Assembly: GCA_030386875.1 (NCBI GenBank)
Contig: CM059562.1
Span: 44,785,757-44,849,756 of the forward strand
DNA from: Morinoia aosen
Lineage: Eukaryota; Arthropoda; Malacostraca; Amphipoda; Talitridae
Direction: 5' to 3'
DNA length: 64,000 nucleotides
Part shown: positions 1 to 64,000 of the stretch, one piece after another
Position numbering within the stretch: position 1 is the first letter of the stretch
Layout of the letters: each line of letters begins with the position of its first letter
Translations under genes and position numbers: made by a program
Notes under the pieces: model-generated
Told to the model about the DNA's origin: nothing
Database searches by the model: none
Seen by the model: only the letters and a program-made list of their open reading frames with translations

Positions 1-417
1 AGGTTCTTCCTTCAGAAAAGAAAAAGATGGTGCTTGCATTGGGAGAAGAAGGCCATGAGGAACCCGTTAAAAGACCACATCCTACTTTAGATGAATTCCA
101 AACAAGAACACTCATCTTTTGTCTCCATGAGGACCAAAGAGTCACTCATTAAGTTTGGCCTGGATGTTGATGTCTTTGATAATGATCCTTCAACGTGGCC
201 CAATATAGGTTCCTTCCAAGAAGTAGTTAATAAGGTATCTGCATTGTCTGTAACTAATGACACTGCAGAGAGAGGAGTAGCCCTGATTCAAGACTACAAT
301 AAACTCTTGACAAAACAGGAAGATCAGCTCCAGTTCTTGCTTCAAATAGTTGCTGCACATAGAACTGCCTTCCCTGATTCCCTGAAGTCTACTCTGACCC
401 AGAACAGGCTACAATGA
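1..417 (+). pseudogene. C-terminal fragment of an unrecognised protein family
   Basis: An open frame from ATG 91 to TGA 415-417 gives 108 residues with natural, non-repetitive composition: an acidic FDNDPSTWPN stretch, then NDTAERGVALIQDYN, then LLQIVAAHRTAFPD. It reads like the C-terminal end of a larger protein; I have the impression that similar tails occur in multi-copy uncharacterised arthropod proteins, but I cannot name the family. Bases 2-120 also read as protein-like sequence (EEGHEEPVKRPHPTLDEF) in a different frame, which suggests that the real reading frame enters from the left edge and that this copy is broken or spliced near base 120. No signal peptide, membrane segment or known catalytic motif is visible. 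It could be a decayed gene copy or a transposon-carried gene. Confidence 0.45.
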
Positions 418-653
418 GGGGATTGGGCACCATGAAACCCCTGCCTTTGAGCAGCTAATACTCGGTCAAGACCGGGGGGGGACCTGGATTACCAGGGTTC
501 AGAGTTTGATGGACCGGCGCCACCAGTAAATTTTATTATATTCAAATAAAATTTTTAACATGATGTTATCTCTATAAATGGAACAATATGCCAGGGTGCC
601 CCATAAAAATTTTGAAAAAAAAAAATATTTTCCTATGTTTTAGAACCACCCTA

Positions 654-688
<35 letters not shown>

Positions 689-1865
689 TATATATATACA
701 CACATATATAAGAATAGGCTCCCGAAGTACAAATCTTTCTCTTGCACCACTTTCATATATATATATATATATATATTACAGGCCTCGTATAAATTCAAAT
801 TATAAATTATAAGAATAGGCTTCCGAAGTACAAATCTTTCTCTTGCACCTCTTTCATAATCTGCTGTGCTGTCTTTCTCTTACTTACCGATTTGTTTAGA
901 CGATTTTTGAATAATCACCGCTACGTCATATTGCGTTATAAAGAACGTGTTAGCTTAGATTATTCAATTTTCTAATTGCTCTGTACATGATCAACGTCCA
1001 AATAGTTGAAAATTTGAATAACGAGCATTGTTGAACTAAAAGTATAGCTTTGAGTAACTCCAGGAATATTGGCAGTATTGCTGTAGTCATTCCAGTAGCT
1101 ACACTTTTCCCAGTTATAATCCCTCAATACAGTAAAACATGCATATTACATGGAAAAAGTAGCCTTACATCCATATTTGTTCGATGAATACATTATTGTA
1201 GTAATTACATATTGAACACTACGTACTATATATATACACATGTATATATGTGTGTACAGACATATACGGCACACATCCTATAATATGCCATTAGCTCCAG
1301 TTAATTATAAATATAAATGAATAATAATAATAATCTCAGTTAACAACAACTTCGGTCATAGACTATTTAGTTGTCCCTTTGGCATTCCTACCAAAGTTGC
1401 TGTGCTGTTGGAAGGTGATACGCTGAGGTTATGAGTGTCTTCCATCTTTCTCCGCTATCTATACAGATTACTTCAATTACGACGTTGTTGTTCGCATATT
1501 CAATCTTACTCAGTCAAGTGCGATACAACTCAATACAATACACTTTTCACCAAAAAAACAAAACTCATGTCTGACTTCAACAATAGCTGGCCCAACACAA
1601 AGTATGCACTCCTTTCGTCAGGCCACAACAATTCTCCAGAACTTCACCCCCATTCGTTACACAGCAATATAGCATTACATAAATGTCGATAACTACCGTT
1701 TAGCATGAGCCACCCGAAAAGGAGCCGTCATGGACATTCTAACACTTATCACAACATTAGCTTCTTTTTACCCATCATCATAAGGATTCAATCACCATAT
1801 GAACAAAGATTGAGGCCAATATAGCTGAAACTCGTAATTTTTACCTGAAGAACCAGGGTACATGG
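418..1865. other. Non-coding stretch with microsatellites and a short direct repeat
   Basis: (TA)n/(CACATA)n microsatellites lie at about 652-710 and 755-776. A 45-bp segment beginning AGAATAGGCT is present twice, at 711-755 and 812-858, on both sides of the second TA tract, so the tract lies within a local duplication. An (AAT)n run lies near 1,320-1,335. The rest is AT-rich with no gene that I can support. Confidence 0.7.
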
Positions 1866-1904
1866 ATGCAATGGAACAATGAATGTGGATGGATTGAAGC
1901 TAGG

Positions 1905-2010
1905 ACCCCAAAGTTGGGGTTCCAGCTCCCACCCTCACTTTGGCTGAGCGTCTTACCCGCGCTGGAACCCTTTCTCAACTCTGCGTTGAGGAGCTCAGTA
2001 CGCTCGGCCA
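1905..2010 (+). repeat. GC-richer dispersed repeat, copy 1, with pseudoknot potential
   Basis: This segment and 3,919-4,012 are clearly related over about 100 bp. It contains two interleaved perfect or near-perfect stems. P1 pairs 1917-1926 (GGGTTCCAGC) with 1961-1970 (GCTGGAACCC). P2 pairs 1942-1950 (GGCTGAGCG) with 2001-2009 (CGCTCGGCC) with one G-U pair. Between the 3' strands lies a hairpin (CTCAAC 1974-1979 with GTTGAG 1985-1990). An upstream ACCCC at 1905-1909 could instead pair with GGGGT 1916-1920 and compete with P1. The function is unknown; see the findings for the comparison of the two copies. Confidence 0.6.
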
Positions 2011-2470
2011 TTTCGGTTCTAAACTGTGCCGCAGAACATACCAACTGCTACAAGACTAAGACATAGGCAAACCGTAAAACAAACATTAAAACACAACCTC
2101 GCCACTCTTGAACTGGGTGGGTCCACTCAGATTTAACATCATATATTCCCTAATACATTCACTTTTTTAACAAATTCCATTACTTTATGAATAAGTCCCC
2201 CATCAGATAACAAGTTGGCCACACTTATGTTTCCTCCTGTCACCGCTTAGAAATTACAAATCTCATTTCCTTTCCTGTTGGACATAAAAAATTTTAAGAC
2301 TTCAGCTGTCCCCAGACGCTTGAAACGCAAAATACACATTTTGTGAAATCTACCCTGCAGACTTAAAATCTCTTTGAAATACCTTTCCACTATAACACCA
2401 ACAACGTGAAGAGAACTCTCAAAGAAATGATGCTATAAATATAAAAATAACACCAATCGCTATACATATA

Positions 2471-3019
2471 CAGGGTGGGCCAGAAGTAACCGAGCCTTTT
2501 AATTTGCTAATACAAGGAAAACTATGAACGCTAGGGAGTTGAAACTTGTTTGATTTGAAAGAATAACATTTTTATGGCTTGTCAGGGCTAAATTTTAAAT
2601 ACGTTCGAATGAGTGCCACGACTGTTCAGACAAATTAGAGCTCTTTTCTTTGTCGTTTCCATAACGCTCCTTAGTGTATCAGGCGAGATTTGAGCTATTT
2701 CATATAAAATTTGGTTTTCAAGTTCTTGTAAATTTGTTAAATTGGGTACATCAACTCGCGACTTACGGGAGACCCACAAGAAAAAGTCGCATGGGGACAA
2801 ATCTGGAGAACAAGGAGACCAGGTTATGTTACCAAATCGTAAAATTAAGTTATTTGGAAAGACTTCTCCCAACAATACCCTTTCTCTTCCTGTTAATAAC
2901 AATAGTGTTGTTAACCTATAAAAAAATTTTAACCTAATAAATCAATTTGAACTTCCTAGCGTTCATAGTTTTACTTATATTATCAAATTAGAAGAGTAAG
3001 TTACTTCTGGCCGGTCCTG
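2471..3019 (-). mobile_element. Internally deleted Tc1/mariner-superfamily element
   Basis: The two ends form inverted repeats of about 70 bp (left starts CAGGGTGGGCCAGAAGTAAC, right reads CAGGACCGGCCAGAAGTAAC on the other strand) and are flanked by TA on both sides (2469-2470 and 3020-3021), the usual target duplication of this superfamily. The minus strand at 2588-2902 encodes about 100 residues of the C-terminal end of a transposase, including the signature SPDLSPCDFFLW, which carries a conserved aspartate region of the DDE/D domain, followed by a helical tail. The N-terminal DNA-binding half and most of the catalytic core are missing, so this 549-bp copy is non-autonomous. SPDLxPCDFFLW with WSP before it is typical of the Tc1/mariner-related families common in arthropods; the exact subclass is uncertain. 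Confidence 0.85.
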
Positions 3020-3292
3020 TAAAAACCAAGAGAAAATTAGCATGGGCTGGACAATTTTGGAACACATTGCAGCTACTACCACACCTTAAAAGTACTGTCG
3101 TTGCTAAAATCAGAAATTGTGAAAAGATTAAAATGAATGCTAAAAAGAAGTTAAAACTTAACACGCAAGTTGGAAAGTGAAAATAAAGTTTTTGAAACTT
3201 GCAAAGCCCTAGAAACTCTTAGAGCGTGATTTACGATATTAAAAAGTTATGTCTATATTTTACGCAACGTTGATTCGAGATCAGATGTTAGG

Positions 3293-3640
3293 TTAAAGGC
3301 TCCCTAACCGCAACAAAGACGTTCGAAATAGAGGAAGGAAGAAGGGACTGTTAAATATGGAATTAAGGAAACGCGGAATCTGTGTACAAGGTGCATTGAA
3401 ACTGTACGTTCAGAAAGAAGTTCATGAAACAAGATAAAAGTTTAATGAAAAAGTAGTAGTAGTAGCAGCAGCAGCAGCAGCAGCTGAGAAACAGGACAAC
3501 AGTGAACCAAAAAAAAGATTGTCCATCCCATAATACAAAATTTATTTCAACCCACAGAGCCTACCTAACTCGCTACTCGGGACCTCACATATTCCTCCTA
3601 GGATCGCCAACTCCCTTGGATACAGAAGTTGTACCCCTTT
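3293..3640 (-). repeat. SINE-A copy 1
   Basis: Near full-length copy of a family present at least seven times in the window. On the minus strand it runs from the GGGGTACAACTTCTGTATCC-type head to the GGGAGCCTTTAA end. It lacks the (AAT)n tail seen in other copies, and an (AGT)n(AGC)n microsatellite has grown inside it at about 3,451-3,485. No clear target duplication is seen, so it is probably an older copy. Confidence 0.7.
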
Positions 3641-3918
3641 TATGATGAACTGTACATATATTGGATCCGGGTCATATCGGTCTAACCAAAATGGGACAAT
3701 TTGTAGTAGTAGTAGTAGCTAGCGCTTCAGTTACTCAAACTATGTCACACCGAAGGTCACATAATTTAACTCGTACCAGACTCTTCCAAATCACCACACA
3801 AGATGAACATCACTATTATTTGCAACATCAACATTATAATTGCAACTCAAGATTACAAGTGTCTCCCCATTAAAATTTGTTCACAACACTGAACAGTCGA
3901 ATGCACTGGGCATCAAAA

Positions 3919-4012
3919 CCCCGTAGTGGGGTTTCAGCTGCCCACCCATTTATGGCCGGACGACTTACCCACGCTGAAACCCCCGAGGTACCAACGAAGC
4001 TCGCCCGGCCAT
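3919..4012 (+). repeat. GC-richer dispersed repeat, copy 2, with pseudoknot potential
   Basis: Second copy of the repeat at 1,905-2,010. P1 pairs 3928-3938 (GGGGTTTCAGC) with 3973-3983 (GCTGAAACCCC), 11 bp perfect. P2 pairs 3954-3962 (GGCCGGACG) with 4002-4010 (CGCCCGGCC) with one mismatch and extends outwards by two more pairs (AT with AT). The 15-nt and 10-nt joining segments match copy 1 in length, and CTTACCC is kept between P2 and P1. The segment between the 3' strands is shorter (18 nt against 30) and can form only a weak CGAG/CTCG hairpin. Confidence 0.6.
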
Positions 4013-4119
4013 ATTGCAGTTTCTTCATCTTCAAACTTCTAAGACGATATGACGTCTGGCTATAATGCGTTACAGCGCGGCTTTACGTTAAATCTCTTTA
4101 AGCAGTGCAACATGGAATA

Positions 4120-4709
4120 CGAGGGTTAGTCAAAAAGTTCTCAGACAATTGCCATAATTTTGTACTGAACAGAGATTTACAAGTTGAAACCTGTCCTTAA
4201 AGCCTCCTTGATAACTTGCAGCTGTCTCATCAGTCTGTGTCAGGTCAACATCGAGAGAGGTTGCATCTCAAAATAGTAATTTTCAACCTTTCAAATGGCA
4301 AATTTTGAGATCAGAGCTAACATCAAATTTTTAACTAAACTAAATTGGAAACCTGTTGAAATCATCGAAGCTTTGCTAACAGCAGGTTTATGGAGATTCT
4401 GCACCATGTAGAGCAGTCGTTTATGATTGGATTGAACGCTCTAAAGAGGGAAGAGTCCAACTTGATGACGACCCATGAGGAGGGAGGCTCACAACAGCAA
4501 CAAATGAAAACATCTATCTCCTACAGAACCTACTGGAACAAGCTCCCCCTCCCCCCAATTTTATCAGGAAGGCATTTTCAGGTGGAAACTTAAATTACAA
4601 AAGTGTATAGACCACAATGGAGCTTATGCAGAAAAATAAAAGTAATGAGTTGTTAAGTAAAGAAATTATGGCATTTGTCTGAGAACTTTTTGACTAGGCC
4701 TACCCCTCG
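4120..4709 (+). mobile_element. Internally deleted mariner element with both transposase ends
   Basis: Inverted ends share TTAGTCAAAAAGTTCTCAGA-type sequence (left starts CGAGGGTTAGTC; right reads CGAGGGGTAGGCCTAGTC on the other strand) and are flanked by TA at 4118-4119 and 4710-4711. Inside, bases 4297-4500 translate, with frame changes, to a mariner N-terminal helix-turn-helix region (FEIRANIKFLTKLNWKPVEI, then APCRAVVYDWIERSKEGR). Bases 4579-4638 give the very end of a mariner transposase (KLQKCIDHNGAYAEK then stop). The catalytic centre between them is absent, so the copy is a deletion derivative that could move only with help from a complete relative. Its right edge abuts a SINE-A fragment. 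Confidence 0.85.
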
Positions 4710-4710
4710 T

Positions 4711-4768
4711 ATCCCCCTGGGATAGCTAATTTCCCTTGACACAGTAGTTGTGTCTCCCTGATGTTTAA
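4711..4768 (-). repeat. SINE-A head fragment
   Basis: About 58 bp matching the 5' head of SINE-A on the minus strand (AGCTAATTTCCC and a GACACAGTAGTTGTGTC palindrome equivalent to GATACAATAGTTGTATC). It ends at the TA next to the mariner element, but the rest of the SINE is not found on the other side of the mariner. Confidence 0.55.
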
Positions 4769-4769
4769 T

Positions 4770-5387
4770 TATATATTGGGTCCTAAATCCCTTGACACCA
4801 ATTAGTAATGTGAACTACTTCAAGTCTTCTGGTAGCTTAATAATCGCATAATCAAATTCAAAGAAAAATTTGCCCCTCTTCATTTCAACAGAAGTGCTCC
4901 ATGTTTTCCATCAATAAAAATGGAAAGTTATAGTTAGATACACATTTGTAAAAATCGGCAATGCACTGCTGTACCCCAGAATACTTTGAGGACATACGAA
5001 TTAAATTCAACTTAATAAAGTAAACGCAATAATTTATGTTTTGTTCAACGCTCTTGTAGCGCTGCAGGACTGTGCATGATGCACGGGTCATACCAGTCTT
5101 ACCAAAATGGGACACTATAGAGACCAAGTTTCATCGAGGGAAAAACTTAATTGTTCGTTATTTTGTCCCTTTTTCTTTCACACATGTCTTTCGTAATGAT
5201 CTACTCTGATTGATTGTACATTTCTACACTTCACATAAAATTTGATGAGGGAGAATGTAATCTGCGAGCAACAAGTGTTAGGCTTGGGACAGTTTGAATC
5301 AATTACTTCACGAATTGTCTTACCAAAGCCAGGCAAATGACTTATTTCTGCTTAACAAAACCAAGAACTGAATTTGTCCGTAAAAAG
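4770..5387. other. AT-rich stretch without recognisable content
   Basis: I see no exon, repeat family or structured element here. Short open frames look like random AT-rich translation. Confidence 0.6.
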
Positions 5388-5508
5388 CAAAAACCTATTC
5401 ATTATAAAAAAGGGCTACTCAACCGTCAGCTCGAGATCTCATATGCTCCTTATTGGAGCACTAATTCACACAGATAAAATACTTGTATCCCCCCAGGGGT
5501 GCTTTCAA
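5388..5508 (-). repeat. SINE-A 5' half, truncated copy
   Basis: Matches the first ~120 bp of SINE-A on the minus strand: the CCCCTGGGGGGATACAAG head, the GGAGCACTAAT hairpin region and the AGCTCGAG/AACCTA segment in the same order as at 5,796-5,908. The 3' two thirds are missing. Confidence 0.6.
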
Positions 5509-5544
5509 GTTGAAGTTATTGTGATAACAATTTAGCGTTGAAGA

Positions 5545-5908
5545 TTATTATTATTATTATATAAGAAAGTTTTAGCCTCCCTTAACTACGACAAAGATGT
5601 CCCAAGAGAGGAAAGAGGAAGGCACCATTTAGTATGGAGTTGAGGGAACGCGGAATCTATGCACAAGGTGCACAGAAACAGTAAGCTGGGAAAGAAGTTC
5701 ATGAAACAAGAAAAAAGTTGAAGAAGAAAGTAGTAGGTGCTGAAAAACAGGAAAGCAGTGAACCGAAAAAAGATGGTCCGTAACAAAACAAAAACCTATT
5801 TTATTACAACAAAAAGGAAGCCTACCTAACCTTTAGCTCGGGCCCTCACATGGTTCCCCTGGGAGCGCTAATTCCCATAGATACAATAGTTGTATCCCCC
5901 TGAGGGGC
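5545..5908 (-). repeat. SINE-A copy 2, full length with tail and target duplication
   Basis: Reference copy of the family on the minus strand, 364 bp. It is flanked by a perfect 13-bp direct repeat, TTAGCGTTGAAGA at 5532-5544 and 5909-5921, which fixes both ends. The minus-strand 5' head is CCCCTCAGGGGGATACAAC followed by three short hairpins. The 3' end is GGGAGGCTAAAACTTTCTTA followed by (TAATAA)n. A simple-repeat tail plus a 13-bp target duplication is the mark of target-primed insertion by LINE machinery. An open frame on this strand (MLRTIFFRF...) is not kept in frame in other copies, so the element is judged non-coding. I see no convincing tRNA-type A and B boxes. Confidence 0.8.
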
Positions 5909-5921
5909 TTAGCGTTGAAGA

Positions 5922-6379
5922 ATTTTTCCCTCAACAACATATATATTTTCATTTCCACACACGTACGGCCTCTCACTTTTTCTGGTTCCAAATTTTTTTG
6001 TTTTTTTCCATACTTCCCTTGCACATAACTGGAGACATTTCCTCTTCTTATCCCTATTTTTCTTGCTAATGGGCTGAATCGGAATCTATCGGAACCTGAG
6101 AGGCAAAAAAAAAAATTAAACTCACAACAAAACAGCATTTCTGTGATGTAGGTGCAATTCATCATCACATTGAGAGAAGTTGGAACTTGGAAGAGATTTC
6201 GGTGTGATGAAAGGAGACTTGTAGTAAGAACGGGCTGAAGAGGATGGCTATAAATTGCAAACCGTGAAATGGTGAGCGGGACCAAAAATTATCACCAGGA
6301 AATGTAAATGAATCCGAAATTCCCCGAAAACAAGCAGAAGAAAAGATGGGAATGAGAAGGATTAGGTTAGATTATTGGT
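5922..6379. other. Stretch without recognisable content
   Basis: Between two SINE-A copies. A minus-strand open frame at 5,833-6,285 runs through the SINE edge and has no protein-like features. Confidence 0.55.
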
Positions 6380-6652
6380 TAGTTTGAACCTCCCTATCCT
6401 CAACAAACGAGATCCAAAGAGAGGAAGGAAGAAGGCACCATTTAGTAAGGAGTTAAAGGAACGCTGAACCTGTGCAGAAAGGGCATAGAAACACTAAGTT
6501 GAGAAAGAAGTTAATGGAACGAGATCAAAGTTGAAGTAGAAAGTAGTAAGTGCTGAAAAACAGGACAACAGTGAACCGAAAAAAGATGGTCATTCAACAT
6601 AACCAAACATTAAATTTCAACAAAAAGAAGCCCTACTTAAATCTAAGCTCGA
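6380..6652 (-). repeat. SINE-A copy 3, 5'-truncated
   Basis: Minus-strand copy matching SINE-A from its GAGGTTCAAACT end through to the AGCTTAGATTTAAGTAGGGC segment. The structured 5' head of about 100 bp is missing, as expected for incomplete reverse transcription. Confidence 0.7.
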
Positions 6653-9600
6653 GTGAAACATCGAGTTTCATGAATATAGGTCACATTCACAATAGCTTAA
6701 ATTTAAAACCCGCTCCGGAATAATTAGAATTTGTATATTGTACTCCACTGCGTTGCACGACCGAAGCCCGAAAAAGAAACAAGTATAACAAACAGCGATC
6801 AGGTATCAGTTACCGAACAGGCTCCTTCAGATATCGAACGCAGTGCCGCCATGGTCAGAGGACATCAACGAGAGAGTAAAAATGATAAGAACCGGTACTA
6901 GAAGGTCACATGGCAAGAGTATTTAGAAGTAGAATTCTATCGTCAGTAATACGGTTTTAGGTATCCCGGACATGCATTATCGCCGCAAAATTTTTCCATC
7001 ACTACAGCGCTGTAACGTGTTTGCTACAAACGGTATTAAAACTGCTCTAAACATCAATATTACGTATCAATAAACCCGAGTAAACTACAGTATATTTCTG
7101 CTGTAACGCTCCTTCGGGGTTCCTTAGAAGACGCAGTGGTCAACACTGGTAGAAGAAAACTAAACAAACCTCATTTTCTTTTGCTGATGCAACTTTGTCT
7201 TTGAGAAATGTATGGGGGCTCATTACGAACAACCAACCCACCAACTGACCTGATTGCTTAAGGTCATCACTAGAAATCCACTTTTTGTCAGAAGAGACTT
7301 TCCGGTCAGAAATGCAATCATTTGTGTTCTATAGAAAGAGCAGAGCAAATGTCTGGCCTGCGGAGCACTCATTTGGTCAAAAATATATTTGCAGACATTG
7401 TACCGCAAATGTTAGAACGAAGGTAAAGTTGACGCCAGGCATCTTAAATATAAACATAACACACGCGTTCACGAAATTTAAAGGATAGAATAACTTTGAA
7501 TTCAATGGTCGATGCACTTCTGATAGGGAATCATCATGATGAAATGTAATTTTCAAATTTTTCTAATTTGAAGAAAGTTGATTTCAATTTCCAGGGCTCA
7601 TAAGCTCATGGGGCTATTGAAATTACAGGTGTTTCAGCCTTTTTGAATTTTCGCCTTTTTTGTTTTTTGGTTCAAAAAAAAAATTTTATGAGGGAACAAT
7701 TTGAGAAATGAGAAAAAATTGTATATGGTTCGCTTATTGATATACAAAATTCACGCTAATACGAGTTTATTGTCGCAACTACGCGTCTCGGGATGAAGTT
7801 GTTCACCGATTTTTCTGGCATCACCATGTCCGATGAAAATTTGATTTATGATTAGAAGGTGTAAATTCCCGATAGGTCATAACGGAAATAGTACTTTACA
7901 GTAACAATTAGTTGCAATTTTCATTCAGCATTAACGAGCAATATTTGTCTCTGTTTGAACACTTATCTATTAGAGTTTAATAGACTTATCAGATGCGTAA
8001 TTCAATTACGCAGCAATAGTACGTTCTTGTATGTCCGCTAAACTAGCCATCACCTGTATACAGAAGTTAAAAAGTGATATTTTAAGAAGCAAATGAATTT
8101 TTTTTAGATGGTAAAATTGTTCAATACTCATTATACTTTCAGATGTAATTGGAAACCTACATGGACAAACCACCGCTCTGCGAAAAAAGTTCAAAAAGTT
8201 ACAGCCTAAGCAATAAAGAAATCATGGAAAAATAATCCGCAGTAAACAGACTACAGGTCAAAATGCTGAAAAAGTTTCTTTAAACGATCGATTTTTGCTA
8301 AATTTATAATTGTGACATTACGTGCAGCGGATCCAAAATAAATCGCCTGGTATCATCCCAACAGCTTCAAAATATGAACCTGGATGTTTTCAAAATCGTC
8401 TCAATATCCAATCTTGCTCTGGCAAACAACCCTTTGAAAAAAGCCGAAGAATTTACCTGCAACTCCACTTTATCATTTCTCATTTGCCTTTGGTTTCATG
8501 CAGACATTTCTTGTATTTCCTGAAATTTATGTTCCCGATAAACTGCTTTTTCTATAAAACATAAGACTGGTATGAAATGCACTTTTCCAGAAATGTGTGA
8601 CGCGAAAGTAAAATCGTGTTCCTATTTAAATGAATCGGATGAAAACATAAGAAAATTAAAGGATTAAAAATCAAACGCTATGAGGCATGATGCATGCCGT
8701 GCATTATCTGAAAACTTTTTTTACCAAAAATCTCCCCCCAATAGGTAAATCACTAATGAAAGCTTTAGATAGCGTGTAGAACTATGTCTCACATTTTCAG
8801 TCGTCAACAACTCAGTGCGAGAACTACAAGCAAAACTTTTCACTACGTAGCTGATTTTTAGGGCTGTTACCAGTTTTGTTTTTGTTGTACTGTTTCTGTT
8901 TATTGCATTCATTCTTCTGTATTCATCTTTGTATGTGGGCAAACAGGATAAGATAAAAATGTTCATTTCTAGTTCAAAAAAGGTCTTATTTAAAGGGATG
9001 CATTATATACTGAACAACATATTTATGTAGTTTCACGGGAAGATGAACGTACTTGCAAAGCTTTATTTAGAATTTATTCGTTTAAAGAGTTAACTTAAAA
9101 TCAGGACTCTTCAGCTGAGAAGTCAGCATGTGAAAGCTCTCTTCCTCTTCGTAGCCACACAATAACGCAAGGCGTCGTTGCAGTAGAGATTTATACTTTT
9201 GCGCTCGTTCAGAAATAAATGGTGTCCGTATTGCCTTCACTCGTCGTGTACTTATATTTTTATACATGCTGACTGAATCACGTGGCCCCTGCCCTTATTC
9301 CGTTTAAATATGTCTTAAAGCAACTGCTTGAATTGAAAGTTTCAATACTTGCAGAAACTACCTGTTATACCCGATTGTAAATAAATCATTTACAATAAGG
9401 TTGCATCTCAATAAAATGCAACAAGATAGCTGTCTTCTTCGAATAGATTTACTATGAACTATTTCTCCTGTGAAATATTTTTTAAGATCTCGTGTACGTA
9501 TTCGCATTAACATACTGGGATGTAAAGGTTGAAATTAGTCGTTAAATTTGGCGCAAAACAGAAGTTCTTTGATGTGATTTTAGATTCTTTTGTTTTTTTC

Positions 9601-12600
9601 GTATATATTACTCATTGATGATTTTGAATATTTAATCTTAAGGTAACCGCATGGCTTTTTATGGTGCATTGAATTCTAGCCTCGGTTAGAAATTTTTGCA
9701 CTAGAAAAAGCCACTAGCACCATGGTATGACTAGCACACTCTTCATTCGGAAGCCAGTCTGCGTTCAATCGTTGACGCAGATGGTGGTCTGAGCGCCCCA
9801 CGTGTGACTCATGTGTAATTTCGATCAATGCAAACACTAGATCTGTCGTGTATTCCACTAATATTATCTGCTCCAGGAAAAGAAAAGGATGCTTGTAGAA
9901 ACTAAATTTTGCAAAAACGAGACTCTCATGGAAGAGAATAAAATAGATAGCGACACTCTGCAATAATGTTGAATCCAGCGTTATGGATCTAACTATGAAC
10001 AGTCGCTGTAAAACAAAACAATTTAAATCAAACCTTTTCTGAGCATGTATATTCTATTCCAGCACTGAAATACGAAAATGATGCTTTAAAAATAGGATGA
10101 AGATAAGAACAGAGATTGTCTCTTGCACTTCCTTGGGCATATCTCTCTTTCTCAAACAGCTAAAGAATCGTTATCAAAGTTTTATCCATCACCACAAAAC
10201 AGTTAATTTAAGCCATTTCAAATCCAACTAATGAAAAATATCTTCGATGTTTATAGCCCCTATTAACTTTCATTGATGACAGCCTCATTGACTAACAATA
10301 ACGTTTATGAGTTTCGGTCCCGCTTTGAGTGAAAAACAATTTTTCTTAATTCAGGTTCTCTAATTATTACTTGTGCAGCTGAGACAAAATTAACATTGAG
10401 TGCGCAAGGTACGTCCACTGTCCCGCAAATGAATGATCCCAAGTACGTGAGGCTGGAAGCCTTGGATAGCAGCAATTAATGAGGAAGATTAGAGTAACAT
10501 CGCTGGCAGTAAATTTCCGAGTCATTGGAAAAGCGAAGAATCTAAGCACAGGTCTTGGGGTAATCAAATTATGGATGGCTACAGTCTGCTGGCACAACGT
10601 TGCGTGGTATACGTGTCGGTGTGTGTGTGCGCGCACTTTCGCAAGCGTACTTTTAAATTTTTCACGATTGAAGGAAAATTGAGACTTTATTGAATTTGAG
10701 CGACGCCCGTATTTTTTTCGTATATTTGTTAATTTAAGTTGATCTATATTATATTTGAATAGAAATATATGTTCTCCTAAATTTTTACAATAACATTCAC
10801 GCTTCGATTCTTTGCTGGTATGATACCTTTAAATTTCAACCCCAGATACAGCAACTGGTAATTGACGATTGAGCGTTGGCAATTTTGATTTATATTATTA
10901 GGAGAGAGCGTGCGACGAGAATTGAAATACGACTTCACAAGGCAAGTGAAACTCGATGGCGTACACTCGTTTTGGGGGCTTGTTGTAGCTTTAATAATTT
11001 CAGATATAGCCTCTGGAGGAGGCATTTAATGAAAGGTGTGAAGAGAGTTTTTTTTTGCTGAGTTGTTGCTGGATAAGAGTTGAGGCTCGGTGCTCCTAGC
11101 TATTTCGGTTCACTTCCGGCACATGACAAAACTGGCAATGGCTCAGGAGCACCGGAACTTTCGAGTTGGATCGAACGATGTACTATAAGAATTTGAGAAA
11201 ATCAAAACTAGCATTGGTCTTGCACTTGTAGCGTATTTCGCGCAATGGAGAACCTGCTCGCGGCAACGAAGGATTGATTATACCTGAGTGTTTGATCTAG
11301 CGGGTGTTGTGATGGCCATACTGCTGTTAAGCCAATGTTTCCCTTTGTTTAAATTATCTTCTGCATTAAAATTCTCAGAATTATCTCACATACCGGAAAA
11401 TAACATGAATAGTAAATAAAGTTTCATCTTTTAGCCTAGAGTATTTTTACTTATGCCAGCGATAATACTTTCAATTAATTAGAAGTTGAATCACCAAGCT
11501 ATAAATTTTCCCCGTATGAACAAGCGAGAAATAACACAAATCTACTTAAAGTACATCTTAATGATTAGAAATAGTTCCAGCTCCACGTGAGGCAAAATAC
11601 TTCACCAATTACTGATCATTTTAATAAGTTCAGATATTTCAGATAAACGACCATCAAGGTATAAAATGTCACGTTCCGACTTCCGATGTCACTAACATGA
11701 TCATAAGGCTAAAATTACACAAAGACAACGATTACAGTGCAGGAATGCAAAAGTGTTGCAGGAGCCATACTAGACAAGATTAAAAAATTCAGGGTCTTCC
11801 GGATAAATCCGAGAAAATTTAGGAACGTTGGTGTTTTTGATCTAAAAGTTGGCCGTTTTGATGTACATCAATAGTGCTTAATTATCTATGCTGCCGGCAA
11901 TTAACATATACAGTTCGCTGCTCAAACGTTCCACAATAAATTAGGCAAAATGTTCAGTTATCTGTGACTTTCATCGCGTGGCTCGAAGCCCAGTCTTTCT
12001 AAAAAAAAATTCCTCTAGTAGCGCACATAGACAGTTTACAAAGCTTGCTGGTGTTGTGATGATTCTGACCAAAATTGAAGGGCCCGGCTAACAAGAAAAG
12101 ATCATATTCGAAGAGCTCGCTGACTAGCCGGCCTCAAAATAAGCGTCAAGGCCAATCCAACTATCAATATCGTTATTTGCTAAGAGAAAGGTCGCCAGCA
12201 ACACAACAATTCATATAGCGATTGAAGACCTAGGCCTAGCCTCTCATGCACAAGAGAGGTAGCTTCTCCTAACTGAGATGAAAGACATCCGTTCGGAGAG
12301 GTGTAAGATAGTTTTGTGCTGGTTGAAGACCAATGAATTTGCCATTAAGTTAATTTCTGTTCTGAACCGTAGCATTTTATACTGTGATAATTGTATTTTT
12401 TAGAACAGTGGTCAGTCATTTATTGAATATTTTCAAGGTGCGTAGAGCACGATCTACTTATTTTATATTTATTTCAAAGTGTTGAGTCTACCACGGAGCA
12501 TTTATTTTTTACCGTTTACTCTTTTCAAAACGAAATTCGATCGTAAGCCACTTGCGATGAGGAGCGGTTATTAAAATCTTGTACATTTCATTGGCGCCTT

Positions 12601-15600
12601 TTTTATGAGATGTGCACAGTTCAGCGATGTACAGGAAGAAAAATTACAAATCTCTCGCACCGAAGTACACTTTTATTTAAATTTAAAAATTTAGAGTCCT
12701 TGCAAACGGTCTGTAAGATTTTAGTCCTTAGGTTCACGTGCTTTCATTTTTTGAGCAACTTCCTCAACGTAATTGTGATTTTTCCCGCTACTAACTCGCC
12801 TTCTGACAGAGAGAAATTGGGAGAAATGCGAGCTGAAAAAATCTCTGTACAGATACGTATATTAGCGATCCCCGTTAGACCGTACTTCCACATTCATGAT
12901 GGCTCAACCTAGGTCAATTTGTAGGCCAAGCAATATTAGGTTCCATGAAAAAATTAAAATGATTCATTGACATGATAATTAATTTAGGCATTACCAGGCT
13001 TAAGAAACTTGGAAAAGAGGGGTAAAATTTTCATTTTACCATGTGATTACATTTGTAATCGAGAACATTAGTACAAAAAATTATGAGCAATGTAATTCGG
13101 GTACCGCATTTAACCTGAAAACAGTTCGTCAACCCAAGTATTCCCCGAAATCGCATTTAATGAGAAGAAGTAAAATTTCGTGCATAACTTTTAGGGTAAG
13201 AAGTCTAACACAGAACTGGAGAAAATATGATGCAATATAGTAGTGTTTGGTAATTTTTAGGAGGAAATTAAATGCCAACAACCAGTAACCGCTGTATTGG
13301 AGTTTAAGACCACATCGTTGTTTAATTCAAGGAATTTACCATTTATTAACTCTTTTAATTTACTTGATCAGTGAAAGGATCGACGTATTCTGGAATAGAA
13401 AAACGATAAAAATTAAGCAAAAATCAAACTAATCGAAAAGATCAATGTTTCGGTTATAGGCAAGTTGCTTTTTGTTCAAGAACAGGAATTTCCGTCTGCT
13501 CACCGAAAAAATAAAGAAAGCTTATACACATAATCAGTCGACTCGCCGACGCATCCATTACCCGCAAGGAAAATTTTACAAAGCGCCACCGAAGAAGCAG
13601 AGATGCTCCGCGTATTCTCATCTGAACAATGTTCAGGTTTAATATTAATTTTTACTAGAACACGTTAAGATTATGTTTTCTATTATTTCAAGTAAGGTAT
13701 AGCAGTATAACCAATATAATTTCATTACAACAGCCTAGTTTTACGCACTTATTTGTCGCCTTCAGAACGGAACATAAACAAGAGCCTCCGAGAAGCTTTT
13801 AGAAAGAGGAAAATAGAGCAAGAAATAGTTCCGCTTTATTATACCAAGTAGAAAGGTAATTTCTTAGGAATCATGCAAAATAAGCATGGCTTAATTACAA
13901 TTAATTAAATTAAGGACATCGCCTCAGTTAAGTTAACTATGCTTTCAAGCAGCCAATATATTATGTTGATTTTAAACTTAGTTCTGCGTACGGCAGCCAT
14001 AAAGATAATCTGCCTCACGGGCAGCCCGAGGGTCACAGTTAACTCCTCTATTATTTAATATAATTCATTAACACGAGCTTAATTTGAACGGTTAAAACCA
14101 GCATTAAGCCAGACTCATGAACTTATGAAAGAGTGGAACAAAAGAAGCGCAAACATGCAAAATTATAACTCAACAGAAGAAAATCACATTCACACAAACT
14201 AAAGTTAAAGCGGAAAAGAAGAAAAAACAATCTCCCGCAGCCTGCGCAGGAACCTCATATGACACCTTCCATCGCATGTGCAAACAATTAACTACCTCTA
14301 AGCGCAAGCTAAATTTTTTAGTTTAAAGTTAAAGGTCACGGTTTAAAAAATTTAAATTTTCAAAAAGTGGAGCTATTCTGACTCATTGTAGTACTTCATT
14401 TGACTTATTAGTAAAAAAAAATAATGGTTGGAATCTAGGTTGAAACGAAATGTTTTCTGAATTTTTTTCTCACATTACAGTCAAAAATGTGAAAAATGGA
14501 TTCACATTTATTTAATTTCAGTAAAATACTATTTTTAACAATATACTATCGATATTTTGAACGAATTTTTATATGAACAATTTCTGCAATGCCAAGCGTA
14601 TTATATTCGCTGTGACAGTTTCCTTGGATTGAGCTCTAACCTAGAAATGGTTCGTGGTTGTTGTTCATGCTCCCTCCATGATTGTTTTCACTCAATTGAC
14701 AGTTCCTATTTGTCAAATACATTACTGAATTTCTTTACAAACGCCTAATTTTCTTTCAGTTTGAATTACTTCCTTTTATACGCAGCAGGCTTCAATCAAT
14801 TCATTGGGTTTTGGAAAGTAGCCAATAATAAGAGACATTAAAATTCATATGCAGAGCATGTCTACAATACTATAGTTGGAAAACGATTGTCGGGGTCGAG
14901 TTCCTTCTTTCCTTTGCTGTTATTAATCATATTTGTCTGCCCAATACGCGGCTCTTCATCGAGGGAAACGTTTCTTAGCTTGTCGGAACTGTGCAAACTT
15001 TTATGCTATGCTCGTTCTGCAATATCATTGAATCCGCTCACAATGTATAGCTTCCAGCCAAATTTCGCTCAGAGTTCTCATATTCTTTATAGTCATGTAA
15101 TGGATGAGTAATGATGTGCCATGGGGAGGAAACTTTTTATTTCGCATCCGTGTACGTTTCAAATACACACTTTTAATAAAACTTACCTCGATTGAGGCAC
15201 GCGAAAATCGGGTTTGTAAAAGCTAATCTTCCACTGAAAATATTTTAAATTGAGGGATATTTGAAATCTAAACAGTACCAGAAAATTTAAAATTTGCTGA
15301 CAATAAACCTGAACACATATTACAGACAACCTTATAATTTGCCTATATTATAGTTGCTGAAATTTCTACTTCAAATAATAAGGATGGCGAGCATGTATGT
15401 TGAGAAGAATGATTTTCGCACAAGCATGCTTAGTTGTATATACAACTAGTCGTTTAGCTATTGATGTTTCGTATCGAGTCTACACCAATGGAAATTTTGT
15501 AATATCTCAGTATGTAAGCCCTTCATATAGAGAAATTTTGATTAACACGGTATTACCACTATTGACCTCATGTACAAGGATTAGGAACGTTATAATACGA

Positions 15601-15744
15601 AATCAGGCTCCAAAAAACCAATGTTTAAAGCGAAAACCTGAACTGGCGAATTTAAATACCTAATAACACTCATAGCAAAGACCATCGCAGTTTTTGCACA
15701 AATTCTTAAAAGTTTTTAATCCATCAGTGCTATCATTAATTATT
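6653..15744. other. Nine kilobases without a supportable gene
   Basis: AT-rich sequence with no recognised transposon protein, no SINE-A or family B copy and no convincing exon. Open frames are all below about 100 codons. The frame at 14,887-15,111 looks like a signal peptide (FFPLLLLIIFVCPIRG) but begins at TTG, not ATG, and has no family resemblance. A (GT)n/(GC)n alternating tract lies at 10,619-10,636. This may be intron or intergenic DNA. Confidence 0.6.
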
Positions 15745-16235
15745 CTCCCGACCTACACGGACGTTCGCCTGTATGACAGAGGGGCGAGACTCCTAAGATT
15801 TTCGGAAGAAATTATTACAGCGCGAATTAGATCAGAAATTGAAATTGAAAATATAACTGAATGATGAATTGCAGCAGAAGTATAAAAAATTTTGAAGATC
15901 AGCAAGGCAGGAAGTTTTGGAGGAATTCGAAGAAGCACTCCGTTTACAAGAACTCTGGAACACGAGAGCAATTCAGCAGCAGTTTCGTCTAAGCTCAGTC
16001 CACTTCACAACGGTAATTTGATTTTACCTGAACAGTGTAAGAAGTACTTAAATTTAACTAATGTTGTATTAAACGAACGTGAAATTGATGTTTTAAATTT
16101 GGGTTTGAACTATCACACTGGAAGTAGATTTGGTCCAATTAAAAACAGCTGCAGTTGGAGTTGGCGTATCAAAATATTCTCAAACTAAGTCGTGAAAGTT
16201 TAGTTACAGTTGAACCTAACTTATTAAGGCTATTT
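15745..16235 (+). mobile_element. Penelope-like retroelement, N-terminal remnant
   Basis: Translation across this stretch gives, in more than one frame, blocks resembling the N-terminal part of Penelope-like retroelement proteins: a charged helical region (QEVLEEFEEALRLQELWNT at about 15,910-15,965) and the motif LTNVVLNEREIDVLNLGLNY at 16,050-16,110, then LAYQNILKLSRESL at 16,160-16,200. The first 70 bp (CGACCTACACGGACGTTCGC) are repeated at 24,155-24,235. It is broken in several places, and the reverse transcriptase part is absent because the match stops where GC-richer transposon-like sequence begins at about 16,245. Confidence 0.55.
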
Positions 16236-16254
16236 TACATTGATGGTTTCTTCG

Positions 16255-16390
16255 CGCTCCACACCGTCGCTCCATCCCGCCAGTCAAATAAGCTCCGCCC
16301 ACAGCAATGCAAATTGACCCTTATTGCCACGCTCACGGTAAGGAGCGGCAACATTCTGCATGCTAAATATTGGCGGTGTGCACTGCCAGT
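16255..16390. repeat. GC-richer repeat left of the MADF gene
   Basis: Contains GCTCCACACCGTCGCTCCAT, which recurs in direct orientation at about 17,122-17,141, and a block with AAGGAGC, GAGCGGCAA-like and GGTGTGCACTG words that also recurs at 17,027-17,090. The pair of related GC-richer blocks brackets the MADF gene and may be the subterminal parts of a decayed DNA transposon, but the order of the blocks is not a simple inverted repeat. Confidence 0.45.
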
Positions 16391-16436
16391 CAACAGCGTT
16401 CAGTTGCTCTTGAGACCGTAGAGGGCATGTGTAGTC

Positions 16437-16694
16437 ATGGCTTACATATTATGGAGCAAGAAAGAGAATAAAACTCCTACCGAAAAATGTAAAGAATTTC
16501 TATGTTTATGGAACGTTAAGCTCGCAGAGCATAAAAACAGAGTGACTAGAGAAGATGCTTTTAAAAGTTTAGCATCTCACTTCCCAAATTACAATATTGC
16601 AATGGTTAAAATGAAAATTCAAACACTGAGAGGCCAAGATAGGAAACAGCTCTCACTATTCAAAAAATCAAAGAAATATTCACTGCGTATGTAA
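16437..16694 (+). CDS. Small MADF-domain (Myb/SANT-like) protein, probably transposon-derived
   Basis: ATG 16437 to stop 16692-16694, 85 residues. The whole protein reads as a MADF domain: a first helix with W6 and the TPTEKCKEF segment, then CLWNVKLAEHKNRVTREDAF (residues 23-42), then VKMKIQTLRGQDRKQLSLFKKSKK (about 57-80). MADF domains are three-helix DNA-binding folds related to Myb/SANT. The short CLWNV/VKxKIxxLRxQ variety is typical of the second, DNA-binding protein of PIF/Harbinger transposons and of host genes derived from it. It ends soon after the domain, shorter than usual for such proteins, so it may be truncated or be the first exon. The GC-richer repeats on both sides and the PIF-like element starting at 17,164 support a transposon origin. 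The frame is intact; expression is unknown. Confidence 0.65.
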   Translation: MAYILWSKKENKTPTEKCKEFLCLWNVKLAEHKNRVTREDAFKSLASHFPNYNIAMVKMKIQTLRGQDRKQLSLFKKSKKYSLRM

Positions 16695-17024
16695 ACGTAA
16701 AATTAATTACAGTGTAATTAAATTGCACAATGTACACTGCTCTCAAGAAAAGTACTTCAAATACACGGAAAACATTCGACAGGTGTCATTGGAAGATAAT
16801 TCAAATTAAAGGAAAAAGTAAAAAAATACACCCAGAAATTAGTAATTGGTATTTATTTTTTCTATCCATTTACAGTGTTTTTTGAAGGTAGTTGGGCAGT
16901 TTTAAAGTATTTTTAGAATATTAGCTTTTTACTTCTGCAAATTATTCTGTAAATATTCTGCAATTTGTTCTGTCAAGTACTGTGTCAGTATTGCAAGAAC
17001 AATACTGACGATTGTTGTCTCTTG
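16695..17024. other. AT-rich stretch after the MADF gene
   Basis: No recognisable gene or repeat. The protein frame does not continue past the stop. Confidence 0.5.
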
Positions 17025-17163
17025 GGAAGGAGCGTCGTGTTGAGCGGCAATGTAAAAGCAAGCTGGTGTGCACTGACGCTCAATCCTGTCGTGGGAGGAG
17101 CTGTAGAAAGTTCACTGTCGCTCCACACCGTCGCTCCATACCGCTGGTGTAAAATGAGCTTTA
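17025..17163. repeat. GC-richer repeat right of the MADF gene
   Basis: Partner of the 16,255-16,390 block: the CTCCACACCGTCGCTCCAT word is shared in direct orientation, with diverged flanks. It ends at the TTA where the PIF-like element begins. Confidence 0.45.
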
Positions 17164-18046
17164 GGCCGCGGCCAGACAAACAGCAGTGAAGCAGGGCTGC
17201 GCAGAGCAGTTTTGGCTCGCTGGTAGCTGCTAGCTTATGCTCGTAAGTTAGGTGGCCAAACAAACAGCAGTGGCTGGTCGTGAGTCCGCAGCATTTGTAA
17301 TCTTGGCGCTACGATGGGCGGTGTTTTGTGACAGGCAACCTCAAATTTTGCTTAATAAATAGATGTAGAACAGGCAATATTTCATCGGATCAAGTTTATT
17401 TATATCTAGACATATTACCATGCTGTGCATTATCTTCTTAGCATTACAAGTGCATCCGTACACTGTCGTACAGTACTTTTCATTTCGCTAAAATATTTCT
17501 ACCCACAATGTTTGAAATTGCTTTGATACTGTTTTTTAATTGTTCCAGGAAATTCGACAAAAAATGAATTGCATGATAATATGCTAGTTATGGTTGATGA
17601 TGGAATAATCATGCAAATAATTCACTGACGCATGACTTGAAACTCATAAATACTTGAATGTGGATTATTTTGCAGTACTGGACGTGTAGAGACATTACAG
17701 AACAAGGAACATATTCGTTCAGGCGTATGAATATAAACATCTATGGATATAACAACCCGAATTTGGAATTTTTAAACCAATAAACAATATCTAAGTATAA
17801 AAGGATCTTTTGTAGTTGACGTGCGGCACTAAGTTTCAGTTTAATGGCAATTTTCACGTAAAATTCGAACATCACTATCGTTTTTGGAGAAACTAACAGT
17901 TTATTAGTTGCGTGCTTTCAAGGTTATTTATACCGATGTAATGCTGATAAAACGCAAACTTAAAAAATTCTGTATCGGCTTTGCCCAGCACTTTGCGCTG
18001 GTACAGAAAAAGTAAAAGATCCATCCTCTCCACATTTGACTCACAT

Positions 18047-18612
18047 TTAACAATTCTATTGGTAAATCTGAAGGAGATGACAGTTGTCGATTTTCCACTT
18101 TTTGGTGCCTGAATCTAATTAATTGAATCAAAATAAACAAGTTTTCTTCTATTCTTTTTTCGTCTCAAATGAGTATTTTACGATTTATAGCGGTAAGTTT
18201 AGTTTCGTCATTGATGACGAATGCGCTCGAATAAACAGCTACTCATCGATTTTCGAATTTTTGTTGCTTGAAACATGGTAATAACTTCGAAATAAACAAC
18301 TTTTATTCCATACACTTTTTTCGTCAAATAAGTATTTAACGAGGTATAGCGGTAGGTTTGGTTTCGTCTTTCAAGACAGAGCGCTGGAAGCGAGACGCCA
18401 TTGCAGTATTGCCATACAACTCGATCAAAGAATTTCTTTCCGCTTCAAAGACTGGAGTTGCGGTAAGTCATTTACCGCTATAACTAATAAAATACTCATT
18501 TGAGACAAAAAGTGCATAGAAGAAAACTTGTTTATTTCGATCTAATTAACTATGCTAAGGCATCGAAATTTACAAAATCGACAACTGTCATCTCCTTCAG
18601 ATTTACCATTCT
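18047..18612. mobile_element. Foldback-type element cluster (family F), copy 1
   Basis: Three related arms occur: 18,047-18,215 and 18,276-18,380 in plus orientation and 18,463-18,612 inverted. They share AAATAAACAA, a TTTTTTCGTC-like word, CAAATGAGTATTT and AGCGGTA. The first and third arms extend to ATCTGAAGGAGATGACAGTT and are nearly alike over 150 bp. The arrangement looks like one foldback element plus the half of another. No protein is encoded. Copy 2 lies at 48,757-49,240. Confidence 0.6.
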
Positions 18613-18634
18613 ATTTGAGTGCGCACATATACGT

Positions 18635-18639
<5 letters not shown>

Positions 18640-18670
<31 letters not shown>

Positions 18671-19345
18671 GCACCTATGCATATATATGTTTCTATTCCT
18701 ATTTTTTGAGTAAAAACAAAACCTCTAAACATATTACATTTTACCCAAAGCTCTGCGACTAGTTAACACTGAATCATATTTCAAAAATAGATATATTTAT
18801 TGCAGTTGCTCAATAATTCAAAAATAGATCTATCACTGCCCCAAAGGCCGTATCTGTGAATAAAAACAATGAAAAATATAAAAAAGACATATGAACAAAG
18901 TGCTCGTGAAAAATCATCATCTCTGTGCGAATGCTTATATCTATACAACAAATAATTATACAACAAATAATTCAGGAATTCCGAAGAATTCTCTAGTAGT
19001 ATTTTGAACTATTTATAAGTTGTCAGCCATCTCTTGGGATATAAAATCTCCAGCAAATGATATTTTTGATTTAACTAGCCATTGACAGGGTTAATCTATT
19101 TGCACGCCACGTTTGGTTTGTCTACAAGTACGCCTCGTATAATTTGTCTATTAGTAAACCTCGAATGGTTTGTCTATTAGTAGACCACGTATAGTTTGTC
19201 TATTAGTACTCCTCATGCGGTACGTTTGTCTAAGGACGTCTTATATTGAGAAATTTTTTAAAAGCCAAGATCTTGCCATGTATTTCATATGCCAACCTTT
19301 TTTGAAATAAACGGTTGTCTTTTCTTTCTTTCTCACAGATGACCT
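18640..19345 (+). repeat. Dispersed repeat family B, copy 1
   Basis: Starts at a (TA)n tract and matches 31,600-32,375 over its whole length and 41,090-41,300 over part. Shared landmarks are CTATTCCTATTTTTTGAGTA, AGCTCTGCGACYARTTAACA, ATCTATCACT, AATTCCGAAGAATTCT and a final TGAAATAAACG. It holds no open frame. It may be the non-coding 3' region of a larger retroelement, since copies share one end and vary at the other. Confidence 0.65.
19107..19230. repeat. 29-bp tandem repeat within family B
   Basis: About four units of GTTTGTCTATTAGTA followed by a variable CCTCGTATA-type half. A shorter, more decayed version lies at the same place in copy 2 (about 32,190-32,290), so the tandem belongs to the family. 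Confidence 0.65.
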
Positions 19346-19951
19346 AACCTGTGTTTCCTCAGTATTACTTAGGAGAAAAATGATTAATGTTTATAACTAA
19401 AAAAACTAATAGTTCATACGTAAAAGATATATGTTTCAAGTCAAGATGTCATGTGCCAAAAATAGACCAGATATGAAATATTCGGGATTGGTACGCTCTA
19501 AAGTTTAGGTATTGACAAAGAAAATGCTTGATATAGTATAGTTTTTCGATTTATGAGGTAGAAAATACCTATAGACGTATAAATAACTGTACAATCCCAC
19601 CTACCACTAACTTCCATAGCGTCTGCTATAAATGACCATTGTTCATTAACATAGTTATGATCGAAATATTAAGAGATGCACCCCCGATCGCAGGAATAGC
19701 GTGTACCGAGGAGATCAGAAGTCGACATCCTCCCCGTACGAACTCTACGGTGCAACTGACTGCTAGCTCCCGAGCAGTGTTTTATCACCCGAGATAAAAC
19801 GCCGCTACTGCTTGCTTCAAACAGCGCTGCCCTGCACTGCTCTGTGCTACTTGTCTGGCCATCCTAATAGGAATGCCACTAACATAAAACTCCGCGCGGT
19901 GTCTGCTCTGCTCTGCCCTGCTCCACTGCTGTTTGTCTGGCCGCGGCCTTA

Positions 19952-21419
19952 GACGCCGCATTGATAGCTGAGAGCACTCGCAATAGAAGCACGTTCAGTA
20001 GAAAGGGTTTAACTCAGTCAATGCGCCAGGCCATCCGTAATTCACGTTCAAATGAAGAAATAGTCATTTTCAAAGGTGACAAATGTAAAAATACGTATTG
20101 TCGCTAATTTCCTGCAACGCATCAAACTACACGTATCGTCCTAATCGAATTTAAGGATGTTAAAGAATACAATGCACGCAATGAGAAGGTTTTTTTTATT
20201 GATTCTTGATTTACACAGAAATTTTCGTAATGCCAAAACCTTTGGGCTTGAAAGACCCTTTGGGCTTGATAGGATCTCGTACCACCTGAATTTTTCCTTC
20301 TTCTGGAAAAAGCAAGGAACTAATTAAATTAAGCCGAGACAATTAGCATTTTACAATATTTCAGTAAGTCAATTGTTTGAATAACTTTATTTAATGGCTA
20401 CACCATTCTCCCGTAACCGTCCACATACGGATAAGCACAACTGCTCGGCTCCCATCAAGTTAAGAATCCTGATACGTACACAGCGTCCAGTGCACGAGGA
20501 GCTCGATGTTATGAAAGCTTGATGATTAAGAATAACCAGGGGCTCCAGCGTTATCCTCGCAGATTGACTGTAGAAACTAGTAAGAAACTATGCTCAGTGG
20601 TAACATTTATGGCAAGATATTTCACGTAATTTTTATATATTTCAAAGTACGCAGTTAAACCTCACCTAAAGCTCACCTTCAACTTTAATACCATTAGCAC
20701 TGATAAGAAGAAGTTGGCTTGGGAAGCGATATTAGGAAATTAGGAGGAATTACAGTTGAAGGAACCTATCCTCGGCATAGGACAGGTTGAGTTGTTAGCG
20801 TTAAACTAATTATCACGTACGGCACAGCCCGAAAGAAGTTTTTAATTAACTTTCTCTTAATCGAGAGCAACTTTCACGAACATTAAACATTTAAAGCAAA
20901 ATTGTATTTGACGAAAAATACTCGTTAAGTGAAGAGGACACAGTCCAACATTTTAAGTTATAAGGTTAAGTTGACGTGACTAGAGTCACTCTAGCTGTGA
21001 CGTTAAGTCACCTTAAAGTTGAAGTTCACAATTAAATCATCTTTTCGAAGAGTTTCTTTATTACATTTAAAAGTTTCATTTATTAATTTACTTCATTTTA
21101 CTTTATTAAGAGAATAGTTAAAAACAGAGGTTGGTTTAAGAAATGACAAACACCATGCAAAGAAGAATAAATAAATGAACGAAATTGAAATAGTGGCCAC
21201 TACAAATAATAATTAGGAAACATAGAGCGCAGCCAGTGGAAGATTGATTGTTAGAGAGGCTTCCAGCAATGCTACGGCGCTTAAAGACCGATTAATTAAA
21301 CGAGATGCCTCTCAGTCTCCGTAACTCTGTGCCGCCTGGCTCTGTCTACCTAATTTTTTCGTTCCTTGATCAGGACCTCAGCTAATACTGAGATTATTTT
21401 CTTTCTTTGTTGGAGCGAA
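19952..21419. other. Stretch without recognisable content
   Basis: AT-rich sequence between the PIF-like element and the Penelope-like element. I see no exon or repeat that I can name. Confidence 0.5.
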
Positions 21420-23060
21420 GAATGACGGATGATTCGCGACAGTACTTTTTAAGCCCGATGTGTATAAGCAAAAATTAGACCTTATACTGGCAGATCATAC
21501 AAGTTTGAGCGGTTACAACGGGATCCTACTGAAAAGATAAAGAGAGATTGAATCAGCTAATTTCTATTGTTTATGTTGTTCCGAACCCTTACAATTTGAA
21601 AAAAATTGGAAGGGCATTGCCAACCTGGTTACATATATGGCAAAGTAAATATCCATAAGAATTAAAAGTATCCTCCCTTAAGGCCAATAATTTCTAAGGT
21701 TCCTGCAGTAACCTATTCAGTGGCTAAGATTTCTAACTAAAATTATATCACCATATCTACCTCAGAAATATATGCTCCGCTCATCAGATGAATTTGTGAC
21801 ACTGTTACGCGGCAAAACTCCTACTGGTATAATAGCTTCCCTAGACGTAGAATCATTGTTTACTAATGTACCCGTGCTAAATACAATAGATATTATTTTG
21901 GACTCTGCTCCACCTGATCTGTTTCCTCGCCATATTTTGAAGGAACTTCTCACTATTTGTACAACCGAAGCTTCATTTAAACATATTGATGGTAGTTTGT
22001 TCCGACAAGTGGACGGGGTTACAATGGGTTCCCCTTTAGGGACCCACTTTTGCTAACTTTTATATGTCATATGTAGAGAACTTGGTGTTAAATAGGATGG
22101 ATGTAAAACCGAGCATTTACTGTAGATATGTGGACGACGTTTTTGTTGAAGTACAAGACCTTGAGCTTGTGGAAACGTTAAGGGGTTTGTTTGTTGAAAA
22201 ATCTGTTTTAAATTCCACGTATGAGTTAGGTCTACACGGTAAGCTCCAAAGTTTGGATGTTCTGGTTGAAGCTTCTAAGGGTACATTCCATAGATCCGTT
22301 CATATCAAACCTTCCCATTCTGGTGAAACTATTAATTACGTTTGTAAAGCTCCGCAAATCTATAAAGAAGGTGTCATCCACACCTTGATAAATAGAGCTC
22401 ATAAAGTTTTCAGTAATTGGGAAAACTTTCATTACGATATGCTTACGAAATGCTTCGAATTAAACGTTTACTTGTAAATAAAAACTTTCCTAATACCTTG
22501 ATTGATAAAACTACTGATAATTTTTTTAACCGAATCATGAGCAGGGACAATAATTCAGTAAATGCAAACCGTATCAATATTTCTTACGAAAATCAAATGC
22601 ATAATAATTACAAAATTGACGAACGGGTCTTTGAAAACATTGTTAAAACCTTTGTCAAGCCAATAACTCCAGAAACATCTATTAAAGTTTGATGTATTAT
22701 AAAAATCATAAAATCAGTGACCAATTAGTAAAAAATAATCTGACTGCATCTGCGGTCAACGATTTTGACAAGGCCAGTGTGATTTATCAATTTAAATGCA
22801 ACAGAGGAGAATGTAAGCCTCTTGATAAACGTTACATTGGCATGACCAGAATGACCCTGAAGCAAAGATTAACAGCTCATAAATATTAAGGTTCCATCTT
22901 CAATCATTTTCGTGTTGACCATAGTTGCAAACCATCCTATGAAGATCTGTTCCCTAACACCAAAATTCTTTATAATGTTATTAAAAAATATCATATTCAT
23001 TTAATTGAAGCATTACACATTCATGAACTTAAACTTAATGAACACACTAAAGTTTTTTCC
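21420..23060 (+). mobile_element. Penelope-like retroelement 1 (reverse transcriptase plus GIY-YIG part)
   Basis: In order, and spread over more than one frame: an upstream block (about 21,440-21,700) with the conserved fingers-type sequence; reverse transcriptase blocks IIASLDVESLFTNVPV (21,829-21,876) and DGVTMGSPLG (22,012-22,041); the catalytic box YCRYVDDVFV (22,120-22,149); and the thumb region with KLQSLDVLV and a KPSHSGETINYVCKAPQIYK block. Then comes a GIY-YIG-type endonuclease part with VIYQFKC (22,780-22,800), RYIGMTRMTLKQRL (22,831-22,872) and further downstream blocks to about 23,050 that include LIEALHIHELKLN. This order is that of endonuclease-bearing Penelope-like elements. 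The copy has several breaks and cannot be active. No capsid-type gene is involved. Confidence 0.85.
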
Positions 23061-23390
23061 GCTCTTGAACTGTTCAGCTGAACTTCAGCTTGATAGGTAT
23101 GAGGAAACTGCTCGATCATTTTCCTCTTAAGAGGTGTAAGCGGCAGCCAGCTAACCAATAGCAATTTTCCTCTTGTCTCTCGTGTGGTCAACATCCAGGT
23201 TTTTTTTTTACAATATATCTAGTCCTATTGCTATTTCTGTAGTAAAAAAATTTGATCCTTTGTCTAGTCGCTTTCTTCTTTTGTGATGAACATACATATT
23301 AAGTCTATATTACTTAAGTGTTGGTTTTTGCGTTTTTCCGATGTGACTGAAAATTATTCTGAATTTTTTTCCAGCCTGAGAATGATGATA
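23061..23390. other. Region after Penelope-like element 1
   Basis: Probably the element's 3' non-coding part followed by unique sequence. A 9-base T run and palindromic TTCAGCTGAA occur; I cannot place the element's end. Confidence 0.4.
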
Positions 23391-23939
23391 GGGTCAATAT
23401 TGAATTTGATGTTGTCAACAAATTTTATAAATTCATTACGAAATTTAGGTAATCGGAGACATTTTGAGATATTTTACATGAATGATATTGTGCTCGCAAA
23501 TTCTTAGTTTTCGAGATATATCATAAATAACGTTCAGGTATGAATAGCACTAACGGCAGTTTTGCTATGGCTCTTCCGGCGTTTCGCGGACGCGGACTAC
23601 ACGGAGTTTCTTGGCCGGAGACATCGGCCTCTGTATGGCTAAGTTAAATTAAGTTATTTTAGGCTTACTTAGGTTAGTTTATTTAACTAACCTAACTTTA
23701 TCTAACCTTACCTTACCTATCGTGACGTCAAAACCGTTTTTTTGCTTATTTACATGTCCGTTTGTTCAATTTTATAAACGACGTTCCTATAGCTTCGAAG
23801 TTAAATATCTCGAAAACTAAGCATTTGCGAGCACAATGTCATTCGTGTAAAACGTCTTCAAATTATTGTACCATATTACCCATATGTGGCAACGAAATTA
23901 TTGAAATCGTTGAGAACATTGAATTCAAAATTGACCGAT
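23391..23939. mobile_element. Long-inverted-repeat element
   Basis: Arms 23,391-23,525 and 23,805-23,939 are inverted copies of each other over about 135 bp. Best-kept core: ATTGTGCTCGCAAATTCTTA then GTTTTCGAGATAT on the left, with the same read on the opposite strand at the right. Outer ends are GGGTCAATATTGAAT and CGGTCAATTTTGAAT. The 280-bp centre is GC-richer at first (CGGCGTTTCGCGGACGCGGA) and then has TTAGGTTAG/CTAACCTAAC words that could pair. No protein is seen. It is best explained as a foldback or MITE-type element; flanking duplication is unclear (GATGATA and GATGTTA). Confidence 0.6.
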
Positions 23940-24154
23940 GTTAGATACGTCGAATCGTTGTCTTTTACGAGTGTAATTAGACAAAAATATAGATTTTAAT
24001 GAATGGCTGTGTTTTAGTACAAAATGCTAGCAGCATTCCTGAACCAACTTACTAGTGAGGAAATTGAACCATTTCGTAAGGCTGAAAAGTTAAAAATTAT
24101 GCAAGTGCGTGTCAGCCATTTTATTCGATGAAGTGTGTGTGCGAGAAGGGCTTC

Positions 24155-24235
24155 TCTCGACCTACACGGACGTTCGCCTCTATGATGGAGGGGCGAGACT
24201 CTCTACGATGGCGTATGATTTTCGGAAGACCTTAA
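24155..24235 (+). mobile_element. Penelope-like N-terminal remnant, short
   Basis: Repeats the beginning of the 15,745 remnant: CGACCTACACGGACGTTCGC, then GAGGGGCGAGACTC, then GATTTTCGGAAGA. In translation it gives RLYDGGARL and YDFRKTL. Similarity stops after about 80 bp. Confidence 0.45.
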
Positions 24236-24239
24236 TTAT

Positions 24240-26872
24240 TCTGTTATCATGAATCTCTCACGTTGAATGCAGTCGACTTTTACTCGGTGGTTCTACATTG
24301 GTTCGTTTATACGTGTCACGCCGTCCGACTCTGGAAAGTGTCACAATGTCTTCCTTGAACAGAATATTCGTTTGTATTCAATATTAGAATATCAAGTTAA
24401 TGAAAATTTTCGTATTCAGAACACGATTTGTATTGAAAACGACGCACTATTGTATGTCAACTTTGGAACACGTTTAACTGGAAAAATACGTCACCATTGC
24501 ATCATATTTCCTTAGGCGTAGAAATAACGTTAAGGTATTGCAGCTTTAAGGGATTTATTATAACAATTTTTTGGATCTCCGCAACAGCTGTCTGTAATCT
24601 AGGAAAGTTCGAGTACAAGTTCCACATTAGTTCTATTTTATATGATCAATATTTGCAACACAAGAGAATCAGTTGCCTCCGGAGAAGCGTGCATACTATA
24701 CAAGAAGTTTTGCGTGAACCCCGAATGTTAAATCAGAACCATGTTTACCTGCTGTGATTTACTTTTACTTCTAATATTGGCTGCTCATGATTGCTTTCTC
24801 AGCCAACATGGTATTAATAGCTAATTATGCATATACTTCCTTTATACATGAATAAGTGTGTCTGAAATGAGGGGATCTTTTATTTTCATAATCGTAAGCT
24901 ACCTACATCTTAAGTGCGAGTCCAACTCGTGTGAAATGGTATACGATGCAAAGAATCCCTGAGGTGGGGACAAATTCATGATTTAGTGACCATAGAACGT
25001 CATTTTGGAATAACTCCCGGAAGTATTTTCCTGGTTCCCAGAACTCTCGTAGGAGTGGGTAAACTTTCTATTTCTCAATATTAATCATAAGAACCTCAAA
25101 TTAATCTCAAAATGAATCCAACATAGCTTACTAGAGTGCAATAGATCACAGAAGTTTTTCGTTCATGCAGGAGGGAATCTATGTTAATAAATTTCCAACG
25201 TAACCACAGGAATAAAATGTACGGTTTAGAAGTCGAATGAATTGTGTGAATTCACTTCAAGTCGCTGTGCTTAAAATTGGCGAACAAAATTGCTGATGTA
25301 AAGCGTATTTTTTCAGTACTCTCATTAACAAAACGTTTACATCTTCCGCAACATTGGTTTCGCATGTAAATAAGTTCGAAATTGAAACTTTTTAGAGGAG
25401 TAAAATGATACGCCAGAATAAATCAATTTTATTGCAACCTCTGGAAGCTCTTTCAGGACTTTTACCAACCAAATGAAAATGGCTCGTGGAAATAACAAAT
25501 TGATAAAATCATGTAAATATGGCATCGTGGTATGCAATAACGGCATGTTAGACAAGCAACAATAAACCATGTTGCCCTGTACACTCGAGGCAACGGAAAA
25601 CCTAGCAAACATTCATAGATCAGGGCCTAGATACCGATCCTGTCTCCAGTTTCGTGTTTCGTTTGGACATCGATTATTGAAGTATGTCATGATGGCGTGC
25701 AATGTTGAGGTATATCATTTCTTACTTTCGAGGCAGCAAGTGACACAGTGATCAATCATAGATCAGAACTTCAATATTTCTCCGATTCCAATTTTGGGAG
25801 TTTTGTGACTACTGTATTTGTTTTCTGCGAGATTTCTGTGGAGTACTGGGCTTTGTTGTGAAAAATTTTCTAATGGAACCCATTAGACCTGCAGAGTTGC
25901 AGTCGTAATATACGGATGGAGGCAATGCTTACGAAAATGCTGAATGTTGTAGCCCATCATTTACAATTGTTTGATGGCATTAGTCCGGAGTTCATAAAAT
26001 TGATATTGGGCCCCCACTAATATTTTTAAATCCTGGTCCGTGATTCCACTTCTGCGATCATATTTCCGCATTTTCGTCAGACTTTGAAAACATATCGTCA
26101 TTGATGGCTCTTATATAGAGAAGGATAATTTCATTGTGATATTGAATGAGATTGCCTTAAATCCCATAGTCTTCTCATCTAATAATACTCTTGGTGTGTT
26201 TATTTAATTATGTATTTGTTTGGTGTCCGCTTCTTCAGTCTCTCTGCTGTGCTCTTAAAAGATGCTTAATGACCGTATCTGTGGTACCGCCAGTACAAGT
26301 ACGATAATATCTTAATCGCGACTACTATTAGGATGGATATATTTGTTTGTCTCCATCTGGAAAATGTAATCAAAGAAAATATGAAACTCAGTCATTTTTG
26401 ACGTCCGTGAATGCTAGTATATCATAAGAATAAAAGCAAAAATGAGTCGATATTGAGCAATGTCATGTTGCCAAACCAAATACGTTAAATTAAAAAATCA
26501 GAGTTTAACAATGTGAACAAATTGTCTTGAGATCTTCCTATACCGATAGTCCAAACCATTTCTTCAAATAGTCAACTTTTAACTTTGACTGATGATAAAT
26601 CTTTTTTTTAGCTAAGTAGAGCATCACGTGATAAAATATATCACTTTATACTCAATATCGTAATTATATTACATTCCTTCGCGCATTCGGAACTAATACT
26701 TAGGAGAAGGCCGTTGCCATTCAACAAATCTCATTTAATTTATAAAATTGTTAGAATAATTGAACGTTGAAGAATATTCTAGTATATATATTGACACAAC
26801 GATACTCATTCGTAGATTTTTTCGATTGATGTCTGAATGAATTAATTGCCAATCAGCGTTTATCTAAAAATA
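24240..26872. other. Stretch without recognisable content
   Basis: AT-rich, with several frames of 60-90 codons that show no domain, signal peptide or repeat character. Confidence 0.5.
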
Positions 26873-27366
26873 TTAGGTCAATCCATAAATAGTTTCCGAA
26901 TTTTGTAAATGTAAATTAGAAACACTAAATGCAAACTTATATGTGGAGCAACTGCGGGGGGTGGATAAAAATCTGAGAAAAAACGTCCAACACTTGTCTA
27001 CAGAAATACAGTTATCCTCCTTCATGACAACGCAAGAAAAATTTTGTGAATAGGCTGGTCTTTATTACGCCATCCACCATGCATTCCCATGACAAAGCCC
27101 CAGCTGATTTTCATCGCTTTAGATCTTTGCAGAATGCTCTTCAAGGCAGAAAAATTTACTGACGACAACCAAGTGAAAGAGTACATCTAAAGTGTTTTTA
27201 CATCCTCTCCATTTTATTCGGATATCATTAAAAAAGTTAATTGACGAATGGAAAAAGGTTACTGAAAATATTGGAGGAAACGCGATTGATTAAAACTTGT
27301 TTATTTGGTTTGTATTGTACGTTGAATTAAAGATCATAAAAAGAAATCATCTATGAATCGACTTAA
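26873..27366 (+). mobile_element. Mariner element remnant with transposase C-terminal region
   Basis: Ends TTAGGTCAATCCATAAATAG and, on the other strand, TTAAGTCGATTCATAGATGA are inverted repeats, each next to TA (26871-26872 and 27367-27368). The interior gives mariner transposase C-terminal blocks in changing frames: ILLHDNARKNF (about 27,008-27,045), which carries the second catalytic aspartate in the HDNAR motif, then a block resembling RSLQNALQGRKFTDDNQVKE, then KKLIDEWKKVTENIGGNAID (about 27,230-27,290). This is the D,D34D mariner type. The N-terminal half is deleted and several frame breaks are present, so the copy is dead. Confidence 0.85.
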
Positions 27367-27450
27367 TATTTCAAACGTGTCGACATTGGGTGCAAAAAAA
27401 TATAATTCAACTTCAAAAATTTTCATTTTAAAATGGTAAATTAAACAAGC

Positions 27451-27526
27451 TGTTCCACGAAAAATAACGGAAGTATAAAATAAGATTACCTACAATGTAA
27501 TGGAAGTAATCTTATTTTGCTGGAAC
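27451..27526. repeat. Short inverted repeat hairpin
   Basis: AAAATAAGATTAC at 27477-27489 pairs perfectly with GTAATCTTATTTT at 27506-27518, and outside it GTTCCA and TGGAAC pair again, with an unpaired extra 20 nt on the left side. It may be a tiny foldback insertion. Confidence 0.5.
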
Positions 27527-27529
27527 GTC

Positions 27530-30500
27530 GCCCTCGTCTGTTTAATGTTCTCTTTACTTCATGTGAGGTATGAATTGGATTATGCGTAAATACCTATTCC
27601 TCAGCTTCGATGGATACGAGGGTAAAATGGCTTACTCGCGATCTTACTTATCATTAACACAGCAATCCTACTTGTGACCAATACTAATTTTTCCTTCACC
27701 ATTTTACAAAAAAAATTGGGTAAAATAATTTTCGTGTAACAAGATGTTTAAATCTCGATATTTGTATTTATTTATAACAATGCAGGCAATCAATTATGAA
27801 ACGAATACTTTCTTTTCAAAAAGGAAATTAATAAAATTTCTTTAAAGGTCAGCGATTTTAATTTTAGAATAATTCGCTATCTTAACTTAGAAGCATTCAA
27901 TTTAGGATCCACAATTTTAATTTAGATTGTAACATTAATTAATGACTAAAGTAGAACTAAAACAACAGCTATGGAGGTGAAAAAAACTTGAAGAACAAAT
28001 TTTGAAAACTATTCATTACTGAGAGGTCCATTGCGTTTGGTCGCCTCGAATAGGTGATGATTTGTTGACTCACTCAACTTTATTAAACGTAAGTGATGAA
28101 ACAGTTTTTGAAGCAACCCAATATTCCAGGAAAAATGGAGCTTTTGAGGTAAATTGCCGTAAGCCTTCAATGTTTTCACGATAAATAGTCGTCAAAATTT
28201 TCAATGAGGCTCGAATCTGTCAAAAAGACCATCAAATCGTTAACTTATAGGCCAGATAAAACAAGATGCAGCTAGCTAGCGGTAGGCAAATGTAATAGCT
28301 CAGCGTACTGCAGCAGAAGTGAGCCGATTGGCCCATCGGATATAGTTACCAAAGTCCTATGCCGACGGATACTCTTCATACACGAGGCCCAGAGCAATAA
28401 ATTTATAGTCATCAATTTTCAGCCAAAAGCAGCAGTATATTCATTTTAATGCAATGCTTAATGGAGGACAATTTCTCTGAAGTTTTATCTCAAGATTTGA
28501 CATTTTTTGGATTATCGGTAAAGCTCGAGCCCTTCCAAAATGTTTTTCAACACTGTGTTGCCGTTATTAGATAGCGAACGAAGTATGTAACCTCGCTGGA
28601 ATTACACATATCGCATAATCAATACGGATTCAGACAATGTCTATTCATTAAAACATGTAAAAAATTCTGTACAGAGCAACTTTTGACCCTGACTTTAGTT
28701 GAATAAACTTTAATATAAGGTTGAGACCGATGAAATAAACAATTTTTACTTGATAACCGTGGGGTCGAAAATGCTTTGTTGAATATAGTTACATGGACTT
28801 GAAATAAGAAACGTCTAATGGATCAAATCCCATTCCCATTCTGAGAGCTTTTTTCTACGCATTTGTCACGCTTGATGTTTTTGGTAACAGTTATATCGAA
28901 ATTTCTCCTTTTGGTTTGCTTATACCACCAAAGTATCATGCATATTATGCAGGAAGTGCAGATAATTATTATTTTCGATATATTTGTACCATGCTGAGCA
29001 TATATAGATATTAAAGCTCATTTGCCTCATTGCGATCCATTGGAGAAGTCACTTTAAATCTGCTTGATAAGTATTTTAATCTCGCTTGGTGGAAGAGGTG
29101 TGTTAAAGTTTTGTATCATTCGCTAAATTGTCAATTTTGCTGAAGATTTTGAGCTCAAGCTCGCTAGTCGATGAAGGGTAGGGAGTCTAAAACACTTCCT
29201 CGCAGCGACTGAATTTACGTAAGTTCTGTCGATAAATTGCTTGGGTATCATTACTTATTTACAGGACGTGCGTGTCTTAATTGCACGATCGTTGATGGTA
29301 TGCTGAATACCATGAACTTCCACTAAGGACATACACCATTCCTGGTGAACTTTACCAAAGGTATAGTTCAACTTCAACCTCCGATATATCTTTTCCTTCT
29401 GTTCTTTCTTAGCATGTTCACTTGACCTCCTCAAAAAAACGTTTGATCTGTTCGACAGTTGCATTTTTATTGAATTGTGTGACTCATCCTGTCAGACCAG
29501 TGGTTCACTTCTTTTACTCCGCCTGGCAACCTTTGACTAATTCTTGATATATTTCTTGACTCCCTGTAATAACAACGATTTTAACAGTGATAAAGAATTC
29601 AATTTATGCGTAATTATTGCTACTAATTTCTTATAACAAATTAGTAAAATCATCAATAATTTTTGATTATTTTTATTTTATGATTTTATTAATTATTGAT
29701 GATTTTTCAAATGACAGGAAAATGCAGGGTATGAAAGAAAATCGTTGTGAGAAAATCCACTACTAGCTACCTCCACATTAAAGCTAAGCACAGTAAGTGC
29801 AACGAAGTTCTACCATGTCAAAAGTTCAAATAGCTCAGAACAAATATTGAAATCTAGAATTGATTATGCTTGAATAACAGATAATATTTTATCCGTTCCT
29901 TTTCCTCGGGTATAAATTGATCAAAACGTGGTTTTATGTTACTGACGGCTGTCTACATTTCTATACGTGATTTTAGGCGATTAATAATTTTGTATTACAT
30001 GACAAGAAGATAATATTATATCCAGGCTCACATACACTGTCGCCAATTGGGCTAGCATACTAACTTCTTTTTTATTGTCTTGTATTAACGTAATCGATGC
30101 TGAACATCTAAACTTCTCTGGAGTTTTCTCATCAAATTTTCTCCAAAAACACGATTAGTGCACAAATCGATAAGATCTTCCTCCAGTTCGTCATAATCCA
30201 ACAAACAATTCAGGTCATGTAAAAATGAATTGGAAGTCAACTTTTCTCAAACCTGCATTCCAACAGCAGCAAAATATCCATCAAACGTTTTCGAAAGAAT
30301 GTCCAGAAGAGCTACAATTTATGTCTTCGTTCACGGTAGAAATTTTAGACTCATTAATATCGACCATTAGGCTCATTGACGAAAAATTTTATCAGTGAAC
30401 TAAAAATAATCACGACTCGTGTCGGAGACTGTAATCCGGGCACACAAAATGTGAAATTGCGTTCAATAAATTTAGAGAAACGGACAACTTGAACTCAGAG

Positions 30501-31004
30501 CACCACTGAGCGTAACCAACCTTCATTATGAAGACGTCATTGTTTGCGGCCGACCCACGATCTTCCTGTTCCTCGCCTCCTTCCTCCAGCATTAAAGGAA
30601 AACCCTATCTTCTCTTAGCTATGAAGCTGTGAGCTTAAATACCTCGATGAACGGCTTGAATTTACCTCAATTTTCATGAAGTACATACAAAGCGAGGTAA
30701 AAATTAGCAAATCAGAATCACCAAATATATACAGAAGCTACTTCGTTCTCAGAATCCAGTTATTGCTTCGCACAAATAACGCACAATGCATCCTTACGGG
30801 ACTCGCTTTGCAGCTCGAAAAGTGGCATTATCTGAACAAACGTTGCCTCCTAAGACATCCCTAATAAATGCTTCTCTCTAACGCAAAAATACGGCCTTAA
30901 CAAGCACAATGCCTGCAAGTAGGAGACCTACACCTTCACATCCACTGGACTCTAATACTCAAATGATAGGAGACTCAAAAATACAAATAAACAAGTGAAA
31001 TGAA
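27530..31004. other. Stretch without recognisable content
   Basis: No named repeat or gene. A 16-bp perfect hairpin stem lies at 29646-29661 (AAAATCATCAATAATT) and 29691-29706 with a 29-nt AT-only loop. The minus-strand frame at 29,255-29,464 is rich in charged residues (RRSSEHAKKEQKEKIYRRLK) but I recognise no family. Confidence 0.5.
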
Positions 31005-32375
31005 GTGCAATTTGAGCAAATGAATCGTCGAAAATTATCTTTCTCTCCGTATGTTCAACAAGATGTGAATTTTCGTTTACGTTTGTTTCCGTTTGTTTAC
31101 GCATTTCTGTCCAAATTTTGTAGATATTTGCAACTCATAAGTGATATCCAGCTTACACTGTATCTCCATTTTAGCCCATGTACCCATGTCCGCATGATGT
31201 TGCAGAGAATAGCGAGAGGATTTGAAATATGTTTTGTTGTTGTTGTTGTCGTTGTTTTTTCTCGACGGTAACTTGAGTTTTCTTAAAATTTCAGTTAGGA
31301 AATTAAAACTCATTTCATTTTTATGTTTTTAGAAGTCTTTTTTCCTATATTTTATTTTTGTTCATGTTATTTTTTATGATTACACTGAACTTGCCGGTTA
31401 TTTTAGATGTAGCAGGAGCATGATTGTTTTTTATCTTTATTATTATTTTTCTTACATTCGTTTTCGATACGTACATACAGTATATATATGAATATATGTG
31501 TGTGTGCAAGTGTGTGCATGTATGTGTGTGAACAAGCATACATGTATGTCTATGTTTGAACATGTACATGTGTGCGCACATGTACATGTTTACATAAATA
31601 TACACACATATGCAAATATATGTTCTGTGTCGATTTTTGCATAAAAGCAAAACCTGAAGACACATAAAATTTTACCTAAAAGCTCTGCGACCAATTAACA
31701 CTGAACCAAATTTCATAAATAAATCTATTTATTGTGCTTGCTTATTGATTTCAAAAAAGATCTATCACTTCCCTAAAGGGCATTTCTGTGAATAAAAAAA
31801 AATGAGAAATATAAACAAATGAAATGAAGCGCTAGTGAAAAATTATCTCTCTGTGCGTATGCTGAACAAGTCATGAATTTCATTTTGCGTGTAAGTTTGT
31901 TTACGCGTTTCTATGTGTACGGGTTGTGTTACGCGATGTTCTATATAAATCATCTTGTGACTAACTTCTTCTCAATACTTGATAGTCATCTACGAGGGTG
32001 CTGTTTCAATCTGCTTCGGTATGTCTTTTGCTTACTTCGGTTCAACTAATAATTTAGGAATTCCGAAGAATTCTTTAGTAGTATCTGAATTATTTATAAG
32101 TTGCCAGCCATCTCTTGGAATAATAAATATCCAAGAGATGATATTTTTGACTTAACTAGCCCATGACAGGGTAATCTATTATAGCACGCCGCGCATTGTT
32201 TGTCTGTTTCAATAAACTCGTAAAGTTGGTCTATTTGTACACATCGGATAGTTTGTCCATTAGTACTCCTCGTATGGAAAGTTTGTCTTATGACGTCTTA
32301 TATTAAGAAATTTTTAAAAGCCAATATGTTCGCATGTATCTCATGTGGCAACGTTTTTGGAAATAAACGAATTTT
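31005..32375 (+). repeat. Dispersed repeat family B, copy 2 (longest)
   Basis: Matches copy 3 (40,640-41,480) from AATTTTGTAGATATTTGC through a (TTG)n-type run, a TG/TA/CATGTG microsatellite (31,480-31,625) and the AGCTCTGCGACCAATTAACA block, and matches copy 1 to the TGGAAATAAACGA end. The word TATGTTCAACAAG with GTTTGTTTACG appears twice inside, near 31,050 and 31,865, so the copy seems to be partly dimeric. No coding capacity is seen. Confidence 0.65.
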
Positions 32376-32538
32376 TTTTCTTTCTTCATGTCTATTAAAC
32401 GGCAAATGCTCAAAATATTTTTTAACACGGCATTCAGTATTATTAAGCTGAATTATACTTTTACAGTGTACACAGCCCGTCACAAATGTCATGATTCGAT
32501 AATATTCGATGTAGCACACAAGCCCTGTAATAAGGTCG

Positions 32539-32760
32539 TGTAAGTCCCGAACGTTGCCACCGCCGTCTTCAGGTACGGAAGGAAAGGCTGAAACGTTTCA
32601 AGCAGTTTACTAGGGATCGGAGCTTGCCGGACCATGCTATCGAAATACTCAGTCAATATGCGATTGCGCAGGCACGACGAGCGCTTTTACCCGGCTCGGT
32701 TCACGGACGTACGGAGGGAGGCATATACCTCCCTCCTATACGAAACAACTATTGGCCGAA
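32539..32760. repeat. LTR-like direct repeat, left copy
   Basis: About 220 bp starting TGTAAGTCCCGAACG that recurs in the same orientation at 36,901-37,125, with perhaps three quarters of bases alike. See the right copy for interpretation. Confidence 0.6.
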
Positions 32761-34429
32761 AAATAAAAACAAAGTTTTTTGATTTGATCCGGAATCGAGA
32801 GCAAAGTCTAATCAATAACGCAGATAGCAAACGTAAACACAACACCATATAACTTGTTAAATACAATTACGCAAAGCAAAATGGGTTAGATACTTCAACG
32901 CAAAGCGAAAATGAAAAGGGCGGCTGGAGCGATATGGGAAAAATGCCCTTTTCTTCAAAGTTTAGAATTAAAATACTAGTTAACACAATTACAAAACACA
33001 TGGTTTTCACTAGACAAACAACGCAAGTAGACACACGGTTTTAAAACCGTATCGCTGGTTAAAACTCATAAAGAAATTAATTATTGATTTTACAACGTTA
33101 GAAATTCAGTCGATTCAGATTGCGCAAATCTTCATTAACATATGATTGCCTTCGTTTCGCAGAAAAAAACATTTCAGTCTGTTACATCGAATTTATGAGG
33201 GTACACGAAGGAAAAATATTTATGACGAAAATTTATTATGACGAAGGAAAAATAAATAAATGAATTAATAGGTAAGCACAGTCAAAAATTTAGCAACAGC
33301 AAATTATAGAAAATTATTTTTACCGAGAACCATCACAATTAAAAACAACCATGAACATCGAAAGACATCTTATATTTAATTTTTAACTGCATTACGTACA
33401 AATAACAAATACAACTACCGGTACACGGATAAAAAAGTACTAGTCAAAAAATGAAACAAAAGTAATTGCGCATCAAACGAACAATTATCAACGTTAAAAG
33501 TATGGTCACAGTATTTGCTTACATGTGGCTAAATAAGTAAATATTATATATGGTTACAGATTAAATTTGGTTAAGGTTCAAGTACTCAGGCAAGGAATTT
33601 ATACATGTATTAAAACAGTCAAAGACCTTTACCACGTAGGTTCATCGAGGAAACCTTGACATAAAAAGCCACAAAGAGTTGAATAAAGGCTACTGCCAAC
33701 ACAATGATGTATTTAACAATTTTTAAACAATTTATTTACCACAGGAGATACATAGGTAGAATGTTTCTCAAGTCTAGTACAATGGTCAAATTTGAATGCC
33801 TGAGGGCCCGAATAAGTTCAGCGACTTCTGGGGCATCCTACCATCAACGTTATTCTAAGGTGTACAATAATGTTTAACCTAAATCACTTAACCTAGTTTC
33901 GCATTAGACTGATCAGTGAGATAATTTACTCGATATCAGATATTTCATTTTAAAATATAGGTCATATAGACTATATTTAACAGTATATTCGATAAACGAT
34001 TCTACTGCAGACTGAAGATTGGCGATATTACCCATGGCAAATTACATAATTGGAAACAGTCATGTAGGAGACAATATTTGACTTGGTGATCTTTACGACT
34101 CGTTTTCCGATAGGATTATGAAAACGTTTCAAAAATTTTGAAAATCTAACAAAGGAAAATTGAGTTACAGTTACGTAATGGCAAAAATCAAGTCAAATCA
34201 AGTCAATTCCTCTCCCACAACGTCGAAGTTGATCGCAAATTATACTAGTTCCATGCGAGGACAAAATGAAAAAATGACTGTAGATTACCAATACAACGAA
34301 ATGAAGAAAATACAGAAATCATAATTTCTGTACGAAATACCTCCTGTCAATTCGTGTCATATAAATAAAAATAAAACTACGACACCGTAATACTGAATTG
34401 TCCAATTTTACCATCCGACTGCATTTGCT
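32761..34429. other. Stretch between LTR-like repeat and Penelope-like element 2
   Basis: AT-rich and without recognisable protein or repeat. If the flanking repeats are LTRs, this is decayed internal sequence. Confidence 0.4.
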
Positions 34430-36345
34430 TGCATATAAGTACTTTTAGAACTTCAAGTCCTCTAAAGTGTTCTCATCAGTTTACCGGAGAGAGTATGCAA
34501 AACTTCTCAGTTCGCTTCCAACAAGGATGTTGTCGTTTCAAAATCAGACAAGGGCAGGGGTGTGGCTGTAGTTGATAGAGTTAGGTATGTGATGAGCATG
34601 TTATCCTTAATTTCTGATTGGTCAAAGTTTATTGAAATCACAGATCCAATTGGCAAATTTACTTTGAAGTTTGAAGACCGCATTAATTATTTTTTACGGA
34701 AGCTGAAAAACAGTAAATAAAAAACAGATGAAGTGTACACTGCTCTGTTTGTTTCTGGTTCAACTCCAGATATTCTTTATGGCCTTCCTAAAATACATTA
34801 AAAATATTTTGCTCAAAATTTTCAGTATAGACCTGTTTTTCTGCCATAAATACCTCGAGTTATAAGCTCTCGAAGTGTCTGGTACCGATTTTGAATCCTC
34901 TCGCTATTAATTAATATACAGTAGAAAATTCTAAGTCGTTCGTTCAGGATATAACGAAAGTACAAAATGGAAGTCAGTATTTTAAGTGTTCGTTTGACAT
35001 TGATAATTTTTTTACCAACGTCACTCTACGCGAGACTATAAATATTATCTTGGCTTCACTTTTCACCAGTCCTCATACGTTAATACGTGGTCTTTCGAAA
35101 GTGTTTTTTGCTAAGTTGTTGGAGTTACCGTGCTTAGTTAATTTTTTATCTTTGACGAGAAATTTTATCAACAACTTGAAGGTTTGGGAATGGAACTTGC
35201 TCTGTCTCCAACATTTGCAAACATTTTTTTTGTGTCATAATGAGGAAAAATGGTTAGACGAATACCCTGTAAGTTTTAAATCGATTTTTTACAGACGTTT
35301 TGTGGACGATACCTTTTTATTTTTTCATGACAAGTCTCGTGCTCCGCTTTTCTTAAATTACTTGAATGAATGCCATAGAAATATTACGCTCACAGTAGAG
35401 GGTGAAGAGACACTTAAACTTGCCTTCTTAGATTGTTTGGTTCACCGGTCTGGGAATGGGTTCGAATTTTCTGTGTATAGGAAAAAGTGTTTTACAGGCT
35501 AAGGAACTAATTTCTACAGTTTTTCGCCGTATATTTTCAAAGTGTATTTTATCAGGACTTTAATCTTTAGAGCGTTCAATGTTTGCAGTTCTTATAAGTT
35601 TCTACATGATGAGTTCACCTTTTTAAAAGAATTTTTCCGTAAGAATGGTTTTTCAACTCGACCTATAGATTCTCATATTGGTAAATTTTTGGAAAAAAGT
35701 TCAACAAACTGCCTTCTGTGGAATCAATCTGTGAAGGCATTCGCTTTGTTTCGTTTCCGTATTTAGGACCTTAGTCAGAGAAAATGAAGAAAGAAATTTC
35801 AAATTTATTCGTCAAAAACTTTCCGGGAATAAACTTTAATGTGGTTTCAATTAATAGTTTCAAAATAGGCTCATTTTTTCGTTTCAAAGATATGCTTTCT
35901 ACCGCGATGCAGGCCGCCCTAATTTACAATTTTTATTGTGCACGATGTGCATCTGGGTACGTCGGTTTGACGTCACGTACTCTAGGCAGTAGGGTGGCCG
36001 AGCGTCGAGGTAGGAATTACCGCACAGAAAATATTATATCTAGTCCATCGCATTCAGCTATTAGGGATCATTCAGAGCATTGTAATAGCCCGTTTGACAT
36101 CAGTAATTTTAAAATTCTTACTAGATCTAAATTTACCTCCGATTTAAGGATTTTAAAGTCTCCATTCATTTTAAGAAATAGGCCGATTTTAAACAACCAA
36201 CTAAGTTCTTTTCCGTTGTCAATAGTTAACAGGTAGTTTTTAAGGTTAGTTTTTTCAATTTATCATTTTTATAATTCATTTCATGTTTGTTCAGGTACAT
36301 TTGTTATGCTGAAGATGAGCGAATGCTCGAAACATTCAATTTTAT
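34430..36345 (+). mobile_element. Penelope-like retroelement 2 (reverse transcriptase plus GIY-YIG part)
   Basis: Blocks in order: SNKDVVVSKSDKGRGVAVVD (about 34,520-34,580), GSTPDILYGLPKIH (34,756-34,800), RPVFLP and PRVISS, a catalytic box RRFVDDTFLFF (35,295-35,330), the LAFLDCLVHR thumb motif, then a GIY-YIG-type part with YNFYCARCASGYVGLTSRTL (35,925-35,985) and SAIRDHSEHC, ending SPFILRNRPILNNQLSSFPL before the stop at 36,234. It belongs to a different Penelope subfamily from element 1, as linker and C-terminal blocks differ. The copy has several breaks. It is followed by a covarying hairpin motif at 36,309-36,333. Confidence 0.85.
36309..36333 (+). other. Penelope-tail hairpin motif
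   Basis: CTGAAGAT, then a 4-bp stem GAGC/GCTC with loop GAAT, then GAAAC, followed by ATTCAATTTTATTTG. The same frame with a different stem occurs at 42,783-42,808, inverted at 42,517-42,541, and in a decayed form at 52,699-52,721. It resembles a hammerhead ribozyme core (CTGANGA, stem II, GAAA) but has one extra T. Confidence 0.55.
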
Positions 36346-36900
36346 TTGTTTACTTGCAATTTTTTTATTCGAGTAAATGTTTTAAATGGTATTTTTAGTT
36401 CTCTCCTTTTAACTTACTTATCTTAAATTGTGGTTTTAGTTGTCGCACGATCTCCGCAGTCGTTGTTGGCGATGCACCGTTACTACTTCGTCCGTAGCAC
36501 GAAAATAACGTAGCTGTAGTTGCCCGAAATACCACGTAGCATTGTAGTCGTTGTGGAGTGTAGATGCTGCACACTGTTGTTCCACTGATTCAATACGTTG
36601 CAATGTAGTTTTTCTGATTTCGTTACAGAGATTCTTCTTTGTCTATTTACTTCAGTGACATCTCACATCACTTCTCGGTAGTTCTCTTGATTGCTCTGTA
36701 TTTATCAGTTATTCTTCTCCGCCGGGTTTATTTGCTGTAGTTACTAGATCTTCTTCTCAAACTTCCTTACTTCTTCAAAATCTTCCGTACGTTGCTCGTC
36801 GAATACTATATCTTCTTAATTTCTCAATTATATCCCTTTAACTTCTTCACAGCCTTCGTAACAAAATTCTTCCGTGGGCCCTTTGAAACTGGCCACCAAA
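36346..36900 (-). other. Purine-rich (minus strand) leader-like region
   Basis: On the minus strand this is rich in GAAGAAG words and starts TTTGGTGGCCAGTTTC directly after the LTR-like repeat. Such a TTTGGTGGC-type start is what many gypsy-type elements show as a primer-binding region. There is no recognisable protein. Confidence 0.35.
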
Positions 36901-37125
36901 TGTAAGTCCCGAACGTGGGACCGCCGCCGTCTTCAGGTAGGGAAGGAAAGGCTGAAACGTTTTTTGCAGTTTATTTGGATCGGAGCTTGCCAGACCGTGC
37001 TATCGGCGGGAAATGTTTAGTCAATAATTTGCAATTGTGCAGATACGACGAGTGGTTTTACGCGGCTCGGCTCACGGATGTACTGAAGGAGACATAGTCG
37101 TATCACAGATAACTTATTGGTTAAT
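36901..37125. repeat. LTR-like direct repeat, right copy
   Basis: Partner of 32,539-32,760. Read on the minus strand, the repeat ends ...CTTACA next to TTTGGTGGCC, as a 5' LTR followed by a primer-binding region would. I therefore read the pair as a possible old minus-strand LTR retroelement of about 4.6 kb without recognisable genes, into which Penelope-like element 2 inserted. Given the divergence of the two repeats it would be an old fossil. The alternative is that they are the pseudo-LTRs of a tandem Penelope-like insertion. Confidence 0.4.
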
Positions 37126-37320
37126 ACCCATTTGCTTCAAGTGAGGAACCAATTAGACAAAACTGCTTACGATTGGTCAGGTATGATTTGCACCATCTAT
37201 TAGTAGCTCTAATGCTATAGCATCAAAGCTTGAGGAGTTGTATTCTGTTACCAACTCATTCAAACGCTTCGCAATGCAACCAATTTCGGTTCTCAATAAT
37301 TTATAACACAAAGGTCTTAC

Positions 37321-40247
37321 GGGGGTCATCCAGGCCCCTGCCAGGTCCCTGTCGGTCCAGTGTGCTTTTTTTGTTTTGTTGTTGGAAAAGGACCCTTAGT
37401 TGGTGGACTATTCGGTCATAAAATTTTAAGGCGCTTCAGACACTAGATCTAAGAGGACTAAAAATCCTGAATTTTTGACCTCATTTCGACCCCATGTAAA
37501 AACAAAACAAAACGGGAAATGGAAAATTTGACACCATAACTTTGTTTAAAATGCTTCAACGATACTAAAATCTGTCTTTGGTTTTGTTCCAGCATAAAAA
37601 CATAGTGAGTTCTATTAATTTGAAATATCAATATAAATGAACTAACAAACCAAAATGTCTAATTTTGTCAAAAAACTAAGGCCTGGATCGAAAAAAATGA
37701 ATGGAAGAAGTTGTGTTTCTTTTCAAAATTTACATTCAATTCTCAAATTTCATATGAATCAGACTACATATATAAAATTTCATAATATAAAAAAAAATAA
37801 ATATTGTCGAGAATATGTTCAGAATGATCAAATTTTGCGAATTAAAAATGAAAATTCTTGTAATTGTGTGTAATGTAACAAATTTGTGCAGAAAGTTGTG
37901 TCTTGAAATATCTCAGAAAATCCCAGCAGCCAGAGGGGTCGCTTCAACATGAATGTTTTTATGTCGCTTAAACATGTATGTTTTCTTTTATGCCTGTGTG
38001 TTTAAGGGGGAATGATAAGAGTGGCTTGCTCGAACATGAGTGTAGGCCTGAATGTTTACATTCAACATAGATTTATGTGGCAGGCACTCGAGCTGGGTAG
38101 TGTTGTGCTTGGCAAGCAAACCCCTCGAGAGGCGAACAAGGAGTGCGGTGTAGTGTTACCACAAAAGGCAAAGGTTTGTTGACCATAGGCTGGCTGGAAG
38201 GGTAGGGGAGCAGAGGGTAGAGGCGTGAGAAAGCTCTTCCGCCAACGGACTTAGACTTCAAGAATTAACACACAAATAGGGGCAAAAAAAAAAATAAGGC
38301 GTGTTCAGCTCACAGCGAATAGGGAGAGTGCAACCTCGGGAGGAGCCAATAGGACAAAGCCGGAGAAGGTTTGGAAGTGCAGGAGTGGTGCCATTGGTCA
38401 TGATTAGAAAGAGGGTAGCCCCAAAAAGAGCACTTTTACTAGCATGAAAAGACGAGAGTCAGTAAGAGTTCGACCGGCGAAACCGTAACGTGAGGTGCAA
38501 CCTAGAAACGCGGGTGTGTTCACAATAACAAGCGCAATAATAAGAAAAGTGGCTATATTGAAAATTATACTAAGTTTCACGCTATAATGTAATCCAGAAA
38601 GTAACACATTCTCGTTTCACTTGCAGAAAATTTACGTGTTCCCGTCACCACGTTCACAAAGGGGAAATTTATCAAAACATAACCCACCGTGGGAGTTATT
38701 GATGGAACATGGAGATGCTGCACTAGAAGGGAGGGTAAGAGATGCATTTCTTAAAAAGAAAGAGTAAAGATATTGTTGAGATAAATATTGCGATAATTCA
38801 TTGTCATTCACTCATTGATGCGCTTAAAAAGTAACAAGTTAAATTTTTATCTTTGACAGGCGGGACGGTTATTCAGTCATACATCTGAGGATTGATCAGC
38901 TCGAATGAAGGGAATCGACGTGTGAACATGCCGAAACGTAATGAGCAAGATAACGTCCTCACTAGACATTTTCTGAACAGTGCACAAGATAGGCCTTTGA
39001 ACTGAAGCGAGTTGCGGATGAATTCGGTGGTTGAAGTGACCTTCGCCTACTGGCTGTTGGGAGTACTTAGAGATTGTAGGCATTATCTGTGTTATGTTTG
39101 GATGCATAAGCAATCTGCGGTTAAAGGCTGGCCAGCCAAATTTCTGTGTAATTATGTGCAGTAGGTCATTTGACGTATGCTATTTGCTTTCATTACTTAA
39201 TTAGAATTGTTCCTAACACCAATCATTGTGTGTGCGCTCATTGATGTTTGTATCACGTATAGCTGGGAATTATAAATGTTAAGCATAATTCACCCTGTGT
39301 ATCATGCCCCACAATATTAGAAGCAATCCATCGTAATGCAACGGAGGGCGCCCAGAAAATGCGCTGCGTAAGTGGGTCAGCGATCCCCGGTGAGTACCTT
39401 TCCTTTTTTTTTAGTATATGTGCTGTAATTGCCGATATTTATTGTACCTTTCCTTTTTTAGTATATGTGCTGTAATTGCCGACATTTATTCATTAATTTG
39501 TGTTGCATATGTATACTTTGGAGGTGGGCCATTCCTCAATTCCGAGAGCCGAATCTTCCTGTTAATGAAATGTTAACAAGGAGGTGAAGGGCACATCTCT
39601 CGTGACAATATTTTTTTTGAAAATTACAATTCACAGTGTGAATATGAAGTTATGCATGGAGATTATCGAAATTAAAATGAAAACAGCATGTCAATTACCG
39701 TATTTATCCATTATATTACACTGCAACAAAAAATTTTGTTTATTGCTTATATATCCAATTTACCAAAAAACCTCCAACTTTCAACATTCAAAACAGGACT
39801 CGTCAGTGAGTTTTTGTGCTAGAAAAAAACAAAGGCAGTTTTAGAATCCTTGAAACATTTTTAACAAACGTAAAGTAGCAAACTTCCAAATTTGGGAAGA
39901 AAAAAAAAATTATATAGCTCAAAACGCAAAAATAATGTATTTTTGGTGTAATGATAAAATATCGATCATTAATTTTTTTTAAATGATCCAATTTTCTACT
40001 CTACGTTTGTTAGAAATGCTTCAAGGATTCTAAAAAGGTGGTTAGTTTTGTTCTAGCATCAAAACTCAATGACGAGTTCTCTTCTGAAACATCCATAACA
40101 ATGTACCAAAAAACTAATTTTTCGCAAAAAATAAGGTCTAAATCGAAAAAGTTACATAAGTAAAAAAGTTTACTCTCAACAAATACATATACTGGCCAAA
40201 TTTCAAATGAATCGGAGTAAAAAAGTTGAAAAATCCGGATGACCCCC
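37321..40247. mobile_element. TTAA-flanked inverted-repeat element, copy with an insertion
   Basis: Left end GGGGGTCATCCAGGCCC and right end, on the other strand, GGGGGTCATCCGGATT, flanked by TTAC (37317-37320) and TTAA (40248-40251). Its internal order matches the compact copy at 62,388-63,506: a GCTTCAACGATACTAAAA block at about 37,552, the GTGAATATGAAGTTATGCAT block at 39,637, an inverted block at 39,803-39,870 and a direct block at 40,018-40,140. Sequence from about 37,800 to 39,597 has no counterpart in the other copy and is a 1.8-kb insertion. The TTAA site suggests a piggyBac-type mover, though the GGGGG terminus is not the usual piggyBac CCC end read in that direction. No transposase is present. 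Confidence 0.65.
37800..39597. other. 1.8-kb insertion inside the TTAA element
   Basis: Inferred by comparison with the compact copy. It is GC-richer in the middle (38,050-38,400) and contains a tandem duplication of about 48 bp at 39,395-39,490 (unit GTACCTTTCCTTTTTT then AGTATATGTGCTGTAATTGC). I do not recognise its ends or family. Confidence 0.45.
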
Positions 40248-40639
40248 TTAAAGAGATAACGTAACCGCGGGAGTGAGAGTGACGGGTAATTTGTTGACAG
40301 TTTGTATAAAGTATTCTCCAAAAGGACACACTTACTGTAAATCTGCTATGTTCGGAGGTATTTAGTATGTGTCGTTTTAGTATTTGTAAGTTTTCAATCA
40401 TCTTACTATGCATTAAATATCCCAGAGAATATATTTTGGCTGTTCTTCTCGTTGACGTAATTAACCCCTGACTTTTGCTATTGTACTCCTGTAGTCCTCG
40501 TACGTCGAAAATGCGTTTTCCCCGTATTCTTTCATTTTCTGCGCGAAGTTAGCACTGAACTTCAAATCAGAAGTATCTCTATATTTCAGCAAATAAAATT
40601 AGCACACTGGCCCACTTTTCCATCATCGTCTACGTATCA

Positions 40640-41480
40640 AAATTTTGTAGATATTTGCTACTCATAAGTGATATTCGGCTATCACAGTATCCACATTTTA
40701 TCTCATGTACCCATGGTCGTACAATGTTGAAGCGAATACCGAGGGGATGTGAAACCCGATATGTTTTTTGTTGTTGCTCCTAGACGGTAATCTGATTTCC
40801 CTTAAAATTTCTATTAGAAATTTAAAAACTAGCTCATTTTTACTTTTTTCAGTCTTTTTCCTTTTACTTGTTTTTTCGTCAAGTAATTTCTTACGATTAC
40901 ACTGAGATCGGCTGCAATTTTTGATGTAGCTAATGGAAATTCGTTTTTTATGTTCATTACTTTTTCTCATATTCATTTTCAATACGTATATATTTGAATA
41001 CGTGTGTATATGTATATGTATGCGCACGCATACATATATATATATTTATGTGTGTATGTTTGTGTATATGTATGCCTACATTCACATATAAATATTTGTG
41101 CTTCTATTTCTATTTTTTGCGTAAAAATAAAATCTAAAGGTCCATTGCATTTCATTCAATGCTCTGCAACCAATGAACACTGAACCATATCTCAGAAATA
41201 AATACATTTATTACACTTGCTAAATGATTCAAAAATAGATTGATTTGTACACTAGAGGGCGTTTGTGTGAACAGAAAAAATCAAAAGTTTAAACAGACAA
41301 AGGAAATAGAGAGCAATTGGAGCATGTGACTCGAAAAAAATCATCTTTCTTTCCTCCGTATGTTGAACAAGCAATAAATTTCACTTTGCGTGTATTTTTA
41401 TTTACGCGTTTCTAGATAAGCGTATTGTGTTGCGCGATGTTTTTTATATATTACTTTGGGACTAACCTTTTCTCACTACC
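40640..41480 (+). repeat. Dispersed repeat family B, copy 3
   Basis: Matches copy 2 from AAAATTTTGTAGATATTTGC through the CATGTACCCATG block, a TG/TA/CACATA microsatellite (about 40,985-41,100) and the CTATTTCTATTTTTTGCGTA block to TTTACGCGTTTCTA and GACTAACC. The final third of copies 1 and 2 is missing. Confidence 0.65.
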
Positions 41481-42141
41481 TCTATTTAGAGAAGGAGGGA
41501 GTTGTGGTTATGTTACTGCGCAGGCACTGCGAAGAGGTCGAGGTGAAGTTTATTTTTTTTGGTGTACGCGACCAGTAAAAAATGACGGAAATCGATAATT
41601 CCCTTAAAAAAGTATTTCAGATGTGGATTACAAACAAATATTTCCAACTCAACAGAACCCGTGATTATAATATTTTTATTTTTCTGCACTGGTGAAACTC
41701 TTTTTGAAAATAGTCTTAACGCATGACAGAGCGTGACAGAGCGACAGATCGACTGAGCTTTAACATGTTATCCTCATGATTTCCCATGCTTTTCTATGGC
41801 TTCCTATACTTTCCTGAGGCTAAACTGCTGATATTCTGTATAACCTAATCTAACTTCCCAATACACATGATATTCATTCCTACTCTGAATCTGCTGGGTT
41901 GAAGTACCAAAAATTGTGGGGTTGATGAATGATGAAGCTGGGGTTGATGAAGCTCCTCACACTTTTTCGGCTGGTGGTTGTGAGACACGGATGGATGGAC
42001 AGAGGCGGACGCGGCTCTTATTATAGTATATATATACATATATATATTACTGTCAGGTGTCTTCTGAGTAGGCAAAGTAGGCCGTTCCACTGTTTTTTTC
42101 TAACGCCATGTAAGCACCTATTTAACGAAATTACAATAGTT

Positions 42142-42402
42142 GTAGCAGAGTGATTCAGAACCCGTCCTTCCATGAAGGTGTCGAGGGTTCGAATCCCGGT
42201 GCTGCGAGGCAACTTTCCCCGTTGGGTATAAGGAAAAACTCAAGCACAATACCCCCACTCTACCCAGGTGTCTGATATGGGCACCGGCTTGTCCGGGGGT
42301 AACCGTCCTAGTGTCCAGGTGTTTTGTGGCATTTGAAACACCAATGTACAAGATGATGTGCATCAGGCTCGATTGATTGAAATAAAACATCCTTTTTGAT
42401 TC
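42142..42402 (+). mobile_element. tRNA-derived SINE with target duplication
   Basis: The first 70 bp look like a tRNA: start GTAGCAGAGTGATTCAG with an A-box-like TAGCAGAGTG, a perfect B box GGTTCGAATCC at 42186-42196, and TGCTGCG that can pair with the start as an acceptor stem. Between the boxes a CTTCCATGAAGG palindrome replaces a normal anticodon arm, so it is not a working tRNA. About 190 bp of unrelated body follows, ending near ATTGAAATAAAACATCC. Direct repeats AATTACAATAGTT (42129-42141) and AATTACAATACTT (42403-42415) bracket it, 12 of 13 alike, the mark of target-primed insertion. RNA polymerase III would be expected to transcribe it from the internal boxes. It is the only copy in the window. 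Confidence 0.85.
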
Positions 42403-42476
42403 AATTACAATACTTAAAATTCCCAAAATGATGATATACATCTAGATATAAAAAGCAAAGCGAAAATCGCTACACG

Positions 42477-42848
42477 TAAAGTCATTTTTATTGAAAATTA
42501 TCAAATAAAACTGAACGTTTCGGACAAACAGTCCATCTTCCTTAAAATCTCTGTAAAACAAAACCACAAGAGGAAAAAATTAATTCACTTATGAAGTATT
42601 TATGAAAGTTTAAACTTACTTAGAAGTCGCCAACACATAGTTCAGTTGTTCAGTTCATCCTTTACGTTTTTTTAATCGTTTTTACCGGTGTTGTTGTTCG
42701 TGTTTTTATAAGTTTAAGCTTTTAGAAATACTTCAACAGTGTATTAATTTTTTCCTCTTTTGGTTTTGTTTTAGAAATTTTGCTGAAGATGGACTGTTTG
42801 TCCGAAACGTTCAGTTTTATTTGATAATTTTTAATAAAAATGACTTTA
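42477..42848. repeat. Inverted pair of Penelope-type 3' tails
   Basis: Arms 42,477-42,618 and 42,710-42,848 are inverted copies over about 140 bp, separated by 91 bp. Each contains the motif (C/G)TGAAGATGGACTGTTTGTCC then GAAACGTTCAG followed by TTTTATTTGATAATTTT, which aligns with the tail after Penelope-like element 2 (GAAACATTCAATTTTATTTG). Both arms point outwards with their AT-rich ends. No coding part is left. Confidence 0.65.
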
Positions 42849-42869
42849 TGGACCGATGACCGTTTTTTA

Positions 42870-43076
42870 CCTTTTTTCATTTTCAAGCTTAGAAGCATCA
42901 ATGCTGGAGTTATTTCACATGTAGATATGGTAGGAAAAATTTGCACACTGCCTAGCCCTCTCTGTCTGATTTTTGCCTTTTTTTCATTTTGAAGCTTAGA
43001 AGCATCAATGCTGGAGTTAATTCACATGTAGATATTGGTAGGATAGATTTGCACACTGCCTAGTCCTCTCTGTATC
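42870..43076. repeat. 106-bp tandem duplication
   Basis: Two units with the block AAGCTTAGAAGCATCAATGC then TGGAGTTA, TTCACATGTAGATAT and TTTGCACACTGCCTAG. They are about 90% alike, so the duplication is fairly recent. Confidence 0.8.
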
Positions 43077-44662
43077 TACACTATGCAGGGTAACAATGCA
43101 GAAAATGTGTCATATTATTGCTCAACACTATGTTATATCTTGGCTATAAGAGAAAAAGTTGTTCTGCTTTCGTCGCAGGGGCCGGACGTATTCGGAACGT
43201 TTTGTTTACGAATAAAAACCACTTTTAGCTTCTCTGTGTGTAACATGACTCTGTCTTTTAACCTTGTCTGACTTTTTAAAATATATATATGATACTTTTT
43301 TATATTAATAAACGCCCATGTTTTTTCCATTTTGTATTTTTGGCGTTATTTGGAACGTTTTTAGCGAGAAAAGTTGTACTATCGCATAAATGCAGCAATC
43401 ATTGCAGCTGATATAGTGCATTGCTTTCAATTACAATTTACGCGTGACTAAGTGAAGTTTTCCTAGTGTTGTGTTATTATTTTTACAGCAGCTCCTCTAC
43501 ATTGTATTTATTTCTTTTATGTGTCCCAATACCGATACTGATTACCTTACAACATTTCCAAATCTTCATTAAGAAAAAGTCATTAATAAAATAATGCCGA
43601 GAAGCGGATACTAATTCAGTTTTTATAATTGTAAAAACCTAATTATAAAAGTCTCCATTTTAGCGTGTGCTTATTAGGAACTGGGGAGAAATCAGAAGAT
43701 GAAAATCAAACGTGAAGATGAAACAGTGAAGTGCAATATAACTCTTAAAGGACCAAACAACATTCGAGGAATTATTTTAGAAATGAGCAGAAATTATCAT
43801 TATTAATACGCGTTAACTTAACCAAAAGGCAAGGAAGCAAACAAACAAAGAGACCAATTTGAAGTGCATAGGTACCACGTATTCCCAAAAAAATCAACTA
43901 ATATTCCAGTTATTAACATTAGAATAAGCTAATGGAATTTTCATTATCGATAATGATAACATAACTTGAAAATTAGAAGTCTACATGTATCAAACCATGG
44001 CTTCAGGTTTCGGCTAAGGCTACTCATTATCATTGTATCATAACCTAAAGAATAGAAATATTTATGATCACAGCATAACTTTAGATTTCTGAAAAGACTA
44101 GTCATTATCAATCAATACATAAAAGCATAACCAATAGAAAAACTAGAAAAGATTGTTATAAGGAACCAGTGGTATAGAATATAGACACATTAAGAGCGTA
44201 CAGAGTTACCACTCTTTATGTGAGTACAACGTATTGCATCAGCTGAGCTTTTCTGCAAGTAACTTGCAACGCATTTACTACTAGTTTCTACTTCCTGTGT
44301 ATTAATTGAAGGGAAAATGAACGAAACAGCAATAAACAGATTCAATCTGCGTAATTTTCAATTACTAATTCCTGCTTTTTAACAGCAAAATATGCATTAT
44401 TGCTCAAATACGAGAATGATATTTCACACTCGTTGGTATCTCGTATATATGTGGGTCCGAACTCACAATGACTAGATATCAATGACAGTATTAGGTAATA
44501 GCTATAAATAGGCAGTTTCAAACTTCGAACAAAATAATCAACAAAAACATTGCGTGTTTTTAAACTTTTCATTAAAGTATTTTAACTGTTTTTTTTACTT
44601 TCGATTTTACACAATTATAAGTAATTATCAACAAAAATTATAATCGAAGGCACCAAAAAATA
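43077..44662. other. Stretch without recognisable content
   Basis: AT-rich. A weak duplication (AAAAGACTAGTCATTATCA-type words) appears around 43,990-44,150. No gene is seen. Confidence 0.5.
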
Positions 44663-44866
44663 GTGACTGCAACCTCGATTCCACCTCATCCGAATGAACG
44701 ACTCCTATACGACTGCGACTCCACCACATTCGGAAAAGCGACTCCGACTCCACCACATTCAGAAAAGCGACTCCGACTCCGACTCCACCCTAAAGCATGC
44801 GACTCCGGCGACTCCGACTCCCGACTCCGACTCCTGACTCCGACTTTAACTCCACAACCCTGTTTT
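44663..44866. repeat. (ACTCCG)n hexanucleotide tract ending in a hAT-like terminus
   Basis: Degenerate GACTCC/GACTCCGACTCC units fill about 200 bp and end in CCACAACCCTG. On the other strand this reads CAGGGTTGTGGAGT followed by CGGAGT units, an arrangement I associate with one end of a hAT-type element. No matching left terminus was found, so it may be a solo or truncated end. Confidence 0.5.
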
Positions 44867-46826
44867 AAAGACTAGATTGCCAAATTACGTGATCCGAAAT
44901 TTCGCACCCCTCTTACAGATCTTGACCGTCTTCTCCGATGGACCAAAATCTGGCTAGTGAGATAGGAAAAATATTCACTAACAGAAGTGAGAAAAATTAA
45001 TCGGCACTTACCATGATTGATACTTCGATTGAAGCTGTAAACAGATAAAGAAATTTTAGTATCGCTATCATCAAATATCTCAAGCATGATAAATTCGAAA
45101 AAGGGTGGTGAATACGAGCATAACTCGGGGTTTCATAGCTAAAAGCTTTGAACAAAAATGAAAGTACATTATAAGATGTAAAGCATTAATCCAAAAAAAT
45201 CAAGACAATATGAAACTCTGGTTCCTTACTTTAAGAAGAGAGACCAACAAAATAGCATACATTCAACGTAAAGAAACGAAGTTATTCAAAAAATTTGCAA
45301 TCTCAGCTACTAGTAAAGTTTTCACACGACTGTTCTGCTCTGCTCTACCATGAGGTTTAAAAACATTTTGATATAACAAATATTGTGTTTATGCTTTCTC
45401 CTCAGTTCCATTTTGTCAGTGGAGCTTACAGGTTACTCAGTGCAAGGTTTCTTCATTCTATTTACCTTTTCATACTGAATCATTAGTTATAATAAAAGTC
45501 TGATTCGATTCCATAAATAAACGGGAAATCTCTCTGAACTCAATATTATGACCTCGACTCTGCGTCGGTTAAAATTCCGTTCACTTAAAGGTTGCTCCGC
45601 TCTACGTACATCGGAACAATAATTCACTTATTTAGCCGTAAATGAATAAGAAAAGATGATATACTGTATATATGTATATATATATGTAAACTCTAGGAAT
45701 TGAAATTTTACATGCGTTCACAAACCATTTATGTCATCCATGGTTTCACACACTGAATATCACTGCATACCTAGTGAAAATTATTTTTTTGAATTCAGTT
45801 CACAATTGATGACCAATAATGATATTGTTAAGTGGCCATATCTACTGTAAACGCTGGCGTGTAGAAATGGGAGGCGTTGTCTGTAATTCGGTTTCGAAGC
45901 CTCAAAGCATTTTGTTACAAGTGTGAAAAATCCTGAATTCTGACTTGTGGTAATTTTAATGCAGCTTATCATTGTTTTAAAACATTGGAGTCTATATTTT
46001 GTTGTCTAAATTTCATTGCCTTGTTTTATCTTCACACAATTATGGTCTCCATTTGTGAATGCAAGTTTGTTTCACAAAATGCTTCTCCGACTAAAAGAGA
46101 CTTATACTCCTTTGTACTTAGCGAGCGGGTCTGACTTTTTGTATCACAAATTCAAAACGAGACCACGAGTACAAAGGCACAGATGTGTGTACACTGCCTG
46201 CAGTTTGAGCTCTGAGCACAGAGGTGAGGTGCTCTTGAAAGAGTGATTATTTTGCCAAAATTTTATGGTTAATATCTTTATTGCCGGATATTTTTTGCGA
46301 AACATCTTTTCTACTAATCTCATGTGACTAACGTGTAACTGAAAAGTGACTGCTGTCACTTATTGCAGCCACACAGACGAACACAGATTATCTTTGGCTT
46401 CTGTTTAAAATTTTCCTCGATTGATAATCACGATCATTATCAAAAAGAAAATTAATTGCGATTATTTGCGTCGATGTACTGTATGTAATAGCTTGTATTT
46501 GATTAAAATTTATCCTGTTACGTTCGTTAATTTTCACTTCATCCTAATAACGTCCACCTGACGGTGAAGATAGCTCACTCACAACTTCTTAAAGACGTTC
46601 TCACACGAGCGTGAACTCAGGCGTTATTCTAATCAGGCATTTAAGTTTCGTAAAGATGTGTTTCTCATCACGAAGACTTCAAAAGTCATATAAATTTTGT
46701 TTCATCTTGAACCGGAATCACTTTATGACATCGAATTGTCTCGTTCCTGATTATGCATTAGCTTTCCCTATTTCACCGCGCTCAATAAGTGAACCGTTTC
46801 TGAGGAGCAAACAATATCAAGCTGAG
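44867..46826. other. Stretch without recognisable content
   Basis: Holds a short (TA)n-type microsatellite at about 45,661-45,687. No gene is supported. Confidence 0.5.
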
Positions 46827-47047
46827 TACCCAGTCAGAATTTTATCGCCGGCGTAACGGTAATTATGATCGGTTTTCATCTTTTATCGAAGCATTCCGAC
46901 GGTAAATAATATTACCAGTGATCTACGGTAATTTTAGACGCTAAAACTGCACGCCGACGATGATGACCGTGATTTGCCGTCGATTTCTGGCTGTCGTTCT
47001 TACCGTAGAAATACAACGGTAAAACTACTGTTGTTTTTCAGACTATA
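46827..47047. mobile_element. Small CGGTAA-rich inverted-end element (family Z), copy 1
   Basis: Starts TACCCAGTCAGAATTTTATCG and ends, on the other strand, TATAGTCTGAAAAAC, a weak inverted match. The interior is rich in ACGGTAAT/ATTACCGT words and CG dinucleotides. A related end (TACCCAGTCCGAAATTTATCG on the minus strand) and the same word composition occur at about 60,620-60,879. There is no protein. Confidence 0.4.
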
Positions 47048-47402
47048 CTTCATTATTTGAATCTATCGTCAATGATAGTCCATGAATAAGTTTAATCGAA
47101 GACAAGTCAGATAAAATTATGTTATGTATTTATCACCCGTGGTCAAATGAAATTAGTTTACGTAACCTTCACATGATGTAATTTGAGCTTTGATTCTTTT
47201 ATTGGGAAATTGAAAATCGAAGCTTAGATTTAAAAAACCGAAGATTGGATTTTCGTATGCAACTTTTCAATATTCATACATTTTAATTTTATACATTGTA
47301 ATATGAAGGTGAAATTCTTTAACTAGGGCTTCAAATGTTTTGAATTTAATTTCAAACGTTTTAATTTTAACACTTTATACATTATACTACAAATGAAATG
47401 GT

Positions 47403-47665
47403 GAAGTTTTTTGACTCCGCGCTAAAGAAATTTCTGTAGTTTCCACAAAACCGTTTCTAAACCGTCTCGGCTGCGGCCTGCCGGTCAAAGCATTTTCTTT
47501 CAGCTTAATGCTTTGTTCTTTCGTTTGAGAGTAATTTAAAGTCAATCGGTGGATTCTTTCAAAAGTTACGAGTGGTAAACTTAAGTCTTTTGACTGCGTG
47601 CTCAAGAAATTTCTGTGGTTTCCACAAAACTTTCTGTACCGTCCCGGATGCGGCCTGTCAGTTTT
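47403..47665. repeat. 174-bp spaced tandem pair
   Basis: Blocks 47,403-47,485 and 47,577-47,665 share GACTCCGCGCTAAAGAAATT-type sequence, TTTCCACAAAAC and a GGCTGCGGCCTG/GGATGCGGCCTG word. The minus-strand frame across both (RPHPGRYRKFCGNHRNFLST) is a consequence of the duplication and has no family signature. Confidence 0.65.
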
Positions 47666-47699
47666 TAAAAGTGTTAGAGTACGAGAGTACAATTGTTCA

Positions 47700-48756
47700 T
47701 CACGTTCATATTTGTAACAATTCTAAACATTATTGGCCTATTTTCTAATGAAATGATTTTATGTGAAGTGATCAAAAATGAACATATCAAAAAATACAAG
47801 CATACCTTTATAAAATCCCAGGTTTTATTAATGAAATATTTTTAAATTAGTGAATCCACATGCAAAAATTATTGAAACCTTCGTGATTTTTGAACTTGCA
47901 TTTGAGCTTACGGTGTCACATTGCTCGCTGTTGTTCATTGTGGTGCTGCAAGTTTGAGCTTTCATACTGTTTACTGTTTGGAATGCTTCAAAGTATCAAG
48001 GTCTAAACATTGAAATTTCATAGCTTATAATATTAGAACCAAGATCTAATTGCCTTAATGTTGGCGTTTTAAGTTATATTGATGTGTTTTATTGGAAACG
48101 TGGGAGATTTTATAATTATTCTGTGCATTCACAAGAAAAAATTGCTTTTTATATGTGTACACACATCAAAGTTACCATTCAAGTTACTCTACTGTAATAA
48201 ACAAGGAATAATGTATAAAAAAAAATGCGTAAGTTGTTTGGTGTCATTAATTATTCATTTCAGCCGCCTTTCTTAAAATAGTGTGGATGAAAATGGGTGT
48301 GTAACTAAATCGAACTGCTGATTCATGCCAGCAAAATCATGGTTTGAGCAAAATTTCAATAGTAAATAATTTCTACCCTTAGATTTATTTGTGCTGATAG
48401 TTACCTTCTGGAAATTTTTGGTAACTTGCTTATGCCAATTTTGTTTGTTTTTGTGACGGTGCAAATTGTTTTCTGAGAGACTAAAAATTTATTGATAATG
48501 TTGCATAATAGCTTAAAAATATTACCATTGAGTCTTGCTCTGGTATGCCTATTTTAATGAAATGTGAAACATTCAATGCTCACTTGTTGAATATTAAGGT
48601 AATGTGTTTCATTGGTTCAAAATAAAAATAATTTAGATTAGTTTAAATATAAATGTAAATTTTCAAAGTGACTTTCCTTCTGGTGTCTGGTGGAGAGTAT
48701 AACCTTGTGTAATTACTACAGAAAATTAGTGGTTAATGTTCAGGAGATTACAATGA
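47700..48756. other. Stretch without recognisable content
   Basis: AT-rich. I see no gene or repeat. Confidence 0.5.
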
Positions 48757-49240
48757 TCAATTTTCTACTTTTTGGTGCCTAAACATAGCTAATTAGATGT
48801 AGGCCTAAATGAACAATTTTTCTTCTATGCACTTTTTGTCGCAAATGAGTATTTGAGGAGTTATAGTGGTAAATTACGGACCGCAACTCTAGTGTTTGAA
48901 ACGGAAATTAATTCACCGAGCGTGTTGGATGGCAACACAACAATGGACTCTTCCTTCTGATGAGCTTGAATGATTGAGCTCATTCCCACCATGTAAGACA
49001 AAAGTTAACATACTGTTATAACTTCTTATTTATGGGTGATAATTTCTATTGTGTTGTTAATTAAAAGATCCTAGAAGTGGGTTCAGGCTCTGTGGGGCTG
49101 GCAAATAATGAATTACATAGGACCCAAACTAAACCTACCGCTTTTACTTGTTTAATGCTAATTTGTGACAGAAAGTGCATGGAAGAAAAGTTGTTTATTT
49201 TGATCTAATTAGCTATGCGTAGGCTCCAAAAAGTGGAAAA
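48757..49240. mobile_element. Foldback-type element (family F), copy 2
   Basis: Arms 48,757-48,895 and 49,118-49,240 are inverted relatives carrying TTTTCTACTTTTTGGTGCCT, TAGCTAATTAGAT, TTCTTCTATGCACTTT and CAAATGAGTATTT. The arm continues into ACCGCAACTCTAGTGTTTGA, also present at 18,440-18,480 on the minus strand, so the two loci are copies of one family. The central 220 bp has no open frame. Confidence 0.65.
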
Positions 49241-50165
49241 TTAGTAATGTTTCTTTCCTAACCGTTTGCCAAATTATATTCTACCCAGTAATATATTTGT
49301 TTGTGAGAAATATTTGTATATGCGTATTAGTATCATATTTTTAGACACGAAAAGATATTACAGATAAGGCATCATTGAGAGCAGTTTCCAACTGCATAAA
49401 ATAGTCAAAAATGATGAAGTTGGTAAGATCTTGTTTTAACATGTGTTGACATTACAAATTATATTCTGACTCACCTCAGTTGTGTTTTTAGAGATGAGGT
49501 GTGGTGTATTTCTGAATCAAACTTTTAATGGACACCATCAATATTTTTTGGGAAAAAATTGAGTTTAATATTTTCTCACACCCACTCCAACTTATTTCTA
49601 CTGATAGTTACTTTCTGATATGCTATGCTGACATCCCACTACCTATCTACAATGTCTTTGCAGAAGCTGAAATTATGTTCTTGATTGCTTGTGCAGTAGA
49701 AACATTTGAGGATTGTCAAGAGCATTATTAATTCGGAAATTGTTCTGAATCTAATGACAAATTGGAATTAGTTGGGCAAAATTTCCAACTTTACCAAATC
49801 ATTCCATTTCATTGTGTGTTAAAGTAGTAATAAATTTGCTCAACATATTATTATTGAAACAATGTCAATTGCTGAAAAATTCTCTAACTCTCTACTCTAT
49901 AAAAAGTGACATTTTAAAATAGGAACATCATGTTCAGGATAAAATGATACAGAAAAATATTTTCAGTCACTGATAAAATGCTAATCTAATACTCAAAGCT
50001 ACATCAGATAAATTAATAATTTTAGAAATGATAGCACAAGAAAATAATTAGAAACTAAATTTGTACCACAGCAATATGTACTACTTTAGTAAGGTTAGGT
50101 AACAGTATTAACATATTTTTTAGTATTACACCTAGAGCAATACTGTTACCTACACTTTTTTATTT
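49241..50165. other. Stretch without recognisable content
   Basis: AT-rich flank of the minisatellite. No gene. Confidence 0.5.
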
Positions 50166-50173
50166 ATGCTTAT

Positions 50174-50215
50174 AAAAAGCTCAAGTTCTATTTTAAAAAG
50201 CTCAAGTTTAATTCA
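50174..50215 (-). repeat. Two inverted outlier units of the 21-bp minisatellite
   Basis: AAAAAGCTCAAGTTCTATTTT and the next 21 bases form two units whose reverse complement (AACTTGAGCTTTTT) matches the main array's units. They lie about 150 bp before the array in the opposite orientation. Confidence 0.6.
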
Positions 50216-50365
50216 ATTCAGGTCATAATTTGAAATATGTCAAATATATTTTATAATAGATGAAATTATTTTGAAAATCTAATGTTTCTAAAATTGTTTA
50301 CCTATACCTATGTACTTGTTCTTTTATAAATAACACCAGACCTTTTTGATGTCAAAATTGGGTGC

Positions 50366-51345
50366 TTTAAATTGAACTTGAGCTTTTTTTAAATCAACTT
50401 CAGATTTTTTAAACCAACTTCAGATTTTTTAAATCAACTTGAGCATTTTAAAATTAGACTTGAGCATTTAAAGTTAAACTTGAGCATTTAAAATTAAACT
50501 TGAGCATTTTAAAATTAAACTTGAACTTTTTTACATTAAACTTGAACTTTTTTACATTGAAATTGACCTTTTTTACATTGAACTTGACCTTTTTTACATT
50601 GAACTTGACCTTTTCTACATTGAACTTGACCTTTTTTACATTGAACCTGAGGTTTTTTACATTGTTTTTTTACACTGAACCTGATGTTTTTTACATTGAA
50701 CCTGAGGTTTTTTACATTGAACCTCAGGTTTTTTACATTGAACCTGAGGTTTTTTACACTGAACCTGAGGTTTTTTACATTGAACCTGAGGTTTTTTATA
50801 TTGAACCTGAGGTTTTTTACATTGAACCTGAGGTTTTTTGCATTTAACCTGACGTTTTTTACATTGAACCTGAGATTTCTTACATTGAACCTGAGATTTC
50901 TTACATTGAACCTGAGATTTCATACAGTGAACCTGAGGTTTTTTAAATTGAACTTGAAATTTTTAAACTGAACTTTAGGTTCTTTAATATGAACTTGAGG
51001 TTTTTTACATTGAACCTGAGGTTTTTTAAATTTAACTTGAGGTTTTTTGAAATTGAACTTGAGTTTTTTTCAAATTGAACTTGAGGGTTTTTAAAATGAG
51101 CTTGAGGTTTTTTTAAATTGAACTTGAGGTTTTTTTAAATTGAACTTGTGGTTTTTTAAATTGCACTTGAGGTTTTTCAAAATTGAACTGAATTTTTTTT
51201 AAATTGAACTTGAGGTTTTTTTAAATTGAGTTGAGGTTTTTTTTTAATTGAACTTGAGGTTCTTTAAATTGAACTTGAGGTTTTTTATATTGAACTCGAG
51301 GTTTTTTAAAATGAACTTGAGATTTTTCAAAATAATATGTGACCT
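50366..51345 (+). repeat. 21-bp minisatellite, block 1
   Basis: About 46 units. The best-kept centre (about 50,640-50,940) has TTTTTTACATTGAACCTGAG then G. Units towards both edges are more diverged (AACTTGAGGTTTTTTAAATT types). Because 21 is a multiple of three, several frames on both strands stay open and give heptad-like peptides (FFTLNLR); these vary by block edge, contain stops and are not judged genes. T-tracts recur every 21 bp, two helical turns. Confidence 0.95.
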
Positions 51346-51352
51346 AGTTATA

Positions 51353-52515
51353 AAACCTGAGCTTTTTGAAACAAAATCAGAGCTTTTTGAAACAAAATCA
51401 AAGCTTTTTGAAACAAAATCAGAGCTTTTTGAAACAAAATCAGAGCTTACTGAAACAAAATCAGAGTTTTTTGAAACAAAATCAGAGCTTATTGAAACAA
51501 AATCAGAGCTTATTGAAACAAAATTAGAGCTTATTGAAACAAAATCAGAGCTTATTGAAACAAAATAAGAGCTTTTTGAAACAAAATCAGAGCTTTTTGA
51601 AACAAAATCAGAGCTTATTGAAACAAAATCAGAGCTTATTGAAACAAAATCAGAGCTTTTTGAAATGAAATCAGAGCTTTTTGAAATGAAATCAGAGCTT
51701 TTTGAAATGAAATCAGAGCTTTTTGAAATGAAATCAGAGCTTTTTGAAACAAAATCAGAGCTTTTTGAAACAAAATCAGAGCTTTTTGAAACCAAATCAG
51801 AGCTTATTGAAACAAAATCAGAGCTTATTGAAACAAAATCAGAGCTTATTAAAACAAAATCAGAGCTTATTGAAACAAAATCAGAGCTTATTGAAACAAA
51901 ATCAGAGCTTTTTGAAACAAAATCAGAGCTTTTTGAAACAAAATCAGAGCTTTTTGAAACAAAATCAGAGCTTTTTGAAACAAAATCAGAGCTTATTGAA
52001 ACAAAATCAGAGCTTATTGAAACAAAATCAGAGCTTATTGAAACAAAATCAGAGCTTATTGAAACGAAATCAGAGCTTTTTGAAACAAAATCAGAGCTTT
52101 TTGAAACGAAATAAGAGCTTTTTGAAACAAAATCAGAGCTTTTTGAAACAAAATCAGAGCTTATTGAAACAAAATCAGAGCTTATTGAAACAAAATCAGA
52201 GCTTTTTGAAATGAAATCAGAGCTTTTTGAAATGAAATCAGAGCATTTTGAAACAAAATCAGAGCTTTTTGAAACAAAATTAGAGCTTTTTGAAACAAAA
52301 TTAGAGCTTTTTGAAACGAAATAAGCGCTTTTTGAAACAAAATCGGAGCTTTTTGAAACAAAATCAGAGCTTTTTGAAACAAAATCAGAGCTTTTTGAAA
52401 TGAAATCAGAGCTTTTTGAAATGAAATCACAGCTTTTTGAAATAAAACCTGAGCTTTTCGAAATGTAACCCGAGCTTTTCGAAATGTAACCCGAGCTTTT
52501 CGAAATAAAACCTGA
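51353..52515 (+). repeat. 21-bp minisatellite, block 2
   Basis: About 55 units of GAGCTTTTTGAAACAAAATC then A. Variants GAGCTTATT and GAAATG occur in runs of two to seven units, a sign of recent block-wise expansion. Both edges carry the diverged AAAACCTGAGCTTTT version. The unit aligns in phase with block 1 (shared AA..., GAG, TTTTT, AAA positions). Frames such as LFETKSE repeats and, on the minus strand, SDFVSKS repeats are open for up to 183 codons but are broken by TAA where TCA has become TAA. Confidence 0.95.
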
Positions 52516-52529
52516 GTTTTTAATTATAA

Positions 52530-52745
52530 AGTAAAAAGATATAGTCTCACCAGCACTTATTAATGTGGTACAAGTTTTGCTTCTAATCGTTTTCCAGTGC
52601 TGTCATTTTCAAAATTATCACTCTGTCGGATGTAGCTTTGGGTATTAGATTTGCACTTTATCATTGTGACTGTATGTGTTTTTATATGTATTTTCAGCCT
52701 GAAGATGTTTGTACATCAAAATATTGCTTTTTTATAGACAACAGA
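52530..52745 (+). repeat. Penelope-type 3' tail remnant
   Basis: Contains CCTGAAGATG TTTGTACATC followed by AAAATATTGCTTTTTTAT, which aligns with the tail motif at 36,309 and 42,783. It directly follows the minisatellite. No coding part is seen. Confidence 0.45.
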
Positions 52746-53310
52746 GTTAGTGAATTTTTCAACTATTGACAATTAATCAATAAAAATATGCAAAGTGAAT
52801 TTCTTACCATTGTTTTTACCATGATATTCTGGAAAGGTTTTGTGATGTTGAAAAGTTGAATAATAAATGATCTAGTTTCTCACACTTGCCCAGATGTATT
52901 TGATAATGTCTCCCAACCTTGTGTTAATGATTGATTAATTTCAGAATCATCCAATAATGGAAATGAAGTGAACAGCTCTTAATTCCCTCTAATTCTTAGT
53001 CACATCCTGATGAACGCTTAGACTTGTTCAGTAAATGTTTCATTTAACTGTCAAAATTCAATGTGATACTCCCATTGATAACAGCCCAGAGTCAATAAAA
53101 CTTTGGAAACTCAGTAAGTGAAATCCATCTAGATTTGCTTGAGTCTGAAGCTAGAGACAATAGTTCTTTTCATGCAATTCCTCCAATGAAGCCTTTGCTG
53201 ATACCTCAAGTAAATTAAGACCTGTCATGTTGAAATGTAAAGTATTTAATTCTTATGATTCAGTACTATTGCTTTGTGTTGATTATTGGACATTTCTTTC
53301 ATTCCCATAA
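52746..53310. other. Stretch without recognisable content
   Basis: AT-rich. No gene or named repeat. Confidence 0.5.
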
Positions 53311-53978
53311 CAGGGTGTCTACTAGGTAGTAAAGTAGTTAAAAGCAAAAAAATTTGAGAAGCAGCAAAAAAGAAAGTAGTAATGAAATTTGCCTTGAGAG
53401 TTTATTTTACCTGTCAGGGTTGTAAAAAATTGTGAAGCGGGATAATTCACTGAAAATGGAACGTGAAGTAAAAATGCACATAAAGTTTGAAGATGGATTT
53501 TCAAAAATTCATTTCTTTCAGAATCAGATATTTGCTGCAGTTTGTGGGAAATGTTCCTGTAAGAGGATTGGACAATTCTGTGGGGTCTACTAATTTCCAG
53601 TTAGTTTATTTTTCGCATATCTGTTCTCATTGTTGAAAAATGAGACAGGGTCTTGGCCAAACATTTGTTAGGGTCTGTTTGGGAAGGAGTACATAAAAAA
53701 TTGGGTATTTTTTGCAATTATGCATTGGATGCTTCATTTAGTAATAAGTTTCTAATTTAGTATTTTATGTATTAATCAACTTGAAATTTTGCTATGCTAT
53801 GGCATGCTATTATTGCTATGGCATGTATTATTGACTCAAACTACTCATTATAGGATGATTTCTCACATCCTGCACATTTGGACAACATTTATTTTGTAAA
53901 AATTCGGAAGTCATTTTTTGCTGTTGAAGGTTGTAAAAAGTAGTAAAATTTGGAAATGAAATATAAGAAGACACCCAG
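53311..53978. mobile_element. Short-TIR non-autonomous element
   Basis: Left end CAGGGTGTCTACTAGGTAGT and right end, on the other strand, CTGGGTGTCTTCTTATAT form a 12-14 bp inverted repeat. Near both ends AGTAGTAAA words recur. A CAGGG start is common in hAT elements, but the 8-bp flanks (TCCCATAA and CATGATGT) do not match, so the class is uncertain. There is no transposase. Confidence 0.45.
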
Positions 53979-54831
53979 CATGATGTTTGTTTGAATTATT
54001 TTGATGATTCTGGGTAAATGTAAAATTTAGAAATGATTTTTTTCCAATGAGGAACATATAACACTATATTTATAATCAGAAATTACTTTCCAGGTTTATT
54101 GTGTGTGGAATTAATTTGACAATTTTAATTTTGTTTATGAATATGGATAAACATTAAAACTCATTATGGAAATGATATCAAAGATACCAGTTTCCAACTG
54201 CATTCAGTAGGCAAAAAGCATAAAGTTGTTGAAAAGTACTGTGAAAATGTGATGCTGGTCAGTGATTGCACACATAAAACTTTTCATTACCAGTATGAAT
54301 AATATATATTACGCTGTGATGGCTCTCATTGCAGCATCCATCCACATAATCTACGAATTATTGTACAAAGGCCGGACTGACTGGCCTATCCACCGTTTAT
54401 TTAGAATTTAACAATCCATGAAAACTTTCCTGTGGAGGTAAAAGCGGCATGAATCTCGATCCTATTTATATGTCTAAATGTCCTGGTCATTCTTTATTTA
54501 GTATGATACGGTGTAGTAAAGGTTTTTACAAACAAAGCTGCATTCTTCTTGCAATTAGGCAGTTTCCAAAATGAGGAGCGCATTTGATTTTGATTTATCA
54601 CACACAATTACATGCTTTATTTATATTCTAGATAACGGAGCTTCAGCGATGTGTGGGTCTCAGTCTGCACGTCACCAGCTAACCATGACGTCATGACGGT
54701 GGTGTGGCCTAGAAAATGTCCTACTCTGTGTTAGGACAAGCTCGTCTACAGATGAAAATCTCTTTCAAGGAGCATTCCACCTGTGAGTTAATATATGGTT
54801 CGTGTAAGCTCACACAGTTCTTTTCGTTCAT
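53979..54831. other. Stretch without recognisable content
   Basis: A palindromic TGACGTCA lies in CCATGACGTCATGAC at about 54,683. It is a single occurrence and is not interpreted. Confidence 0.5.
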
Positions 54832-54844
54832 TAACTAATATCTT

Positions 54845-55193
54845 TCCCCTCAGGGGGATGCAACTATTGTATCTATGAGAATTAGCACTCCCATGGGGAA
54901 AAGGTGTGAGGGCACAAGCTGAGAGTTATGTAGGCCTTTTTATATTAGAATAGAATCTTTTTGTTATGTTAAGGACCACCAGTTTTTGGTTCACTGCTGC
55001 CCTGTTTTTCTGCACCTACTACTGTCATCTTCAACTTATATCTTGTTTCATGAACTTTTTTTTCAACTTACTGTTTCCATGCCCCTTCTGCATAGATTCC
55101 GGGTTTCCTTATCTCAATACTAAATGGTGCCTCCCTCCCTCTCTTCGAAACGATCTTTTTAGCGGTTGGGGAGGCTTAAACTAACATGTTATC
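54845..55193 (+). repeat. SINE-A copy 4 with target duplication
   Basis: Plus-strand full-length copy, head CCCCTCAGGGGGATGCAAC, end GGGGAGGCTTAAACTAAC. Flanked by TAACTAATATCTT (54832-54844) and TAACTGATATCTT (55194-55206), 12 of 13 alike. The tail is degenerate rather than clean (AAT)n. Confidence 0.8.
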
Positions 55194-55230
55194 TAACTGA
55201 TATCTTAAATGGCATTCCATTATAGTAATA

Positions 55231-55580
55231 CCCCGCCGGGGGAGACGACTATTGGATCTATTGGAATTAGCTCTTCCAGGGGAAAAAGGGAGGGCCCGAG
55301 CTAAAAGCTAGTCAGTCCTTCAGTTTGTTGAACTAAAATGCTTTTGTTATGTTAAGGACCTTTTTTTCGGTTCACTGCTGTTCTGTTTTTCAGCTCCTAC
55401 TACTCTCTTCTTGAACTTCGATCTTTTTTCATGAACTTCATACTCAACTTATTGTTTCTATGCCCCTTCAGGATAGATTCCGCGTTCCCATGACTCCAAA
55501 CTAAATGGTGCCTTCTTCCTTCCTCTCTTTGCATCGCATATATATGGCTGCGGATAGGAAGGCTTAAACAAACTAATAAT
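55231..55580 (+). repeat. SINE-A copy 5
   Basis: Plus-strand copy, head CCCCGCCGGGGGAGACGACT, end AGGAAGGCTTAAACAAACTA then ATAATCAT. It follows copy 4 by about 40 bp. A target duplication is only weakly suggested (GTAAT words). Confidence 0.75.
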
Positions 55581-56511
55581 CATCTTTCGTCATGGTAATG
55601 CAAATAAAGGGATTTATTGATACTAGTTTATTGTAAAAATGATTGGCAGATTGGTTGCAACATTTGAAACGTATTAGCATTGCAGTGGGCAGAATCGATA
55701 ATTAAATGCTAATATGAATAATCTGTTTTTTCGTTCAACAATTCGTTATTCTTCAGTATATTTGAGCATAGCATGGACGTCAGTCCTCAATGGTACGTTT
55801 TAATATCAGTTTATTTTATTCACACATCATTTGCTTCAAATTTAACAAGCCAAATGGGTTCAAAGTTTCCTATAAAAATAAATTATCAATAACTTAACGC
55901 TCAGCTGTCCAATAGGTTACCGATACCAAGTTTTGTATTCAGGGTTAGGGTAATCGACTTATTCTCCGATGGCAGCCAAAGCCTGATGGGCCAAATGTTG
56001 AGATCACAAGTAAAGCTAGCTTGGCTTGCTCCAAACACAGTCATTCAGCAAGTGGTAATTTATTTTATTTTATTTTCATTTGCACAGGTGATATTTACTA
56101 ATATATTTCAATTCATCAGATGCATTAGCTGGAGTCGGGTATGATGAAGATAAGAACCTGAAGGCGTCAGCCATCCAGGGGGTCCTGCGACGTTGCAACG
56201 ATTGAGCTGGCACAGAGACGACGGATTGAATCAGAAAAGTGGCCGGACAAAACCAGTGCACTTCCTCAAAGGCTACTTGCTTCTTCATCGCTTACTTTGA
56301 CCGCCTCTCAGTCGCTTATTTGCCTAGCTCCGTCGACATCAGGTCATGATGCTCCTTTCTTGAGCTGGGTTTAGATGGAGGGTGCTTTTCTCGGGGCAAC
56401 GCCCCTTCTCCCTCCCCGCCTCTTCAAAAAACCCCTAACCCACGATCTAATGTCTACCATGTGTGCTGTCGCTGCCAACCTTCATACTGGAAAAACTCAA
56501 AGGCAACTGAC
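55581..56511. other. Unassigned stretch with a GC-richer island
   Basis: The island at about 56,120-56,450 is distinctly GC-richer than its neighbourhood (for example CTCGGGGCAACGCCCCTTCT). Open frames occur on both strands but I recognise no protein. It could be a promoter-like or exonic segment. Confidence 0.4.
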
Positions 56512-57145
56512 CAGTGTTGCCAATTTAGCGGATTTCCAGCTAGTTCTCGTGTATTGAGATTTCATCTAGCTCCTAAAAATCACGATCTAGCTCCTGGCGG
56601 AAAAACCAGAGTATTAGAAGTACGGTTTGGCTCTAATTTACCTACTTTCCTATAATAGGCGCAATTATTTATACCTCTAGAAAAAAGTATTTAACTAATG
56701 ATGTAACAATTTCTAGCGGTCAAGTTCAGTACATGTAACGTTTTTTTCGGCGACATCATTCCATGCCAGCGGCAGCCATTCATGTGTTGGTTGTGGTGAG
56801 TAGCGTGCGGGGTAGAGAGTGCGGCGTAATCGCTTGTGCTTAAGCATGATACTTCCGGTAAAGTTGGAAATCTTTTCCTGAATGTAGAGGCTGCCTACAT
56901 TGCAAATGCATTTTGGGACTATTGTAAATGTACCATAAACGCAAAATTGTGTGCCCTGAAAAATTTGATGAGCCAAAAACACGATTAATTTTTCGCATGT
57001 TGCCTGGAGTGTTCGTCAATCGAAAATCTCAGCTTTTGAGGAAGACGCTACAGAGTGACAGACGGTAAATTATGTTTGCATATCGCAGAATATAGTTCCT
57101 CTGTGATTGCTGACCATCTGTCGTGAGTGTGCTGCAGTTCATTTA

Positions 57146-57481
57146 CTGACTGTAAAACGGCACATGGTATCAAACTTCATTTCACCAATACAGGGAATTT
57201 TTTGTGAATGTTCTTGCACTTCATTTTGTAAGTAAACTGTGTGCTGATATCTCAGCATACTGATTGTAAAGCAGAACCGGGTATCAAACTTCATTTCAGC
57301 AAGTATAGGGAAATTTTTGTGAATGTTCTTGCACTTCATTTTGTAAGTAAACTGTGTGCTGATATCTCAGCATACTGATTGTAAAGCAGAACCGGATATC
57401 AAACTTCATTTCAGCAAGTATAGGGAAATTTTTGTGAATGTTCTTGCACTTCATTTTGTCAGTAAACTGTGTGCTGATATA
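57146..57481. repeat. 115-bp tandem repeat, three units
   Basis: Unit landmarks ATCAAACTTCATTTC at 57,169, 57,283 and 57,398; also GTGAATGTTCTTGCACTTCA and AACTGTGTGCTGATAT. Units 2 and 3 are nearly identical and unit 1 is more diverged. Minus-strand frames across it are by-products. Confidence 0.9.
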
Positions 57482-57961
57482 TATGTGAAAAGTTGAACAC
57501 ACTAATTGCTGAAAGCACTGATACATCAGATAACAAATTACCTGGTGAGGTATTTTAACAAACCATTGAGAGAGGATGTTTCGACACAACTCGGTCTGAT
57601 GCTTGTGCCACTCAATTCAATGGTTAGTACCTAATGCTTGAGCAGAAGCTCCGCTAAGAAATGTAAATTTTATTATTGAATAAACCTATAATTAGTTCCC
57701 TCAATCGGCTAAAAGGCAAGCGCCTTGTTCTGCCATAACTACAATACGAAAAATAAAAAGCAATGAAGTAGCATGAAACAAACTGAGCTTGTTACAGTAG
57801 AAGAATATTGAATCCCCGACAGAACTTCTGGTAGGAGTAACTGAATCTAACAATGCTGCAGGCAACAATTCATTCAATCACATTTCTCCCATAGCAATGA
57901 ATTTTATTAGCATTGCCACGCTCAATCGCCGATGAAGAAACACTTTATTATTTAATCAATT

Positions 57962-58326
57962 CCCCCTCAGGGGGATACAAGTATTGTATCTATGGGAATT
58001 AGCACTTCCCGGGTGACTATGTGAGGACCTGAGCTAAAGGTTAGGTAGGCTTCCTTTTTGTTGAAATAGAATAGGTTTTTGTTTTGTTACGGACCTTTTT
58101 TTCGGTTCACTGCTGTCCTGTTTTTCAGCACCGACTACTTTCTTCTTCAACTTTTTCTTTTTTCATGAACTTCTTTCTTAGCTTCCTGTTTCTGTGCACC
58201 TTGTGCATAGATTCCGCGTTCTCTCAACTTGATACTTATCGGTGCCTTCCTCCTTCCTCTCTTAGAACATCTTTGTCGTGCAGTTAGGGGAGGCTAAAAC
58301 TTACTTATATAATAATAATAATAATA
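57962..58326 (+). repeat. SINE-A copy 6, full length with (AAT)n tail
   Basis: Plus strand, head CCCCTCAGGGGGATACAAG, end GGGGAGGCTAAAACTTACTT then ATATAATAATAATAATAAT. Flanking ATTTAATCAATT occurs at 57950-57961 and 58327-58338, a 12-bp target duplication. It is nested in the hAT-like element. Together with copy 2 it shows that the (AAT)n tail belongs to the family. Confidence 0.85.
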
Positions 58327-58747
58327 ATTTAATCAATTTAGTCCATACTTGCAAGTAACTTTTAATATGTTTAACGTGCTATGCTGACTTATTATTTTTT
58401 GTAATTTACTGTCTAAACAAAATATATCATTCAACAATTATCTAGCGGATTTCTGTTAGAAATCTAGCTCCTTGCTGCGCTATAGAGTTGGCAACACTGC
58501 GACTGACTTGGCAGTTTTAATAGTAGGGTGTATCTGTCAGTTGTTCATTTAATTAAAAAGTACGTACCTGTGAACAATCGTAACACAAAATTTTCGCTGT
58601 TATGCTATTATTAACACAGGATGACTCGTGAAAGGACTTGGATATAATTTGTGTAACTAATTTCTGTAATTCTTGAATTCTTCACGAATGCGTTGACGTT
58701 CTTGTGCCGGCCTCCGTGGAATACTTTGCAGGTTAATAACATGAGGT

Positions 58748-59575
58748 ATTATCGGCATTACAAAAATTTCTGTGGCTGGAATGTCAAAAAACGGATGCTG
58801 AAATAACCTATGCATCAACGAATTAAGTTCATTTGGAACTAGTCGTTCCCTCCGGAGGATACAATCATTGTATCAATGGGAATTAGCGCTCCTAGGAGGA
58901 AGATGTGAGGGCCCGAGCTAAGAGTTAGGTAGGCCTTCTTTTTGTTGACTTAAAAGGTTTTTTTTTGCTATGTTAAGGACGACCTCTTTCGGTGCACTGC
59001 TGTCCTGTTTTTCAGCACGTACTACTTTCTTCGTCAACTTTTGTCTTGTTTCATGAACTTCTTTCTAAACTTGCTGTTTCTATGCCCCTTCTATATAGAT
59101 TCCGAAATCCCTATTATCCATACTAAATGGTCCCTTCCTCTTTCCTCTCTTCAATACCTTTTTTTTTTGTTGCGCCTAGGGAGGCTAAAACTAAACTATT
59201 GTTAAATCTGGTCTTGAAACTAGTCTTTACTGATCGTACTAACTTGATGTCGGATTTGTTCATCTATTTCTGGTACCAAAAAAGGACCCCACTGTATATA
59301 GCTTTTTTCTTCGGATTTCATTTTTGTTTTATTGAACATGAAGGATCGGCATTACGAAAACTTCAAAGGCAGGAATGTCAAAAAACGGATGTGATAATAA
59401 TATTATCATCCACGACTTAACGCGTTCATTCGATACTAGCACTTACTGATCGTACTAATTTGATGTGGCATCTGTTCATCTATTTTTGGTACCAAAAAGA
59501 ACCCAAAGTGTGTTGTATTTTTTCTACGGATTTTATTTTCGTTTAATCGAACAGGATGTATCGACATTACATTTC
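58748..59575. repeat. ~227-bp tandem repeat interrupted by SINE-A
   Basis: Leaving out the SINE, three partial or complete units follow one another: 58,748-58,845, 59,216-59,441 and 59,441-59,575. Landmarks are ATCGGCATTAC, GGAATGTCAAAAAACGGATG, TTACTGATCGTACTAA and TTCATCTATTT(C/T)TGGTACC. Confidence 0.7.
58847..59215 (+). repeat. SINE-A copy 7 inserted in a tandem repeat
   Basis: Plus strand, head CCCTCCGGAGGATACAATCA, end TAGGGAGGCTAAAACTAAAC and a degenerate tail. Flanks GGAACTAGTCGTT (58834-58846) and GAAACTAGTCTTT (59216-59228) are the target duplication. The uninterrupted tandem unit boundary at about 59,431-59,455 (CGATACTAGCACTTACTGAT) shows the empty site with a single copy of this word. 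Confidence 0.85.
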
Positions 59576-60619
59576 TGTGCCTAATAGCACCAGTTTTATT
59601 GGAAAGTTCCATTTGAAAAATTTGAGTTGTTCATTTTTTTATGATGTGAATATCTAGTAAATTAAGAATCCTATAGAGGTACAAACGGTGGAGCCGCATA
59701 GCAGCGGGAGGTGGAGGGTAACTTCTTCTGAAGAGGTATGGCTGTGGAGGATAATTCCGCCCTCTGCTACTTGCGACTCGATAGCATTAGTGCGGGCCCT
59801 GTCGTCTCGTCCTATTTAAAGGACTAAGATGTGTAGTCATTGAATTGAATTGATGTGTAAGATGTGAGAGGGCTGGTCATAGTCTAAGCTATGACTATGT
59901 CTAAGGGTGCATATTGATGTCTAAGAATGGAAGGGTGCAAATTTAATTTGAAATTGGTAAAATTTTCTTAGTAATCGGTTGCTTGACGAGTCCTTTTGTG
60001 GTGGTGGTTAATTTTAAATGAAGGTTATATACGTAGTGTTTGCAGTGGTGAATCTTACAAACAACCTGTGATGGAATTCTTTGCGTGCCGAAGATATTTT
60101 TGTAAGAACTTATTTTAATTGTCAAATGACGGGTGTTGAAAATGAAATAAATATATGTGTTGAAAAATCTCATTTCTGTAATGTTTTAACCTATTTATAA
60201 ATCAGTGGCGTTTTGAGATGAATATATTGTACTGTGAGACTTTCGTAATTGTCTCGTGTTCTTCGATGAAGATGACAATGTGAGCCCTCTTACTGTGGCA
60301 TTCATCTGCATCGCAGCTATTTTTTCTAATAATGCATTGTTACTTCTTACAATAGGTCACACCCTGTAATACTAATCTGTTCAATTATCGCAATTTGTAA
60401 GAAACTTGATGAAATACATAGACAGTGTTGAACCAATATGTTGATTGTAAACAAGTAATTTCGGTAATATATGTGAAGTTTTCCAATTCACGGTAATTGG
60501 ACAGATGCGTTTCATGAGGTGTGGCTTAATGTTTTTGGGAGCAATTTGCAATTTTTGGGAAAAATCGTTGCTCTGCTTATCAATCTCCTGGAATATAGCG
60601 GTTAGAGTAACCATTTTTA
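59576..60619. other. Stretch without recognisable content
   Basis: A GC-richer patch lies at 59,690-59,815. No gene is supported. Confidence 0.5.
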
Positions 60620-60879
60620 CAGTTTAGTTACCGGTAATTATCGTAATTTTTGAACGAAGACCGACTATAATAGCCGTTTACCTGCCGGTAATTAATTGGT
60701 TAATATAGTCTGAATACGTCCAAAATTTACGATAAAAACCGGTAATTCAACGTTAATCGGACGATAATATGAGACATTCGCGACACTAATTCCGACGCTA
60801 TATCGTCGATTATAGAAAAAAGACGATGATAATTGCCGGCAAATTATCGTCTTTCAGACGATAAATTTCGGACTGGGTA
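60620..60879. mobile_element. Small CGGTAA/CGATAA-rich element (family Z), copy 2
   Basis: Rich in ACCGGTAATT, GACGATAA and TTATCGTC palindromic words. The right end, read on the minus strand, is TACCCAGTCCGAAATTTATCG, matching the left end of the 46,827 copy. The left boundary is not clear. Confidence 0.4.
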
Positions 60880-61171
60880 GTACGTTACCAACAGGTATAA
60901 TTTTCTCTATCATTTGTAATTGAATGAGTTAAACCGAGGTATGAATTAACTTGTCAGCATTTTCCTCGGGCTTGTTTCCTCCTTGCCTGCGACGTCCATG
61001 TTCAATTATACTACACCTAGATCTTGAAGTTCTTTTAATTATGTTTATAAGTTCGTGTGACTATTCACAAATGTGTGAATTTTGTTGTTTCTAAAATTTC
61101 TTTACTCACATAAATATTACTTTCGATAATTGTTTCGAATTTTTTTATTTGTGCAACAAATTCTAGCAAAA

Positions 61172-61456
61172 ATGGAAACGATGTCAACAAAAATGCTCAT
61201 GGTGATTCTTCTCTCAAACTCGTGGATTCTTGCGTCTGCGCATTGGTTTTGCGATCGTGTGGCCTGCCCTGAAAACTACTCAGTTATGCAACTGCGTTCC
61301 ATTGCGAATGACGCGCAAGAGGGCGGCAACTGTTTCATGAACGCACTGGAGAGATACCAACTCGGCCGTGTCCATTGTTGCGCTATGTGCTTGTTGAGAC
61401 GCTGCTTCCATGCCATTCTGGGTAAAGGTAAGAGTCAAAAGCAATTTCAGAGGTGA
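61172..61456 (+). CDS. Secreted cysteine-rich small protein, first coding exon
   Basis: ATG 61172 opens a 94-codon frame to TGA 61454-61456. Residues 1-24 form a good signal peptide: a lysine near the start, the hydrophobic stretch MLMVILLSNSWILASA, and likely cleavage before HWFC. The mature part has seven cysteines: C-x4-C, a GGNC, then HCC, AMC and RRC, with a 30-residue helix-like middle, so it is probably a disulfide-stabilised extracellular peptide. I recognise no family. A strong splice donor AAAG|GTAAGAG at about 61,428 and a second at AG|GTGAGT (61,450) suggest that the last codons are intron and the gene continues downstream. A possible acceptor upstream (TTCTAG before the ATG) would give a 5' non-coding exon. 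The frame's composition and codon use differ from the AT-rich surroundings. It is the best host gene candidate in the window. Confidence 0.6.
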   Translation: METMSTKMLMVILLSNSWILASAHWFCDRVACPENYSVMQLRSIANDAQEGGNCFMNALERYQLGRVHCCAMCLLRRCFHAILGKGKSQKQFQR

Positions 61457-62387
61457 GTTTTTAGGAAGTGTGCACGCAAATATAGTCCTCAAATCATTAA
61501 CACTAAGTTTGAAAATGACAAGATGGTGACCGTTTTATTTAAAAAGCAAGTAACAACGATTGTTATTGATTGAAATCTATTCGTGAACAGTTCGAAGAAC
61601 CGAACAATAAATAAATGTGTCATAATCACATTTTCTTGTAATAGTACTAATGAAAATATTTTTAATGCGTACAGCAGTCCCTGCTGGCGGTACTGCTAGA
61701 ATTTAACACTACTGCAAGTAGTAAGCAAACTACCACTTTAGGCACGGTTCACAATTACCTTATAAAGAAAATGAAATGACACAAAATTTGATAGAATAGT
61801 TATTCGTTGACGAATTTTGTACTTTTTTATAACCAGAAATGACTTACACAAACGATCAACTCACTAATAGATATAAATTTCTTTTTGTCTAATAAAAAAA
61901 ATGATAAACGTACTATGTGTAGAAATAATTACATTCTTTGAATTATTTTTAAGGAATATATAAATTATTTATGTTTTGAACATACCTACCTTGAAGTGGA
62001 TGTGTCTCTATTAATAGAGATAAAATTATATGGTGCTTTGCACGATTCAGAACAAAACTCTTTCAATTCTTCAGAGGGCATGTCTTGTGATATGATATCT
62101 GTGCAAATGTTCTTCATTTCAGTTGAGTCTAAATCAAAAAGAATCAGAACGTTAGCATTTGTTTTAATTGTTTGCTTCGGTAATAAATAATAATTTTGTG
62201 ATAAGTATATTGAACTACAGTTATTACGTCTTCCTCTTGTATAGAAGCTTTCAGCTGGACTTCGATCTCTTTCAGTTGCTATATCATCATAAATAAAAAA
62301 AATTATTTTTTAAATCTATGTCACTTGGGTTGGGAATAAGGGTTGCATCTTGAAAATATTCCATTTTAAATTTGGAGCTTCTGTTAA
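61457..62387. other. Possible intron and candidate second exon
   Basis: AT-rich. Acceptor-like sites lie at about 62,074 (CAATTCTTCAG) and 62,120 (TTCTTCATTTCAG), followed by an open frame ending TAA within AATAAATAA at 62,182-62,190, which also forms a poly(A)-type signal. This might be the last exon of the cysteine-rich gene, but nothing ties the two together firmly. Confidence 0.25.
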
Positions 62388-63506
62388 GGGGGACAATCCA
62401 GGCCCTGCCAGACCCCTGTCGGTCCGATGAGCCATTTTTTTGTTGTTGTTGAAGAAGGGATCTGAGGTGTTGGATTATTCGGTCCTAAAATTTTATGGCG
62501 CAACGGACACTAGATCCCCCCCGAGGGGGGTGTAAGGGGACCAAAAATCCTGAATTTTCGACCTCTTATGAAAATAAAACAAAACGGGAAATGGAAAATT
62601 TGAAATCGTAACTTTGTTACAATGCTTCAAGGATTCTAAAACTGTCTTTGGTTTAGTTTTAGCATAAAAATTCAATGAGTTCTATTCATTTGAAAAATCA
62701 ATATAAATGAACTAAAAAACCAATATGTCCAATTTTTTCAAAAAACTGAAGCCTGAATCGAAAAAATAAATAGATGAAATTGTATTTTTTTCAAATTCCA
62801 CATGTTAGTTAAATTTTATACGAATCAGACTAAAAACATATAAGCTCATAATTTTTATAAAGAAAAAATTCTTGGAAATTACAATTCACAGTGTGAATAT
62901 GAAGTTATACATGGAGATTATCGAAATAAAAATGAAAACAGCATTCAGATAAACAAATTGTCCTTCATATTACATTTCAGATAAAAATTTAATTATGCCT
63001 TACTAACAACCCTTATTTTCAACATACAAAAGAATAAAAGTCAGTGAGTTTTTATGCTAAAAAAAATAAAGGCAGTTTTAGAATCCTTGGAATATTTCTA
63101 GCATAAGGATGGTCTCTTTCTCCCCAATTTTACAAATGATTTTTATCATCAACCTGAAAACCCAAAATTAGTGTATATGTTAGTTAGTGATCAAATATCG
63201 CATATAAAAAAAAAACAAGTTTCAAATGGATAATTTGACACCATTCTTTTGTTTGCAACGCTTCAAGGATTCTAAAACTGTTTTTGGTTTTTTATAAAAA
63301 CTCAATGCATAAAAACTCAATGACTTCTATTCATTTGAAATATTCACAAAATGTCCCAAAAAACTAATATTTCGTATTTTTCAAATAAATAAGGCATAAA
63401 TCGAAAAAATTACACGAGTAAAATACGTTTATTTTCAATAAATACATATACTGGCCAAATTTCAAACTAGTCGGATCACATTTTGAAAATCGCTGGGTTG
63501 TCCCCC
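62388..63506. mobile_element. TTAA-flanked inverted-repeat element, compact copy
   Basis: Left end GGGGGACAATCCAGG and right end, on the other strand, GGGGGACAACCCAGCG, flanked by TTAA (62384-62387) and TTCA (63507-63510). The interior has three versions of one block starting CTTCAAGGATTCTAAAACTG: direct at about 62,625, inverted at 63,039-63,105 and direct again at 63,259. These are spaced by a GTGAATATGAAGTTATACAT block. No transposase. Length 1,119 bp; same design as 37,321-40,247. Confidence 0.7.
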
Positions 63507-63510
63507 TTCA

Positions 63511-64000
63511 TAGGTAAAGGAAATCGTCAATATCACCATAACACTTTTCAAATAATTCAATTATTTCAGATTATTTATCGCCTTTATCATAAGCAGTTGT
63601 TAATAATTTGTATTCCGGTCGATATACTGATTTACTGTATAGAAAAAGATGATTGAAATCAACAAATTTTTCTAAAAAAGCTTAGTTAATAAAGAAGTTT
63701 TACCACAGTTTGGATCTCCCTACGATGAGACATCTCAAGCTACGAAAACGAAAAATTGAAGTGATTCTTTTGATTATTTCGTTTACTGTCTTTCCACATA
63801 TGCACCATTTTATATAACTTATAAACTACAACTCATTTCCAAATTCATTTTCTGTTTGTAGCAAATATAAATATTGTTTTTAACACTTTGACTGCGACTA
63901 CTAAATATTAATTAAGTTCAACACCAAACTCAAATTTAATGTCAATTGTAGTAAGCTATTTGGAAAATACCAAACATGAACTGGATCGTGCCTTCATTTC
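63511..64000. other. Right edge without recognisable content
   Basis: AT-rich. No gene or repeat seen. Confidence 0.5.

Follow-up and report, generated by a model that had tools for sequence, protein, structure and literature searches.

A pseudoknot/hairpin module in the 3' UTRs of RNase H-bearing LINEs of the amphipod Morinoia aosen

Recognition of their own RNA by LINE proteins has, to our knowledge, been worked out for few clades. Chambeyron reportedly found in 2002 that tandem UAA repeats of the Drosophila I factor are an initiation signal, and we know of no pseudoknot in this element. Its architecture of an APE endonuclease, a reverse transcriptase, an RNase H and a C-terminal Cys-His part is described in PMC2881922. 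In stringent-type LINEs, the ORF2 protein binds a stem-loop in the 3' tail, which ZfL2 needs, and the main text of the same article, in which the term pseudoknot does not occur, describes conserved 3'-UTR RNA structure for the tails of UnaL2, ZfL2-1 and ZfL2-2 (PMC4176376). Stem-loops in the 3' UTRs of human L1 and Alu were proposed to act in retrotransposition (PMC5135761).

Here, we analysed a window of 64,000 nucleotides from Morinoia aosen (GCA_030386875.1, contig CM059562.1, forward-strand positions 44,785,757 to 44,849,756), in which a sequence-only reading had noticed two related copies of a pseudoknot-like repeat with the strand order of HDV-like ribozymes. In our interpretation, both copies probably derive from a 3'-UTR module of LINEs, approximately 100 nt long, a pseudoknot combined with a hairpin, which would mark the LINE's own RNA for the ORF2 protein; the copies in the window are fossils. 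Like the tails of UnaL2, ZfL2-1 and ZfL2-2, the module is a conserved RNA structure in a LINE 3' UTR, and a short-repeat tail follows it, as in stringent-type LINEs. It differs from their stem-loops in that it comprises a pseudoknot and a competing hairpin, belongs to RNase H-bearing LINEs and is located about 85 nt (family c3) to 190 nt (family c2) from the tail. Its hosts resemble the I factor in their APE/RT/RNase H/Cys-His architecture and triplet-repeat tail (compare PMC2881922). With the structures of human L1 and Alu it has the location at the 3' end in common; those are stem-loops of another LINE clade and, judged by their description, set apart. Structured LINE tails are known. That a pseudoknot and a hairpin competing with it recur in several families of RNase H-type LINEs is new as far as we searched: in titles and abstract openings of an open-licence library, such a module is undescribed.

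Module copies, transcribed strand and host LINEs

Both window copies (c1 and c2) are real, and the coordinates confirmed the positions given earlier for P1, P2 and the word CTTACCC in each of them. Within the window, the module core occurs only at these two places at up to three mismatches (chance mean 0.02). Speaking of two related copies nevertheless understated the matter, since an exact core pattern matched 2,210 times in the genome (1.99 Gb in 29 contigs) compared to 0 matches of the reversed control, and a looser pattern allowing up to one mismatch matched 3,691 times, again with 0 in the control. Bases 1905-2010 of c1 (106 nt) were found at 97-100% identity at the best 40 of 976 candidate places and c2 at 96-100% identity at the best 40 of 2,149, the window copy being included in both cases. 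At several places c1 and c2 recur a few kb apart in unchanged order because one larger repeat holds both. Judged by eye, at least eight families bear the module, and 88 full-length module sequences fell into 20 groups at 85% identity.

The transcribed RNA is the minus strand of the window, opposite to the strand first read. Across 29 diverse copies, G·U wobbles on this strand occupy 29 cells compared to 13 cells with A·C, which favours the minus strand as the RNA. The U-G pair that had been described in P2 of c1 is a wobble on the plus strand only.

Access to the host elements was given by a c2-type locus (L014), in which a third, diverged module copy adjoins protein-coding sequence and represents the family c3, whose relatives occupy at least 40 places of the genome with no less than 98% identity. 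When 12 c3 loci are read complementary to the first-read strand, the module precedes a (UUA)n tail, after which the flank changes (L050 and L051 have a common flank). The module ends about 85 nt before this tail, and a 445-codon frame, open to the edge of the locus, stops upstream of it in nine of the 12 loci; the other three (L044, L047 and L048) have a shorter frame of this type or none. In the c2 family, the module lies downstream of an open ORF2 of 1,124 codons. The window contains a 5'-truncated 3' end of this family at 3703-4096 (minus strand), which begins around the ORF2 stop and runs as far as a (UAC)n tail at 3703-3718, about 190 nt beyond the module. Minus-strand positions 4096-3718 share 82% identity with the 3' UTR of the LINE with the 1,124-codon ORF2, and this 3' UTR is all that the window copy comprises.

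Pfam assigned an endonuclease (PF14529), a reverse transcriptase (PF00078) and an RNase H (PF13456 or PF00075) to ORF2 of the c2 and L077 families, the PF00075 match in c2 being below its cut-off; this combination is that of I-type LINEs. The c3 fragment gave an RNase H match in a scan that excluded the RT region, and matches of the c2 ORF2 among PDB sequences include LINE-1 ORF2, R2 and TRAS1. In c1, the peptide that ends upstream of the module in ..MEFVKKVNVLGNI-stop resembles by eye the ..LEYLRKINAYDLI-stop of c3, and an ORF2 was not found in the 4.2 kb examined beside the c1-type locus L100. Both window copies are antisense copies in the 3' UTRs of RNase H-bearing (I-type) LINEs, and they are non-coding fossils of these retrotransposons.

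Interleaved helices and the competing hairpin

In LINE sense, the module starts with the P2 5' strand, followed by loop 1, the P1 5' strand ('A'), loop 2, the P2 3' strand, loop 3, the P1 3' strand ('M'), a short loop and the 3' arm of a further hairpin, P3. By sequence comparison, P2 is a helix of 10-11 bp and P1 one of 10-12 bp, and together they form an H-type pseudoknot. Loop 1 carries a hairpin in some families, loop 3 is purine-rich, and loop 2 is an invariant region of 9 nt, NNGGGUAAG. Its core GGGUAAG is unchanged in 29 of 29 and in 35 of 35 aligned rows, an invariance that is partly built in, as most rows were gathered with patterns containing this word.

On the minus strand, the whole c1 module covers 1896-2010. 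Its P2 5' strand (2000-2009) pairs with the 3' strand at 1942-1951, and its P1 5' strand (1961-1970) with M at 1917-1926; between them are a loop-1 hairpin at 1974-1990 (stem CTCAAC/GTTGAG in the sequence) and loop 2 at 1952-1960, with CTTACCC, the plus-strand form of GGGUAAG, at 1952-1958. M serves at the same time as the 5' arm of P3, whose 3' arm lies at 1896-1909 (local fold −19.5 kcal/mol). The c2 module covers 3908-4010 on the minus strand, with the P2 strands at 4001-4010 (5') and 3954-3963 (3'), the P1 5' strand at 3973-3982, loop 2 at 3964-3972 (CTTACCC on the plus strand at 3964-3970), M at 3929-3938 as partner in P1 and the P3 3' arm at 3908-3922. The compensatory change in P1 between c1 and c2 that had been claimed before is present.

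The alignments were assembled as follows. From 133 module sequences, 98 were unique, of which ten were left out because 5' truncation or decay had left no recognisable P2 5' strand; the remaining 88 gave 30 clusters at 93% identity and, minus the truncated L103, 29 representatives. The looser pattern yielded 16 new places among the matches listed, 14 of which were taken (the c1-like places C1:1418624 and C1:49630947 were left out). Six of these 14 copies, which the looser pattern matches and the first does not, extended the set to 35, excluding the 5'-truncated L167-L169, L173 with its insertion in P1, and L162-L165, by eye near-duplicates of L160/L161.

Among the 29 copies, 94.3% of 667 P1/P2 cells are paired compared to 90.8% in column shuffles, and sliding the partner by one to three columns leaves only 31.6-48.0%. 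Cells changed on both sides number 35, against 13.3 in shuffles. The 35 copies gave similar values, with 93.3% of 805 cells paired and 45 cells changed on both sides (15.7 in shuffles). We also applied a tree-based null, in which the same substitutions were scattered at random over the branches of a tree derived from loops and flanks. With 35 copies, the observed pairing of P2 (335/350) was reached in 0 of 1,000 trials and that of P1 (384/420) in one of 1,000; with 29 rows, the joint value for both helices (603/638) was reached in 0 of 1,000. The innermost pair of P2 is C-G in 18, U-A in eight, A-U in four and something else in five of the 35 copies. P1 has both-side changes at two positions in the same set; one of its pairs is G-C in most rows, G·U in L060 and A-U in L166. 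In 26 of 29 rows, the upstream partner of the M strand surpasses all but at most three of 300 shuffles.

Covariation was tested on gathered copies, as the sequence-only reading had proposed: most measures favour P1 and P2, but three do not. For pairs changed on both sides, the count was equalled or exceeded in 383 of 500 shuffles for 29 copies and in 201 of 500 for 35, and for further pair types in 500 of 500 and 395 of 500, respectively. Co-substitution on one branch was not significant in the 29 rows (1 versus 0.45; 364 of 1,000 trials as high), a weakness that is expected if changes pass through G·U steps, as in the pair of L060 and L166. Two interleaved helices with compensatory change, the marks of an H-type pseudoknot, are present even though some measures do not exceed shuffles, and we consider the predicted covarying pseudoknot of P1 and P2 well supported.

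There are counter-examples to P1. A search pattern with a changed base in strand A matched seven singletons in all, none of which has the compensating change in M; several of the seven are otherwise decayed or truncated. One family of six loci combines a double change with two mismatches in the P1 core, with three mismatches in L161. These six loci are among the 14 copies deviating from the first pattern; of the others, one (L166) is fully compensated and three (L170-L172) are not, besides the three truncated copies and the one with an insertion mentioned above. L084 and L122 have lost P1 and retain the local hairpin; with up to one mismatch allowed, the genome has no further place of this kind.

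This local hairpin, P3, arises because M also pairs with the sequence 3' of it. The ACCCC near P1 that had been suspected of competing with this helix is real and conserved, and it is part of the P3 arm (1896-1909 in c1). At least eight pairs between alignment columns 120-139 and the 3' side were found in 28 of 29 rows, and the fold had z < −2 in 22 of 29, a support that stems from row-by-row scoring and not from an alignment test. Outer P3 pairs, located outside P1, change on both sides (column 126: C-G 18, U-A 4, U-G 2; column 127: A-U 24, U-A 3). On the gapped alignment of the P3 region, RNAalifold returned no P3 helix and three unconvincing pairs, because arm lengths differ between rows. 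As both P1 and P3 use M, one RNA molecule holds either the pseudoknot (P1 and P2) or the hairpin form (P2 and P3). The computed energies overlap, with −8.3 to −25.5 kcal/mol for the P1 duplex and −11.2 to −32.1 kcal/mol for the P3 region, both without the loop cost of a pseudoknot, and such similar predicted stabilities suggest a bistable element.

Possible functions of the module

ORF2 identity is 35% between c3 and c2, 31% between c3 and L077 and 38% between c2 and L077 (31-38% in the most distant pairs); c2 and L054 are closer with 44-68% in pieces, and c3 and L054 have 23-50% in pieces. Over the 54 columns of the stems and loop 2, c3, c2, L077, L054 and c1 are 78-89% identical, and whole-module identity between families is 51-75%. 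This points to strong constraint on the RNA or else to an exchange of tails between families, and both suggest that the tail matters to the element. Following the likeness to the 3' tails of stringent-type LINEs, we propose that the module would let the ORF2 protein recognise the RNA of its own LINE in target-primed reverse transcription, a role with which its position and conservation agree. Thousands of copies in several deeply diverged families make up a natural mutant collection with which to study how RNase H-bearing LINEs recognise their tails. A further structured RNA is gained as well, one that went unrecognised by Rfam release 15 in the window and in ten family loci.

Beyond this, we tentatively consider a bistable switch, in which M pairs either upstream or downstream and thereby decides between translation of the RNA and its use as a template, GGGUAAG being either exposed or held as a contact for ORF2 or U1 snRNA. 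One fold might, for example, be adopted during translation or packaging and the other while the 3' end is copied. H-type pseudoknots in the 3' UTRs of RNA viruses have been proposed to switch between translation and copying; the 3'-UTR pseudoknot is common to both cases, but the host element differs and the likeness is one of description only. GGGUAAG (minus strand, 1952-1958 and 3964-3970) resembles a 5' splice site or target of U1 snRNA and could matter for 3'-end formation. If the proposal holds true, an RNA switch would be common to LINE families that have diverged to 31% protein identity.

But why should a signal for the ORF2 protein of c2 be located about 190 nt from the tail, when a second conserved motif directly adjoins it? 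This motif (window 3719-3758, minus strand), likely a terminal stem-loop, consists of CUUCGG, a hairpin and CUGAAGCGCUAGC and was read by eye in the window. A strict pattern for it matched L058, L147 and L148 and missed the window copy, L149, L152 and L154, in the last three of which it was read by eye before (UAC)n tails. Its inner hairpin stems differ between families, again by eye (AGUU/AACU, AGUA/UACU and AGAGG/CCUCU). The motif of c2-type and L054-type tails may be the real site of the reverse transcriptase, which would leave stability, translation or switching to the module. Compact 3'-UTR pseudoknots often serve RNA stability, export or translation, and an element of this kind, e.g. a block to 5'-3' exonucleases, with recognition performed by the tail-side motif, is an alternative that we consider less likely. 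By eye, 5' ends exactly at the module are not evidently in excess among the copies inspected, which were themselves selected on the module. The same inspection gave no evident sign of template ends exactly at the module, a reading that we rejected.

It is unlikely that only the nested fold of P2 and P3 matters and that P1 is a by-product of the duplicated strand. P3 is local and stable and would on its own conserve the M strand, and L084 and L122 keep the local hairpin without P1. Yet the P1 5' strand is conserved although it is outside P3, and P1 exceeds the tree-based null (one of 1,000), changes on both sides at two positions and provides M with a partner better than shuffles in 26 of 29 rows.

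An HDV-like self-cleaving ribozyme, as the sequence-only reading had envisaged, appears very improbable. The strand order P1 5', P2 5', P1 3', P2 3' is indeed that of a nested pseudoknot, which together with the link to LINEs is common to the ribozymes of R2 and other non-LTR elements, and R2 ribozymes may have long J1/2 loops and be without P4 (PMC3774820). According to the same source, however, HDV-like ribozymes are located at the 5' end of these elements and have five helices with an active site in P3/L3, which P1' follows (PMC3774820), features not seen in the module. Only 9 nt lie between the P2 5' and P1 3' strands, where P3/L3 of HDV would have to fit on either strand; moreover, the transcribed strand is opposite to the one on which the idea was based. 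Instead of marking a retrotransposon 5' end, the module is located between the ORF2 stop and the tail, and 5' cleavage at this position would be without an evident role. Comparison with the HDV-like ribozyme models gave no match on either strand in the regions scanned: Rfam returned nothing for the whole window at the gathering score, one weak CRISPR-repeat match only for a 2.4-kb region at E ≤ 10, and eight weak matches to other kinds of RNA, none of them HDV-like, for ten family loci. Finally, that these are ordinary repeat fossils whose helices persist by recent common ancestry only is hardly credible, for although many copies within families are 96-99% identical, the families differ (module 51-75%; ORF2 31-38% for the pairs furthest apart) and neither the slid controls nor the tree-based ones reproduce the pairing.

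Further repeats in the window and at the family loci

Two other ideas were considered. The one candidate for a SINE with the same tail (L073/L074) is a duplication at two places. A tRNA-like fold, suggested by the A-box-like TGGCCGAGCG, was rejected, as ARAGORN yielded 0 genes in ten of ten loci.

Positions 653-4327 of the window are one arm of an inverted repeat of 3.7 kb, the other arm being C7:44767343-44771021 (L039, 96.9% identical). They could be read as the termini of a giant inverted-repeat element; they may also be a single repeat present twice. Between them are frames that look like those of an LTR retroelement, and a 670-aa frame ending near window position 149. Adjoining the module copies are two elements at 2469-3021 and 4122-4701 with terminal inverted repeats (83 nt, 81%, and 39 nt, 92%, respectively), presumably mariner-type MITEs. 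Broken reverse-transcriptase-like frames at 21712-22474 and 34915-36233 look to us like Penelope-like elements with a GIY-YIG end; Pfam gave only a weak RVT_1 match (E 5e-4, 34915-35499) on four such frames. A long array of 21/22-nt repeats at 50404-52600 is open on both strands. At L152 (C1:4241792-4242802), an oppositely oriented c2-type LINE end was seen by eye just past the point where an L053-family LINE ends in its (UAC)n tail.
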